Source: Rudaea sp. (GTDB lineage Bacteria > Pseudomonadota > Gammaproteobacteria > Xanthomonadales > Rhodanobacteraceae). Taken from it: DNA of 64,000 nt. Positions 1 through 64,000 of the stretch are shown piece after piece. The DNA is taken from positions 1 through 64,000 of the forward strand of contig JARLJU010000089.1 in the NCBI GenBank assembly GCA_031291055.1. Reading direction: 5' to 3'. Position 1 is the first letter of the stretch, and every line of letters starts with the position of its first letter. The position numbers and the translations under genes are program-made. The notes below the pieces were generated by a model. It searched no databases. It was not told where the DNA came from and worked only from the letters and a program-made list of their open reading frames with translations.

Positions 1-274
1 ATTCGCCATCGACGAACTCCATGACGAAATAGGTCTGGCCGGCATCGTCGCCGATGAAATAGATCTGGATGATATGCGGATCGTTGAGTGCGGCCATGCT
101 GCGCGCCTCGCGCAGGAAACGCTCCTTGACGCTTTCGTCGTTGAGCAGCGCCTCGGCCAGCATTTTCACGGCAACGAAACGGTTGAGCGAGGTCTCGTAA
201 GCCTTGTAGACCACGCCCATGCCGCCGCGGCCGAGCATGCCGATGAGATTGTAGGGTCCCAGCTTCGTGTTCAT
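1..274 (-). CDS. Serine/threonine protein kinase, N-terminal part (truncated by window edge)
   Basis: Reverse-strand translation MNTKLGPYNLIGMLGRGGMGVVYKAYETSLNRFVAVKMLAEAL... shows the glycine-rich loop and VAVK lysine of PknB-like kinases; runs off the left edge. Confidence 0.85.
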   Translation of the reverse strand, partial: MNTKLGPYNLIGMLGRGGMGVVYKAYETSLNRFVAVKMLAEALLNDESVKERFLREARSMAALNDPHIIQIYFIGDDAGQTYFVMEFVDGE

Positions 275-379
275 GATCCGATCCCTGCAGATGCCGCCAT
301 GCAGCCGTGCCACGCTAGCACCGCTTGCTGACAGGCGACTGACGTTGCGACAACGCAGCGCCAGTCGTCCTGAGCGGTT

Positions 380-2926
380 TCAACGCGCGGGCGAGGGATC
401 GGATGACGCGCCGGCGGCCTGTTTGTTCAGGTTCGCCTCGAACAAGCGGTAGATGCGCTTGTATTCGTCCAGCCACGAATCCGCATTGGTGAAGCCGTGG
501 CGGTCGAGCGGATATGGCGAGATCGTGAAGTTGTCCTTGTGCAGCTCGATCAGGCGCTCGTAGAGGCGCATCGAGTCCTCGAACAGCACGTTGTCGTCGA
601 TCACGCCGTGGCAGATGAGCAACGCGTCCTTGAGGCCGGCGGCCAATTCGATCGGCGAGGAGCGCTTGTAGGCGAGCGGGTCAACTTGCGGGCGGTTGAG
701 AATGTCGGCGGTGTAATCGTCGTTGTATTGGGTCCAGTCGGTGACCGGGCGCAAGGCGGCACCGGCGGCGAATTCGCCGGGCGCGCGGAACAGTGCCATC
801 AGGGTCATGAAACCGCCGTAGGAGCCACCGTAGATGCCGACGCGCTGCGGATCGATGTTCCAGTTCTTGACCAGCCAGCCCTTGCCGTCGAGCAGGTCCT
901 CCAGTTCCGGCTGGCCCATCCGCCGGTAGATCGCGTCGCGCCAGTCGCGGCCGTAGCCTTCCGATGCGCGGTAGTCCATGTCCAGCACCAGGTAGCCGTG
1001 CTGCAGCAGCAGGTTGTGGAACATCTGTTCGCGGAAATAATACGGATACTGCTCGTGCACGTTCTGTGTGTAGCCGGCACCATGCACGAACAGCACGGCA
1101 GGATGCTGCGCGGACTTGTCGAAATTCGCCGGCTTGTAGAACTTGGCGTAGATCGCGCCCTTGAAGTGCGTCGACGGCACCTGGACGATTTCCGGCGCCA
1201 CCCATTGCATTGCCTTGTATTGTGGCGTGCGCGTATCGGTCAATTCGCGGGGGGCGCCGGCGCCGTCGGCCGGCGCAACGGCGATCTGCGGTGGAATGTA
1301 GCTGGATGAATGGATGACGAGCAGGTTCGTGCCGTCGTGCGCAAGAGAAAAACCTTCCACGCCCTGGTAATGGGTGATGCGCTGCAGTTCCCCGCCCGCG
1401 GTTGGCACGCGATAGATGTCGTAGGCATACGGGGCTTCGGCATTGCTGCGCAGGTAGAACCAGCGGCCGTCGGTCGACAGCCGTGGGCGCGATACCTCGA
1501 ACTGGCCGTGGGTCAGCGCCTGTGCCTTGGCGCCGGGCGCCTTGGTATACAGCTGCGCATAACCGCTTTCCTCGGAGAGGTACCACAGGGTGTGGCTGTC
1601 GTTTTCCCAGCCGAACTCGTTGAAGCTCCAGTTGATCCAGGCCGGATCGGTCAGACGGTGCTGAGGTATCAGCGCGTGCCTGGCAAAGTCGACGCTGGCG
1701 ATCCAGCGATCCTTGTTGTCGTTCGCGTGCAGTTGCACCGCCGCATTGGCGCCATCGCGCGAAAACTCGATGCCGGCGATCTGCAACTCGCGCTGCTTAG
1801 GCTTGTCTTCGGGTTTTGCCTGCGCGGCCTTATCATGCTTGTCGTGGCTTGACTCATCCTTCTGCGCAAACTCGCCGGCTTTCGCGTTTTCCTCGCGGAT
1901 AGCCTTGAGCGGATCGTCGTGGATGCCCGGAAGATCGTCGTAGGCGAGTTTGCTGCTGCTGTGCGCGACCAGATCGAACAGCCACAACGTCTGCGCTGCC
2001 GGATCGGCGCGACCGACGCGGGTGTGCTCGTCCTCGAATTCCTCGTATCCGGACTCGGTCACGTAGCGGGTGAGCTTGCCCTTCCTGCCTTCGTCGTAGG
2101 CCTTGGGCGCAGTCACTGCCAGCAGCCAGTGCGCATCCGGCGACAGCACGGACTCGACGACCTGGACATCATCGCCCAGCCAGAACGGCAGGGGCGCGCG
2201 CGTCGGATCGCCGCGCTGCATGGACTCGGCGTGCTCGCGCGTCGCCGTCTTGTCGTTGTGGATTTTTTGCAAAGTGGAAAAAATGCGCAATTGCATGTCG
2301 CGCAGGGCGTCGGGCTTTGATTCGGCATCGGGATCTTTTTCGGTCTTCAGCACGGCGGCGGGCGTCGTGACGCCACTGGCCAGGTCATAGACCAGCCAGT
2401 CGTGGCCGGAGCGGAAGCTCAGCTTGTGTCCGTCGGCGGAAAACTGCGGCGCCGTTTCGGTTTCGGCCAAGCGTGTCACCTGGGTCAGATGGCCGCCGGG
2501 CAGATCGCGGAGGAAGATGTCGCCGTTGCGCACGAAGGCGGCATGCGTGTGCGCCTGGTCGTACACGGCGTGGCCGCCGTCGACTGTCGCCATCGCGGCA
2601 GCATCGACGACGCTATCCTTGCCATCGGCGAGGTTGATGCGGTGCAGGTCGCGCACGGGCGAGCCGTTGCGCTTCACGCGGTAGTACACGGCTTGTCCGT
2701 CGAGGCTGAAATGCGGGGCGACGCTGCTGCCCTCGAACGCCTCCGGGACCTCGATCTGGCCGGCAATCCAGTCCGGATCAGCCATGATCTGTTCCAGGGT
2801 CAGGTTTCCCGCCGGTGCAGATGCAGGTTGAGCCAGCGCTGAAGCGAAGACCACCAGGAAAGCGAACGGTGCGGCGACGACAATACGATGCACGGCGGTT
2901 CCTCGCGAACGAAAGACGTGCAGCAT
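380..2926 (-). CDS. S9 family prolyl oligopeptidase-like peptidase, secreted
   Basis: C-terminal GIYGGSYGGFMTLMAL nucleophile elbow, beta-propeller-type N-terminal region, signal peptide FAFLVVFASALAQPASA; start ATG 2926 or GTG 2893. Confidence 0.88.
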   Translation of the reverse strand: MLHVFRSRGTAVHRIVVAAPFAFLVVFASALAQPASAPAGNLTLEQIMADPDWIAGQIEVPEAFEGSSVAPHFSLDGQAVYYRVKRNGSPVRDLHRINLADGKDSVVDAAAMATVDGGHAVYDQAHTHAAFVRNGDIFLRDLPGGHLTQVTRLAETETAPQFSADGHKLSFRSGHDWLVYDLASGVTTPAAVLKTEKDPDAESKPDALRDMQLRIFSTLQKIHNDKTATREHAESMQRGDPTRAPLPFWLGDDVQVVESVLSPDAHWLLAVTAPKAYDEGRKGKLTRYVTESGYEEFEDEHTRVGRADPAAQTLWLFDLVAHSSSKLAYDDLPGIHDDPLKAIREENAKAGEFAQKDESSHDKHDKAAQAKPEDKPKQRELQIAGIEFSRDGANAAVQLHANDNKDRWIASVDFARHALIPQHRLTDPAWINWSFNEFGWENDSHTLWYLSEESGYAQLYTKAPGAKAQALTHGQFEVSRPRLSTDGRWFYLRSNAEAPYAYDIYRVPTAGGELQRITHYQGVEGFSLAHDGTNLLVIHSSSYIPPQIAVAPADGAGAPRELTDTRTPQYKAMQWVAPEIVQVPSTHFKGAIYAKFYKPANFDKSAQHPAVLFVHGAGYTQNVHEQYPYYFREQMFHNLLLQHGYLVLDMDYRASEGYGRDWRDAIYRRMGQPELEDLLDGKGWLVKNWNIDPQRVGIYGGSYGGFMTLMALFRAPGEFAAGAALRPVTDWTQYNDDYTADILNRPQVDPLAYKRSSPIELAAGLKDALLICHGVIDDNVLFEDSMRLYERLIELHKDNFTISPYPLDRHGFTNADSWLDEYKRIYRLFEANLNKQAAGASSDPSPAR

Positions 2927-3046
2927 AGCCAAGCGCGGCGCCTTGGCAAGCGCCCGAAAGTCATGGCGAGCGCGCGAAAAGCTATGGCGGCGGCGCGCCG
3001 AATGCGGCACCATCGCGCGATCGCCAGCGCAGAACGGAACCCAACG

Positions 3047-3709
3047 ATGGCCTTGCCCTGCATCGAGATCGAAACCGCGCCGAATCCGCGTCACGCGGTG
3101 ATCTGGCTGCACGGCCTGGGTGCCGATGGCCACGATTTCGAGCCCATCGTGCCCGAACTCGTCGATCGCGCGTGGCCAGCGTTGCGTTTCGTTTTTCCGA
3201 ACGCGCCGATGCGGCCGATCACGATCAATGGTGGCATGTCGATGCGCGCCTGGTACGACATTTCCGGGCAGGAGATCGCGCAGCGCCAGGACGAAGCCGG
3301 CATCCGCGCCTCGATCGGCCTGCTCGACGAACTGATCGCGCGCGAAGTCGCACGCGGCGTGCCCGGTGAAAACATCCTGCTGGCCGGTTTTTCGCAGGGC
3401 GGCGCAATCGTGCTGAGTGGCGGTATCCGTCACCCCCGACGGCTGGGCGGCATTATCGCTTTGTCGACGTACTTGCCGATGGCCGAGAAGACCGACGCCG
3501 AGATCAGCGCCGCGAATCGTTCGACGCCGCTGTTCATGGCGCATGGCAAGCTCGATCCGACCATCTCGCAGGCGCTCGGCGAAATGAGCCGCGAGTATCT
3601 TGTGCAGCGCGGCTATGGTGTCGAATGGCACAGTTACCCGATGGCGCATCAGGTGTGCGCAGAAGAAGTCGCTGACCTCAGACGCTGGATCGGCGCGCGT
3701 CTAATCTGA
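3047..3709 (+). CDS. Alpha/beta hydrolase, phospholipase/carboxylesterase family
   Basis: MALPCIEIETAPNPRHAVIWLHGLGADGHDFEPIVPEL...LAGFSQGGAIVL (GxSxG). Confidence 0.9.
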   Translation: MALPCIEIETAPNPRHAVIWLHGLGADGHDFEPIVPELVDRAWPALRFVFPNAPMRPITINGGMSMRAWYDISGQEIAQRQDEAGIRASIGLLDELIAREVARGVPGENILLAGFSQGGAIVLSGGIRHPRRLGGIIALSTYLPMAEKTDAEISAANRSTPLFMAHGKLDPTISQALGEMSREYLVQRGYGVEWHSYPMAHQVCAEEVADLRRWIGARLI

Positions 3710-3726
3710 AGACCGCCGGTTTCGCC

Positions 3727-4803
3727 ATGAACCCAGCGCGACCTACGCCAACAACCCGAAGCCCGGCCGCGCTGCCGAACTGGCTGCCGGATTTCTGCAG
3801 TCTGCCGGTGCTGTTTGCGGTGATGGTGGTAGCCGAACTGCTGGTATTGGTCATTCTGATCGCGCCGAGCGACGAGTCGCGTCCGCTGCTGCCGCGCCTG
3901 GCCACGGCCAGTGTGTTCGTGCAGTGGCTGGCCCTGGTTTGCGCCGTGTGCCTGTGCAAGCTGCGTCCGCAACTGGAAAAGCTCACGCCCTGGCTGGGCG
4001 TGCTGATGGCGTACGCGCTGATGCTCACGGTCACCCTCGTCGGCAGCGCGCTGGTATTTGCCATCGACCAGCAACTCGGGCTCGGGCTGACCTTGCCCGC
4101 GCAGTTCCAGGCACGTTTCGTCTGGCGCAGCGCGACCTTGTGCGCGCTGATCGGCGCGGCCCTGCTGCGTTACTTCTATGTGTTCGAACAGTGGCGGGTG
4201 CGCGTGCGTGCCGAGAGCAAGGCGCGTTTCGAGGCTCTGCAGGCACGCATCCGCCCGCATTTCCTGTTCAACAGCATGAACACGATCGCCAGCCTGATCC
4301 CGAGCCGGCCGCAGGACGCCGAGCGCGCGATCGAGGACCTGTCTGACCTGTTCCGCGCCGCGCTCGGCAACGACACCGCGTGCAGGACGCTCGGCGAGGA
4401 GCTGGACCTTGTACGGCGTTATCTGGACATAGAAAAGCTGCGCCTGGGCGAGCGCCTGCGCGTGGAAATGGACGTGGCAGCGCTGCCTGCCGATCTGCCG
4501 ATGCCGGCCCTGCTGCTGCAGCCGCTCGTGGAAAACGCGGTGTATCACGGCATCCAGCAGTTGCCTGAAGGCGGCACCGTGACCATTCGCGGCCGACGTC
4601 TGGACGACGCCGTGGAGATCGTGATCCACAATCCCTGTCCACCCGCAGGTTCGCGTGCCGCCGGTCGCCACGGCATGGCGTTGATGAACACGCAGGCGCG
4701 CATCGAGTACCATTTCGGGCGGCGCGGTACGCTCACGGTCGCCGCCGGCGCCGCCGATTTCGCCTGCACGGTAAGGGTGCCTGATGAAAGTCCTGATCGT
4801 TGA
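3727..4803 (+). CDS. algZ: Sensor histidine kinase, LytS/AlgZ type
   Basis: RPHFLFNSMNTIASLI His-kinase box, LLLQPLVENAVYHG; followed by a LytTR regulator and hemC, as in algZ-algR-hemC synteny. Confidence 0.75.
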   Translation: MNPARPTPTTRSPAALPNWLPDFCSLPVLFAVMVVAELLVLVILIAPSDESRPLLPRLATASVFVQWLALVCAVCLCKLRPQLEKLTPWLGVLMAYALMLTVTLVGSALVFAIDQQLGLGLTLPAQFQARFVWRSATLCALIGAALLRYFYVFEQWRVRVRAESKARFEALQARIRPHFLFNSMNTIASLIPSRPQDAERAIEDLSDLFRAALGNDTACRTLGEELDLVRRYLDIEKLRLGERLRVEMDVAALPADLPMPALLLQPLVENAVYHGIQQLPEGGTVTIRGRRLDDAVEIVIHNPCPPAGSRAAGRHGMALMNTQARIEYHFGRRGTLTVAAGAADFACTVRVPDESPDR

Positions 4804-5518
4804 CGACGAGCCGCTGGCGCGCGAACGACTCGCCGCATTGTTGCGCGAATGTGGAAATGTGGAAATTGTCGGCGAGGCCGGTAATGGCCGCGAAGCGGTC
4901 GAGGCGGCTGCAACGCTCGCAGCGGAACTGGTACTGCTCGACATCCGCATGCCGCTGATGGATGGTCTGGAGGCGGCGCGGCATATGGCCGACTTCGACA
5001 AGCCGCCGGCCGTGATTTTCTGCACTGCCTATGACGAACACGCGCTGGCCGCCTTCGAGGCGCATGCGGTCGACTACCTGGTAAAGCCGATCCGGCGCGA
5101 GCGCCTGCAGGCGGCACTCGAACGCGCACGCCGATTCGGCGCACCCCGGCTCGCCCAGGTACAGGCGGCCAGCGGTGCGCCATCGCGGCGCAGCCACTTG
5201 TGCGCGCGCGTGCGCGGCAATCTCGTGCTGGTACTGGTAGCCGATATCCATTACCTGCTGGCCGAAGACAAGTATGTCGTCGTGCACCACGCCGGCGGCG
5301 AGGTGCTGGTCGAGGAGGCGCTGAAGTCGCTGGAAACCGAATTCGCCGAGCGCTTCGTGCGCATCCACCGCAATTGCCTGATCGCGCGCGAGCGTCTGGT
5401 TGGGCTCACGCGCGGTACCGATGGCCGCATCTTCGCCCAACTCGGCGGCGTGGCGACGCTGCTGGAAGTCAGCCGGCGCAACCTGCCGGGACTGCGCAAG
5501 CTGGTGCGGCATCTGTAG
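4784..5518 (+). CDS. algR: LytTR-family response regulator (AlgR-like)
   Basis: Receiver domain LIVDDEPLARERL...LLDIRMPLMDGL plus C-terminal LytTR domain (FVRIHRNCLIARERL). Confidence 0.78.
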   Translation: MKVLIVDDEPLARERLAALLRECGNVEIVGEAGNGREAVEAAATLAAELVLLDIRMPLMDGLEAARHMADFDKPPAVIFCTAYDEHALAAFEAHAVDYLVKPIRRERLQAALERARRFGAPRLAQVQAASGAPSRRSHLCARVRGNLVLVLVADIHYLLAEDKYVVVHHAGGEVLVEEALKSLETEFAERFVRIHRNCLIARERLVGLTRGTDGRIFAQLGGVATLLEVSRRNLPGLRKLVRHL

Positions 5519-5603
5519 GGATTGCGGGGCGCAGGGCAGAAATCCGCGCGTCGGCTGCGTTTGCTTTTTTAGCGTCTGAAGAGATTTTTCCCGGAATCAC
5601 GAC

Positions 5604-6560
5604 ATGGCCCTTGTTTCCTCCACCCCCCAGCCCCCAGCCCTCAGCCCGCGCACACCCGTGCGCATTGCCACACGCCAGAGCGCGCTGGCCCTGTGGCAGG
5701 CCGAGTACGTCGCGACGCGCTTGCGCGCAGCGCATCCGGGCCTTGAGGTCGAACTGGTGCCCATGACCACGCGCGGCGACCAGATCGTCGACCGGCCGCT
5801 GTCAGAAATCGGCGGCAAAGGGCTTTTCCTCAAGGAACTGGAAGTGGCGATGATCGAACGCCAGGCGGATATCGCCGTGCATTCGTTCAAGGACATGCCG
5901 ATGGATCTGGAAACCGGCTTCGCGATCGGCGCGGTGCTCGAGCGCGCCGATGCGGCAGACGCGTTCGTCTCTGTACACTATGCGCGCTTGGATACTTTGC
6001 CGCAAAATGCGCGTGTGGGGACCTCGTCGCTGCGCCGTCAGGCCCAGCTCAAGGCCCTGCGTCCGGATCTGCTGACACTCGACGTGCGCGGCAACGTCAA
6101 TACACGGCTGAAAAAACTTGATGCCGGCGAGTACGACGCGATCGTGCTTGCCTGTGCGGGCCTCGAACGCCTGGGACTTGCGGCACGCATACGCAGCCGG
6201 CTGGACGCACCGATGTGGCTGCCGGCGGCGGCACAGGGTGCGATTGCAGTCGAGCAGCGCGCCGGCGACGCGCGCGCTGCGGCGTTGCTGGCGCCGCTGA
6301 ACGACGCCGACACTGCGCGTTGCGTCGCCGCTGAGCGCGCGTTGACGCGGCATCTGCAGGGCAATTGTCAGGTCCCCATCGCTGCGTTCTGCATCGAGAC
6401 CGAACACGGCCTGCATCTTTCAGGGCTGGTCGGCGATGCCGCCAGCGGAACTCTGGTGCGCGCCGACAGCGAAGGTGCTCGAAATGCGCCCGAAGCGCTG
6501 GGCCGGCAGGTTGCCGAACAGTTGCTTGCGCTCGGAGCGGGCGTTTTGCTCGGCCGTTGA
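5604..6560 (+). CDS. hemC: Hydroxymethylbilane synthase (porphobilinogen deaminase)
   Basis: [18 protein letters not shown]...[11 protein letters not shown]...[33 protein letters not shown]...[10 protein letters not shown]. Confidence 0.97.
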
Positions 6561-6590
6561 AAAACAACGGGCCCGCAGACGGGCCCGTTG
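6561..6590 (-). terminator. Intrinsic terminator for the DUF481 gene (possibly bidirectional with hemC)
   Basis: 11-bp perfect stem CAACGGGCCCG-CAGA-CGGGCCCGTTG (6565-6590) followed on the minus strand by TTTT. Confidence 0.8.
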
Positions 6591-6615
6591 TGCCTGCAGA
6601 ACCAGGGAGCGGAGA

Positions 6616-7410
6616 TCAGAAGCCGTAGACCAGGTTCGTCGTCAGCAACTGGTCGGTCTTCTTGAAGCCAAGTTCCACTTCCGAGTTGTGGCGGATCTGA
6701 TAACCGACCTTCAACGCCAGCTTGTCGCTCATCTTCACCTGCAACCCGGCGTCGTTCTGGATGAACTTGTCGCCGCTGCCGGCTTCGACCAGGAACGACT
6801 CCACGAACGATACGGTGTCACTGAAGTTGTGCTTGTAGTCGATCTTGCCGCGCGCGACGACGTTGCTGTCGGAATCGGGCTTCACCGTAAGCAGCGCCGG
6901 TGGCGGCGTCGGATTGATCACGTTGAACGAGGTGGCTTGCACTACCTTGTAGCCCGGGCCGATTTCGAAGGCCAGTTCGTCGCTGGCATTCTTGAGCACC
7001 TGATAGCCGTAGCCGATCGAAGCGATGTACTGGTACTGGTAGGGCGAGAATTCGTCGTGCTCGTAGCGCAGTGCGCCGACAATGTAACTGCGGTCGTCAA
7101 GCTTGTAGCCAGCGGAGGCGCCGGCTTCATAGCGGTTGGCGGTCAGGTCGTAGCTGGAACCGCCACCGGCGTTTGCCACGTTCGCCTTGTTGCGCAAGGC
7201 GGTCAGGTAGAAATCATCCTTCCAGCGATCGTCGTTGAATTTCAGATCCAGCTTGGCATTCAGGTTCTGCGACTTGGTATTGCCGCTGGCGACGGAAAGG
7301 CCGGCCTCTCCGCTTCCGGACCAGCCCTCGGGTGGCGGTGGTGGATCGGCGGCGAACGCTGCCAATGGCAGAGCACACAGGATGGCAGACGCAAGCAATT
7401 GTGTTTTCAC
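6616..7410 (-). CDS. DUF481 domain-containing outer-membrane-like protein
   Basis: Signal peptide and WSGSGEAGLSVASGNTKSQNLNAKLDL beta-barrel-like pattern ending in aromatic F. Confidence 0.8.
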   Translation of the reverse strand: MKTQLLASAILCALPLAAFAADPPPPPEGWSGSGEAGLSVASGNTKSQNLNAKLDLKFNDDRWKDDFYLTALRNKANVANAGGGSSYDLTANRYEAGASAGYKLDDRSYIVGALRYEHDEFSPYQYQYIASIGYGYQVLKNASDELAFEIGPGYKVVQATSFNVINPTPPPALLTVKPDSDSNVVARGKIDYKHNFSDTVSFVESFLVEAGSGDKFIQNDAGLQVKMSDKLALKVGYQIRHNSEVELGFKKTDQLLTTNLVYGF

Positions 7411-7481
7411 GGGTTCTCTCCTCGATTATTTTGGCTCTGCTGCACTGCAGCAGGCGCGCATTGTAATCGTGGATTTTGCGC

Positions 7482-7502
7482 AAAACCTGAACTTTTGTTC
7501 AG
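7482..7502 (-). terminator. Putative terminator of the soeABC-like operon
   Basis: CTGAAC-TTTT-GTTCAG hairpin followed on the minus strand by GTTTTG. Confidence 0.5.
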
Positions 7503-7540
7503 TTTCGCAGCGAGGGATTACGCATTGGCAATCGCCGGGT

Positions 7541-8488
7541 TTAAGCGCGGTAATACAGCATCACGACGTGGCGCGCTTCGGCGAAAAACAGCCAGCGCTC
7601 GACAAAGATGCCGAGAATTCCGGCGAGAAACGCCGCACCTGAACTTGCCGCCGTCAGCGCGGGCCACGCCAGGGCGATGACGGCGAAGAAGACAGGAACG
7701 GCGCCAAATAAAATCAGGCTGATGATGCGCAGCCGAGCCGAATGCTTGCGCGCCAGAACAAAGCCCATCTCGCGCGTCAGGTAGTTTTCCTCGGTGTGCG
7801 GCCATTCGACGCTGCGGACTTGTCCGAAGCGGCCAAGCCCGGTGGCCGATTCCGTGGTGGCCGGGTGGTGGGTCGTATCGATGAAATGCCAGTACCTGTA
7901 CTTCAGGATGGCGCACCCCAGTGCCAGCATGACGATGAACAGAAGCAAGCTCCGATGGACCAGCGGATCACGGGCTCCGATGATCAGCGCGTGCAGCATC
8001 CACAGGCAACTGGCGCCCCCGAGCAATGCGAACAGCAGATATCCCGGAAGCACATAGGCGTTGTGCCACGCGTGTACGGTTTTCAGCGACGTATAAATTC
8101 CCGACGTGCAGTAGACGGTGACTGTGGCCGTGATGGCGAGTGCAGCACCGAGCGCCCGCAGCACGCCCGCGTCGGCTCCGCGCCACAGGCACCCCGCCAG
8201 CGCCAGCAGCGGCATGAAGCTGCAGATCGCGGCCACGCCCTCGCGCGACAACCACGAACTGCGCCACTGGGTGAACGCGCGCCAGGCACGTTGCGGCTGG
8301 CCCAGATGCAGCAGGGACGATGCCAGCCCGGCGACGGCGAAAAGCATGCCGGCGGCCAGCATCGCCAGTGCTTCGCTGCGATTGATGATCTGCGGATCAA
8401 CCGCCAGTCCGACGCCGAGCAGGAACAGCAATCCGTAGCCGCTGCCGGAAACGACGGTGAAGAAGACGACAGACAGGGCAGGATGCAT
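7541..8488 (-). CDS. soeC: DmsC/SoeC-like membrane anchor subunit
   Basis: Multi-TM DmsC-family protein (MHPALSVVFFTVVSGSGYGLLFLLG...) directly downstream of a ferredoxin-like subunit. Confidence 0.7.
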   Translation of the reverse strand: MHPALSVVFFTVVSGSGYGLLFLLGVGLAVDPQIINRSEALAMLAAGMLFAVAGLASSLLHLGQPQRAWRAFTQWRSSWLSREGVAAICSFMPLLALAGCLWRGADAGVLRALGAALAITATVTVYCTSGIYTSLKTVHAWHNAYVLPGYLLFALLGGASCLWMLHALIIGARDPLVHRSLLLFIVMLALGCAILKYRYWHFIDTTHHPATTESATGLGRFGQVRSVEWPHTEENYLTREMGFVLARKHSARLRIISLILFGAVPVFFAVIALAWPALTAASSGAAFLAGILGIFVERWLFFAEARHVVMLYYRA

Positions 8489-8497
8489 GCGGCGTTC

Positions 8498-9250
8498 TCA
8501 GCGCGACAAAAGCTTGTCCATCCAGCGCAGCAACGGCGACGCGGTGGAGAAATCCATCTTTTCTTCCCGCGGCGTTGCCGCTTCCGATGCGCTGCCATCA
8601 CGGCGCGGACGCGGCGAAAGATATTTGTTCACCGGCCTGTAGCCCATCTCGGGCATCAGATCGTAGCCCTCGCGAACGGCGACCAGTCTGGACACGGCCG
8701 AATCCGGATCACCCAGATCGCCGAAATGCCGTGCGCGCGTGGGGCACGCCATTACGCAGGCGGGCTGGCGGTCGATCTCCTCGAAACTCTCGTTGTAGAT
8801 GCGGTCAACACACAAAGTGCACTTTTGCATGACACCGCGCTGTTCGCTGAACTCGCGCGCGCCATAGGCGCAGGCCCAGGCGCACAACTGGCAGCCGATG
8901 CATTTGTCCGCGTCGACCAGGACGATGCCGTCCTCGGCGCGCTTGTAGCTGGCGCCGGTCGGGCATACCGTCACGCAATCCGGCGTTTCGCAGTGCAGGC
9001 ACGAGCGCGGAAAATGCACCGTCATCGGCGCTTTGTCCTTCTGCGCGGGTTCGACTTCGTAGGTGTGCACGCGGTTGAACCAGACGCCAAGCGGTTCCTT
9101 GCCGTAGGGATTTTCGTCCGGCAGCGGCCCGAACTGGCCGCCGTCGTTCCATTCCTTGCACGCCACCGCGCAGGCATGGCAGCCGACGCAGATATCCAGG
9201 TCGATGACGAGACCGAGCTTTTTTGGGGTGGCTGGCGGCAGCATGGTCAT
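8498..9250 (-). CDS. soeB: 4Fe-4S dicluster electron-transfer subunit (SoeB/DmsB-like)
   Basis: CVGCHACAVACKEWN, CLHCETPDCVTVCPTGA, CIGCQLCAWACAYGAR, CTLCVDR iron-sulfur motifs. Confidence 0.8.
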   Translation of the reverse strand: MTMLPPATPKKLGLVIDLDICVGCHACAVACKEWNDGGQFGPLPDENPYGKEPLGVWFNRVHTYEVEPAQKDKAPMTVHFPRSCLHCETPDCVTVCPTGASYKRAEDGIVLVDADKCIGCQLCAWACAYGAREFSEQRGVMQKCTLCVDRIYNESFEEIDRQPACVMACPTRARHFGDLGDPDSAVSRLVAVREGYDLMPEMGYRPVNKYLSPRPRRDGSASEAATPREEKMDFSTASPLLRWMDKLLSR

Positions 9251-11019
9251 GAGGCAAATGGCCAGAAGCGCGGAATCAGCAGCATCGACAGCGCACAGAA
9301 CAGCAGGATCAGCGGAATACCCACTTTCATGAAATCCGTAAATTTATACCCGCCGGCACCATAGACCATCGTGTTGGTCGGATAGCCGACCGGCGTGGCG
9401 AACGAGGTCGCCGCGGCAAATGCCACGGTGATGACGAAAGGCACCGGGTTCACGTGCAGCGAATGCGCGACCGAAATCGCGATCGGCACCATCAGCACCA
9501 CGGACGGATTGTGACCCATCATTTCGGTGAGCAGGGCGGTCAGCAGGTAGACCATGACCAGTACGGCAAGCGGTCCGTGGTCGCCAGCCAGGCGCATGCC
9601 GCCATCGACGATATGCTGGGCCAGGCCGGTTTTGTCCAGCGCGATGCCCAGCGGCAGGATCGCGCCGAGCAGGACGATGATCTTCCAGTCCATCGCTTCA
9701 TAGACTTCCTCGAAATTGAAGCAGCCGGTCAGCGCCATCGCCGCGCAGCCAACCAGGGCGCTGACCACGATGGGCAGCAGGCCGAAACCCGCGATCGCCA
9801 CGACACCGATCAGAATCGCGATCGCGACAGGCGCCTTGCGCCGCGATTCGCGCGTGTCACCACGTTCGCTGAGGATCACCAGGCCGGATTCGCGGCGCAG
9901 GTGATTCAACGCCGATTCGTCGAGCATCAGCAGCAGGATGTCGCCGACATCCAGGCGCGCGTTCTTCAGCTGCTCGCGCACGATCTGGTTGCGGCGCTGC
10001 ACGGCGAGCACGCCGGCGTTGTAGTTCCAGCGGAAATCGATTTCCTCTACCGATTGCCCGACCAGGCGTGTACCCGGTGCGACCACGGCTTCCACAAGTA
10101 TGCGCCGGTCCCCAGCCTGAGTGTGCCCGGCCATCGCGAGCATCGGCGCGATTTCCAGCCTGACCTCGCGCTTGAAGTCTTCCAGTCGCTGCCAGTCGCC
10201 GCGCGTCAGCAACACGTCGCCTTCCTGCAGTTTCTGTTCTCGTGGTGCCCACAGGTGCTCTTCGCCGCGCAGCAGTTCCAGCACGTAAACGCCATACTTC
10301 TCGCCGAGCTTCGCATCGCCGACGGATTGCCCGATCAGCGGCGAGTCTGCCAGCACGCGCAGCTCGGTGACGAACTTGCCGAGCGCGTAGGTCTCGGCGA
10401 ATTCGGTATCGATGTGTCGTGGCAGCAGCCAGCGTCCGATGAACATGAGGTAGGCGATGCCGACGACGGCAAGAATTGCGCCGAGGCGCGTGAAATCGAA
10501 TACGCCAAATGCGGGCAGTCCATGCTGGATCGCCAGACTGTTCGTCAACAGGTTCGACGACGTGCCAAGCAGAGTGCAGACGCCACCCATCTGGGCGGCA
10601 TACGACATGGGTATCAGCACGCGCGCCGGCGAAGTCTTGCTGCGCGCGCAGACGCTCAATGTGACCGGCAGGAAAGTGGCGACCAGCGCGGTGTTCTTCA
10701 CGAATGCGCCGAGCACGCAGACGACGAGCATAATCGACAGCGTCAACAGCCACGGGCGCCGGATGCGTGACAGTGCGCGGATCAGCGGATCGAGTCCGCC
10801 CGTGCCGACGACGCCGGCATTCAACGCGAACATCGCCGCAACGACCACGGTGGCTTCGTTGCTGAAACCGCTCAGACCCTCGGCCGGCGTGAGAATGCCC
10901 AGCACCATCAGGATGACGAGGACCAGCAAGCCGACCACGTCGTAGCGCAGTTTCTCGCTGACGAACAGCGCCATCGATCCGATGATGATGGCGGCGACGG
11001 CCCAGGCTTGCCAGGTCAT
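9247..11019 (-). CDS. SLC13 family permease with central TrkA-C (RCK_C)-type domains
   Basis: Multi-TM with NPSVVLMVP and ATSFATPVGYPTNTMVYGAGGYKFTDF motifs of DASS/SLC13 carriers; start ATG at 11019 overlaps the soeA stop. Confidence 0.85.
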   Translation of the reverse strand: MTWQAWAVAAIIIGSMALFVSEKLRYDVVGLLVLVILMVLGILTPAEGLSGFSNEATVVVAAMFALNAGVVGTGGLDPLIRALSRIRRPWLLTLSIMLVVCVLGAFVKNTALVATFLPVTLSVCARSKTSPARVLIPMSYAAQMGGVCTLLGTSSNLLTNSLAIQHGLPAFGVFDFTRLGAILAVVGIAYLMFIGRWLLPRHIDTEFAETYALGKFVTELRVLADSPLIGQSVGDAKLGEKYGVYVLELLRGEEHLWAPREQKLQEGDVLLTRGDWQRLEDFKREVRLEIAPMLAMAGHTQAGDRRILVEAVVAPGTRLVGQSVEEIDFRWNYNAGVLAVQRRNQIVREQLKNARLDVGDILLLMLDESALNHLRRESGLVILSERGDTRESRRKAPVAIAILIGVVAIAGFGLLPIVVSALVGCAAMALTGCFNFEEVYEAMDWKIIVLLGAILPLGIALDKTGLAQHIVDGGMRLAGDHGPLAVLVMVYLLTALLTEMMGHNPSVVLMVPIAISVAHSLHVNPVPFVITVAFAAATSFATPVGYPTNTMVYGAGGYKFTDFMKVGIPLILLFCALSMLLIPRFWPFAS

Positions 11020-13811
11020 CGTGCAATCTCCACAGAATTCGCCGCATACGCCGGCTCCGCATCGCGAATCAGGCGTACGCGCAGATCGAACCACGCCGCC
11101 TGACCGGTGACCGGATCGGCATTGGCGTAGCGATGGCCGTCACGGCGCGGCGGCAGCAGATCGTCGATCACGTGATTGAGCAGAAATCCCTTTGTATATT
11201 CCGGCGCATCGGGCTTGAGTTTCCACGCGCCCTTGCGTTTGCCGACGGCGTTCCAGCTCCATACCGTGCCCGGTGCGGTGCCGGCATGATGCCTGGCCTG
11301 GACGCGGATGCGGCCGTGCGCCGACTCGATCCATACCCAGTCGCCATCGGCGACAGCGTGCGCGGCCGCAGTGTCGGGATGCAGGTAGAGGAAATTGCGC
11401 GCCGCGATCTGGCGTAGCCATGCGTTCTGCGAACCCCAGGAGTGATACATGAACATCGGGCGCTGGGTGATGGCGGAAAGATTGTAGGGCTGCGGATTCG
11501 GGGCGGCGGCCTGCGAATCGTCAAGTGATTCGTACCAGAACGGCAGCGGATCGAAATAGCGTGCCACGCGTTCGCGTTCGCGCTCGGGCGGCCGCGTCGT
11601 GCCGTGTCCGAGCGCGGCGAGGCGGAATTTCTGCAGGCGCTCGGAGTACAGCTCGAGCACGATGGCGTCGGTGGAACCGATGAAACCAAGCGACTTTGCC
11701 CACTGCAGGTAGTCGCGATTGGCCATCTTGTAATAGCGGCCGGCAACGGGGATTTCCGCATGCCAGTAGCAATTATTGACTTTGTATACTTCAAGCTGAT
11801 GCGGATTCGGTTCGCCGACACCTTGCTTTCCACCGTCCTTGCCACGCCAGCCGGCCAGCAGGCCGACGCCAGGCGCACGCTCGTGCTCGACCATGTATTG
11901 GGCATAGCCGCCGGGATATTTCACCACGCCATCGGCATCGACCATGCCCGGCAGCTTCAGGCGCGCGCCGAGATCGAGCAGCACGTCCTGGAACGGCCGC
12001 ACGTCGCGATCCGGCCTGCAGACCGGTTGCCGGATGGCATCACTCGCACCGTCGGCATCGGAGATTGGCCGGTCCAGCAGCGAGATGCAGTCGTGGCGTT
12101 CCAGGTAGGTCGTATCCGGCAGCACCAGGTCGGCAAACGCGATCGTCTCCGAGTCGTAGGCGTCCGAATAGATGATATGTGGAATTTTATACTCGTCGCC
12201 GGCCGCGTTGCGCTCGCACAGCATCTGCCGCGTCTGCATCGTGTTCATCGCCGAATTCCAGCCCATGTTAGCCATGAACAGGAACAGCGTGTCGATCGGA
12301 TACGGATCGCCGGCCCAGGCGTTGCGGATCACGCTCTGCAACATCCCGTGCGCCGCCAGCGGATATTCCCAGGAGAATGCCTTGTCGATCCGGCGCGGCG
12401 CGCCGTCGGCATCGACGACGAGGTCTTCCGGCGCATGCACGTAGCCGAGCGGGCCGGCATCCAGTGCGCCGTTGTCCTTGCGCGAGCGACCCGGGCGATT
12501 CGCGGGCGGCACCGATTTTGGGTACGGCGGCTGATAGCGGAAGCTGCCCGGGGTGTCGATGGCTCCGAGCAGCAGCTGCAGTGTGTGCAGCATCCTGCAG
12601 GTATGAAAACCGTTCGCGTGCGCCGCAATGCCGCGCATCGCGTGTATCGATACCGGCCGGCCGATCATCTCCGCGTGCTCGCGCCCGCCGGAATCCATCC
12701 AGCGTTGGGGCAGGCGGATTTCCTGTTTGAACGCGACATCGGCGATTTCCGCGGCGATGCGGCGGATGATTCCGGCGTCCACGCCACATTGCGTGGCGAC
12801 CTTGTTCGCTGAATATTCCGGCGCGAGAAAGCGCTCGGCGAGCAACTGGAACGCAGGTATTGCCTTGCGGCCGTGGGGCAAGTCGTATTCGCCGACGATG
12901 GCGGGTGTGACGTCAACGCTCGACGCGGATTGCGCGGTGCTGCTGCGTTTGTCCCAGCACAAGGGACTGTCCCCGGCATCGCGCGCAATCAGCCCATCAT
13001 CGGCGCACCCGGGATTGCGCACCACCAGGTGGTGCGCATTCGTATACCTGACCAGATAGTCGAAATCGATCCAGTCGTGGATCAGCAGCTCCTGGATCAG
13101 GGCACCGACGAACTGGCCGTCGGTGCCGGGACGGATGCCGACCCACTCATCCGCGATCGCCGCATAGCCGGTGCGCACGGGATTGACGGCGACGAGCTTG
13201 GCGCCGCGCCCCTTGATCTTGCCGAGGCCGAGCTTGATCGGGTTGGAGTCGTGATCCTCGGCGACGCCGAACATCAGCAGGTATTTTGTCCGCTCCCAGT
13301 CCGGTTCGCCGAACTCCCAGAACGAACCGCCCAAAGTATACATTCCGGCAACGGCCATGTTGACCGAACAGAAGCCACCGTGTGCGGCGTAGTTGATCGT
13401 GCCGAATTGTTGCGCCCACCAGCCGGTCAATGCCTGCGACTGGTCGCGGCCGGTGAAGAAGGCGAGCTTGTCGGGATTGGTCGCGCGGATATTGCCGAGC
13501 CACTTCGTTGCGAGTGCCAGTGCTTCGTCCCATTCGATTTCGCGGAACTCGCCGGCGCCGCGCTCGCCGACGCGCAGCAGCGGTTTGCACAGCCGTGCCG
13601 GCGAATAGTGCTGCATGATCCCGGCCGAGCCCTTGGCGCAAAGCACGCCCCTGTTGACCGGATGTTCGGGATTGCCCTGGATATAGCGCACGCGACCGTC
13701 TTTCAGGTGCACCTTGATGCCACACCTGCACGCGCACATGTAGCACGTGGTCGTCTTGACTTCGTCGCCAACGGGTTCGTTGAGGCGCAACTCAGCGTGC
13801 GGCATGCGCAT
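11016..13811 (-). CDS. soeA: Molybdopterin oxidoreductase catalytic subunit (SoeA-like, putative cytoplasmic sulfite dehydrogenase)
   Basis: KTTTCYMCACRCGIKVHLKDGRVRYIQGNPEHPVNRGVLCAKGSAG 4Fe-4S/Mo-bisPGD N-terminus; no Tat signal visible; linked DmsB- and DmsC-like subunits. Confidence 0.7.
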   Translation of the reverse strand: MRMPHAELRLNEPVGDEVKTTTCYMCACRCGIKVHLKDGRVRYIQGNPEHPVNRGVLCAKGSAGIMQHYSPARLCKPLLRVGERGAGEFREIEWDEALALATKWLGNIRATNPDKLAFFTGRDQSQALTGWWAQQFGTINYAAHGGFCSVNMAVAGMYTLGGSFWEFGEPDWERTKYLLMFGVAEDHDSNPIKLGLGKIKGRGAKLVAVNPVRTGYAAIADEWVGIRPGTDGQFVGALIQELLIHDWIDFDYLVRYTNAHHLVVRNPGCADDGLIARDAGDSPLCWDKRSSTAQSASSVDVTPAIVGEYDLPHGRKAIPAFQLLAERFLAPEYSANKVATQCGVDAGIIRRIAAEIADVAFKQEIRLPQRWMDSGGREHAEMIGRPVSIHAMRGIAAHANGFHTCRMLHTLQLLLGAIDTPGSFRYQPPYPKSVPPANRPGRSRKDNGALDAGPLGYVHAPEDLVVDADGAPRRIDKAFSWEYPLAAHGMLQSVIRNAWAGDPYPIDTLFLFMANMGWNSAMNTMQTRQMLCERNAAGDEYKIPHIIYSDAYDSETIAFADLVLPDTTYLERHDCISLLDRPISDADGASDAIRQPVCRPDRDVRPFQDVLLDLGARLKLPGMVDADGVVKYPGGYAQYMVEHERAPGVGLLAGWRGKDGGKQGVGEPNPHQLEVYKVNNCYWHAEIPVAGRYYKMANRDYLQWAKSLGFIGSTDAIVLELYSERLQKFRLAALGHGTTRPPERERERVARYFDPLPFWYESLDDSQAAAPNPQPYNLSAITQRPMFMYHSWGSQNAWLRQIAARNFLYLHPDTAAAHAVADGDWVWIESAHGRIRVQARHHAGTAPGTVWSWNAVGKRKGAWKLKPDAPEYTKGFLLNHVIDDLLPPRRDGHRYANADPVTGQAAWFDLRVRLIRDAEPAYAANSVEIAR

Positions 13812-14053
13812 CGCGCTCCGTCTCGTCCATCGTCGGGCCGCCCATCGTCCATGACGTGCTTCCCTCTCGGCAACCGCGCCTCGACTTCATCTCGCCCACG
13901 CGATGCCATTCCGGGTTTCGCGAAGACGCGCGGATTCCGACGTCGCCGACGGGGTCGTTGAGTTTTTGGTTGGCCTCAAGCATGTGCGTGCAACGAAATC
14001 GGAGATTCACATGGTAACGGATACCCAGTCAGAGGTGACGTTATACTCGCCGC

Positions 14054-15022
14054 ATGGACCGCTATGAACGCATTCTCACCCTTCACCGCATCCTGAAAAA
14101 TGCGCGTTATCCGGTATCGCTGGCGCGATTGATGGACGAACTGGACTGCTCGCGCGCAACCGCGTACCGCGATATCGCCTTCCTGCGCGACTCGCTCGGA
14201 GCTCCGATCGACAGCAAGGAGGACGAAGCGGCGTATAGCTACGCCGCCGACGAGGCCGATCGCTTCGAGCTGCCCGGGCTGTGGCTCACGAGCGAGGAAT
14301 TGCAGGCGCTGCTGGCGTTGAACGAGCTGGTCGGGCGCACGGGACCCGGCATTCTGTCCAGTGCACTGGCTCCGTTCCGTTCGCGCATCGATCGGTTGTT
14401 GTCCGACCAGAACGATGGCAGGAATTTTCCGCTGGACCGCATTCGCGTGATCGGCAGCGGCACGCGCAAGGTCGACGAAGCCACATTCAGGCACGTTGCC
14501 AGCGCCGTACTCGGGCGCAAGCGGCTGAAATTCCAGTATCGCGCGCGCTCGACGAACGAGCCGACCGAACGCACGGTATCGCCGCAACGCCTCACCCATT
14601 ATCGCGACAACTGGTATCTGGACGCCTGGGATCATCGTCGCGACGGGTTGCGCAGTTTCGCGCTCGACCGGATCGTCAAGGCCCAAGTCGGCGACGAAGC
14701 CGCCGAGGATCGCGAGGAAGCCGAACTCAACCAGCACCTGGCCTCGAGCTACGGCATTTTTTCCGGCGCACCGAAAGCCACGGCGACGATCCGCTTCTCG
14801 CCGCATGCCGCGCGCTGGGTCGCCGACGAGCACTGGCACTCGCAACAGCAGGGCGAGTGGCTCAAGGATGGCAGGTATGAATTGCGCGTGCCTTACAGCA
14901 ATTCGCGCGAGCTGTTGATGGATGTGCTCAAGTACGGGCCGGATGCGGAAATCGTTTCGCCGATATCCTTGCGTGAGGAAATGAAGATCATGTTGCAGCT
15001 GGCGATCGGGGCGTATCAATAA
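14054..15022 (+). CDS. YafY-family HTH/WYL-domain transcriptional regulator
   Basis: MDRYERILTLHRILKNARYPVSLARLMDELDCSRATAYRDIAFL HTH, then WYL region (NWYLDAWDHRRDGLRSFALDRI). Confidence 0.9.
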   Translation: MDRYERILTLHRILKNARYPVSLARLMDELDCSRATAYRDIAFLRDSLGAPIDSKEDEAAYSYAADEADRFELPGLWLTSEELQALLALNELVGRTGPGILSSALAPFRSRIDRLLSDQNDGRNFPLDRIRVIGSGTRKVDEATFRHVASAVLGRKRLKFQYRARSTNEPTERTVSPQRLTHYRDNWYLDAWDHRRDGLRSFALDRIVKAQVGDEAAEDREEAELNQHLASSYGIFSGAPKATATIRFSPHAARWVADEHWHSQQQGEWLKDGRYELRVPYSNSRELLMDVLKYGPDAEIVSPISLREEMKIMLQLAIGAYQ

Positions 15023-15134
15023 GCAGTAGCCACATGGCCCGCGCCGGTACGTTGGAGCGAGCGAGTGCGAACCCCAACCTGTTCATCGGAACTGCAGCGC
15101 GCGAGCGTGATTGCCTCAACCCGCGTTTTCTCTC

Positions 15135-16124
15135 TCATGCCCGCGGTGGCTGTGCAGCGGGTGGCGAAGGCGTCACCGCCTCCCGCGCCTTCTGCGTCAA
15201 CTCGCGGAATTTCGCCGACATCGTTTCCAGTTTTGCGCTCCATTCCGGATTCGGCGTCTGGCCGGCCGTGATCTTGTCGAAAACCTGAATGAGGGCGACC
15301 GTGGCGAAAGGGTCGATCAGCGCCGCTTTCAGGCTCAATGCGGCGATCACGGCGAGCACGAATGTCGCAATGCCGGCGTGAACGTGGAACAGGCCGACCA
15401 GAGCCGCAATCGGCGCCGCCACGATCAGCAGGATCACCAGGGTCAATCCCCAGATGATGAAGGTCAGGAACGCAGCGTTCTTCAGTACACCTTTATAATT
15501 TTGAGCATACAACACGGTACTGTCGCGAGCGATGGCCCAAGGACTGTTAGTGCCGCCATTGCCGGTTTTTCTACGCAGGATCTGCGCGAGGATCACCTGA
15601 TCCAGATGGCTCAGGCCGGTATTGATGATGGCGTCGACGAGTTTGACCAGCACGTCGAGGCCGGGAATCGGCAGCCACGAGGCGATGCTGACGGTGAGAC
15701 GATTGAACACGCGCAGAATGCCGCGGATGAGCTGGTTGAGTCCGAACAGCGTCGACGAGGTCGCAAAATGCTGCTTGACGATGTTCGTCGCGTATTCGAT
15801 CTGCCCTTTGCCGTCAGGAACTTCCCGGCCATCCATCAATTCGATCAGCACGGCGATATGCCCGGCCTTGACCAGGTACAGCAGGTATTCGCGTGCCCAG
15901 TACAGAATTCCGCTGATGATGGCAAAGCCGATCAGGCCGCCGATGCCGGCGCCACCACCAGCGTTGCTGCCGATACTGCCGAACAGGTAGCCCATGCCGC
16001 TGCCCACGCCGACGGCGAGTATGTAGGCGAGCGTGATGCCGACGTACACTGCGAGCCGCAGCAGGATGAAGGGCAGGGTGCGGACGAGCAGGCCGAAAAT
16101 CTGACCGGTGCGGAAATCGAGCAT
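15135..16124 (-). CDS. Conserved multi-pass membrane protein of unknown function
   Basis: 329-aa ORF with several hydrophobic segments and good start context. Confidence 0.75.
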   Translation of the reverse strand: MLDFRTGQIFGLLVRTLPFILLRLAVYVGITLAYILAVGVGSGMGYLFGSIGSNAGGGAGIGGLIGFAIISGILYWAREYLLYLVKAGHIAVLIELMDGREVPDGKGQIEYATNIVKQHFATSSTLFGLNQLIRGILRVFNRLTVSIASWLPIPGLDVLVKLVDAIINTGLSHLDQVILAQILRRKTGNGGTNSPWAIARDSTVLYAQNYKGVLKNAAFLTFIIWGLTLVILLIVAAPIAALVGLFHVHAGIATFVLAVIAALSLKAALIDPFATVALIQVFDKITAGQTPNPEWSAKLETMSAKFRELTQKAREAVTPSPPAAQPPRA

Positions 16125-16231
16125 GGTGTCTTTCCTGAGTGTCGAAACGACGGACTATGATAGTCAGAGAAGCGGCGATGAAAAATCCGCCGCGGTCCGT
16201 TCCAGAAGAATACGACGAAAGGCACGTGCAG

Positions 16232-17254
16232 ATGACATCACCCACCATTTCGCTGGTGCTCGGCTCGGGTGGAGCGCGCGGCTATGCACACATCGGCGCG
16301 ATCGAGGAATTGCTTGCCCAGGGTTACGACATCCGCTGCATCTCCGGCAGCTCGATGGGCGCGCTGATCGGTGGCGTGTACGCGGCCGGCAAGCTCGATG
16401 CATATCGCGACTGGGTCAAGGCCCTGCAGCGTTTCGATGTGTTGCGCCTGCTCGACTGGACTTTCACCGGCGGTGGCCTGATCAAGGGCGACCGCATCGT
16501 CGACAAGCTCAAGGACCTGATCGGCGAAGTGAACATCGAGGACCTGCCGCTGAGCTACACCGCAGTGGCGGTGGATCTGATGTCGCAGCGCGAAGTCTGG
16601 TTCTCGCGCGGATCGCTGTTCGAGGCGATCCGCGCCTCGATCGCGATTCCGACCGTGTTTCGCCCGCACCATTATCAGGGCCGTACCCTTGTCGACGGCG
16701 GCCTGCTCAACCCGGTGCCGATCACGCCGACCCTGCGCGACCTCACCGATTGCACGATCGCCGTCGATGTGAACGCTCCGGCCGAATCCCTAGATGACGC
16801 CAGCCCGACATCGCCGGACGCGAGCGCCGTGGACGCCACCTTCGGGAGCGCCACAGCCACCCTGCCACCCGCCGGCGCAACGCCGGTGATGGAGCCGGCA
16901 ACGTCTGAAGCCTCCGATTCCACCGCGCTGGCATCCGAAGCCGACACGGCGCAAGCGCGGACTTACCGACAAAGAATTGCCGAGTTCCTCGATGGATTGC
17001 TGGAAAAGCGCGAGAGAAAGCCGCCCGCGGAAACCGATCCCGGCATCCTGGAATTGTTCGCCCGTTCGCTGGATGTGGTGCAGGAGACGATCACGCGTTT
17101 CAAGCTCGCCGCACAGCCACCGGATCTGGTCATTCCTATCCCGCGCAACGCCTGCGCGTTCTACGAATTCCATCGAGCCGAGGAGTTGATCGAACTGGGT
17201 CGTCTGCGCACGCGCGAGGCGTTGCGGCACTTTCGCCCCGGCATTCGGCGTTGA
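16232..17254 (+). CDS. Patatin-like phospholipase
   Basis: ISLVLGSGGARGYAHIGAIEEL...ISGSSMGALIGG (GxSxG) and DGGLLNPVP. Confidence 0.92.
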   Translation: MTSPTISLVLGSGGARGYAHIGAIEELLAQGYDIRCISGSSMGALIGGVYAAGKLDAYRDWVKALQRFDVLRLLDWTFTGGGLIKGDRIVDKLKDLIGEVNIEDLPLSYTAVAVDLMSQREVWFSRGSLFEAIRASIAIPTVFRPHHYQGRTLVDGGLLNPVPITPTLRDLTDCTIAVDVNAPAESLDDASPTSPDASAVDATFGSATATLPPAGATPVMEPATSEASDSTALASEADTAQARTYRQRIAEFLDGLLEKRERKPPAETDPGILELFARSLDVVQETITRFKLAAQPPDLVIPIPRNACAFYEFHRAEELIELGRLRTREALRHFRPGIRR

Positions 17255-17406
17255 CGCAATCTTCATCCGGCAAAACGAAACGTGAATGTGCATGACGCCC
17301 ACGGTCAACACAAATCGCCCCCGGGCATTGTTGGTTATCAGGACAGCGGCACGCGGGCAGCGCAGCAAGAGCCGCAACCCATTCACCAACCGTGAGGAGA
17401 AGAGCA

Positions 17407-17712
17407 ATGCGTATGCAAATCCTGGCAGGCGGTCTGTTGTTGGCGATCGGTGCCGCGGTCGCGCCGGTCAATAGCCATGCGGCAGTAGGCGTCGTCATTG
17501 GCGTAGCCCCACCGGTGGCGCCCGTTGAAGTGATACCGGCCGCGCGCGTCGGTTACGACTGGACGCCCGGCTACTGGCACTGGAACGGCTATCGCCATGT
17601 GTGGGTGAGCGGTTACTGGTTGCGCTCGCGGCCAGGCTGGCATTGGGTGGCGCCGCGCTGGTCCGCCTACGGCCCGCGCTGGCGCTACTCCGCCGGTTAC
17701 TGGGCGCGCTGA
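17407..17712 (+). CDS. YXWGXW-repeat-like small exported protein
   Basis: Signal peptide followed by W/Y/G-rich GYWHWNGYRHVWVSGYWLRSRPGWHWVAPRW. Confidence 0.7.
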   Translation: MRMQILAGGLLLAIGAAVAPVNSHAAVGVVIGVAPPVAPVEVIPAARVGYDWTPGYWHWNGYRHVWVSGYWLRSRPGWHWVAPRWSAYGPRWRYSAGYWAR

Positions 17713-17771
17713 TCCGGATATCAGGCTGCGGGCAGAACGCGCTGCAGCACGTCTGCCGGCGCCGCAAAAGA

Positions 17772-17799
17772 AACGGCCCGCCTGGGGGAGCGGGCCGTT
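17772..17799 (-). terminator. Intrinsic terminator downstream of the two-component operon
   Basis: AACGGCCCGC...GCGGGCCGTT 10-bp stem followed on the minus strand by TTTCTTTT. Confidence 0.7.
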
Positions 17800-17924
17800 G
17801 GGGTTGCGATCCGGAAGTCGTTCGGGGTAGAACGCACGGGGTGTGCCCGAACCGCACTGCGGAGTCTACGCAAGGAAACTTGCGTCAAGCTGACAAAAGC
17901 AAACTGATTGCAGGCGGTGCCAGA

Positions 17925-19340
17925 TCAAGGCACCCGCCTGGCTGCGGCATGTGCCGGGAAACGCACTCGCACGCGTGTGCCGCGGTCCCCCGCACCCGCG
18001 GCGATTTCCAGGCTTGCCCCGTGCACGTGGGCGATATCGTCGACGATCGCCAGGCCCAGGCCGCAGCCGCTGCCGCCGCTGGCCGGCAGGCGATAGAAAC
18101 GTTCGATCACCCGCGCGCGTTCGGATTCAGCGATGCCGGGACCGTTGTCTTCCACTTCGAGAAACGGCTCCGACGTTGACTCATTTTCCACTATTCCACA
18201 ACGCACCGTAACGTGCCCGTTCGCCGGCGTATAGGTCAGTGCGTTGTCGACCAGGTTTGCGAGCAGTTCGCGCAGCAGCCACGCAACGCCGTGGACGCGG
18301 GCCGGCGCCGTTTCCGCGCCGAGGTCGATGCGGCATTCCAGCGCCCGGTCGAGGTTACCTGCCACGGCTTCCTCGACCAGGCCTTGCAGTTCGACTGCGC
18401 GGAAGTCGTCGGCCAGATTGGCGGAGGGTTCGGCACGAGCCAATGCCAGCAGCTGGTTCGCGGTATGCGCGAGACGGCGGCAACCGTTGTGCAGATTGTG
18501 CAGGCGCTCGCGCAATTCACCGGCCGCGGGATCGCGCGCAAGCAGTTCCAGCTGAGCCTGGATGCCGGTCAGCGGCGTGCGCAGCTGATGCGCGGCGTCG
18601 GCCAGAAACTGCTGCTGAGCCAGCGTCGCCTCGCGCACGGCGGCGAGCAGACGGTTCACCGCACTGGTCAGGGGAATCACCTCGTCGGGCACGCCGCGTT
18701 CGTCCAGCGGCGCCAGTTCACGCGCCGGACGTGCAGCGATCTGGTCGCGCAACGCGAGCAGTGGACGCAGGCCGTAGCGCACGCCGAACCAGATCAGCAT
18801 CAGGCTCGCGCTCATCTGCAGCAGATCGGTGAATAGCGCGCCCGTGAAGATGCGTCGCGTCGCATTCTCGCGCTTGTGCAGGGTCTCGGCCACGGTAATC
18901 GTGACCACGCCGGCATCGGTGCGGGTGCGATAGGTGGCTGCGCGGATCGGATGATCGCGATACCTGGCTTCGTGATAGACCGTCTGCTCGAGTGGCGGGT
19001 CGGCGACCGGCAGCCCGTCGTCGCCGGCGATGAATTCTCCGTGCGGCCCGAGGACGAGGTAGAAGATCAGGTCGTAGTTGTCGGCGCGCAGTACTGCCAC
19101 GGCCTGCGGTGGCAGATCGGACTTGATCGCGCCACCGGCGTCCAGACGCAATAGTTCGGCGACGGCGACGGTTTCATTCGCCAGTCCCTGGTCGTAGGCG
19201 GCCCGCACGGTTCGGGTGCTGTTGAAAAAGTCCACGAGTACGCCGACCGACAACAGCAGCGCGAGCGGCACGAGCAGAGTCAGCAACAAGCGCCGGCGTA
19301 CGGTGGTCTTCGCGTCGGTGGCGCGCTTAATTGTCCGCAT
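17925..19340 (-). CDS. Sensor histidine kinase (QseC/PmrB-type)
   Basis: DAAHQLRTPLTGIQAQLELL H-box, N-box NLVDNALTYTP, G-box VEDNGPGIAE...GLGLAIVDDIAHVHGA. Confidence 0.93.
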   Translation of the reverse strand: MRTIKRATDAKTTVRRRLLLTLLVPLALLLSVGVLVDFFNSTRTVRAAYDQGLANETVAVAELLRLDAGGAIKSDLPPQAVAVLRADNYDLIFYLVLGPHGEFIAGDDGLPVADPPLEQTVYHEARYRDHPIRAATYRTRTDAGVVTITVAETLHKRENATRRIFTGALFTDLLQMSASLMLIWFGVRYGLRPLLALRDQIAARPARELAPLDERGVPDEVIPLTSAVNRLLAAVREATLAQQQFLADAAHQLRTPLTGIQAQLELLARDPAAGELRERLHNLHNGCRRLAHTANQLLALARAEPSANLADDFRAVELQGLVEEAVAGNLDRALECRIDLGAETAPARVHGVAWLLRELLANLVDNALTYTPANGHVTVRCGIVENESTSEPFLEVEDNGPGIAESERARVIERFYRLPASGGSGCGLGLAIVDDIAHVHGASLEIAAGAGDRGTRVRVRFPAHAAARRVP

Positions 19341-19995
19341 CGTCGAGTCGATAGCCTAGTCCGCGCACGGTGCGCAGGCGCACGACATCACCCAGCTTGC
19401 CGCGCAGCCGCGACACATAGACTTCGACCGCGTTCGCTGTGATTTCGTCGTCCCAGCTTGCGATGGCCTGCAGCAGGCGATCCTTGCCCACCACTTCACC
19501 CGCATGCAGCGCCAGACATTCCAGCACCGCCCATTCGCGTCGAGTCAGCTCGATTTCGCGATCGCCGACGCGGGCGCTGCGGCCGGCGAGATCCATATGC
19601 AGTGCGCCCACGCCCATCGTCGAACTGCCGACCGATGTGGCGCGGCGGATCAGGGCGCGGCAGCGCGCGGCCAGCTCAGGCAGGGCAAAGGGTTTGACCA
19701 GATAATCGTCGGCGCCCAGATCCAGTGCATTGACGCGGTCGGCCAGTGCATCGCGTGCGGTAACGATCAGTACCGGCAGGCGGCTGCCGGAGCGGCGCAG
19801 CCGTCGCACCAGTTCAAAGCCGTCCGCACCCGGCAGGCCGAGGTCGACCAAGGCCAGGTCGAAGTGCTCCTGCGTGAGCGCGGCTTCCGCGTGCTCGGCG
19901 CTGCCCAGCAGATCCACGGCAAAGCCTGCCTGAACCAGTCCGCGACGCATCGCGTCGGCGACCAGGGCATCGTCTTCGACCACCAATATGCGCAT
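19327..19995 (-). CDS. OmpR-family response regulator
   Basis: MRILVVEDDALVADAMRRGL...LVDLGLPGADGFELVRRLR plus winged-helix C-terminus; overlaps the kinase gene. Confidence 0.94.
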   Translation of the reverse strand: MRILVVEDDALVADAMRRGLVQAGFAVDLLGSAEHAEAALTQEHFDLALVDLGLPGADGFELVRRLRRSGSRLPVLIVTARDALADRVNALDLGADDYLVKPFALPELAARCRALIRRATSVGSSTMGVGALHMDLAGRSARVGDREIELTRREWAVLECLALHAGEVVGKDRLLQAIASWDDEITANAVEVYVSRLRGKLGDVVRLRTVRGLGYRLDDADN

Positions 19996-20156
19996 GGATC
20001 GGGCTCGCCGGAGTTGCCTCAGTATTGCATTGAATCGGTGCCGCAGACGATTGCGGCGATACAAATTTTTGCAAATCCGCGCGCGCTGCGCTGCCGGGAT
20101 TGCCAAGTTGCACAAGGTAGAATAAGCGCACGCGCCGAGATCAACGGCGGAGTGGA

Positions 20157-21371
20157 GTGGCTGTGAACGCGACCCCAGCAACGGCACGCAACGCCATGAT
20201 TTCCGGCACGGTAGTTACCGTCTTGGCCGCCGTGAGTTTCTGTCATTTTCTCAACGACCTGATCCAGTCGTTGCTGCCGGCGATCTATCCGCTGCTGAAA
20301 GATCGATACGCGCTGGACTTCGGCCAGATCGGTCTGCTGACCCTGACTTACCAGATCACCGCTTCGTTGCTGCAGCCGATGGTTGGCTATTACACCGATC
20401 GCCGGCCGACGCCGTATTCGCTGCCGATAGGCATGAGTTTCACCCTGGCGGGACTGCTGTTGCTGTCGCTGGCGTCGAGCTTCAGCGTACTCCTGCTCGC
20501 CGCGGCGCTGGTCGGCACCGGATCGTCGGTGTTCCATCCGGAATCTTCGCGCATCGCGCGGCTGGCGTCCGGCGGCCGTCACGGTTTCGCGCAGTCTTTC
20601 TTCCAGGTTGGCGGCAACGCAGGTTCAGCCGCCGGGCCCCTGCTCGCGGCATTCATCGTGCTGCCCTATGGCCAGCGCAGCATCGCCTGGTTTTCTCTCG
20701 CTGCGCTGCTCGCCATCGTGTTGCTGACGCGGGTCGGCGGCTGGTATCGCCTCCATGCCATGGCCAGAACCCACGCAGTGCCGGCGGCTGTGCAATTGCT
20801 GCCGACGCGCACGGTGGTGCTGGCGATCGCCGTGCTGCTGGCGCTGATTTTTTCCAAGTATTTCTATCTGGCCAGCCTGTACAGCTATTACACCTTCTAT
20901 TTGATTGATCGTTTTCATGTATCCGTGCAGAGTGCACAATTGCACTTGTTCCTTTTTCTCGGCGCCGTCGCGCTCGGCACCCTGGTGGGCGGCCCGGCCG
21001 GCGACCGGATCGGGCGCAAGTACGTGATCTGGGTATCGATTCTGGGGGTGCTGCCGTTTACCCTGCTGCTGCCGTATGCGGATCTGTTCTGGACCAGCGT
21101 GCTGAGCGTGGTGATCGGACTGATCCTTTCCTCGGCATTCTCGGCGATCCTGGTCTATGCGCAGGAGCTGCTGCCCGGCAAGGTCGGCATGATCGCCGGC
21201 CTGTTCTTCGGTTTCGCTTTCGGCATGGGCGGCATCGGTGCGGCCACGCTGGGCCAGCTTGCCGATTCGACCAGCATCGAATTTGTATACAAAGTCTGTT
21301 CGTTCCTGCCGGTGATCGGACTGCTGACCGTGTTTCTGCCGAACCTGCATGGGCGCAACGCAACAGCGTAG
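20157..21371 (+). CDS. MFS transporter, Fsr (fosmidomycin resistance)-like
   Basis: 12-TM-like, SFCHFLNDLIQSLLPAIYPLLKDRYALDFGQIGLLTLTYQITASLLQPMVGYYTDRRP; GTG start. Confidence 0.85.
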   Translation: MAVNATPATARNAMISGTVVTVLAAVSFCHFLNDLIQSLLPAIYPLLKDRYALDFGQIGLLTLTYQITASLLQPMVGYYTDRRPTPYSLPIGMSFTLAGLLLLSLASSFSVLLLAAALVGTGSSVFHPESSRIARLASGGRHGFAQSFFQVGGNAGSAAGPLLAAFIVLPYGQRSIAWFSLAALLAIVLLTRVGGWYRLHAMARTHAVPAAVQLLPTRTVVLAIAVLLALIFSKYFYLASLYSYYTFYLIDRFHVSVQSAQLHLFLFLGAVALGTLVGGPAGDRIGRKYVIWVSILGVLPFTLLLPYADLFWTSVLSVVIGLILSSAFSAILVYAQELLPGKVGMIAGLFFGFAFGMGGIGAATLGQLADSTSIEFVYKVCSFLPVIGLLTVFLPNLHGRNATA

Positions 21372-21393
21372 CAGCTGGGCGCGTCGCTGGATT

Positions 21394-22377
21394 TCATTCG
21401 GGTGCCTGGATCGCATAACCCCTGGCCTGCAACGCCGCCAGGCGTCCATCGGATTTGACCAGTTCGGCGATCGGCAGAACCGCGAACGTGCTGCGGTTTT
21501 CCGCGAGCGCCTTTTCCGCCGCTGCAAGCCATGTTGCGTCGATGCGTGCCCTGGCCTCGTCGATATGTTCGCGCAGGTTCGGGTTGCTGGAAACCGCGGC
21601 AAGGCAGACGACGCGCTGATCGGGATAGGGTAGATTCTTCAGCGCATCCAGGTCGCCGATGGCCCATGCGTTCGCGCGCTGGCGCATTGCGTCCAGATCC
21701 GTTTCCAGGCGCGTGATCGTCGCCGCCAGACAGGCGACATCCAATTCGCCTGTCGTGCTCTTGAAGTCGCGTATGGCCTGCTTGGGGTCGTCGAGCGGAA
21801 TCTTCACTTCCGGCGTCTGGATCGGTACGCGATTTTTCCGCGCCGCTTTTTCGACCATGCGCCAGACCTCGTTGCGACCGCTCAGACCGGATTTGTCGAT
21901 GGCTTTCTCGTACAGCTCGCGTGCCGCAAACATGGGTCGCAGCCGCTCGACACCGTTGTCGCGGCCGATGTACTTCGCCTTGAGCGCGGACCAGCGCGTG
22001 TACAGATCGGCCGGCAGGATGTCACGCAGCTTGCCGCCCTCCTCGTTCTTGCGCGCGCCCATGATCGACGGCAGCAAGGTCAGTGCGCGGAAAAAACCGA
22101 TATCGACCTTGGCCGAAGCATCGGCCAGCACTTCCTGCGATTGCGCGATCGTTGCCTCGACTTCCTGCGCGCGCCAGCGCATTTTCCTCGGCAGCGGCGT
22201 TTGCGTGCCGAGGATCCACAGCACGTGATCGCTTCTGGATACTTTCCACAAACCCGGCCCCGGCTGCTCGCCGGTGACCAGCACGGTGTCCAGGGTCGGC
22301 ATGGCCGGCGATTCGGTCGGCACCTGTGCGTTTGCTACGCAACCCAGCAGGCACGCGACGAATGCGAAGAGGCGCAT
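21394..22377 (-). CDS. TraB/GumN family protein, exported
   Basis: Signal peptide MRLFAFVACLLGCVANAQ; GLWKVSRSDHVLWILGTQTPLPRKMRW. Confidence 0.8.
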   Translation of the reverse strand: MRLFAFVACLLGCVANAQVPTESPAMPTLDTVLVTGEQPGPGLWKVSRSDHVLWILGTQTPLPRKMRWRAQEVEATIAQSQEVLADASAKVDIGFFRALTLLPSIMGARKNEEGGKLRDILPADLYTRWSALKAKYIGRDNGVERLRPMFAARELYEKAIDKSGLSGRNEVWRMVEKAARKNRVPIQTPEVKIPLDDPKQAIRDFKSTTGELDVACLAATITRLETDLDAMRQRANAWAIGDLDALKNLPYPDQRVVCLAAVSSNPNLREHIDEARARIDATWLAAAEKALAENRSTFAVLPIAELVKSDGRLAALQARGYAIQAPE

Positions 22378-22443
22378 GAATCTCCGGATGCAGTATGTGT
22401 GGCACATCAAGATAGTTGCGCGGCGATGAATTTCGCCTGAAAA

Positions 22444-22465
22444 AAGCCGGCACTGCGGCCGGCTT
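22444..22465 (-). terminator. Intrinsic terminator downstream of rho
   Basis: AAGCCGGC-ACTGCG-GCCGGCTT stem with a T tract on the minus strand. Confidence 0.7.
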
Positions 22466-22511
22466 CGTATCGAACAGTGCGGTCGTGACCGACCGCATGC
22501 CTGCAATCGGG

Positions 22512-24134
22512 CTAACGTTTCATCGAGTTGAAGAATTCGTCGTTGCTCTTGGTGTTCTTCATCTTGTCGAGCATGAATTCCATCGCGGCAAGCTCGTCCA
22601 TCGGATGCAGCAATTTGCGCAAAATCCAGATTTTCTGCAGCATGTCCGGCTCGATCAGCAACTCCTCGCGGCGCGTGCCGGAACGGTTGATGTTGATCGA
22701 CGGATAGACGCGCTTCTCCGAAATGCGCCGGTCCAGGTGTACTTCCATGTTGCCGGTGCCCTTGAATTCCTCGTAGATCACTTCGTCCATCTTCGAGCCG
22801 GTTTCGACCAGTGCCGTGGCGATGATGGTCAGCGAGCCGCCTTCTTCGACATTGCGTGCGGCGCCGAAGAAGCGCTTGGGCCGCTGCAGGGCGTTCGCAT
22901 CGACACCGCCGGTCAGCACCTTGCCGGAGGCCGGCACCACGGTGTTGTAGGCGCGGGCAAGGCGCGTGATCGAATCGAGCAGGATAACCACATCTTTCTT
23001 GTGCTCGACCAGGCGCTTGGCGCGCTCGATCACCATCTCCGCGACCTGGACATGCCGCACGGCCGGTTCGTCGAACGTCGACGAAACAACTTCGGCGCGT
23101 ACGCCGCGCTGCATCTCGGTGACTTCCTCTGGTCGCTCGTCGATCAGCAGAATGATCAGGTGCACGTCCGGATGGTTGTGCACGATCGCCTGGGCGACGT
23201 TCTGCAGCATCATCGTCTTGCCGGCCTTGGGCTGCGAGACGATCAGGCCGCGCTGGCCGCGACCGACCGGCGCGATCAAATCAAGAATGCGGCCGGTGAT
23301 GTCTTCCGTCGAGCCGTTGCCGCGCTCCAGATGGAACATCTTGCGCGGGAACAGCGGGGTCAGGTCCTCGAACAGGATCTTGCCCTTGGACGCTTCCGGC
23401 GGCTCGCCGTTGATGTTGTCGACCTTGAGCAGGGCGAAATAGCGTTCGCCTTCCTTGGGCGGACGCACGCGGCCCGTGATGTAGTCGCCGGTGCGCAGGT
23501 TGAAACGGCGGATCTGGCTGGGCGACACGTAAATGTCGTCGGGGCCGGCGAGATAGGATTCGTCCGGGCCGCGCAGGAAGCCGAAGCCGTCCTGCAGGAT
23601 TTCCAGCACGCCTTCGCCGTAGATGCCGCCGCCAAGCCGCGCATGCGCTTTCAGGATCAGGAACACGATGTCCTGTTTGCGCGCGCGTGCGACCCCTTCC
23701 TGAATGCCCAGGCTCTCGGCCAGGACCAGCAGGTCGGCCGCGGGCTTGCGTTTGAGTTCGTTGAGATCGATCACCACGCCCGTGTTGGGACCGCCGCGGG
23801 ATTCGTAGTTTTCGTCGCTGTCGTCGCGGGCGGCCTGCTGTTGCTGCTGGTGCTGATGCTGGCGCTGCCCGCGCTGCGGGCGTGGCCCGCGGTCGCGCCG
23901 ACCCTGGCCTTGGCCCTGGTTGCGGTTTTCCTGCGGACGGTTTTCGCCGCCACCTTGCGGATCGGCGGACTGACCGTTGTCCGCTTCGGCTGCGGGCGCT
24001 TCCGCCGCTGGCGGCGGCGCATCTGCCTGTGCGGGCGGACGCGGCGCTCGCTGGCGCGCTTCGGGACGGGGTTCGGATGAGCGGCCTTCGCCGTTCTCTT
24101 TGTTTTCGGAGTCGTTGCTAATGGGATCGGACAC
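22512..24134 (-). CDS. rho: Transcription termination factor Rho with a ~120-aa N-terminal low-complexity extension
   Basis: Near-complete match in memory to Rho core: [42 protein letters not shown]...[11 protein letters not shown]...[12 protein letters not shown]. Confidence 0.98.
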
Positions 24135-24284
24135 AGACGGACCTCGTGGGTGCCGTTGAACTACGGAGGGTTGAAAATCGGGGATGAAACTACGGTGGCG
24201 ATCGCCTCCGTGAGTAACCTAACTTAGCACTACGGCGCGCAAGCGTCTAGAGCCTTCGCGCCGCATTGGGTATTTTTTGCTTTT

Positions 24285-24653
24285 TTACGTTGTGGTCGAT
24301 TGCGTGCTGGTTACAAGCGCACGGTCGATCAACTGCGTCAGTTGCGTCTTGCTGACGGCACCGATCTGGGTTGCCTCGACCTTGCCGTTCTTGAAGATCA
24401 TCAGGGTCGGAATCCCGCGCACGTTGTAATTCCGCGGGGTCTTCTGGTTATGGTCGATATTGATCTTGGCGATCTTGAGCTTGCCTGCGTAACTGCTGGC
24501 CAGTTCGTCGAGAATCGGCGCGATCATCTTGCACGGACCGCACCACTCCGCCCAGAAATCCACGAGCACCGGTTCGGTGGATTTAAGCACTTGTTCCTCG
24601 AATTGGTCGTCGCTGACCTGGGCAATGGCTTGGCTCACACTTTTCTCCATCAT
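24285..24653 (-). CDS. trxA: Thioredoxin
   Basis: [22 protein letters not shown]...[14 protein letters not shown]. Confidence 0.95.
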
Positions 24654-24876
24654 TACTTCGTGGTGCCGCAAAAGCGGCGGCCGGGCCGCTCTTGGGCTAC
24701 ACTGGCATCGTTGCGTGATGCATTTGAGCCGAAGTTCCGCTACCGGGACAGCCCATTTCAGCCCAAGCGGCCATGCAATTCAAGTTGGGCCGCGCGCAGT
24801 CGATTCAAGACCGTGCTCCGGCACGCATACTTTCACCCCTGCGAGGCTGCCGCTGCGGCCGACGATTCCCAAGAGA

Positions 24877-26550
24877 ATGCCACAACAACCGCTTACCGAT
24901 GTTTTTTTTGACAGCTTCGACCTGCATCCGGACCTGCTTGCCAGCCTGCACGCCGCCGGCTTTACCCGCTGCACGCCGATCCAGGCGCTGACCCTGCCGC
25001 TGGCGCTGGCCGGCCGCGACGTCGCCGGGCAGGCGCAGACCGGCACCGGCAAGACCGGCGCATTTCTGGTCGCGGCGATGCAGCGCCTGCTCACCCAGCC
25101 GGCATTTCCGGAACGCGGGGCGCTGGATCCGCGCGCGTTGATCATCGCGCCGACGCGCGAACTTGCAATCCAGATCGAAAAGGATTTCCAGAGCCTGGGG
25201 CGCAATACCGGACTTCGGTCGGCACTGATCTACGGCGGCGTGGATTACGACAAACAGCGTGAACAGCTGCGTGCCGGCGTCGACATCATCATCGCCACGC
25301 CGGGCCGGCTGCTGGATTATTTCAAGCAGCACGTGTTTTCGTTCCGCGCGGTCGAAGTGATGATCATCGACGAAGCCGATCGCATGTTCGATCTGGGCTT
25401 CATCAAGGATGTGCGCTACATCATGCGCCGCCTGCCCGAGCGTGAAAGGCGCCAGAGCATGCTGTTCTCGGCGACCTTGAGCCACCGCGTGCTCGAGCTT
25501 GCCTACGAGCACATGAACGAGCCGGAAAAGCTCACGGTCGAAAGCGAAAACGTCACTGCCGACCGCGTGCGTCAAGTCGTGTATTTCCCGGCAACGGAAG
25601 AGAAGCTGCCGCTGCTGATCGGCCTGCTGTCGCGCACCGACGCGCAGCGCAGCATGGTTTTCGTCAACATGAAGGTGGCCGCGGAGAAAGTCGCGCGGCG
25701 CCTGGAACGGCAGGGTTTTGCCGTGGGCATGCTGTCCGGCGACGTGCCGCAGAAAAAGCGCCAGAGCCTGCTCGGAAAATTCCAGCGCGGCGAAATCGAA
25801 ATCCTGATTGCCACCGACGTGGCCGCGCGCGGGCTGCACATTCCCGACGTCAGTCACGTATTCAACTACGACCTGCCGCAGGATGCGGAGGATTACGTGC
25901 ACCGCATCGGCCGCACTGCGCGTCTGGGCGCCGAAGGCGATGCGATCAGTTTTGCCTGCGACATGTATGCGCAGGGCTTGCCCGACATCGAGGCCTATAT
26001 CGATCAGAAGATTCCGGTCGCGCGCGTCGATCCGGAATTGCTGATCGCACCACCGCCGCGAGTGCGCAAGACGCCCCTGCCGGTGAGCGTGGAAGTGGAT
26101 GACGGTTCGATTGAAACCGCGCCGCCTCCGCGTCAGCGTACCCAGCAGCGCGCACCGCGCCGCGATGCCCCGCGTGCGCCCTCGGCAGCGGCGCCCGCAC
26201 GCCGCGTCGCGCCGCCCGGAGCCGAAACGGGAACGGATGCCGCTTCCGCAGGACCGAAACGCCGCAGTCGCGGCGGTCGCGGCCGTCGTCGCAGCGGCGA
26301 CGCCGCCGAATCGCCGCGTCCCGCCGAGAAGACGGCAACGGCAGCGGTCGCGGCCAAAGCCAAGGAAACTGCTTCCGGCGGCAAACGCCAGGACAACCGT
26401 CCGCACGGCCGCGAGCGCGGTGGCGACAACCGCTCCCCGGCAGTGGCAGCGGCGGTGGGATCCGGCAGCGAATCACGCACGGCACCCGCCGCCGCGCACC
26501 AGAAGCAGGGATTTTTCCGTCGCCTCGGCAAGCTGTTCAAACGTTCCTGA
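24877..26550 (+). CDS. rhlB: DEAD-box ATP-dependent RNA helicase RhlB-like with basic disordered C-terminal tail
   Basis: [40 protein letters not shown]; divergent from trxA-rho. Confidence 0.9.
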
Positions 26551-26658
26551 AGACCGCCTCATTTCCGCGCGCCATCGGGCAGGCACGATCCTACGGGCGC
26601 GATTTTGTGGGCACGTCCTGCTAAAGTCGCGCCAGATATCGTCGGCGTAATCCCTTTC

Positions 26659-27558
26659 ATGCTCAACCCGCTCACCAGTTCCGATCGCGAACGCCTGTCG
26701 CGGCTGACCGCTCGGGTTGCCGGTGCGCTGGCTGCCGTGACCTGCCTGTGGTTGCTGGTGCGTCTGGTCTGGCTGCTGCTGCCGCATGCGGATATCGGTA
26801 CAACCGTCTCCGCACTGGCGCCGCCGCCTGCCGCGGTCGCGGCGCAATCGGTTGCGAAGTGGCATTTGTTCGGCAATCCGCAAAGCGTCAATCTGGCGCA
26901 GTTCGCGCGCAACGCACCGGCGACGACGCTCAAGCTGACCTTGCGCGGTACGCTCGCGTTGCCTGATCCCAAAGCGGACAAGGCCATGGCCATGATTGAA
27001 GACGAGCATGGCATCGAGCGCGGTTACAGCATCGGCGATGAAGTTGCGGGCGCGAAACTCACTGAGGTTTACACCGATCATGTCCTGCTCAGCCATGAGG
27101 GCGTGGCCGAAACCCTGCAATTGCCGCATCCGGAAGCACATCCGCCGGAATTGCCGGAAGCCAATCGGCAGAACCTTGCCGGCGGCCAGGGCAAGGCGTC
27201 GAGCGTGCCACCGACCTACGTGCCACCACAGATGGCGAACGGTGCGCTCGACTGGAGCCGCGCGCAGAAGCAATTGCAGATCGATCCGGCCGAACTCGCC
27301 AGACAAGTTCATGTCGAGCCGGTATTCGAGAACGGCAAGGTCGCGGGCGCGCGCCTGTCCGGAGGCGGCCAGATCGGAACCCTGATGAGTCAGGCCGGCC
27401 TCAGGCCTACCGATCTCATCACTGCCGTCAACGGCACCGCGCTCAGCGGCCTGTCGAATCCGCAGCAATTGATGGACAATCTCCAGAACGCTTCGAGCCT
27501 GCAGGTGACGGTAATGCGCGATGGCAAGCCGGCCACGCTGACCCTGACCCTGCGATGA
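26659..27558 (+). CDS. gspC: Type II secretion system protein C (HR and PDZ domains)
   Basis: Single N-terminal TM, KWHLFGNP homology region, C-terminal PDZ; next to gspD. Confidence 0.88.
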   Translation: MLNPLTSSDRERLSRLTARVAGALAAVTCLWLLVRLVWLLLPHADIGTTVSALAPPPAAVAAQSVAKWHLFGNPQSVNLAQFARNAPATTLKLTLRGTLALPDPKADKAMAMIEDEHGIERGYSIGDEVAGAKLTEVYTDHVLLSHEGVAETLQLPHPEAHPPELPEANRQNLAGGQGKASSVPPTYVPPQMANGALDWSRAQKQLQIDPAELARQVHVEPVFENGKVAGARLSGGGQIGTLMSQAGLRPTDLITAVNGTALSGLSNPQQLMDNLQNASSLQVTVMRDGKPATLTLTLR

Positions 27559-27588
27559 CCGCACAATGAATTTGTAGAGAAGTATACA

Positions 27589-29733
27589 ATGATGAGTCGC
27601 TTGTGCATTGCCGCTATCTTCACTCTCGTCGCCGTGGTCGCATCGGCGCGGTCCGGCGATCCCCAGGGAGCGCCGATGATTTCGCCCGGCAGTCCCGCTC
27701 CCGCCGCGGTCACGCAGGCAACGAAAGCCGATCTTGCCAATCCGCAGGGAACGCACACGCTCAACCTCAAGGACGCCGACATCCAGGTGCTGATCGCGAC
27801 CGTGTCGGAGATCACCGGCAAGAACTTCATCGTCGGCCCGAACGTCCAGGGCAAGGTCACCGTGGTTTCGGCGCGGCCGATGAAACCGGACGAAATCTAC
27901 GACGTGTTCCTGTCGGTGCTGCGCGTGCATGGCTATGCGGCGATCAACGCCGGCAGCATGATCAAGATCGTGCCCGAGGCGATGGCGCAGCAGGACGGTT
28001 CCAGCGGATTGAACGGCGGCCACGGGCATGAATCCGATGAACTGATCACCCAGATCGTGCCGGTCAAGCACGTATCGGCGACTGAACTCGTGCCGATCCT
28101 GCGCCCGCTCATGCCGCAGGGCGCGCAGTTGATCGCGCACTCCGGATCGAACTCGCTGGTGATCTCGGACCGTGCCGGCAACGTCGGCCGCATGGTCAGC
28201 ATCATCGAGCGCATCGACACCGTATCCGACGCCGGCGTCGAGGTGATTCCGATGCAGCATGCCAGTGCCGCAGAAGTCGCGCGCATCCTGAGCCAGCTGG
28301 CCGATACGAAGGCGCCCGACCTCGGCGGCGACGCGCCGCGCGTATTCGCCGATGAGCGTACCAATTCGATTCTCCTGTCCGGTGGCAAGAGCGGGCGTCT
28401 GCGTCTGCGCGCACTGGTGACGCATCTGGATACGCCGGTCACCAATGGCGGCGACACCCAGGTTGTCTATCTGAGCTACGCCAGCGCCAAGGACCTGGTG
28501 CCGATCCTGCAGGGCGTAGCCGCGACGCTTACCGGCGAAGCCATCCCCGGCAAGGGTGCAAATGCGGCAAATGCAGCAGTTGCAACAAATGCGATAACTG
28601 GCGCGGGCAATAGCTCAACGGCGACGATCCAGGCCCACGAGGAAGACAATGCGCTGGTCATCAGCGCGCCGCCGGCCGTGTTCCGTTCGCTCGCGTCAGT
28701 GATCCGCCAGCTCGACATCCGGCGTGCCCAGGTGCTGATCGAGGCGGTGATTGCCGAAGTCTCCGACGAGACCGCGAACGAGCTGGGCGTGCAATGGCAG
28801 TTGCCGCTGGGCAGCAACAATGTCATTGGCGGTACGAACTTCACCGGCAACACGCCCGGCAACAACATCCTTACCGCTACGTCAGCCCTGAACACCACGC
28901 CACCGACGAGCACGCTCGGCAACGGACTCAACCTGGGTTACTTGAGTTCGATCTCGGTGAACGGCAACAAACTGATGAGCCTCGGCGCGCTGGTATCGGC
29001 GCTTAACAGCGACAACAAGAACAATATCCTGTCGACACCGTCGGTGATGACGCTCGACAATCAGGAGGCAATGATCAAGGTCGGGCAGGAAGTGCCGTTT
29101 CTCACCGGTTCGTACACCACCGGCACGGTCGGATCGACCTCGACCACGGCAGGCAGCGCCACAACCACGACCGGCATCGGCAATCCATTCCAGACCATCC
29201 AGCGCAAGGACGTCGGTCTGACCCTTAAGGTGACGCCGCATGTGAATGCCGGCGACTCCGTGCGTCTGGAAATCCACCAGGAAGTTTCGACACTGTTGCC
29301 GCCGGTGCAGGGCGCGGTGGATCTGATCACGAGCAAGCGCGAATTGCAGACGACGGTACTGATCAAGGACGATTCGCTGCTGGTGCTCGGTGGCCTGATT
29401 TCGGACAACGTCAAGGACAGCGTGCAGAAGGTGCCGGCGCTCGGCGACATCCCGCTGATCGGCAACCTGTTCCGCTATCGCAGCAACGACCACCAGAAGC
29501 AGGACCTGATGGTCTTCTTGCATCCACGCATCCTGCACGACGCGGTCACCGAAGCGTCGGTATCGCAGGAAAAGTATAATTATATAAGAAGCGAACAATT
29601 GCAGATGCGCGAAGACCGGCAAACCATCACTCCGCGCAGCGAGCAGCCGATGCTGCCGGAAGTCCACGACTTTCTCGCCAGCCCGGCGATCGACGTGGCG
29701 CCCAAGGACGCACCCGGAGCCAGGCACCCGTGA
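27589..29733 (+). CDS. gspD: Type II secretion system secretin
   Basis: N-domains and secretin core [20 protein letters not shown]...[31 protein letters not shown]. Confidence 0.97.
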
Positions 29734-31211
29734 CGGCGGGCGCACATCCGCCGCGACCCAGTTTCGGTTTTGCCCGGCGCAACGGCGCGACGCTGACGGC
29801 GTGGCGCGAGAATGCCGCCGATATCGCCTGCCGCGAGGGCGTCAAACCCGAAGTGCTGGCCGAATTGCGGCGTTATCTGGGCGTGCCGCTGAAACTCGTG
29901 CGCCACGACGCGGTAGCCTATGAACGCCTGCTGCGCTCGCTCTACGAGCAGGGCGACGACGCGCGCGCCATGGTCGCCGATTTCGACGACGAACTGGATC
30001 TGAAAACCCTCGCCGACGAATTGCCCGAGCCTGAAGACTTGCTCGAATCCGAAGACGACGCACCGATCATCCGTCTGATCAACGCGCTGCTGACCGAAGC
30101 GGTCAAGGAAGGCGCATCGGACATCCATATCGAGCCGTTCGAGAACCGCCTGGTCGTGCGTTTCCGCATCGATGGCGTACTGCGCGAGGTGCTCAGTCCG
30201 CAGAAGGCGATCGCCAACGCCGTGGTGTCACGCATCAAGGTCATGGCACGGCTGGATATCGCCGAGAAACGACTGCCGCAGGATGGCCGCATCGGCCTGC
30301 GCATCGCCGGTCGTCCGGTCGATGTGCGCGTGTCGACGATTCCGGCCGGCCACGGCGAGCGCGTGGTCCTGCGCCTGCTCGACAAGCAGACCGGCAAACT
30401 CGATCTGCGCCAGCTCGGCATGGGCACCGATACCTTGCAGCGGCTGTCTGAATTGATCGAACGCCCGCACGGCATCCTTCTGGTCACCGGCCCGACCGGC
30501 TCGGGCAAGAGCACAACGCTGTACGGTTCGTTGCTCAGGCTCAACGATTCCAGCCGCAACATCATGACCGTCGAGGACCCGATCGAGTACTACATCGACG
30601 GCGTCGGCCAGACCCAGGTCAACACCAAGGTCGAAATGACTTTCGCGCGCGGGCTGCGCGCGATCCTGCGCCAGGATCCGGACGTGGTCATGATCGGCGA
30701 AATCCGCGATCTGGAAACCGCGCAGATCGCGGTGCAGGCCTCGTTGACCGGACATCTGGTGCTGTCGACCCTGCACACGAACTCCGCCGTCGGCGCAGTC
30801 ACGCGTCTGCGCGACATGGGCGTCGAACCGTTCCTGTTGTCGTCATCGCTGATCGGCGTGCTCGCGCAGCGGCTGGTGCGGGTGCTCGATCCGGCGTTGC
30901 GGGAAATGTACGCCGCGACGCCGCGTGAGCTGGCGGCGTTCGGCAAGCCTGCCCATGTGCAAGCCAGTCTGTTTCGCCCCGACGCGCAGCAGATCGGCCG
31001 TCACGCCGGTTATCGCGGCCGCACCGGCATCTACGAGTTCGTGCAGGTCGACGAGGAGTTTCGCCGCCTGATCCATTCCAACGCTGCAGAAACGGACCTG
31101 GAACGCCACGCGCGCGAACGCACGCCGAGCATCCTCGACGATGGCTGGGACAAATGCATCGCCGGCGTCAGCTCGGTCGAGGAAGTGTTGCGGGTAACGC
31201 GGGAGGAGTGA
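29730..31211 (+). CDS. gspE: Type II secretion system ATPase (lacks the tetracysteine motif)
   Basis: Walker [47 protein letters not shown]. Confidence 0.97.
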
Positions 31212-31212
31212 C

Positions 31213-31797
31213 GTGGCCGGAAGATCGGGGCCGCCTGCCGCGCAGCCGGATGCGGACATGACGATCCGCGACGCGGCGCCCGACGATTTCCCCGCACTGC
31301 TGGCGTTGAACGCGGCGTCCGTCCACTTTCTGAGCCCGCTCGACGAAGCGCTGCTGCAGCATCTGCATGCGCACGCTGCGTACCATCGCGTGGTGCAGGT
31401 GCAAGGCCATGTCGCGGCGTTCCTGCTTGCGTTGCGCGAGGGCGCGCAATACGCCAGCCCGAACTATCGGTGGTTCGCGCAGCGCTACCCGGCTTTTCTC
31501 TACATCGATCGCGTGGTCGTGGATGAATGCGTGCGAGGACAAGGGCTGGGTATACAACTATACGACGACATTGTCGCCTTTGCGGCGAGCACACGCGCTG
31601 CGCGCTTGACCTGCGAATTCGACCTGCAGCCGCCCAATCCGGTTTCCGCGAAATTTCACCAACGCTACGCGTTTCGCGAAGTCGGCAGGCAGTGGCTCGG
31701 CGCAGGCAAAAAGCAGGTTTCGCTGCAGGCGCTGGATATTGAAGTGCGGACGGCGGACTCCGGTATGATCGCCTGCATCCAAGGGGAGCAAGCATGA
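31213..31797 (+). CDS. GNAT family N-acetyltransferase
   Basis: MTIRDAAPDDFPALLALN...YIDRVVVDECVRGQGLGIQLYDDIVAFA acetyl-CoA loop; likely start 31258. Confidence 0.88.
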   Translation: MAGRSGPPAAQPDADMTIRDAAPDDFPALLALNAASVHFLSPLDEALLQHLHAHAAYHRVVQVQGHVAAFLLALREGAQYASPNYRWFAQRYPAFLYIDRVVVDECVRGQGLGIQLYDDIVAFAASTRAARLTCEFDLQPPNPVSAKFHQRYAFREVGRQWLGAGKKQVSLQALDIEVRTADSGMIACIQGEQA

Positions 31798-33236
31798 GCC
31801 TGATTGCACAACTGACGCGGCACAAATCCATCGAACAGCTGCAAGCCGATCTTGGTACGCGCAAGGATTTCCGGCGCGTGCTTGGACTGTGGCAACTCAC
31901 CGCGATCGGCCTGGGCGGCATCATCGGCGTCGGCATCTTCGTGCTGGCCGGACAACAGGCTGCGGTGAACGCCGGACCGGCCGTGGCGCTGTCGTTCGTC
32001 ATCGCCGGTATCGCCAGTGCGGCTGCTGCGTTGTGCTACGCGGAATTCGCCGGACTGATCCCCGTCACCGGCAGCGCCTACACGTATGGTTACGCCGTGC
32101 TAGGCGAGGGTATCGCCTGGCTGATCGGCTGGGACCTGCTGCTCGAGTATGCGTTGATTGTCGCGGCGGTGGCGAGCGGCTGGTCTGGCTACGTGCTCAA
32201 CTTGCTCGATGCTTTCGGAATTCACGTGCCTGAGGCACTGCGTGGCGCCCCGGGCTCGGGCGAGGGTCACGTATTCAATTTGATCGCAGCCATCGTGGCG
32301 ATGGCGGTCGCCGTGCTGTTGACGTTGCGCACGGAATGGGGCGCGCGCGCCAATACGCTGATCGTGGCGATCAAGATAGTCGCGGTCGTACTGGTCATCG
32401 GGGTAGGCATTTTCTATGTCAACCCGGCGAACTGGCATCCATTCGTCCCCGCGCGCAGCGTCGACGCGCAGGGCATCGCGCACTTCGGCTGGTCCGGCGT
32501 CGTAACCGCCGCGGCCGTCGTGTTCTTTGCCGTGTTCGGCTACGACACCCTGACAACGGCAGCCGAAGAGGCAAAGAATCCGCAGCGCGACCTGCCGCGC
32601 GCCATCCTCTTGTCGCTCGGGGTTTCGATGACGCTGTACATCACGATCACGCTGGTGTTGACCGGGATGGTGCCGTACGCGGATCTCGGCAACGAAGCAC
32701 CAGTCGCGCATGCCTTTCAGGCGCTCGGCATGAAGTGGATCGGCGCAGCCATTTCGGCTACGGCAATTGCCAGCATTCTGAGTGTGATCTTCGCGTTCAT
32801 GCTGGCAGCAGCGCGCATCTGGTTTGCCCTGTCGCGCGACGGTCTGCTGCCCGGTTGGTTCGCGAAAGTCCATCCGCGCTATGGTACGCCGCACCGGCCC
32901 ACGATCGTGCTCGGCGTGTTTACGGCCGTCGTCGCCGCGTTGTTTCCGCTCGGCGAAGTTGCGAAGCTGGTGAACATCGGTGTGCTCTCCGCGTTCATCG
33001 TGATCTGCGCCGCGGTGTTGCTGCTGCGCTCGCGCAAACCTGACTTGCCGCGCACATTCCGCACGCCGTGGGTACCATTCGTGCCGGTGGTCGGCATCGC
33101 GTTCTCGATCTGGCTGTTGTCGGAACTCGCGCTGATCACCTGGATGGTATTCCTGGTCTGGCTCACGCTGGGCTTGCTGATTTACTTCGGATACGGCATC
33201 CGGCACAGTTTGCTCGCGCAAGACGCGTCGAAGTAG
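31794..33236 (+). CDS. APC-family amino acid permease
   Basis: 12-TM-like; LGLWQLTAIGLGGIIGVGIFVLAGQQAA. Confidence 0.93.
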   Translation: MSLIAQLTRHKSIEQLQADLGTRKDFRRVLGLWQLTAIGLGGIIGVGIFVLAGQQAAVNAGPAVALSFVIAGIASAAAALCYAEFAGLIPVTGSAYTYGYAVLGEGIAWLIGWDLLLEYALIVAAVASGWSGYVLNLLDAFGIHVPEALRGAPGSGEGHVFNLIAAIVAMAVAVLLTLRTEWGARANTLIVAIKIVAVVLVIGVGIFYVNPANWHPFVPARSVDAQGIAHFGWSGVVTAAAVVFFAVFGYDTLTTAAEEAKNPQRDLPRAILLSLGVSMTLYITITLVLTGMVPYADLGNEAPVAHAFQALGMKWIGAAISATAIASILSVIFAFMLAAARIWFALSRDGLLPGWFAKVHPRYGTPHRPTIVLGVFTAVVAALFPLGEVAKLVNIGVLSAFIVICAAVLLLRSRKPDLPRTFRTPWVPFVPVVGIAFSIWLLSELALITWMVFLVWLTLGLLIYFGYGIRHSLLAQDASK

Positions 33237-33246
33237 GCGAACGTCA

Positions 33247-34452
33247 GTGCCCGCCTTCGCCTATCAGGCACTCGACAACGCAGGCAAGACCCAGCGCGGC
33301 GTCCTGCAGGGCGACAATGCGCGCGCGGTGCGTGCAAGCCTGCGCGAGCGCGGCCTGAATCCGCTCGAGGTGGCGCCGGTAACCGACGCGCAGCAGCGGG
33401 TTGGCTTGTTCCGGCGCGGCTTGAGCGGCGCGCAACTGGCCCTGCTTACGCGTCAGCTGGCGACTTTGCTCAAGGCCGGCTTGCCAGTGGATGAAGCGTT
33501 GGCGGCGCTGGCTGAACAGAATGACGACCAGCGCGCGCGCGCCTTGGTCGGTGCGCTGCGCGCGCGCGTCCTCGAAGGCGCAGGACTGGCCACGGCCCTG
33601 GCCGACGCACCCGACAGTTTTCCGGAAATCTATCGCGCCTCGATCGCGGCGGGTGAACAGTCCGGCCGCCTCGATCAGGTGCTGGCGCGCCTGGCCGACT
33701 ACAGCGAAGCGCGCGATGCGCTGAATCAGAAAGTCTGGGCGGCGCTGGCGTATCCGCTGCTGCTGACCATCGTTGCCGTTGCAGTAGTCAGCGGTTTGCT
33801 CGTGTACGTTGTGCCGCAGATTGTAGGCGTGTTCACGCAGATGCATCAGACCTTGCCATGGCCGACACGCGCGCTGCTCGCGCTGAGCAGTTTCGTCAAG
33901 GCCTGGGGCTGGCTGCTGCTGGTGCTGATCGTGGTCGCCGCCATCGGCGGCAAGCTCGCGCTGCGCACCGAGCAGGTGCGTTACGCCTGGCACGGCGTGT
34001 TGTTGCGCCTGCCGTTGATCGGGCGTCTCGTGCGCGCCGCCAACACCGCGCGCTGCACGCGAACCTTGGCCCTGCTCACCGCGAGTGCGGTGCCGCTGCT
34101 GGATTCACTCAACATCGGCGCGCAGGTGATGCCGAACCTGCCGATGCGCGCGGCAGTGAAACGAGCAGCGTTGAAAGTACGCGAGGGGGGCAGCTTTTCG
34201 CGCGCGCTCGGCGACAGCGGCTATTTCCCGCCGGTGGCGTTGCGCCTGATCGCCAGCGGTGAACGCGCCGGCGAACTCGAACACATGCTCGACGAAGCCG
34301 CCAATCACCAGCAACGCGAACTCGATCGCTGGATGACGACCCTGACCGCTATCCTAGGTCCGCTGGTCATCCTGCTCGTCGGCGCGATGGTGCTTTTCAT
34401 CGTGCTCGCGATCCTGCTGCCCATCTTCAATCTGAATCAGATGGTCAAATGA
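33247..34452 (+). CDS. gspF: Type II secretion system inner-membrane protein F
   Basis: AFAYQALDNAGKTQRGVLQGDNARAVRASLRERGLNPLEV; typical three-TM GspF architecture; GTG start. Confidence 0.93.
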   Translation: MPAFAYQALDNAGKTQRGVLQGDNARAVRASLRERGLNPLEVAPVTDAQQRVGLFRRGLSGAQLALLTRQLATLLKAGLPVDEALAALAEQNDDQRARALVGALRARVLEGAGLATALADAPDSFPEIYRASIAAGEQSGRLDQVLARLADYSEARDALNQKVWAALAYPLLLTIVAVAVVSGLLVYVVPQIVGVFTQMHQTLPWPTRALLALSSFVKAWGWLLLVLIVVAAIGGKLALRTEQVRYAWHGVLLRLPLIGRLVRAANTARCTRTLALLTASAVPLLDSLNIGAQVMPNLPMRAAVKRAALKVREGGSFSRALGDSGYFPPVALRLIASGERAGELEHMLDEAANHQQRELDRWMTTLTAILGPLVILLVGAMVLFIVLAILLPIFNLNQMVK

Positions 34453-35120
34453 TCAAGTTCGATCTGGTCGGCAAGCGCTATCCATCCGGTCATGAAGCGC
34501 TGGCAGAACTCAGCTTCGAGATCGGCGCCGGCGAGATGGCCTTTGTCACCGGCCATTCCGGTGCTGGTAAAAGTACACTTTTGAAACTCGTCGCCCTGCT
34601 CGAACGACCGTCGCGTGGTCAGATCACGGTCAACAACCAGAACCTGAATCACACACGCAGGCGCGGCATTCCGCAGGTACGCCGCGGCATCGGCATGGTG
34701 TTCCAGGATCATCGGCTGTTGCTGGATCGCAGTGTGTTCGACAATGTCGCCCTGCCGCTGGTCATCGCCGGCGTGGCGCGTGAGGAGACGGCCAGGCGCG
34801 GGCGCGCTGCGCTGGACAAGGTCGGCCTGCTCGCGCGCGAGCAGGCGGCACCGGTCGCGTTGTCGACGGGCGAGCAGCAGCGCGTCGGCATCGCCCGAGC
34901 GATCGTGGCCAAGCCACCGGTATTGATCGCCGATGAACCCACCGGCAATCTCGATCCGCAATTGTCGGCCGAAATCATGGCGCTGTTTGGCGAGTTCCAG
35001 CAGGTCGGCACCACCGTGCTCGTGGCCAGTCATGATCTGGCCCTGGTCCGGCGCATGGGCAAGCGCGTGCTGGTGCTCGATCATGGCAGGCTGATCGATG
35101 ACTTCAGGCCCGGCGCGTGA
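34449..35120 (+). CDS. ftsE: Cell division ATP-binding protein FtsE
   Basis: GHSGAGKSTLLKLVALLERPSRGQITV, IADEPTGNLDP; coupled to ftsX-like gene upstream of rpoH. Confidence 0.9.
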   Translation: MIKFDLVGKRYPSGHEALAELSFEIGAGEMAFVTGHSGAGKSTLLKLVALLERPSRGQITVNNQNLNHTRRRGIPQVRRGIGMVFQDHRLLLDRSVFDNVALPLVIAGVAREETARRGRAALDKVGLLAREQAAPVALSTGEQQRVGIARAIVAKPPVLIADEPTGNLDPQLSAEIMALFGEFQQVGTTVLVASHDLALVRRMGKRVLVLDHGRLIDDFRPGA

Positions 35121-36106
35121 ACCGGCGCAAATCGCAAAATACCAAGAACAAGCCCGCCACGCCGGCGCTGACGCCGCGTTTGCGTTCTGCACCGCGGGCC
35201 TGGCGCGAACAGCATCTATACAGCCTGTTCTCCAGCTTGGGCAGACTTGCTGCGCGGCCTCTGGCTACGACACTGACCTTGACGGTGATGAGTCTGGCGA
35301 TGGCTTTGCCTCTGCTGTTCTGGCTGCTGCTCGACAACACGCGTGACCTGGGCGGCAGCATCGAAGACGCGCGCGCTGTCAGCGTGTTTGTAAAACCTGG
35401 TCTGGATGCCGCCGCCGTGCAGGTCTTGGCGCAGCGCGTGCGCGAGCGCCCCGATGTCGCTTCGGTAGAGGTCAAATCTCCCGAGCAGGGGCTGGCCGAA
35501 TTCCGCGGCCAATCCGGCTTTGCCGATGCGCTCAAGGTTTTGCACTACAATCCCTTGCCGGCGGTGCTGATCGTCACACTGCGTAGCGACATACTGACGG
35601 CAGGTGCGGCGCCGGCGCTGGTCACGGAACTCGGGAAAGAGCCGGCCGTGGACCTGGTGCAGTACGATGCGCAGTGGCGTCAGCGCCTGAACGCGATCCT
35701 CGTGCTTGCCGCGCGAGCGGCTGTGGTGCTGGCCAGCCTGCTGGCGCTGGCGGCGTTGCTGGTGGTTGGCAACACAGTGCGGCTGGATATCCTGGCGCGC
35801 AGCGATGAGATCGCGGTGATGCAGTTGCTCGGCGCGAATGACGGTTTTGTACGTCGACCGTTTTTGTATACCGGTTTCTGGTACGGGATGTTTGCGGGGG
35901 TGCTGGCCTTGGTGCTGATCGGACTAGTCGAATGGGCGCTTGCCGCGCCGCTGGCCCAGCTGGCGGCCAGTTACGAGCATCGCTTCGACGTGCACGGTCT
36001 GGCCGTGTCCGGCATGGGCGCCGTGCTCGGTGCCAGCGCCTTGCTGGGTTGGCTTGGCGCCTGGCTGGCGGCATCGCGTCACATCGCGCTCGGCCAGCCG
36101 CAATAA
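35117..36106 (+). CDS. ftsX: Cell division permease FtsX
   Basis: VSVFVKPGLDAAAVQVLAQRVRERPDVASVEVKSPEQGLAEF; TM helices and synteny. Confidence 0.9.
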   Translation: MNRRKSQNTKNKPATPALTPRLRSAPRAWREQHLYSLFSSLGRLAARPLATTLTLTVMSLAMALPLLFWLLLDNTRDLGGSIEDARAVSVFVKPGLDAAAVQVLAQRVRERPDVASVEVKSPEQGLAEFRGQSGFADALKVLHYNPLPAVLIVTLRSDILTAGAAPALVTELGKEPAVDLVQYDAQWRQRLNAILVLAARAAVVLASLLALAALLVVGNTVRLDILARSDEIAVMQLLGANDGFVRRPFLYTGFWYGMFAGVLALVLIGLVEWALAAPLAQLAASYEHRFDVHGLAVSGMGAVLGASALLGWLGAWLAASRHIALGQPQ

Positions 36107-36120
36107 GGGAAGGCATGATC

Positions 36121-36969
36121 ATGGAAGCCGCACTCACCCGCCACATCACAAGCGAGACACCGCGGGTCATGGTGGTGGATGGCTCCAAGGTGGTGCGGCG
36201 CCTGATCGAACAGTTGCTCAAGGCCGATTTGCCGGGCGTGACCGTGCTTTCCTGCGAAACCGGCGCCGAGGCCAAGCACCAGCTTGAAGCCGGCGTCGTC
36301 GACCTGGTCACCACGGCGTTGCGCCTGCCCGATATGGACGGCCTGGATCTGGCCCGGCACGTTCGCGAACACGCGCCGCAGGCCTACATCCCGATCGTGA
36401 TTGTTTCCGGCGATGTGAACGAACGCCTGATCAATCGCGAGTTGTCCGAATACGTCACGGACTACTTCGACAAGTCGCTGGGGTTCAACGCACTGACCGC
36501 CTTCATTCGCGGCTACGTGCGCGCGGAATCGCAGGTGGCCGGCGACGTGCTGTATGTCGAGGACAGCCGCGTGGTCGCGCTGGCGACCCGGCGGATGCTG
36601 GAGAAATACGGCCTGACCGTGCTGCATGTGACCAATGTCGAAGACGCCATCGCCTTGCTTGAAACGGCGATGGCGCAAGGCCGGATTCCCGGCGTCGACG
36701 TGGTTCTTTCCGATGTGAACCTGAAGGGCGAACTCACCGGCGCCGATTTGCTCGATCGCCTGCGCAATGAATTCGGCTATTCCAAGGGTCAGCTGCCGGT
36801 GTTGATCATGACCGGCGACGACAACCCGCGCAATCAGGCGGCCTTGCTGCGCGCAGGCGCCAACGATCTGGTGCAAAAGCCCATCGAGGAACGTCTGCTG
36901 ATCACCAAGCTGCTGTTCCAGATGCGCGTCGCCAGGCACCTGCGCCAGCGTGCTGCCAGTGCGGCGTGA
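36121..36969 (+). CDS. Response regulator with two receiver domains, the first degenerate
   Basis: REC1 [16 protein letters not shown]...[17 protein letters not shown]2 [19 protein letters not shown]...[18 protein letters not shown]; start at 36115 also possible. Confidence 0.88.
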
Positions 36970-37676
36970 GCCAGGACAAGCTCAAGCTTGAGCCATCGTG
37001 GAAGGCGCGCATCGGCGCGCACTTCGATCGCCCGGAAATGCAGCGGCTCGCGGAATTCCTGCGCGCCCAGCTGCGTGCGGGCAAAGTGATCTACCCGGCG
37101 CCGGGCCGCATTTTCGCCGCGCTGGATGCGACGCCGTTCGACCGGGTCAAGGTCGTTATTCTTGGTCAGGATCCCTACCATGGACCGGGGCAGGCGCATG
37201 GCCTGTGCTTCTCGGTGCTGCCCGGCGTGCCGCCGCCACCGTCGTTGCTGAACATCTTTGCGGAGATCCAGCGCGAACTGAACATTCCGCGGCCGGACCA
37301 CGGCTGCCTGCTGCCTTGGGCGCAGCAGGGTGTGCTGCTGCTCAATTCGGTGTTGACGGTCGAGCGTGGCCTGGCCGGCTCGCATCAGGGCAAGGGTTGG
37401 GAAGGGTTCACCGATGCCGTGGTCGACAAGCTCAATCGGGAACGCGACGGTCTGGTTTTCCTGCTCTGGGGCAGCTATGCCCAGGCCAAGGGCAAGCTGA
37501 TCGACACGCAGCGACACTTGGTGCTCAAGGCGCCTCATCCATCGCCTCTGTCGGCCCATCGCGGTTTTATTGGGTGCGGGCATTTTTCCATGGCAAACAA
37601 TTGGTTGCGTGATCACGGGCAAACCGAAATCGATTGGCGCCTGCCGCCGGTTCGCGACCTTGCCAGTGTCGCTTGA
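36966..37676 (+). CDS. ung: Uracil-DNA glycosylase
   Basis: [22 protein letters not shown]...[21 protein letters not shown] start overlapping the previous gene. Confidence 0.97.
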
Positions 37677-37700
37677 ATTGGTGTACCATTGAGTTCAGAA

Positions 37701-37725
37701 AACCCCGCCGTCCATTGGCGGGGTT
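37701..37725 (+). terminator. Terminator-like hairpin downstream of ung
   Basis: AACCCCGCC-GTCCATT-GGCGGGGTT 9-bp perfect stem; only a weak T tract. Confidence 0.55.
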
Positions 37726-37742
37726 GGAACTTTCAACGGCCT

Positions 37743-37769
37743 TTGGCACTCTCATATCCGGAGTGCCAA
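37743..37769 (+). promoter_or_regulatory. CIRCE-like (HrcA) operator upstream of rpoH
   Basis: TTGGCACTC-N9-GAGTGCCAA, perfect 9-bp arms; 16 of 18 arm positions match CIRCE consensus TTAGCACTC-N9-GAGTGCTAA with a compensatory change. Confidence 0.75.
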
Positions 37770-37799
37770 TCGACTCTCTTCATTATCAGGGAGTGCTAA

Positions 37800-38660
37800 A
37801 TGACTACAGCTTTGATCGCCAACAACCTGCCGATACCCAGTGCCCTGGGCAGTCTGGATGCGTATGTTTCCAACGTGCATCAGATTCCGGTTCTGACGCT
37901 TGAGCAAGAACAGAGTCTGGCGCGTCGCTACGGCGCCGACAACGATCTTGAGGCCGCCAGGCAACTGGTGATGTCGCATCTGCGTTTCGTCGTGCATGTG
38001 GCGCGTGGCTACAACGGTTACGGTCTGCAACTGGCCGATCTCATCCAGGAGGGCAACATTGGTCTGATGAAGGCGGTCAAGCGCTTCAATCCAGACGTGG
38101 GCGTGCGCCTGGTGTCGTTTGCGGTGCACTGGATCCGCGCCGAAATGCATGAGTTCATTTTGCGCAATTGGCGCATTGTGAAAATTGCGACAACCAAGGC
38201 GCAGCGCAAGCTGTTCTTCAATCTGCGCAAATCCAAGAAACGCCTGGGCTGGATGAATTCGCAGGAGGTTGCCGCGGTGGCCAAGGACCTCGGCGTACCG
38301 GTTTCCGACGTGCTGGAAATGGAATCGCGCCTGAGCGGCCACGATATGGCCTTCGACGCCCCGGTCGATGCCGACGACGATGCCAAGCCCTCGCCGGGCG
38401 CGTACTTGGTCGATCACGCCACCGATCCGTATCACACCCTGGAAAATGAAAATCAGGAAGAGTCGGATCTGGACGCGCTCAAACATGGCCTGGCGAGGCT
38501 CGATGCGCGCTCGCGCGACATCATCCAGCGCCGCTGGCTCAAGGATGACGACAAGGCCACCTTGCAGGAACTGGCCGACGAATACGGCGTTTCCGCCGAA
38601 CGCATTCGTCAGGTCGAAGTCAATGCGATGAAGAAGATGCGCACGCTGTTCGCCGCCTGA
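37800..38660 (+). CDS. rpoH: RNA polymerase heat-shock sigma factor (sigma-32)
   Basis: [41 protein letters not shown]...[28 protein letters not shown] (RpoH box). Confidence 0.97.
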
Positions 38661-38681
38661 GCAGCGCCCCGTCATCGAATT

Positions 38682-38714
38682 GCAAACGGCCCCACACGGG
38701 GCCGTTTGCGTTTT
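38682..38714 (+). terminator. Intrinsic terminator downstream of rpoH
   Basis: GCAAACGGCCCC-ACAC-GGGGCCGTTTGC 12-bp perfect stem followed by GTTTT. Confidence 0.85.
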
Positions 38715-38717
38715 GGA

Positions 38718-40910
38718 TCAATACAGATCCAGTGGATCGACGTCCAGCGACCAGCGCACGCGCCGCGCCTGTGGCAGGGCACGCACGCGATCCAGCCAGT
38801 CCGGCAGGAAGCCATGCAGGCTTGCACGTTCATCGGCACTCAAGAGCAACTGGCCGCGAATCATGCCCGCACGAAGCGGCATCGGCGCCGGCATCGGGCC
38901 GAGCAGGCTCAGGCCGGCGGGCATTCCCGCCAGCATCGCCGCATCAGCCAGGAATTTGTCGACGGGCGCTTGCGTCCTGGCCTGCGCGCGCAGCAACGCC
39001 AGGTATGCGTACGGCGGAAGACCGGCTTCGCGGCGTTCCTGCAGCAACTGGCGCGCGACGCCGGCGTAGCCGTCGCGCATCAGGTCGCATAGCAAGGGAT
39101 GATCCGGGTGATGGGTCTGCAGCCAGACCTCGCCAGGTTTGCGTGCGCGGCCGGCACGTCCCGATACCTGGACAATCAACTGGCAAAGCCGTTCGCTGGC
39201 GCGGAAATCCACGCTGAACAGACCCTCGTCGACACCGACCAGGCCGACCAGGGTCAGGTTCGGCAGGTCATGGCCTTTGGCCAGCATTTGGGTGCCGACG
39301 AAAATCCCCGGTTCCTCGGGTCCCAGTTGACCGAGCAAGGCGTCCAGCCCGTCCTTGCGTCGCGTGGTTTCGCGATCGATGCGGATCACCGGCAGGCCGG
39401 GGAACAAATTGCCGAGCGCCTGTTCAAGGCGTTCGGTGCCATGACCCTGCGGTGCCAATGCGGCATTGTTGCATTGTGGACAATCCGCCGGCACGGGTTG
39501 CTCGGCGCCGCAATGATGACAGCGCAGGCGCGCGACACCGCGATGCCAGGTCAAGGGCTTGTCGCACCGCGTGCAGGCCGCATGCCAGCCGCAGGTGTGG
39601 CACATCAATACCGGCGCGTAGCCGCGCCGGTTGCGGAACAACAACGCCTGCTCGCCGCGCGCGACACAGGCGCGCACCGCCGCGATCAGTTCCGGCGCGA
39701 GTCCATCGGCAAGGTGCTTGCCGCGCAGATCGACGCAATGAAACCGCGGCAGGCGCGCGGCACCCGGACGCTGGCTCAGATGCAGCCGCCGATACCTGCC
39801 GCTTGCGACATTCGCAAGCGTTTCCAGCGAGGGCGTCGCCGAACCCAGCACCACGGGAATGCCCAGCGCCCTGGCGCGCACCAGGGCCAGATCGCGCGCC
39901 GAATAACGCAATCCGTCCTGCTGCTTGTACGAGGCGTCGTGCTCCTCGTCGACGACGATCAACCCGGCACGCGGCAGCGGCGTGAAGATCGCCGAACGCG
40001 TGCCGAGAATCACGCCCGCTTCGCCGCGGGCGGCGGCAAGCCACGCGCGCGTGCGTTCACCATCGGCGAGGTTGGAATGCAGAACGTGAATTCGTCCTGG
40101 CAGGCGCTCCTGAAAGCGCCGCAGCAGTTGTGGCGTAAGCCCGATCTCCGGCACCAGCACCAGTGCCTGGCGGCCCCGCGCCAGGGTTTGCTCGATCAGC
40201 GCCAGATAGACCTCGGTCTTGCCACTGCCGGTGATGCCTTCGAGCAGGAAGGGGGCGTATCCGTCCAGCGCGCCGGCAATGGCAGTTGTCGCGGACTGTT
40301 GTTCCGCGTTCAGCGCGGGCGGGTCAATGCGAACACGCGGCGCCCTCGTGACGCCCAGCCGTGTGTTGGCGACCAGGCCACGCCGGCGCAGGCTTGCTGC
40401 AGCGCGCCGCCAGTTCGGCAGCAGCCCATCCAGCACTGCCGTGGACAGCGGTCCCCTTGCCAGGAGCGTGAGCAGTGCGGCGCCTGCCGAACCTTGGCGG
40501 GCCTGGCCGGGTGCGGCATCGGCAAGGATCATCAGCCCGGGCTCGCCTTCTGCCGGCAGCGCGCGCGGCGTACGCAAGCCGGCGGGCAAGGCGGTTTCCA
40601 CGACCTCACCAAGCGGATGCAGGTAATAGCGGCTCAGCCATTGCAAGGTGGCCAGGAGTTCCGGGGTAATCAGCGGTTGCGGATCGAGCAGGGCGCCGGC
40701 AGCTTTAAGTCGCTCGGCCGGAAGTTCGGAGCTCTCGGGCGTGTCGATGACGATGCCCACGCGCAGGCTGCGGCCGAAAGGCAGACTGACGCGCGAGCCG
40801 GGCAGGACGGTCCCGGCCTCAACGCCCCGAGGCGGGAGGTAATCAAACAACCGCGGCAAAGGCACGGGAATAGCCACGCGCAGGATCGCCGGCTTGCGCG
40901 CTGGATTCAT
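38718..40910 (-). CDS. priA: Primosomal protein N' (replication restart helicase)
   Basis: GITGSGKTEVYL, DEEHDASYKQQDGLRYSARDLAL, zinc-binding CHTCGWHAACTRCDKPLTWH...CHHCGAEQPVPADCPQC. Confidence 0.97.
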   Translation of the reverse strand: MNPARKPAILRVAIPVPLPRLFDYLPPRGVEAGTVLPGSRVSLPFGRSLRVGIVIDTPESSELPAERLKAAGALLDPQPLITPELLATLQWLSRYYLHPLGEVVETALPAGLRTPRALPAEGEPGLMILADAAPGQARQGSAGAALLTLLARGPLSTAVLDGLLPNWRRAAASLRRRGLVANTRLGVTRAPRVRIDPPALNAEQQSATTAIAGALDGYAPFLLEGITGSGKTEVYLALIEQTLARGRQALVLVPEIGLTPQLLRRFQERLPGRIHVLHSNLADGERTRAWLAAARGEAGVILGTRSAIFTPLPRAGLIVVDEEHDASYKQQDGLRYSARDLALVRARALGIPVVLGSATPSLETLANVASGRYRRLHLSQRPGAARLPRFHCVDLRGKHLADGLAPELIAAVRACVARGEQALLFRNRRGYAPVLMCHTCGWHAACTRCDKPLTWHRGVARLRCHHCGAEQPVPADCPQCNNAALAPQGHGTERLEQALGNLFPGLPVIRIDRETTRRKDGLDALLGQLGPEEPGIFVGTQMLAKGHDLPNLTLVGLVGVDEGLFSVDFRASERLCQLIVQVSGRAGRARKPGEVWLQTHHPDHPLLCDLMRDGYAGVARQLLQERREAGLPPYAYLALLRAQARTQAPVDKFLADAAMLAGMPAGLSLLGPMPAPMPLRAGMIRGQLLLSADERASLHGFLPDWLDRVRALPQARRVRWSLDVDPLDLY

Positions 40911-40982
40911 GGGTTAAGTAAAAACCACAAGTAGAAGCTCAAGATGTATGTTCAAGCTATCGTAAACAAAAACTTTTTTTGC

Positions 40983-41005
40983 TTATCCACAAGCTCTGTG
41001 GATAA
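40983..41005. promoter_or_regulatory. Inverted pair of consensus DnaA boxes
   Basis: TTATCCACA-AGCTC-TGTGGATAA; both arms match consensus exactly; a relaxed-consensus third box at 41130-41138 (TGTGGAAAA). Confidence 0.7.
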
Positions 41006-41290
41006 GTCTGTGCATGGGTCTTTGCCTAAGCCTGCGCAAAGCGCATGGTGACGTGCCTTCGGTCGCCTTGGTGAAACTTTAACCAGTCAGAAATATATGT
41101 TCAAAATCAGTTAGTTGCAAAAGAAAAAATGTGGAAAATGCAGCGATTCACAAAACTGTCTTGAGTTCCGCCGTGGTCAATTTCGGCTTGTGCACAACCG
41201 CTTCGGCATGGTGCCCTGCGTCATAAGCATCCGGATTGAGTCAACCCGGCGCTTTGGCGCGCGTTTAATGACGTTACGCGAGCATACGCG

Positions 41291-41899
41291 ATGCCTACAA
41301 TGACGCATACAATCCCCCTTACGTCACCCTTGAGCTGGATACCCGGGCGAGTGGACGCAGCCAAAGCGGATGAGCGCACGCTCGATCTGTTTCTCAGAAA
41401 CGTTGAGCGACGGGCTCTGCGTATGGCCGAACTCGCCACGGCCAATCGTGACGAAGCCTTGGATCTGGTTCAGGACGCCATGTTCGGGTTCGTGCGGCAT
41501 TATGCGGCGAAGCCGCCGGAGGAGTGGGCGCCGTTGTTCTATCGCGTGCTCGATAGCAGGCTCAATGACTGGCATCGCCGGCGGCAGGTGCGCAGCCGCT
41601 GGCTGAGCGTCTTTACGCGCGACCCGGAAGACGATGAAAGCGACGAAATCGCGCAGGCACCCGATCTCAGCGACCCCGGACCGTTGTTGCGCCTTGCGGG
41701 CGGCGAGGCGGCGCGGGATCTGGAGGCTGCGCTTGCACGTCTGCCCTTGCGTCAGCGCCAGGCTTTCCTGCTGCGGGTGTGGGAAGGTTTCGACGTGGCC
41801 GCGACAGCCAGCGCCATGCGCTGCAGCGACGGTAGCGTGAAGACCCACCTATCGCGCGCATTGACGGCGTTGCGCCGCGCGCTGGAGGATCATGCATGA
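41291..41899 (+). CDS. ECF-type RNA polymerase sigma factor
   Basis: Sigma-70 region 2/4 pattern: DEALDLVQDAMFGFVRHYA...LPLRQRQAFLLRVWEGFDVAATASAMRCSDGSVKTHLSRAL. Confidence 0.92.
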   Translation: MPTMTHTIPLTSPLSWIPGRVDAAKADERTLDLFLRNVERRALRMAELATANRDEALDLVQDAMFGFVRHYAAKPPEEWAPLFYRVLDSRLNDWHRRRQVRSRWLSVFTRDPEDDESDEIAQAPDLSDPGPLLRLAGGEAARDLEAALARLPLRQRQAFLLRVWEGFDVAATASAMRCSDGSVKTHLSRALTALRRALEDHA

Positions 41900-42321
41900 A
41901 CGACGAAATCGACAACGGCGCCGGCCATGCCGGAAACAATCAAACCGGGCTCAGGCAAGGCTGGATCGAGCAATCCAGGCGGTTGCTGGATCAATCCGCC
42001 GAAGGCCTGGATGCAGCGACGCTGTCGCGGCTGAACCGTGCGCGTCAGGCGGCGCTCGCTGCCCACCGACCACGTAGGCGGCAGCACTGGTTTCTGCCGG
42101 CCGGACTGGCGAGCACCTGCGTACTGTTGCTCGCCGTCGTCGCCTGGCATTCTTATGCTCCGTCCGGCGCGGCGCGCATGCCGGCGCTGCCGCTGACGGC
42201 AACGGGAAACTCAAGCGGCAGCGACATCGATCTGGTTTCCGGCGACGACAGCCTGGAGCTGTATCAGGATCTGGAGTTCTACGCGTGGCTGGATGCACAG
42301 GATCAGGGTTCCGACGGTTGA
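41896..42321 (+). CDS. DUF3619-like single-TM protein (possible anti-sigma role)
   Basis: ORF overlaps the sigma gene by 4 bp; one central TM. Confidence 0.7.
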   Translation: MNDEIDNGAGHAGNNQTGLRQGWIEQSRRLLDQSAEGLDAATLSRLNRARQAALAAHRPRRRQHWFLPAGLASTCVLLLAVVAWHSYAPSGAARMPALPLTATGNSSGSDIDLVSGDDSLELYQDLEFYAWLDAQDQGSDG

Positions 42322-42614
42322 TGTTGCCGGTCGTCGCGCTGAGCGCGGCGGCCAGCGCGATAGCGCAGGCGCCAGCGCCGGTTGCCTCGTCCGTCGTGCC
42401 GGCAGCCACGGCACCTGCCGCGCACGCGGCGGATGGCGGGCAGACACAGGGGCGGCACGGAAAGAAAATGAGCGGAAGCACCAAAGTGGAAAACCCGGAT
42501 ACCGCCTTGCTTGAATACCTGGGCGAGTACGGCGACGCTGCTGACGGCCTGGACCCGATGGGCCTGGCCGATCCAGACGCGCCGCCACCCAAATCCGGCG
42601 ACGGCAAGGGATGA
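42321..42614 (+). CDS. Small exported hypothetical protein
   Basis: Start overlaps the upstream stop (TGATG), end overlaps downstream start; signal-like MLPVVALSAAASAIAQA. Confidence 0.6.
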   Translation: MLPVVALSAAASAIAQAPAPVASSVVPAATAPAAHAADGGQTQGRHGKKMSGSTKVENPDTALLEYLGEYGDAADGLDPMGLADPDAPPPKSGDGKG

Positions 42615-43330
42615 TGCTCATGCGAAGACTGTTTGTTCCCGCGATGATCGCAGCATTGATGATGGTTCTGGCCAGCGTTGCATCGCGGGCGCAAGCGACG
42701 GGCGACCAATCTGCTCCCGCCACCCAGATACCATGGTCAGCCTTGGGCGCCGCCGAGAAGCAGGTGCTCGCGCCGGTGCAGAAAACCTGGGACCAAATGT
42801 CGCCCGGTGCGCAGCAACGGCTGCTCCGCGGCGCGCAGCGCTGGTCGACGTTGACGCCGGAACAGCGCGAAAACGTGCAGGAGCGCTATCGCAAATGGAA
42901 CAATATGAGCCCTGAGCAGCGCGCGAAATTGCGTGAGCGCTACGAGCAGTTCCGCCAGTTGCCGCCGAATGAACAGGAACGGATCCGCCAGGCATTCCAG
43001 CGCTTCGGCAGCCTGCCGCCGGCGCAACGCAAGCAGTTGCGCGACAAATTCGAGCAGATGAGTCCGCAAGAGCGCCAGGCGTTTCTTGCGGGAGCCGCGG
43101 CGCAAAACCGTGCTTCGAATCTGCGCGAATTTTTCCAGTCGATACCGGCGCCCGACCGGAAAGCGGCGCGCCAGATGTTGCAGTCCCTGCCACCGGAGCA
43201 GCGCCGCGCATTCCAGCAAACCTGGCATGGCCTGCCGCCGGATCAGCGCGATGCCTATGTCCATCGCGTGCTGCAGATGTCGCCGGAACAACGCGGCGCC
43301 GAACTGGAAAAAGCAGCGCAGCCGCGGTGA
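42611..43330 (+). CDS. DUF3106 domain-containing protein with periodic [LM]xPEQR motifs
   Basis: Signal peptide followed by about ten MSPEQR/LPPEQR-like motifs. Confidence 0.85.
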   Translation: MMLMRRLFVPAMIAALMMVLASVASRAQATGDQSAPATQIPWSALGAAEKQVLAPVQKTWDQMSPGAQQRLLRGAQRWSTLTPEQRENVQERYRKWNNMSPEQRAKLRERYEQFRQLPPNEQERIRQAFQRFGSLPPAQRKQLRDKFEQMSPQERQAFLAGAAAQNRASNLREFFQSIPAPDRKAARQMLQSLPPEQRRAFQQTWHGLPPDQRDAYVHRVLQMSPEQRGAELEKAAQPR

Positions 43331-43357
43331 AGCGCGTATTTCCCGGGAGCGCCGGTT

Positions 43358-44575
43358 TCAGGTCGTCGCCAGGCTGACCAGGAACGCCACGCTGACGCCG
43401 AGGGTGATCATGACGGTATAGCAGATGCCGATCATGCCGTATTTGAGCGTGGTCAGGACCCAGCCTTGCCGATACACTTTTTTCTGCATCAGGAAAAGGT
43501 AGATCGGCAACCACCAGCCCATCGCGAATATCACCCAGCCCAGCGGGTAGTACAGCCAGTGCGCCGCGTCATGCGCCCAGCCTTGCGCCAGGCTGGCCAG
43601 CGTCAGCAGCAGCAGCGACAGGAAGATGAAGCTGTGACTGTGCAGTGCCACGATCAGGTGCTCCATGTACAGCCGTCGCTTGAAGATATAGAAAATCTTC
43701 AACAGCAGGGCGAACAGCGGCATCAACACGAACAGTACTTGGGGCAGAGCGGTGCATGCACCGATCAGGAACGGTTTGGGATCCTTGCGGATGCGATCTG
43801 CATTTTCCACCATGCGGCCGGCGAGGGCATTGAGTTTCGCGTTGACGAAGTCAGGCAGCCAGCCGATCCGGACCGGATTCGTCTTGGCGTCCCAGCGTTG
43901 CCCGCCGAACGAAATGCCATGCCGTTCTGCATCAGGATCAGGTGGCGCCGCGGCACCCTTTGCCTTGGCTTCGTCCACGCTCTGCAGATACGCTAGGCGC
44001 TGATCGGCGCGCGTGCGGATCTTCTCGGCGGCCTTTTCCATCTCCTTTGTCGCCGGAGCGGGCATTCCGACAGAGGTCTTGACGGCGGTCAGTTCCGCCA
44101 GCGCCGCATCACGGCGTGCCGCGACTTCTTCCCTGGTTAGCGCCGAGCTGATGCTGTCGCCGATGTCGAAATGCACGGTTTGCGAAAGATCCAAGGTGTC
44201 CAGACTCGTCTGCATCAGCAGGAAGGCGGCAACGCTGAGGAAAAAATACAGACGGAATGGGGTGACATAACGCACCCGACGACCGGCAAAGTACTCCACG
44301 CTCAGGAAACCGGGACGGAAATACAGCGGAAAAAGGGTGCGAAAAATACGCGAGTCGACGTTGAGCACCGTGTCGAGAATGTCGCTGAGGATGCTCGTCA
44401 ATTGCCGGATCAGACCCTTGACTGGCTGGCCACAGGAGTAGCAATACGGCCCCAGCAGTTCCTTGCTGCAATTGGCACACAGGGTTTTCGGCGTCGCGAA
44501 CGTGGCTGCGGCTGCAGCATCTGCGACGCCGGGAGCCATGCCTGCCGGCGGGACGGATTCGGGCGTCGTGCTCAT
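43358..44575 (-). CDS. DUF3667-like membrane protein with N-terminal zinc-ribbon-like motif
   Basis: CANCSKELLGPYCYSCGQ plus several TM segments. Confidence 0.8.
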   Translation of the reverse strand: MSTTPESVPPAGMAPGVADAAAAATFATPKTLCANCSKELLGPYCYSCGQPVKGLIRQLTSILSDILDTVLNVDSRIFRTLFPLYFRPGFLSVEYFAGRRVRYVTPFRLYFFLSVAAFLLMQTSLDTLDLSQTVHFDIGDSISSALTREEVAARRDAALAELTAVKTSVGMPAPATKEMEKAAEKIRTRADQRLAYLQSVDEAKAKGAAAPPDPDAERHGISFGGQRWDAKTNPVRIGWLPDFVNAKLNALAGRMVENADRIRKDPKPFLIGACTALPQVLFVLMPLFALLLKIFYIFKRRLYMEHLIVALHSHSFIFLSLLLLTLASLAQGWAHDAAHWLYYPLGWVIFAMGWWLPIYLFLMQKKVYRQGWVLTTLKYGMIGICYTVMITLGVSVAFLVSLATT

Positions 44576-44687
44576 CGATTCGGCCTCTCCTCGGCAGTTT
44601 CATCGGCGCTGCATCATGCCGGAAGCCGGGCGCATCGGCACGGATCAGGCATCGGCTACACTACCTTTCCCCTCCGGCCGCGTTCCG

Positions 44688-46064
44688 ATGCCGTCTATTC
44701 TACGCAAGGATGCGGTGCGTTTGCGCCGCGAATTCCGCGAAACGCTCGCGCTGGCAGCGCCGTTGGTACTCGGACAGCTTTCCGCGATCGGCATGAACGT
44801 GGTCGATGTGCTGCTGGCAGGTCACTACGACGCGCAGACGCTCGCCGCCGTCGCGATCGGCACGAGTATCTGGTCGCTGGCAATCGTCACTGCAATCGGC
44901 GTGATGCTGGCGCTGCCGCCATCGGTAGCCCAGCTTGCCGGTGCCGGCGCGCATGACCGTATCGGCCCGCTGTTTCGCCAGTCGCTGTGGCTGGCGCTGG
45001 CGCTGGGATTGCTGCTGTTCGCCGGCGTGCGCCACGCCGGACCATTGTTGCGTGCCATCGGTATAAGTTTCACCATTGTGGAAGATGCGAAAAAATTCCT
45101 TTGCGCCATCTCTTGGGGCGCGCCGGCGCTGACCGGCTATTTCGCGTTGCGCGGCCTGTCCGAAGGTCTGGCGCTGACGCGGCCGACCATGTACTTCGGT
45201 TTTCTCGGCCTGGTTGCACTGGCGCCCGTCGGTTACGTGCTCATGTACGGCGCGTTCGGCCTGCCGGCGCGCGGCGCGCAGGGCTCGGGCATGGCCACCG
45301 CGAGTGTGCTGTGGCTGCAGTTGGCGGCGTTTGCCGTCTACATCGGCGCGCGCCGGCATTATCAGGGCCTGGCGCCGTTTGGACGATTCGACTGGCCGCA
45401 TCCGAACACGATCCTGGGTTTGTTGCGCCTGGGGGTGCCGATGGGCGTGGCGCTGCTCATGGAGGCCGGGTTGTTCGTCGCCGCCGCGCTGCTGATCGGT
45501 TCAATGGGCGCGACGATCGTCGCCAGCCACCAGGTGGCGATCAACGTCGCTTCGGTCGCGTTCATGCTGCCGCTCGGAGTGGCAATGGCAACTACGGTCC
45601 GGGTCGGCCGAGCCGTCGGGCGCGGAGATGCCGAAGGCGTGCGCTACGCAGGCTTTGTCGGTATCGGCGTTTCGCTGCTTACGCAAACCCTGTCATGCGC
45701 AGCCATGGCACTGTTTCCGCGTGGCATTGCCGCTTTGTATACCGACGATGCGGGCGTGGCCGCGCTGGCGGCGCAATTGCTCCTGCTGGCGGCCGTGTTC
45801 CAGTTTTCCGATGGTATCCAGGTCACGGCCAACGGCGCTCTGCGCGGGCTCAAGGATACAACCGTACCCATGGTCATCACGATGCTGGCGTACTGGGGCG
45901 TCGGCATGCCGCTGGGTTATTGGCTTGGATTCGGCCTCGGCATGGGCGCGCGCGGCATCTGGATGGGGCTGATCGCCGGGCTTACCGGTGCGGCGCTGCT
46001 GCTGTTTCTGCGCTTTGCGCGCATGGCGCGAGGCTACGGCGTGCGATCGGTGGATGTGGCATGA
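44688..46064 (+). CDS. MATE family efflux transporter
   Basis: LALAAPLVLGQLSAIGMNVVDVLLAGHYDAQTLAAVAIG; 12-TM-like. Confidence 0.94.
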   Translation: MPSILRKDAVRLRREFRETLALAAPLVLGQLSAIGMNVVDVLLAGHYDAQTLAAVAIGTSIWSLAIVTAIGVMLALPPSVAQLAGAGAHDRIGPLFRQSLWLALALGLLLFAGVRHAGPLLRAIGISFTIVEDAKKFLCAISWGAPALTGYFALRGLSEGLALTRPTMYFGFLGLVALAPVGYVLMYGAFGLPARGAQGSGMATASVLWLQLAAFAVYIGARRHYQGLAPFGRFDWPHPNTILGLLRLGVPMGVALLMEAGLFVAAALLIGSMGATIVASHQVAINVASVAFMLPLGVAMATTVRVGRAVGRGDAEGVRYAGFVGIGVSLLTQTLSCAAMALFPRGIAALYTDDAGVAALAAQLLLLAAVFQFSDGIQVTANGALRGLKDTTVPMVITMLAYWGVGMPLGYWLGFGLGMGARGIWMGLIAGLTGAALLLFLRFARMARGYGVRSVDVA

Positions 46065-46128
46065 CGTTCAGGGCGTGTCCGCGCACCGGCATTGCGGTAG
46101 GCTGCGTCATCGATATTGGGAGTGATTC

Positions 46129-47967
46129 ATGGCGGACAAGAAACCCGGGATAGTCGTCGGCCTGTTCAAGGGTCTGTGGGCAGCGCTGAATTTCGCGCGG
46201 CGGCTGACGTTCAACCTTGTCTTCCTGTTCCTGCTGATCATGTTCGTCCTGGCGCTGCGCTCCGGCGCGCCATTGCTGCGCGCGCGCAGCGCGCTGGTGC
46301 TTGATCCGAAAGGCAACATAGTGGAACAGTATACAAGTGCACCGGCCCAGCGCGCATTTTCCGGAATATTCGGCGACAAGGTCAGGGAGGTGCAGCTGCG
46401 CGACATCCTTGCCGCCATCGCCGCCGCGGCAGACGACCAGCGCATCGAACGCCTCGTGCTCATTCCGGACGGCATTGAAGGCGCAGGTATGGCCAGCCTG
46501 CGTGAAATCGGCACCGCGATCGACCAGTTCAGGCAAAGCGGCAAGGACGTCGTCGCCGTGTCCAACGGCATGACCCAGAACCAGTACTATCTCGCGGCGC
46601 ATGCGGACCAGATCCTCATGCACCCGCAAGGCGCCGTGCTGCTCGAAGGTCTCGAGCGATATCGCAGCTACTACAAGGATCTGCTCGACCGCCTCGGCGT
46701 GGTCGTGCATCTGTTCCGCGTCGGCGAATACAAATCCGCCGCCGAGCCCTATGTGCGCAACGATTCCTCGCCGGAAGCCAAGGACGCGGACCTGTTCTGG
46801 ATGAACGGTGTCTGGGGCGACTACCTGAACGACATCGCCACTTCGCGCAAACTCGATGCGACGCAACTTTCTGCGCAAATCCAGAATTATCCGGAATTGA
46901 TCAAGGCTGCGGATGGCGACCTGGCCGAGCTTGCGCTCAAGCAGAAGCTGGTCGACCGCCTAGCCACGCGTGACGAGGCACGCACGTTGCTGATCGAAAA
47001 AGGCGTCAAGGATGACAAGACTTTCCGCCAGATCGACTTCCAGGACTATCTGCATCTGGTTGGTACCGAGTTGCCCGATGCGCGCCCGCTGGTGGCGGTG
47101 GTCGTCGCGGAAGGCGAGATCGTCGGCGGCGATCAGCCGCCCGGTACGGTCGGTGGCGAATCGACCTCGGCGCTGATCCGCGACGCGCGCGAGGATGACA
47201 AGATCAAGGCGCTGGTGCTGCGGGTGAATTCACCCGGCGGCGAAGTGTTCGCGTCGGAGTTGATCCGGCGCGAAGTCGAACTCACGCGGGCGGCAGGCAA
47301 ACCGGTAGTCGTTTCGATGGGCGATGTCGCCGCGTCGGGCGGTTACTGGATTTCGATGAACGCGAATCGCATCTTCGCCGAGCCGACCACGATCACCGGC
47401 TCGATCGGCATCTTTGGCCTGATCGCGAACTTCCCCGATACGCTGCAGAAAATCGGCGTGCACACCGACGGTGTCGGCACGACGCCGTTCGCGGGCGCGT
47501 TCGATGTGCGCCGCGCGCTCGATCCGAAGATCGGCAGCGTGATCCAGGCGGTCATCGACAAGGGCTATCGCGATTTCATCGGCAACGTCGCCAAGGCACG
47601 CAACAAGACGCCCGAACAGATCGACGCGATCGCGCGCGGACGCGTGTGGAGCGGCGAGCAGGCCAGAGAACGCGGTTTGGTCGATGAGCTGGGTGGTCTC
47701 GGCGACGCCACCCTGGCTGCCGCAAAAGCCGCGAACCTTGGCGAAAACTACCGCGTGCGCTACGAGGAAAAACCGCTATCGGTATGGGAAAAACTTGCGC
47801 TGGATATCAACAGCGAGGCGCTGACAGGCATTGTCCGTGTCGCCATCCCCGAATTTGCGCGTGGCTGGCTCGCGCAGCCGGAGTTGCACAATGAGCTGGC
47901 GCTGCTGCGCAGCCTCGGCGGCAACAAACTCGGCGTGTTTGCTTATTGTTTCTGCGAGATTCGGTAG
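46129..47967 (+). CDS. sppA: Signal peptide peptidase SppA, 67-kDa type
   Basis: [46 protein letters not shown]-terminal TM. Confidence 0.95.
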
Positions 47968-48096
47968 CTGCCGTTCAGTTGGCGATGCAAAAAAGCAAAC
48001 TGACCGCAATCGCCGGGCCGCCCGGTAACTCATCGGGAACTCGCGGCGTCCGGTCGCTCCGCGATGCGCCTCAGCGCAGCGCGCGGTGGCCCGTCC

Positions 48097-48315
48097 TCAG
48101 CCGCCGGCATCCTCCAGTTTCTTGTCGGCGTCCCTGTTCTGCTTGTCCACAACGCCCTGCACGGCCTTGGCCTTGTCCAGCGCCTTGAGCTGCGTGTCGA
48201 ACACGGTCTTTCCTGGAGGTTGTGGCGCCTGCGTCTGCGCTTGCGGTGGTGGCTTGTCGCTCGAGCACGCGCCGAGGGCCGAGCTGGCGATGATCAGTAA
48301 AAAGGCGATACGCAT
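48097..48315 (-). CDS. Small lipoprotein
   Basis: MRIAFLLIIASSALGACSSD lipobox (LGAC). Confidence 0.65.
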   Translation of the reverse strand: MRIAFLLIIASSALGACSSDKPPPQAQTQAPQPPGKTVFDTQLKALDKAKAVQGVVDKQNRDADKKLEDAGG

Positions 48316-48405
48316 GGCACTCTCCCGCGACGGTGGGTAGAGTCTGCGCCGTGACCCGGGTGGCGGCAAGCGACTGGGCCGCATTATCGGACGAGAGGAA
48401 GCAAG

Positions 48406-49188
48406 ATGACGACGAACCCCGCGCGCTGGCGTCTGGATGGCCAAACCTGCCTCGTCAGCGGTGCCAGCAAGGGCATCGGCCTGGCCTGCGCGCGCGAGCT
48501 GGCCGTACTCGGCGCTGATGTCCTGTTGATCGGGCGCGACGAGACGCATCTGGATCAGGCGCGCAGCGAACTTGCGGAAGAATTTCCGCAACGGGAATTC
48601 TTCTCGTTCGCGGCCGATGCAACGCAGCACGAGCAGCGTCTGGAAATCTTCGACTGGATTGCCGATCTCGACGTCGAACTGTCCCTGCTGGTGAACAATG
48701 TCGGCGGCAATGCGAGCAAGCCGGCGCTGGACTACAACGAGGACGAAGTGCGCGTCCTGATCGACACGAATGCGGTTTCCGCATTTGAATTGTGCCGTCT
48801 GGCCCACCCGCACCTGTGCGAGCACGCCAACGCAGCGATCGTGAATGTCGCATCGGTGTCGGGCCTCGTGCATGTGCGCACGGGAGCACCCTACGGCATG
48901 GCGAAAGCCGCCCTAGTCCAGCTCACCCGCAATCTGGCCTGCGAATGGGCTGCGGACGGCATCCGCGTCAACGCGGTCGCGCCGTGGTACATCCGCACCC
49001 AGAGGACCGAACCCGCTCTGGCCGACCCGGACTATCTGGATGAGGTACTCGCGCGCACGCCGATGGGGCGGATCGGTGAACCCGAAGAGGTGGCCGGCGC
49101 TGCCGCCTTCCTGTGCCTGCCGGCAGCCGCCTATATCACCGGCGAATGCATTGCCGTCGATGGCGGCTTCTTGCGTTACGGGTTTTGA
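48406..49188 (+). CDS. SDR family oxidoreductase
   Basis: VSGASKGIGLACARELA (TGxxxGxG-like), NNVGGN, YGMAKAAL catalytic YxxxK. Confidence 0.95.
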   Translation: MTTNPARWRLDGQTCLVSGASKGIGLACARELAVLGADVLLIGRDETHLDQARSELAEEFPQREFFSFAADATQHEQRLEIFDWIADLDVELSLLVNNVGGNASKPALDYNEDEVRVLIDTNAVSAFELCRLAHPHLCEHANAAIVNVASVSGLVHVRTGAPYGMAKAALVQLTRNLACEWAADGIRVNAVAPWYIRTQRTEPALADPDYLDEVLARTPMGRIGEPEEVAGAAAFLCLPAAAYITGECIAVDGGFLRYGF

Positions 49189-49189
49189 G

Positions 49190-50071
49190 ATGGCTGCACG
49201 CGGACGCAGTCGTCGCTTCAGGTTGCCGTATCTTGCGCCTTACGATTTCAAGGCGTTGCTCGAATTCTTTGCGCGCCGCGCGATCCCAGGTGTGGAACAG
49301 GTCGATGCGGACAGTTATTTCCGTCGGTTCGCCATCGACGGCATGAGTGGCAGCCTGCGCGTCAGCCATATCGCCGATGGCGATGCGCTGGCGCTCGCCG
49401 TTGAATTTCCGGACATGGCGTATTTGTCCGATATCCGCGCTCGCGTGCGGCGCATGTTCGATCTGGATGCTGACATGGCGACGATCCATGCGCGATTGGG
49501 ACGCAAGGCGCCGCTGCGGGCGCTGGTGCGGCGGCATCCCGGCCAGCGCCTGCCCGGCGGCTGGGATGGTTTCGAGATCGCCGTGCGTGCCGTGCTCGGC
49601 CAGCAGATCAGCGTTGCTGCCGCGCGCACGCTCGCCGCGCGGCTGGTGCAACGCTTCGGCACCGAGACGCGCACGGCGCGAGGCGAAACCTTTCATTTGT
49701 TTCCGGCGCCACCTGATCTGGCCGAGGCCGATCTCGGCACGATCGGAGTCACCCGGGCGCGTGCGCAGACACTGCGCGGGCTGGCGCAGGCGCTGTGCGA
49801 GGGCCGGGTCGATTTCCGGCCGGATCAGGATCTGGAGCAATTTGTGCAAAGCTGGGTCCAGCTGCCCGGCATCGGCCCCTGGACTGCGCATTACATTGCG
49901 ATGCGCGCACTCAGTCACGCCGATGCGTTTCCGGCGGCCGACCTGGTGTTGCGCAAGGCCGTATCGCGCGACGGCTTGCCGGTTTCGCCCGGGCAATTGC
50001 AGAGGATGGCCGAGACCTGGCGTCCCTGGCGAGCCTACGCGGTGCTACATTTATGGCGGAGCTCAAGCTGA
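49190..50071 (+). CDS. alkA: DNA-3-methyladenine glycosylase II-like (AlkA)
   Basis: EIAVRAVLGQQISVAAARTLAARLV...LPGIGPWTAHYIAMRAL HhH-GPD motif with D downstream. Confidence 0.88.
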   Translation: MAARGRSRRFRLPYLAPYDFKALLEFFARRAIPGVEQVDADSYFRRFAIDGMSGSLRVSHIADGDALALAVEFPDMAYLSDIRARVRRMFDLDADMATIHARLGRKAPLRALVRRHPGQRLPGGWDGFEIAVRAVLGQQISVAAARTLAARLVQRFGTETRTARGETFHLFPAPPDLAEADLGTIGVTRARAQTLRGLAQALCEGRVDFRPDQDLEQFVQSWVQLPGIGPWTAHYIAMRALSHADAFPAADLVLRKAVSRDGLPVSPGQLQRMAETWRPWRAYAVLHLWRSSS

Positions 50072-50589
50072 AGCGTGCAGCATTGAGGCAGGCGCCGATG
50101 TACTACGACTATCTCGATACTCCGGTTGGACGACTCCTGCTTGCACTGGACGGACAGGGTCTGCGGCACATCGATTTCGAGAGCGGCCGCCATCCGGCCG
50201 TGATTGGCGCCGATTGGGAACGCGGTCCCGGCGCGCTGCACGAAGCGCGCGCGCAGCTCAAGGCATACTTTGCCGGGCGCCTGACCGTATTCGATTTGCC
50301 GCTGGCGCCGCAAGGCACGCCATTCCAGCAGCAGGTCTGGCTGGAATTGCTGCGTATTCCGTACGCTACGACGATCAACTATGGCGAACTGGCGCGACGG
50401 CTGGGCGACGTCAAGGCCAGTCGCGCGGTGGGTTCGGCAAACGGGCGCAATCCGTTGCCGATCGTGGTGCCCTGTCATCGCGTGATCGGCGCCGACGGCA
50501 GCCTGACCGGTTTCGGCGGCGGCCTGCCGGTGAAACGCTTCCTGCTCGACCATGAGCAGCGCAATTCCACTTTTACACTATCGTCCTGA
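50053..50589 (+). CDS. ogt: Methylated-DNA--protein-cysteine methyltransferase
   Basis: GSANGRNPLPIVVPCHRVIGADGSLTGFGGGLPVKRFLLDHE; overlaps alkA end; alternative start 50098. Confidence 0.94.
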   Translation: MAELKLKRAALRQAPMYYDYLDTPVGRLLLALDGQGLRHIDFESGRHPAVIGADWERGPGALHEARAQLKAYFAGRLTVFDLPLAPQGTPFQQQVWLELLRIPYATTINYGELARRLGDVKASRAVGSANGRNPLPIVVPCHRVIGADGSLTGFGGGLPVKRFLLDHEQRNSTFTLSS

Positions 50590-50594
50590 AGCGT

Positions 50595-51257
50595 CTAGCA
50601 GCCATCGAGTTCGGCATCCAGTTCATCCTGCCGGGGCTGCAGCACGGCTTGTTCGTCCTTGAACGCGCGCCGCAGCTTTTCGTGGATCTGATCGCGCTGG
50701 TTCTGCAGGTATTCGCAGGTTTGTTCGCGCGTGGCCCGTTCGCACTGATCCTGGATCGCGACGTAGTCACCGGCGACAGCTGCCTGGGGCGAGGTATTGA
50801 CTGGAATCTTGCGCAGGCCAGGTGCGGATACGCCGATGTTGTTCTGGCCGCCGTACGCCGATGCCAGGCTCTGGCCGGGAATACCGAGTATGCCGGCGGG
50901 TACCATGCGCGGCTGGGTGACGCCGTCGCGGCTTGCATACTGGGTGCCGTCTTCCGGGCGCGTGCACATCCACAGCGGCGGCAGCTGGGCGACCGGTGAT
51001 GAATCGGCAGCCGGTTTTGTCGAGGGTGCGGACACATTCAGGCCGACGGGCGCAGCTGCGCTGTCCTCGCCTGGCGCGGAAGGGGCCGGTGGCTCGGCCA
51101 CGTGAATCATTGCTTCGGTATCGCCAGCCGCGCAATGCTGATCCTGGAACGCGATGCTGCCTTGTGGACTAGTGCATTTGTAAACATCGCCCGCATTCGC
51201 AGTGCAAGCGGCCATTGCGGCCAGCAGCGGCAAAACTATGGTTGGTCGTGACGTCAT
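50595..51257 (-). CDS. DUF4124-like exported protein
   Basis: Signal peptide, then AGDVYKCTSPQGSIAFQDQHCAAG (DUF4124-like pattern). Confidence 0.75.
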   Translation of the reverse strand: MTSRPTIVLPLLAAMAACTANAGDVYKCTSPQGSIAFQDQHCAAGDTEAMIHVAEPPAPSAPGEDSAAAPVGLNVSAPSTKPAADSSPVAQLPPLWMCTRPEDGTQYASRDGVTQPRMVPAGILGIPGQSLASAYGGQNNIGVSAPGLRKIPVNTSPQAAVAGDYVAIQDQCERATREQTCEYLQNQRDQIHEKLRRAFKDEQAVLQPRQDELDAELDGC

Positions 51258-51346
51258 GGAAACGTTCCTTGTACGGTCATTCTAGCGCGCCCACTTGCCG
51301 CACGCCTGAACGGCTGCGATGCTTCAATTCCCCGGAGAGCACAACG

Positions 51347-52378
51347 ATGATCGATCTGTTCAGCGACACCAAGACCCGACCCACCCCCGCGATGCGCCAG
51401 GTTATGGCGAACGCGGAAGTCGGCGACGAGCGCGCGAATGAAGACCCCAGCGTCAACCGGCTGGTCGAGCGCTGTGCGCCGCTGCTCGGCAAGCAGGCCG
51501 CACTGTTCCTGCCCTCCGGCACGATGTGCAACGAGATCGCGCTCGCGGTGCATTGCAAACCGGGCGACGAGGTGATCTGCGACGCTACCTCGCACATCAT
51601 CGGTTCCGAGGGCGGCGGACCGGCGGCGATCGCCGGCGTCATGCTCAATTCGATTGTCGGTGCGCGTGGCATCTACTCCGCCGTGCAGCTTCAGGAAAAA
51701 ATCCATCCCGAATGGGCGCATGCGCCACGCCAACGCCTGGTCGAAGTCGAACAGACCTCGAACTTCGGCGGCGGCGCGATCTGGCCGCTATCCACTTTGC
51801 AGGAAGTGGCCGGCGTCGCGCATGCCGCTGGCCTGGCGACGCATATGGACGGGGCGCGCCTGCTCAATGCGTGCGTCGCCAGCGGAATTGCCGCCGCCGA
51901 GTACGCGCGCGGCTTCGATTCGGTGTGGATAGATTTTTCCAAGGGCCTGGGTGCGCCCGGTGGTGCCGTACTTGCGGGTACGCGGGATTTTGTCTACGAA
52001 GCCACGCGCCTGAAACTGCGCTGGGGCGGTGCGATGCGGCAAAGCGGAATCATCGCTGCGGCCTGCGAGTACGCGCTCGATCATCATGTCGCGCGTCTGG
52101 CGGACGACCATGCGAACGCGCAGCGTCTGGCCGAGGGTATCGCCGCGATCGAGGGGCTGAGTATCGATGTGTCCGCCGTCGAGACCAATCTGGTCTATTT
52201 CGATGTCGTTGCGACGAATTGGAATGCTGAAAAGCTGTGCAATGCATTGCTCGGACGCGGCGTGCGCATGTGGCCGGTGAACTCGCGCACGGTACGCGCG
52301 GTGACGCATCTGGATGTCGATCGCGCGGGTATCGATGAAGCGCTTGTGGTTCTGGACGGCATCGCGCTGTCGCGTTGA
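51347..52378 (+). CDS. Low-specificity threonine aldolase / beta-eliminating lyase
   Basis: MIDLFSDTKTRPTPAMRQVMANAEVGDERANEDPSVNRL...FDSVWIDFSKGLGAPGGAVLAG. Confidence 0.93.
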   Translation: MIDLFSDTKTRPTPAMRQVMANAEVGDERANEDPSVNRLVERCAPLLGKQAALFLPSGTMCNEIALAVHCKPGDEVICDATSHIIGSEGGGPAAIAGVMLNSIVGARGIYSAVQLQEKIHPEWAHAPRQRLVEVEQTSNFGGGAIWPLSTLQEVAGVAHAAGLATHMDGARLLNACVASGIAAAEYARGFDSVWIDFSKGLGAPGGAVLAGTRDFVYEATRLKLRWGGAMRQSGIIAAACEYALDHHVARLADDHANAQRLAEGIAAIEGLSIDVSAVETNLVYFDVVATNWNAEKLCNALLGRGVRMWPVNSRTVRAVTHLDVDRAGIDEALVVLDGIALSR

Positions 52379-52381
52379 CTG

Positions 52382-52963
52382 CTAGGCGAACAGCCGCGGC
52401 GCCTCGGGATGGGCAAGCCAGTCGTCCAGCTGCTCCGCTGCCTGGCTGCCGTAGAAAAGCTTGCTGCCCACGCGCACCGTCGGTACTGCGGAGACACCGA
52501 TCGTCACGGCCGCTTCGGTATTGGCGCGCAGTTGCGTAGCCGTTTCGATGGCACCGATCGCCGCCTCGGTATCTGCCAGGCCGAGCGCGTGGCCGACTGG
52601 TTGCAGATCCGCGGCCAGATTGCCCGCCAGGCCATCACGCCACAGATGCGCAAAGATGGCCTCGGTCGCGGGCCAGTTCGCGCCGGCGGCGATGCACAGG
52701 CGCAAGGCTGCAAGCGAGTTGAAAGGGTAGGGCGATGGGAAACGCAGCGGTATGCCGAGCGTTTTCGCGCGCAATCTGACAAAGCCCGAGACGGAACCGC
52801 TGATGCTGAGCGCCACGGTTTCGTTTTCGCCGATCGTATTCGACAATGCGCGTGCGGCGATCGGCACGGGCGTCACCAGCAGGCGCGCGCGCCACTCGCG
52901 CATCTTCGCCAATTGAAGATACGAAAACGGGGAGGCGAAATCGAAATACCAAGAAGCTTGCAT
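52382..52963 (-). CDS. 2-hydroxychromene-2-carboxylate isomerase family (DsbA-like), divergent copy
   Basis: WYFDFASPFSYLQLAKM...YPFNSLAALRLCIAAG...GVSAVPTVRVGSKLFYG. Confidence 0.85.
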   Translation of the reverse strand: MQASWYFDFASPFSYLQLAKMREWRARLLVTPVPIAARALSNTIGENETVALSISGSVSGFVRLRAKTLGIPLRFPSPYPFNSLAALRLCIAAGANWPATEAIFAHLWRDGLAGNLAADLQPVGHALGLADTEAAIGAIETATQLRANTEAAVTIGVSAVPTVRVGSKLFYGSQAAEQLDDWLAHPEAPRLFA

Positions 52964-53156
52964 CGTGTCGTCCAGTGTACGGCGCGGCCGTCGTCCGGCG
53001 TTAAATTTTCGGTAATTCGCAGCATCGAGCCGACGAGCGGCGAAAGATCGTTCAGGCAGACCCACGTCCACTCCGGACCCAAGCCAGGAAGCGGCGGCAG
53101 GCGGCGTGCGACCAACGGCGAAACTCCCGTCCCTTCGATTCGACGTTGGGCCGACG

Positions 53157-53795
53157 TCAGCGTTGACGCCTGATTCCGACAGGCAGGTCCGCAATGCGCC
53201 GATACTCGGTGCCGGCGAAGCGATCCGGACGTGCCAGCCAGTCCTCGATCATGGGTGTAGCGTCATTGCTCCAGAACAGCTCGTCGCCGACGCGCAGCGT
53301 CGGCACGCCGAACACACGGGTGGCAATGGCCGCGTCGGTGTTCGCGCGCAGGCTTGTCTTGACTTCTGCGGCATTTATTGCATTTTCCACATTGTCGATA
53401 TTCAGGGCGCGGGCGATCGCAGCCAGCTCCGCGGCATCCGCGCCGCTGCGGCCATCGCGCCAGAGATGGTTGAAGATTGCCTCGATCGACTCCCAACTCG
53501 TGCCAGCGGCGATGCACAGCCGCAGCGCGGCCAGCGGATTGAACGGATGCGCGGGTGGAAATCGCAACGCAATGCCTGCAGTCTCGGCCTGCCACTGCAC
53601 GAAACGGTAGGTGAATTCGCGCCGTCCCGGAATTTCCGCAGGACCAAGGTTGCCGTTGTGCGCCAGCACGGCACCGAAAGCGATCGGCACCGGGGTGATA
53701 TCAAGGCGCTCGCGCCATTGATGCACCTTGTGCAGCTGCAGATACGAGAACGGCGAGATGAAATCGAAGTACCACCGGGCGGCAGCCGTCGGCAT
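53157..53795 (-). CDS. 2-hydroxychromene-2-carboxylate isomerase family (DsbA-like)
   Basis: WYFDFISPFSYLQLHKV...GPAEIPGRREFTYRFVQW...GVPTLRVGDELFWSND. Confidence 0.9.
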   Translation of the reverse strand: MPTAAARWYFDFISPFSYLQLHKVHQWRERLDITPVPIAFGAVLAHNGNLGPAEIPGRREFTYRFVQWQAETAGIALRFPPAHPFNPLAALRLCIAAGTSWESIEAIFNHLWRDGRSGADAAELAAIARALNIDNVENAINAAEVKTSLRANTDAAIATRVFGVPTLRVGDELFWSNDATPMIEDWLARPDRFAGTEYRRIADLPVGIRRQR

Positions 53796-53796
53796 G

Positions 53797-56232
53797 TCAG
53801 TGCAGGCTTTTGAACGTCTCCGGGTCGAAGGCATCGACCGCGACGACTTCGTTGCGCGCGGCGTCGGCGTCGCGCAGCCATTGATATTCTTCCGCGCTGA
53901 TGATGCCGGCCTTGCGACCCATCTCGTCGAGCATGGAGCCGGGCGCGCGATCGAGTTTGCCGGCACGTACCGCGTCGCGCAGTTTGGTTTCGACGGGAAG
54001 CGCTCGCACCGCCTTGGCCAGCGCGGCTTCGAGTGCGCCGAGCCCGACTTCGCCCGGCGGCGGCACGAAGATGTCGGTGGTCAGATTGATGCGCGCTTCG
54101 CGGTCTTCGAGAATATCGCGCGCAACGCGCGCGCCGAGCTTGTCCGACGGCGGACGGAAGCGCGCGCCGAGCGGAAAGATCGCCCACGCCAGCAGCCATG
54201 CCGCCGGTCGAGCGGGCAGGTTTTCCAGCACGCCGAGCAAGGCTTCCTGAATGCGATACAGACACAGCTCCACGCTCCAGCGCACGAGATTGTAGTTCGC
54301 GGTGGTCTTGCTTTCATCGTGATAGCGCTTGAGTGCGCACGAGGCCAGGTACATGTAGGCAAGCGCATCGGCAAGACGGCCCGAAATCTTCTCGCGTCGT
54401 TTCAGTGAGCCGCCGAGCGTGCCCATGGCCACGTCGGACAGCAATTCGAACGCCGCGGAGAAACGCGAAAGATGCTGGTAATAGCGCCGGGTGTCCTCGG
54501 TACGGGGCGCGGCGGCGAGCCGGCTGCCGGTCCATGCCAGCAGTTTTGCACGGGTGGCGTTGCGCACCAGCAGGTTCACGTGGCCGAAAATCGCCTGGTC
54601 GAATTTCTTCAGATCGTCGTTGGCGATTGCATCGATCTCGTGTTGCACGAAGGGGTGGCAGCGGATCGCGCCCTGTCCGTAGATGATCATCGAGCGCGTG
54701 AGAATGTTTGCGCCCTCCACGGTGATGCCGATCGGCACCGCGTCCCAGGCGCGCGCCAGCGAGTTGCGCGGACCTTTCTGGATTGCCGCGCCGGCGCGGA
54801 TGTCCATGGCATCAGTGACGATTTCGCGCATGCCTTCGGTCAGGTAGGCTTTGGCGATGGCCGACAGCACTGCGGGCTTTTCGCCGGCATCGAGCGCGCC
54901 ACAGGTGAGCGTGCGCGTGGCCGTCATCATGTAGGTCTTGCCGGCGATGCGCGCCAGCGGTTCCTCGATGCCTTCGAAGCGGCCGATCGGCGTGTCGAAC
55001 TGCTCGCGCACGGTCGCGTAGGCGCCGCTGATGCGCGTCATCATCTGCGCCGCGCCGACGCTCAGGGCCGGCAGCGAGATCGAGCGTCCCGCAGCCAGGC
55101 TTTCCATCAGCATGCGCCAGCCGTGGCCGATGCCCTCGCGGCCGCCGATGACGCAATCCAGCGGCGCAAACACGTCCCTGCCGACAATGGGGCCATTCAT
55201 GAACGGCACGCCCATCGGGTCGTGACGCTGGCCGATTTCCACGCCGTCCAGATCGCGCGAGATGAGTGCGCAGGAAATGCCGAGATCCTCGACGTCGCCG
55301 AGCAGGTGATCCGGATCCTTGATGCGGAATGCGAGGCCGATGAGCGTGGCGACCGGCGCCAGCGTGATGTAGCGCTTCTTCCAGTTCAGGCGCAGACCTA
55401 GAATTTGTTTTCCATCGACGACGCGCTTCTCGACGATGCCTTCGGATTGCGTCGCCGCGGCATCTGAACCGGCTTCCGGACCGGTCAGCCCGAAGCAGGG
55501 AATTTCGTCGCCCTTGGCCAGGCGCGGCAGATAGTATTTTTTCTGTTCGTCAGTGCCGTAGTGCAGCAACAGCTCGCCGGGACCCAGCGAATTCGGCACC
55601 ATCACCGTAACGGCAGCCGCGACGGAGCGCGAGGAAATGCGCGTGACCACGCGTGAATGCGCAATTGCCGAGAATCCGTGGCCACCATATTCCTTCGGGA
55701 TGATCATGCCGAAGAAGCCATTGGTGCGCAGGAACACCCAGATGCTGGTCGGCAGATCGCGCAGCTGGTTGATCTGCCAGTCGTCCAGGCGCGTGCACAA
55801 TTCCTGCACAGGGCCGTCCATGAATGCCTGCTCGTCGGCGGTGAGTCCTTGTGGCGTGAAAGAAAGCAACTTTTCCCATTGTGGACGACCGGAAAAAAGC
55901 TCGGCATCCCACCAGACCGTCCCGGCTTCCAGCGCGATGCGCTCGGTTTCACCCAGGCGTGGAAGCACCGGCGTCATCACCCTCATCGCGAAACGCGAGA
56001 TCAGCGAGCGTCGCAGCGGCGGCACACCGAAGATAAGTGCGAGCAAGGCCAGCACGACAACGGTGCTTTCGAAAAGCAGCGGCGACGCGATGCCAACGAT
56101 GCGCCAACCGATCAACCAGACGCCCGCAGCGCCGACCCAGGCAAGAAAACCGTAGCCGAGAAACAACAGTGCGCTGAGGAAGATCAGCGCCAGAATGAAC
56201 GTGACCAGCATGGACGCACCCGGAGTCATCAC
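53797..56232 (-). CDS. fadE: Acyl-CoA dehydrogenase, long FadE type
   Basis: N-terminal TM segments, CFGLTGPEAGSDAAATQSEGIV, KKRYITLAPVATLIGLAFR; 811 aa. Confidence 0.93.
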   Translation of the reverse strand: MMTPGASMLVTFILALIFLSALLFLGYGFLAWVGAAGVWLIGWRIVGIASPLLFESTVVVLALLALIFGVPPLRRSLISRFAMRVMTPVLPRLGETERIALEAGTVWWDAELFSGRPQWEKLLSFTPQGLTADEQAFMDGPVQELCTRLDDWQINQLRDLPTSIWVFLRTNGFFGMIIPKEYGGHGFSAIAHSRVVTRISSRSVAAAVTVMVPNSLGPGELLLHYGTDEQKKYYLPRLAKGDEIPCFGLTGPEAGSDAAATQSEGIVEKRVVDGKQILGLRLNWKKRYITLAPVATLIGLAFRIKDPDHLLGDVEDLGISCALISRDLDGVEIGQRHDPMGVPFMNGPIVGRDVFAPLDCVIGGREGIGHGWRMLMESLAAGRSISLPALSVGAAQMMTRISGAYATVREQFDTPIGRFEGIEEPLARIAGKTYMMTATRTLTCGALDAGEKPAVLSAIAKAYLTEGMREIVTDAMDIRAGAAIQKGPRNSLARAWDAVPIGITVEGANILTRSMIIYGQGAIRCHPFVQHEIDAIANDDLKKFDQAIFGHVNLLVRNATRAKLLAWTGSRLAAAPRTEDTRRYYQHLSRFSAAFELLSDVAMGTLGGSLKRREKISGRLADALAYMYLASCALKRYHDESKTTANYNLVRWSVELCLYRIQEALLGVLENLPARPAAWLLAWAIFPLGARFRPPSDKLGARVARDILEDREARINLTTDIFVPPPGEVGLGALEAALAKAVRALPVETKLRDAVRAGKLDRAPGSMLDEMGRKAGIISAEEYQWLRDADAARNEVVAVDAFDPETFKSLH

Positions 56233-56277
56233 GGCGGTGTGGCTATCATCCGTCGCAGCCGCGAAAAAGCAATGGAC

Positions 56278-56616
56278 TTACTCGGCTTTCTTGAGGTCTT
56301 CCTTGTTCCAGTTGAACTCGACGAAAATCAGACTGGGAGCGCCAGTGCTATCGAAACGGACGCGACAGTCATAGGTTTGCTTGTATTCGGTCGACAGGCC
56401 TTTGTCGAAAATCGCGGTAGAACTCAGTACCACGGTATCCGCCGCTTCGGTTTTTACGTGCCTGGCCAGATCGCCGATGTCGATTTCGTAGGATTTTCCC
56501 GCCAGCTTCTTGGCAATTTCGGCATTGCAGGCGGCGGCGGCCTGATCATTGCGGCCATTGCCGCAACCGCCGGCCAATAATCCCATGGCAAGCACCAGGG
56601 CGATGCGCGCGTGCAT
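56278..56616 (-). CDS. Small lipoprotein of unknown function
   Basis: MHARIALVLAMGLLAGGCGNG lipobox. Confidence 0.7.
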   Translation of the reverse strand: MHARIALVLAMGLLAGGCGNGRNDQAAAACNAEIAKKLAGKSYEIDIGDLARHVKTEAADTVVLSSTAIFDKGLSTEYKQTYDCRVRFDSTGAPSLIFVEFNWNKEDLKKAE

Positions 56617-57033
56617 GTTTTCCCTCCTCTAATGCAACCGCCGCAGAATTCTTTGGGCTGCTGAGCGAGCGGTTTGTTCGGCTGAAACTATAGCAGTTTC
56701 CCGACGCGGCACTAGGCCTGCGTCACGCAGGCCCATGAACGGGCGATCGCCGTCGGCGCCGACATTGTATACATTGCCCACATTGTGAATGCATGTTGCC
56801 GCCGGGTTTCGTTTCTGGATCGATCCGCGCACGCGTCGCTGCGCGAGGCGGGACGGATGCTGCACTGCAAAATGTAAAGTGCGTCGCGGGGGCTTGCCGG
56901 CCGCCGTTCCCTGTCCTAGGATGCGCTCCGGACAGAAATCGTCAGGAAATCGTCAGGAAAGCATTTCGGAGTTGCAATGCGGGGTGGGGGCGGGGTCGGG
57001 ATGTGGGGTGCGGTTGGGGTGTGTTGATGGGGA

Positions 57034-57069
57034 TCGGGTAATCCGGGAGAACCGCCCCGGATTACCCGA
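57034..57069 (+). promoter_or_regulatory. 14-bp perfect stem-loop in the protease upstream region
   Basis: TCGGGTAATCCGGG-AGAACCGC-CCCGGATTACCCGA. Confidence 0.6.
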
Positions 57070-57169
57070 GTTTATCGGTCAACGCCGTCTGCAATGGACG
57101 GACTCAGACGCAATATCCCAGCATAAATTCTCCGTATCGAACCGCATCGCTGCCGACTATTTTGCGATG

Positions 57170-57214
57170 CCTCGCTGATCTCGCCGTCGCCCCTGGCGAC
57201 GGTGGTCAGGGAGG
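57170..57214 (+). promoter_or_regulatory. Leader stem-loop that pairs the SD of a 13-codon ORF
   Basis: CCTC-g-CTGATC-tcg-CCGTCGCC-CCT-GGCGACGG-t-GGTCAG-g-GAGG. Confidence 0.5.
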
Positions 57215-57219
57215 TTTCT

Positions 57220-57261
57220 ATGTTCACTGAACCGGTACGGGGTATTCCATGGGCTTGCTAA
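57220..57261 (+). CDS. Candidate leader/upstream ORF (MFTEPVRGIPWAC) overlapping the protease start
   Basis: GGGAGG SD 5 nt upstream of ATG 57220; TAA at 57259-57261, 10 bp past the protease ATG 57249. Confidence 0.35.
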   Translation: MFTEPVRGIPWAC

Positions 57262-60200
57262 AGAACAGTCGTATGAAACCGCTGGCCGGCGCCTTGGCGC
57301 TGAGCTTGCTTTCGGGACTTGCTGACCCCGCATCCGCGGCGAACGATCCAGGCATGAGCGCAGCTCGCATGGTGGCCATTGCGTTCGCGGGAGACTACAC
57401 CGGCCAGGAAACGAACAGCCTGCACGGTTCGAGCCATCTCTCGTTGCCCGGCGATGGTCAGGCACGCTACACCGTCGTGCTCAAAGACAGTCCCCTGGCG
57501 TCATATCAGGGCGAACCGATCAAACTGCGGAGCGGCAGCCGGACGTTCGACGTCGCGCCGCGGACAGCGCGGGGGCGCATTGATGTGACATCGGCAGCGG
57601 CTAATTCTTACGTGTCGATGCTGCAGCAGAAGCAGCAGGACTTCGTCAACAGCATTTCTGCACAGCTCGCTCGGCAGATCGATCCCGAAATGCAGTTCCA
57701 GCATGCGATCAATGCAGTAGTGCTGGATCTGACCGAAGCCGAAGCAGAGCAACTGCGTCAGCGCGACGACGTGCTGATGCTGGACAGGGAGCATTTCGAG
57801 GAACTGCTGACCGACCGCGGCCCGAGCTTCATTGGCGCGGACCAGATCTGGAACGGCTTCGCGACAGGCGGCGCGATGTCGAAGGGCGAAGGCGTCGTGA
57901 TCGGCGAACTCGATACCGGCATCGCCTGGGACAGTCCGTCATTCGCGGGCACCGGTCCGATCGACGGATACGTGCATGTCAATCCGCTCGGCTCCGGTAA
58001 TTTCCTGGGCACCTGCAAGACCGGCGGTGTCGATGCCGGGCGCTGCAACAACAAGCTCGTCGGCATGTACAGCTACGTGACTGGCGTCACCAGTGCGGCC
58101 GACGATGAGGGTCATGGTTCGCATACGGCGAGTACGGTCGCCGGCAACCAGCGTCCTGCGAGCTACATCGGCGGCACGTTCACGATTTCCGGCGTAGCGC
58201 CGCATGCCAATGTCATTGCCTACAAGGTCTGTGCGGCCGGCAACGGCGCAACCTGCGCCAGTACCGCGTCAACATCGGCGGCGAATCAGGCAGTGGCAGA
58301 CGGTATCGTCGACGCGATCAACTTCTCGATCGGCGGCGGCACCGATCCGTGGAACGATGCGACCTCACTGGCCTTCCTCGGCGCGGTGAATGCGGGCATC
58401 TTCGTCGCCACCGCCGGCGGCAACGACGGCCCGGTCGCATCGAGCATCAGTCACATCGAGCCGTGGACAGTAACCGCCGCGGCCTCGTCCGAGGATCGCG
58501 TCATCGGCTTTCCGTTCAATCTGACGGGCCCGGGTTCGCCGCCGGCCAATACGCAGAATCTGGCCCTGCGGCCGGCATCCGCGCCGTTGCCGACGGCGGA
58601 TCTGGTGAACGTACCGCTCATCCAGAGCCCGACCTTTGCCGATGGCAGCAATGATGGCTGCGCAGCTTATCCAGCCGGTACCTTCCTGCAGGGAGCGACG
58701 CCGGCAATTGCGGTGCTGAATCTGAACCAGAACGCGAGCAATTGTGGCAGCGGCGTACGCAAGACCAACGCGACCAATGCCGGTGCCATCGGCGTCATCT
58801 ACGTCGACCCGGCGTACATCAATCTCGGCGCCAGCGGCAATGCCTGGTCAATGCTGCTGTCCGACTGGAACAACGTGTACACCCAGATCCAGACCAATCC
58901 GGCGGCCGCGACCGCGTCGATTTCCGCGACAGGTGGCAAGTTCCCCGGCACCGGCGATGTCATCGCCGACTTCAGTTCGCGTGGTCCGAATGTCGGCATC
59001 GGCGGGCAATTGATCGTCAAGCCGGAGATTTCGGCGCCGGGCGTCGACATCCTCGCCGCCTATGCATCCAAGACCAGCGCCAGTGCGAGTACGCCGAATC
59101 TGCCGCAGGATGCAACGCGCGTGCTGCTGGAAAACGGCACCTCGATGGCAACCCCCCACATCGCCGGTTCGGGCCTGCTGCTGCGTTCGCTGCATCCGAC
59201 CTGGACCCCTGTGCAGATTCGTTCGGCGCTGATGCTCAATGCCAGGCTGACCGGCCTGGTGAAAGCCGACAATAGCCCGAGCGACATCTTCGACCGTGGC
59301 TCCGGCCGTGTGGACCTGGCGGCCGCGGCACAGACCGGGCTGGTCATGGACGAGACGTATGCCAACTTCACGGCGGCGAATCCGGCCACGGGGGGCAAGA
59401 TTGCCACGCTCAACTTGCCGAGCATGGCGGAAGGCAATTGTGTTTCGTCCTGCGCCTTTGCGCGCACCATGAGGAGTGCCATCGCCCACGGCAAGCCTGC
59501 GGTGAAATGGACGCTTGCGGTTTCAGGCATGCCTAGCGGCAGCACGACAGTGTCGCCGGCAAGCTTTACTGTCACTTCCAACGGCAGCGCCAGCTTCACC
59601 GTCACGGTTGATGCGACCAAGCTGCCGGATGGCGCAATTTCACAGGGCCTGCTGACGCTGACGCCATCCGATGCGACGATTCCGACCGAGCACATGCCGA
59701 TCGCCGTGAAGAAAGCCGCGCCGGCCATCACGGTGGCACCGACGTCGCTTGCCGCGACGCAGATGCCGAACACGACGTCGACGCAGACGATCGCGATCAA
59801 GAATGTCGGCAATCCAACCTTGAACTGGAGCCTGTTCACGGCAGGGCAAAACAAGACGGTGATTCCGCTCAACATCACCCCGGCGACCAGTGGTTACCAG
59901 GCCGGTTACTACACAGGCGTCACCACCGGACCAGGGTATTACGACGCGGAGAATTTCGACCTTGCCGACCAGACCACGATTACGGCGATCAAGGCCAACG
60001 GCTTCGCACTGCCTTCGGGCGGATTGACCACGGCCAACACAACGCAGATCACGTTCAGTGTCTACGCAGACGCCAGCAACAAACCAGCGGGTGCGCCGGG
60101 GTTCACGACCGGTGCGCTGGCGACGGCTCCCTTGTGGACCTACTCTTCAGTGCTGACGGGCCCAGCAATCACCTTCACCGGCGGCGGCAGTGTGTTCGGT

Positions 60201-62636
60201 GTGGATCTGACGGCGAGCGGCGTACCGCCGCTGGCGCTGCCGGCCGGCCGCTATTGGCTGGTGGCTTTCCCGACGATCATCGGAACCGGTGCCCAGACGG
60301 CGGCAAATCCGCTGTGGGCGTGGTTCTACAACAACACTGCCGCGCAGGTTGGCAATCGCCCCGTGGCGGTCCGCTCGAATGGAACTGCGTGGACTACGGT
60401 TACCACGTCAGGCGTGAACCATCTGTCCGCCTACATCGCAGGTACCGCGCCGTGCAAGATGCCGGCTTGGGCCAGCTACACGCCGAATCCGACCTCGGGA
60501 TCGCTTGGTTACAACGTTCAATCGACGGTTACGGTCAAGTTCGATTCGACCGGTCTTGCCGCTGGAACCTATATCGGAGAAGCCTGCTTCGCCTCGAACG
60601 ACCCGGCTACGCCACAGGCAGTCGTCGCGCTCAGCCTGACTGTGTCCGGATCGCCCACGGCAAGCAATGCCAATGCGACTCCCGCCAGCGTGTCCACGAA
60701 TGGCACGACGCTGTTGACTGTGCAAGTGGCTCCGGGAGCGAATCCCGTCAGCACCGGCGTCCAGGTGCGCGCCAACCTCAGCTCGATCGGCGGCAGTGCC
60801 TCGCAGCCGATGGTTGACGACGGCACCAACGGCGATGCGACGGCGGGTGATGGTATCTACTCGTACGCGGCAACGATTCCCGGCAGTGTCGTCTCTGGCA
60901 GCAAGACCTTGCCGATATCCGTGACCGACGCCCAAGGGCGTTCGACGTCCGCCGGCATCGCGCTCAGCGTCGGTCAGCAGACCGCTCTTGGCGCAAGCGC
61001 ATCGGCTACGCCGTCGACCGTACTTGCAGGGGCCGCGACGCATCTGGTGGTGACGGTCACGCCGGGCACCAACCCGGCCAGTACCGGCACCCAGGTCAAA
61101 GCCGATCTGAGCAGTATTGGCGGAAGTGCGAGTCAGGCATTCGTCGATGACGGCAGCGGCGCGTCGTTCTCGTTCGACGCAACGGTCAATGCCGCGACCT
61201 CGTCTGGGGCAAAGTTGCTTTCGGTGACGGTCACCGATGCGCAGAGCCGCAGTGCGAGTGCAGCAATCGGCCTTGCCGTGCCTTCGAAGACGAGCCAGCC
61301 GCTCAGCGGCAGTGGCGTGGCGGCGCCGGCGAGCCTGCACGCAGGCGATGCGACAACGCTGATTGTAGTGGTCACGCCGGCGACGAGTCCGGCGAGCACA
61401 GGCATCACCGTGGCCACCAACCTGTCGGCGATCGGCGGCAGCACGACTCAGCCGCTGTACGACGACGGCACGCACGGTGACGCCGTCGCGGGTGACGGCG
61501 TGTATTCGCTTGCCACGAACATCGGCGCAGGCACCAGCGTGGGCAGCAAGACCTTGCCAGTATCGATCGCAGACGCGCAAACGCGCACGGCATCGATCTC
61601 GATTGGCCTGAGCATTGCCGCTTCGGCCACGGGCATGAGCGCAAGCGGCGGTTCGGCGAACCCGTCCACGCTCGACATCGGCAGCAGCACGGTGCTGACG
61701 GCGACGATCGCTCCCGGCACGAATCCGGCCAGTACCGGGGTGAGTGCAAGCGCTGACCTGTCATCGATCGGCGGCAGCGCGTCGCAGCAGTTCTACGATG
61801 ACGGCACTCATGGCGACGCAACGGCCGGTGACGGCGTGTACTCGTACCAGACGACCATTGCCCCGGGCACCGCGCCCGGCAGCAAGGCGATCACGGTCAC
61901 TGCAAGCGACGCCCAATCACGCACGTCTTCGACCGGCATCGGCTTGACCGTTGCAACTCCGACGGCTCCCGCCGCGAGCAACGCCACTGCCTCGCCTGCA
62001 GTGGTTCCCGCCGGCGCGACGACGCACCTGTCTGTCCAGGTCGCTGGCGGCACGCATCCGAGCAGTTCGAGCATCGCGGTCGTAGCGGATCTCACCAGCA
62101 TCGGCGGCGACGGCTCGCAGGCGTTTGCCGACCAGGGCGATGGTACGTTTGCGTTCGATGCGACACTTGATGCCGGCACCTCGCCGGGCGTCAAACTGCT
62201 GGCGGTCACGATAAGCGATGGCGAGGGCCGCACGGCCGCCGCCACGATCGGCCTGAGCGTGCCGACTCCAGGTTCGCCGGCGGGTGCGGGAATTGCGTCA
62301 CCGGCTTCGGTCGTTCCCGGCAACTCGGCGCTGCTGATCGTTGCGGTGACCCCAGGCTCGAATCCGGCCTCGACCGGCCTGACCGTCAGCGTCGATCTGA
62401 GCAGCATCGGCGGCAGTGCGACGCAGCAGTTCTACGATGACGGTACGAATGGCGACGAGACGGCCGGTGATGGCTTGTTCTCGTTCGAGGCGACGGTCGA
62501 TGCAGCAACGCCTATCAACGCTTCACTGAACCTGCCGGCGACGATCACGGATGATCAGTCGCGCAGCGGCAGTGCCATGATCCTGCTTAAAACGCTGTCC
62601 GACCGGCTCTTCTTCGACGGCTTTGATGGACCTTGA
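57249..62636 (+). CDS. Large secreted S8 (subtilisin-like) serine protease with C-terminal repeat domains
   Basis: Catalytic motifs GELDTGIAW, EGHGSHTAST, ENGTSMATPHIAGSG; signal peptide LAGALALSLLSGLADPASA; six C-terminal repeats. Confidence 0.93.
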   Translation: MGLLKNSRMKPLAGALALSLLSGLADPASAANDPGMSAARMVAIAFAGDYTGQETNSLHGSSHLSLPGDGQARYTVVLKDSPLASYQGEPIKLRSGSRTFDVAPRTARGRIDVTSAAANSYVSMLQQKQQDFVNSISAQLARQIDPEMQFQHAINAVVLDLTEAEAEQLRQRDDVLMLDREHFEELLTDRGPSFIGADQIWNGFATGGAMSKGEGVVIGELDTGIAWDSPSFAGTGPIDGYVHVNPLGSGNFLGTCKTGGVDAGRCNNKLVGMYSYVTGVTSAADDEGHGSHTASTVAGNQRPASYIGGTFTISGVAPHANVIAYKVCAAGNGATCASTASTSAANQAVADGIVDAINFSIGGGTDPWNDATSLAFLGAVNAGIFVATAGGNDGPVASSISHIEPWTVTAAASSEDRVIGFPFNLTGPGSPPANTQNLALRPASAPLPTADLVNVPLIQSPTFADGSNDGCAAYPAGTFLQGATPAIAVLNLNQNASNCGSGVRKTNATNAGAIGVIYVDPAYINLGASGNAWSMLLSDWNNVYTQIQTNPAAATASISATGGKFPGTGDVIADFSSRGPNVGIGGQLIVKPEISAPGVDILAAYASKTSASASTPNLPQDATRVLLENGTSMATPHIAGSGLLLRSLHPTWTPVQIRSALMLNARLTGLVKADNSPSDIFDRGSGRVDLAAAAQTGLVMDETYANFTAANPATGGKIATLNLPSMAEGNCVSSCAFARTMRSAIAHGKPAVKWTLAVSGMPSGSTTVSPASFTVTSNGSASFTVTVDATKLPDGAISQGLLTLTPSDATIPTEHMPIAVKKAAPAITVAPTSLAATQMPNTTSTQTIAIKNVGNPTLNWSLFTAGQNKTVIPLNITPATSGYQAGYYTGVTTGPGYYDAENFDLADQTTITAIKANGFALPSGGLTTANTTQITFSVYADASNKPAGAPGFTTGALATAPLWTYSSVLTGPAITFTGGGSVFGVDLTASGVPPLALPAGRYWLVAFPTIIGTGAQTAANPLWAWFYNNTAAQVGNRPVAVRSNGTAWTTVTTSGVNHLSAYIAGTAPCKMPAWASYTPNPTSGSLGYNVQSTVTVKFDSTGLAAGTYIGEACFASNDPATPQAVVALSLTVSGSPTASNANATPASVSTNGTTLLTVQVAPGANPVSTGVQVRANLSSIGGSASQPMVDDGTNGDATAGDGIYSYAATIPGSVVSGSKTLPISVTDAQGRSTSAGIALSVGQQTALGASASATPSTVLAGAATHLVVTVTPGTNPASTGTQVKADLSSIGGSASQAFVDDGSGASFSFDATVNAATSSGAKLLSVTVTDAQSRSASAAIGLAVPSKTSQPLSGSGVAAPASLHAGDATTLIVVVTPATSPASTGITVATNLSAIGGSTTQPLYDDGTHGDAVAGDGVYSLATNIGAGTSVGSKTLPVSIADAQTRTASISIGLSIAASATGMSASGGSANPSTLDIGSSTVLTATIAPGTNPASTGVSASADLSSIGGSASQQFYDDGTHGDATAGDGVYSYQTTIAPGTAPGSKAITVTASDAQSRTSSTGIGLTVATPTAPAASNATASPAVVPAGATTHLSVQVAGGTHPSSSSIAVVADLTSIGGDGSQAFADQGDGTFAFDATLDAGTSPGVKLLAVTISDGEGRTAAATIGLSVPTPGSPAGAGIASPASVVPGNSALLIVAVTPGSNPASTGLTVSVDLSSIGGSATQQFYDDGTNGDETAGDGLFSFEATVDAATPINASLNLPATITDDQSRSGSAMILLKTLSDRLFFDGFDGP
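60651..62590 (+). repeat. Six tandem ~100-110-aa repeats within the subtilase
   Basis: Recurring NPASTGxxVxADLSSIGGSASQxFYDDGTxGDATAGDGxYS...DAQSRS...IGLSV blocks. Confidence 0.9.
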
Positions 62637-62672
62637 CGGGTAGTTCGGCGAACCGAAGCCGAACGCGACTTT

Positions 62673-62699
62673 AAGGGCGCCGCAAGGCGCCCTTCTTTT
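62673..62699 (+). terminator. Intrinsic terminator downstream of the subtilase
   Basis: AAGGGCGCC-GCAA-GGCGCCCTT then CTTTT. Confidence 0.85.
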
Positions 62700-62758
62700 G
62701 CCCGGAACAATCCCGATCAACGAGTTTGGAAAGCGCGCCGCGAGGCGCCGCGGGCCCA

Positions 62759-63688
62759 TCAGTAGCGGGGTATGCCGGCATCGATCTCGCGCGACCAGGC
62801 ATCGATGCCGCCGTCGACGTTGTAGACCTTGCGGAAGCCCAGGCTGCGAAAATGCTCGGCGGCACGCGCACTGCGTCCACCGCTATGACAGAGGAAGGCG
62901 AGCGCGGTGTCCTTGGGCAGGGCGGCCGCCAGCGCCTCGACGCCGTCATCGAGTGTGCGGAATGGTTGCGTCAAGGCCGCCTGCGCGCGTTCCTCGGGCG
63001 GACGCACGTCGATCACGGTGACCGAGCCGGCATCCAGGCGCGATTTCAGTTCACGCACCGACAGCGGTTTTACCGCGGCCGGCGCATTCGGGTTGTCGAT
63101 GGCCAGACCGGCGCCCTGCGCGGTCTCGACCCAGTCGATGCGGATGCCGCGGGCGCGCTGCGCGGTACCCAGGTCCATGAAGATGGTGATCCCGTTCGCT
63201 TCGCTGCGGATCGAATGATCGTCGGCCGCGGCCAGATGAAACTGCGCCTGGTGACGCGCATCGATCGCCAGATGCAGGTCCAGACCCGGCTCGGCATCGG
63301 CGAGCGCGTCACGGATCGCGCCGGCTGCCGTGTCGCTGATCGTGATCTGCGGCGGTGTGCGATCGGGCTGCGGCAGGCCGAATAATTCCTGCAATTGTCC
63401 ACTGGTATACATCGACTGCACGATATCGGCGCCGCCGATCAACTCGCCCCTGACATACAACTGCGGGATCGTCGGCCAGTTGCCGTAGACCTTGATGCCT
63501 TCGCGGATCTCGGCGTCTTCGAGCACGTCGACGCTGGCATAGTCCGGCAGCAGTTCGTTGAGCACGCCGACGGTGGCGGCGGAAAAGCCGCAGCGCGGCG
63601 TCTGCGGATTGCCCTTCATGAACAAGACTATGGGATTCTGCTGCAGCAGGGTTTCAATGCGGTTGCGGGTTTCAGTGGATAGACTCAT
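62759..63688 (-). CDS. Monothiol glutaredoxin - Cys-less A-type-like domain - rhodanese fusion
   Basis: PRCGFSAATVGVL (CGFS), ITISDTAAGAIRDAL...NPNAP (HesB/IscA-like without Cys), FLCHSGGRSARAAEHF (rhodanese loop). Confidence 0.88.
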   Translation of the reverse strand: MSLSTETRNRIETLLQQNPIVLFMKGNPQTPRCGFSAATVGVLNELLPDYASVDVLEDAEIREGIKVYGNWPTIPQLYVRGELIGGADIVQSMYTSGQLQELFGLPQPDRTPPQITISDTAAGAIRDALADAEPGLDLHLAIDARHQAQFHLAAADDHSIRSEANGITIFMDLGTAQRARGIRIDWVETAQGAGLAIDNPNAPAAVKPLSVRELKSRLDAGSVTVIDVRPPEERAQAALTQPFRTLDDGVEALAAALPKDTALAFLCHSGGRSARAAEHFRSLGFRKVYNVDGGIDAWSREIDAGIPRY

Positions 63689-63801
63689 AGCGGATTGTGC
63701 GGCGTGGTCGGAGGAGAAGATGATATCCGACATGCGGGCCTGAGCCGGAATCTCAATCCCGCGCCTCGCCGATCCGTCTGTCACGCGCGGCTGCGCTGTC
63801 G

Positions 63802-64000
63802 CTATGCGGCGGCAGGCAATGCCGGCGAGGCAAGTGCCTGGGTGAGGCCCAGCCGCCGTTGTTGCCCGGTCCAGTGCAGCAGTTCGAGGGTGCCGTCCAT
63901 GTGTTCGACCAGGGCGGTGCAATGTTCGACCCAGTCGCCATCGTTGAGGTAGAGCACGCCGGTGTGATTCTCGATGCGTCCATAGTGGATATGGCCGCAG
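63802..64000 (-). CDS. UDP-2,3-diacylglucosamine pyrophosphatase-like metallophosphoesterase, C-terminal part (truncated by window edge)
   Basis: CGHIHYGRIENHTGVLYLNDGDWVEHCTALVEHMDGTLELLHW to TAG. Confidence 0.7.
   Translation of the reverse strand, partial: CGHIHYGRIENHTGVLYLNDGDWVEHCTALVEHMDGTLELLHWTGQQRRLGLTQALASPALPAAA

Follow-up and report, generated by a model that had tools for sequence, protein, structure and literature searches.

The usual account of heat-shock control treats repression by HrcA and activation by sigma-32 as two alternative strategies existing side by side. For the Bacillus repressor, release of HrcA when GroE is busy is established. To judge by its title, a 2003 study by Permina and Gelfand reportedly deals with these regulons in the beta- and gamma-proteobacteria, and it may already list rpoH sites. 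The familiar targets of HrcA and its CIRCE operator are the groESL and dnaK operons. A CIRCE upstream of rpoH has been predicted from sequence in Geobacter sulfurreducens (Rodionov et al. 2004, PMC545781), and promoter P3 of E. coli rpoH is sigma-E dependent (PMC8103513). At the locus described here, the HrcA site appears to be placed to control sigma-32 production itself, on top of a putative sigma-E promoter.

In the window, the whole 64-kb stretch of DNA that was analysed, rpoH has neighbours that include ftsE, ftsX, ung and priA. A sequence-only reading had named the gene as rpoH, and the open reading frame concerned does match the sigma-32 family. Another open reading frame near rpoH, at 41291-41899, resembles an ECF-type sigma factor and has a weak match to TIGR02939. 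The control region and gene comprise the following features:

37660..37689, + strand: candidate upstream sigma-70 promoter TTGCCA-N18-TACCAT, a consensus match only
37701..37725, no strand assigned: GC-rich inverted repeat AACCCCGCC-GTCCATT-GGCGGGGTT, between ung and the sigma-E-type -35, with no T-run
37726..37732, + strand: sigma-E-type -35 GGAACTT, its GAAC at a fixed offset in relatives
37743..37769, no strand assigned: CIRCE operator, predicted for HrcA, TTGGCACTC-N9-GAGTGCCAA, conserved upstream of rpoH and co-occurring with hrcA
37750..37754, + strand: sigma-E-type -10 TCTCA, formed by the left arm's last two bases and the spacer's first three, 17 nt from the -35
37788-37793, + strand: Shine-Dalgarno AGGGAG, within the feature 37788..37799
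37791-37799, + strand: GAGTGCTAA, identical to the consensus right arm of CIRCE, adjoining the rpoH ATG and overlapping the Shine-Dalgarno
37800..38660, + strand: rpoH, sigma-32, 286 aa (TIGR02392, E 5e-125)

Read directly, the letters at 37743-37769 are TTGGCACTC-TCATATCCG-GAGTGCCAA, a perfect 9-9-9 CIRCE palindrome (arm, spacer, arm) with the rpoH start codon 30 bp downstream. Compared with TTAGCACTC-N9-GAGTGCTAA at a spacer of exactly 9 nt, the arms have 2 mismatches in 18 positions; these two departures compensate each other, and the arms are symmetric at 9/9 positions. The earlier description, with its 9-bp arms, 9-nt spacer, 16/18 identity and a deviation mirrored in the other arm, is thus correct letter for letter. 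The palindrome is the only CIRCE match with three or fewer mismatches in the window, where shuffling gives an expectation of 0.01.

The genome encodes HrcA in an open frame (C244; TIGR00331, 324.5 bits against a cut-off of 197.2), followed by an open reading frame that reads as grpE. The sequence-only reading had proposed confirming that hrcA is present and has its own CIRCE; the gene is present and the site is absent, the best match in the 4-kb hrcA locus having 6 mismatches, and hrcA autoregulation through CIRCE was accordingly rejected. The genome scan which that reading had also proposed returned only three exact TTNGCACTC-N9-GAGTGCNAA sites in 5.07 Mb. One is the rpoH site, another lies upstream of groES, and the third falls within the open reading frame of a DUF1501 protein. 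The last of these (L001 1501-1527, G000:C134:25802-25828; frame ...FDLHSGFWSANGG...) is asymmetric. Being both intragenic and asymmetric, it was set aside as an operator and is probably due to chance. As the exact sites, with the DUF1501 one taken as chance, include none at hrcA, the predicted HrcA regulon of this genome is therefore groESL and rpoH. The genome also has rpoE (TIGR02939, 326 bits), followed by an open reading frame reading like RseA. Upstream of this rpoE stands TGAACTA-N17-TCTAT, whose spacing equals that of the rpoH element in the window.

The rpoH upstream regions compared came from three sets, namely 78 named loci of the genome collection, 29 genomes belonging to the same family and 89 genomes across the class, and CIRCE was scored as present at three or fewer mismatches. 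It precedes rpoH, a heat-shock gene, in 29/29 genomes of the family, 44/78 named loci and 75/89 genomes of the class (Gammaproteobacteria), although the last figure is not an unbiased class-wide estimate because the class loci were those in the draw with the better rpoH match scores. Shuffled rpoH upstreams never came below five mismatches. The palindrome is therefore kept in relatives, a check that had been suggested with the original reading. In the class sample, CIRCE occurs at rpoH in 74 of 79 genomes with hrcA vs. 1 of 10 without (Fisher P = 3e-8; since the loci are related by descent, this and the other P values given here overstate independence). The sole CIRCE-bearing genome without hrcA has a degenerate site with 3 mismatches. 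Taken together, these observations support the interpretation of 37743-37769 as a putative HrcA operator upstream of rpoH.

Five of the 79 hrcA-bearing genomes in the class sample have no CIRCE at rpoH. In hrcA-bearing L175 (G277), rpoH retains GGGAACTT and the left CIRCE half TTGTCACTCCAA, with the right arm lost, which looks like loss of the operator with retention of the sigma-E promoter. The sigma-E -10 of L034, L038 and L032, also without CIRCE, is CACTCTAA or CACTCTTA, similar to a left CIRCE arm surviving as a relic. A C-to-G shift in the rpoH operator, giving TTAGCAGTC-N9-GACTGCTAA, is seen in L009, L011, L013, L161 and L173, from Lysobacteraceae and genomes of the same order, and also in L126; it is symmetric in several of these loci. 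At groES, the sites of two genomes with the shifted rpoH operator are only half shifted (L245, L250). Drift of HrcA specificity is a possible explanation of the shifted operators.

Aligning 145 non-redundant rpoH loci on CIRCE revealed three conserved features outside the arms. Upstream, the first G of GGAACTT lies at -16 or -17 relative to CIRCE, and GAAC is found there in 110/145 loci vs. ~3 expected from background. Within the spacer, the first bases are T, A or C, and A, with A at the third position in 79% of loci; joined to the left arm's terminal TC they give TCTNA, a sigma-E -10. Directly after the right arm comes NNT, with T in 91% of loci, which together with the arm makes TGCTAANNT, an extended sigma-70 -10, and 18 bp upstream of this the left arm supplies TTAGCA or TTGGCA. 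The sigma-E -35 and -10 are separated by 16 nt in 84 loci and by 17 nt in 24, and in the window GGAACTT and TCTCA span 37726-37754 at a spacing of 17. The consensus used for sigma-E is that of E. coli.

These elements also co-vary. The sigma-E -35 and the -10 A are both present in 105 of the 145 loci and both absent in 25, leaving 15 mixed cases (five with the -35 and no A, ten with the A and no -35; P = 2e-15), and the coupling holds in the class sample alone (P = 2e-8). Similarly, the T at CIRCE position 24 is lost only where the flank T is lost too (4/4, P = 3e-5), as expected if both are part of one sigma-70 -10. At least one of the sigma-70 flank T and the sigma-E -35 is retained in all but one of the loci (144/145). 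Both sigma-E elements, -35 and -10, survive in the window, which has lost the right-arm sigma-70 element. A genome-wide search for the strict pattern GGAACTTN16-18TCTNA gave 1 match vs. 4 for a reversed-pattern control and was dropped as proof; because the strict pattern is no commoner than the control, the call of a sigma-E promoter rests on conservation and not on the single sequence.

The CIRCE sites at groES served as a control (29 sites, 28 from the class plus that of this genome). They share the operator and presumably the repressor with rpoH, but sit differently: at groES a CTTGAC...TATTA promoter precedes the operator, whereas at rpoH the operator overlaps the -10. The flanks differ in every feature tested, with GAAC at the offset in 0/29 groES sites, A at spacer position 3 in 5/29 and T at the third flank base in 3/29 (all P below 1e-8 against rpoH).

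The CIRCE in the window thus looks like an operator overlapping the sigma-E promoter of rpoH. This goes beyond the earlier reading in that the operator appears to be built into a sigma-E-type promoter and, in most relatives, into a sigma-70-like promoter as well. We consider it probable that CIRCE covers the -10 of a sigma-E-dependent rpoH promoter, GGAACTT-N17-TCTCA, and that HrcA bound there blocks sigma-E-driven rpoH transcription. The model is built on the palindrome, the hrcA and rpoE genes, the groES site, the conservation of the operator and its co-occurrence with hrcA, the fixed geometry and the co-variation of the promoter elements. From these we infer HrcA binding, promoter activity, the direction of control and a roadblock to the upstream promoter. 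In unstressed cells, a dimer of the genome's own HrcA on the palindrome would exclude sigma-E polymerase, and would probably also block transcripts from the upstream sigma-70 promoter. Under protein-folding stress the chaperonin would be titrated and HrcA released, a coupling to GroE that we infer for this HrcA by analogy, and the level of rpoH transcription would then follow sigma-E activity proportionally. Signals of envelope stress, through sigma-E, and of GroE sufficiency, through HrcA, would in this way be joined to the sigma-32 regulon at rpoH.

The strongest competing explanation, which we nevertheless regard as unlikely, is that the likeness of GGAACTT and TCTCA to a sigma-E promoter is irrelevant in this genome, CIRCE being a simple HrcA operator that forms a roadblock within a leader transcribed by sigma-70 polymerase. 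Consistent with it, most members of the family have a TACNAT-like box upstream of CIRCE similar to the one at 37660-37689, and 34 of the 35 rpoH-CIRCE loci without GAAC retain the sigma-70-like TGCTAANNT. However, leaving the window aside, 24 of the 25 family loci keep GAAC of the sigma-E -35; across the class, loss of this -35 goes together with loss of the -10 A; and the window's own right arm with its flank reads TGCCAATCG, no longer a match to a sigma-70 -10. The other inverted repeat upstream, at 37701-37725, was not called by terminator prediction and is no clear terminator for transcription running towards rpoH.

It is very improbable that the repeat works instead at the RNA level, as a hairpin of the rpoH leader that serves as a thermometer or stability element. 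The leader does fold into two stems, one formed by CIRCE and the other covering the Shine-Dalgarno (z = -2.3), and the symmetric variant arms would pair as RNA too. Against this, the exact 9-nt spacing and the sequence are conserved beyond what mere pairing would need, presence of the site tracks hrcA, and a transcript from the sigma-E promoter would be without the left arm. Rfam produced no thermometer match, its sole result being isrJ, below threshold and on the opposite strand, and the sequence pairing with the Shine-Dalgarno was not seen in congeners, so that no conserved structure sequestering it was found by either route. The GAGTGCTAA half-site at the rpoH ATG has no counterpart in the rpoH upstream regions of the congeners compared, and was left out of the model for that reason. 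Least probable of all is that the palindrome arose by chance or is a decayed, functionless relic. The two departures from consensus and the look-alike exact match inside the DUF1501 coding frame could be cited for this; against it stand the constant position of the site before rpoH in every family relative sampled, the symmetric change in the arms and an intact hrcA.

Returning to an operator built into the sigma-E promoter, the comparisons incline us, with less assurance than for the window itself, to a wider reading. Among Gammaproteobacteria (as GTDB defines them) that have kept hrcA, it may be common for the control region of rpoH to be one composite element whose CIRCE arms serve as -10s, the left for sigma-E and the right for sigma-70. 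Because both arms would double as -10 elements, one HrcA dimer would gate both promoters. HrcA would then be a general gatekeeper of sigma-32 synthesis, and the enterobacteria, the standard model group, the exception that lost HrcA and kept an ungated sigma-E promoter. Three stress circuits (HrcA, sigma-E and sigma-32) seem to converge on a short piece of DNA before rpoH, an arrangement found in most of the relatives examined. If this is true, most hrcA-bearing Beta- and Gammaproteobacteria have a three-input switch at rpoH that is absent in E. coli, and E. coli is a poor guide to how the heat-shock response starts. The effects of single-base mutations are sharply predicted by the model.

The closest counterpart of the promoter is the GAACTT...TCTGA element lying upstream of rpoH in enterobacteria, which we take to be E. 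coli rpoH P3. Gene, GAACTT -35, TCTNA -10 and 16-17 nt spacing are all shared, and the 16-nt spacing dominant at rpoH-CIRCE loci is that of the enterobacterial element; the enterobacterial rpoH loci examined, in contrast, have no CIRCE and so no HrcA gate. For the operator, the closest counterpart is that of Geobacter sulfurreducens, the one species for which, at least, the hint in the sequence-only reading at earlier reports of CIRCE near rpoH is right (PMC545781). Operator sequence and target gene are the same there, but the phylum is different, the site is one table entry with no composite promoter described (PMC545781), and the Geobacteraceae rpoH locus in our sample (L086) has no GAAC -35. 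No report of a sigma-E promoter built into CIRCE was found in the literature searched, which was mainly the open literature. With CIRCE at rpoH already predicted for G. sulfurreducens and no composite promoter reported, the operator is therefore of a known kind, and what appears new is the promoter architecture at rpoH.
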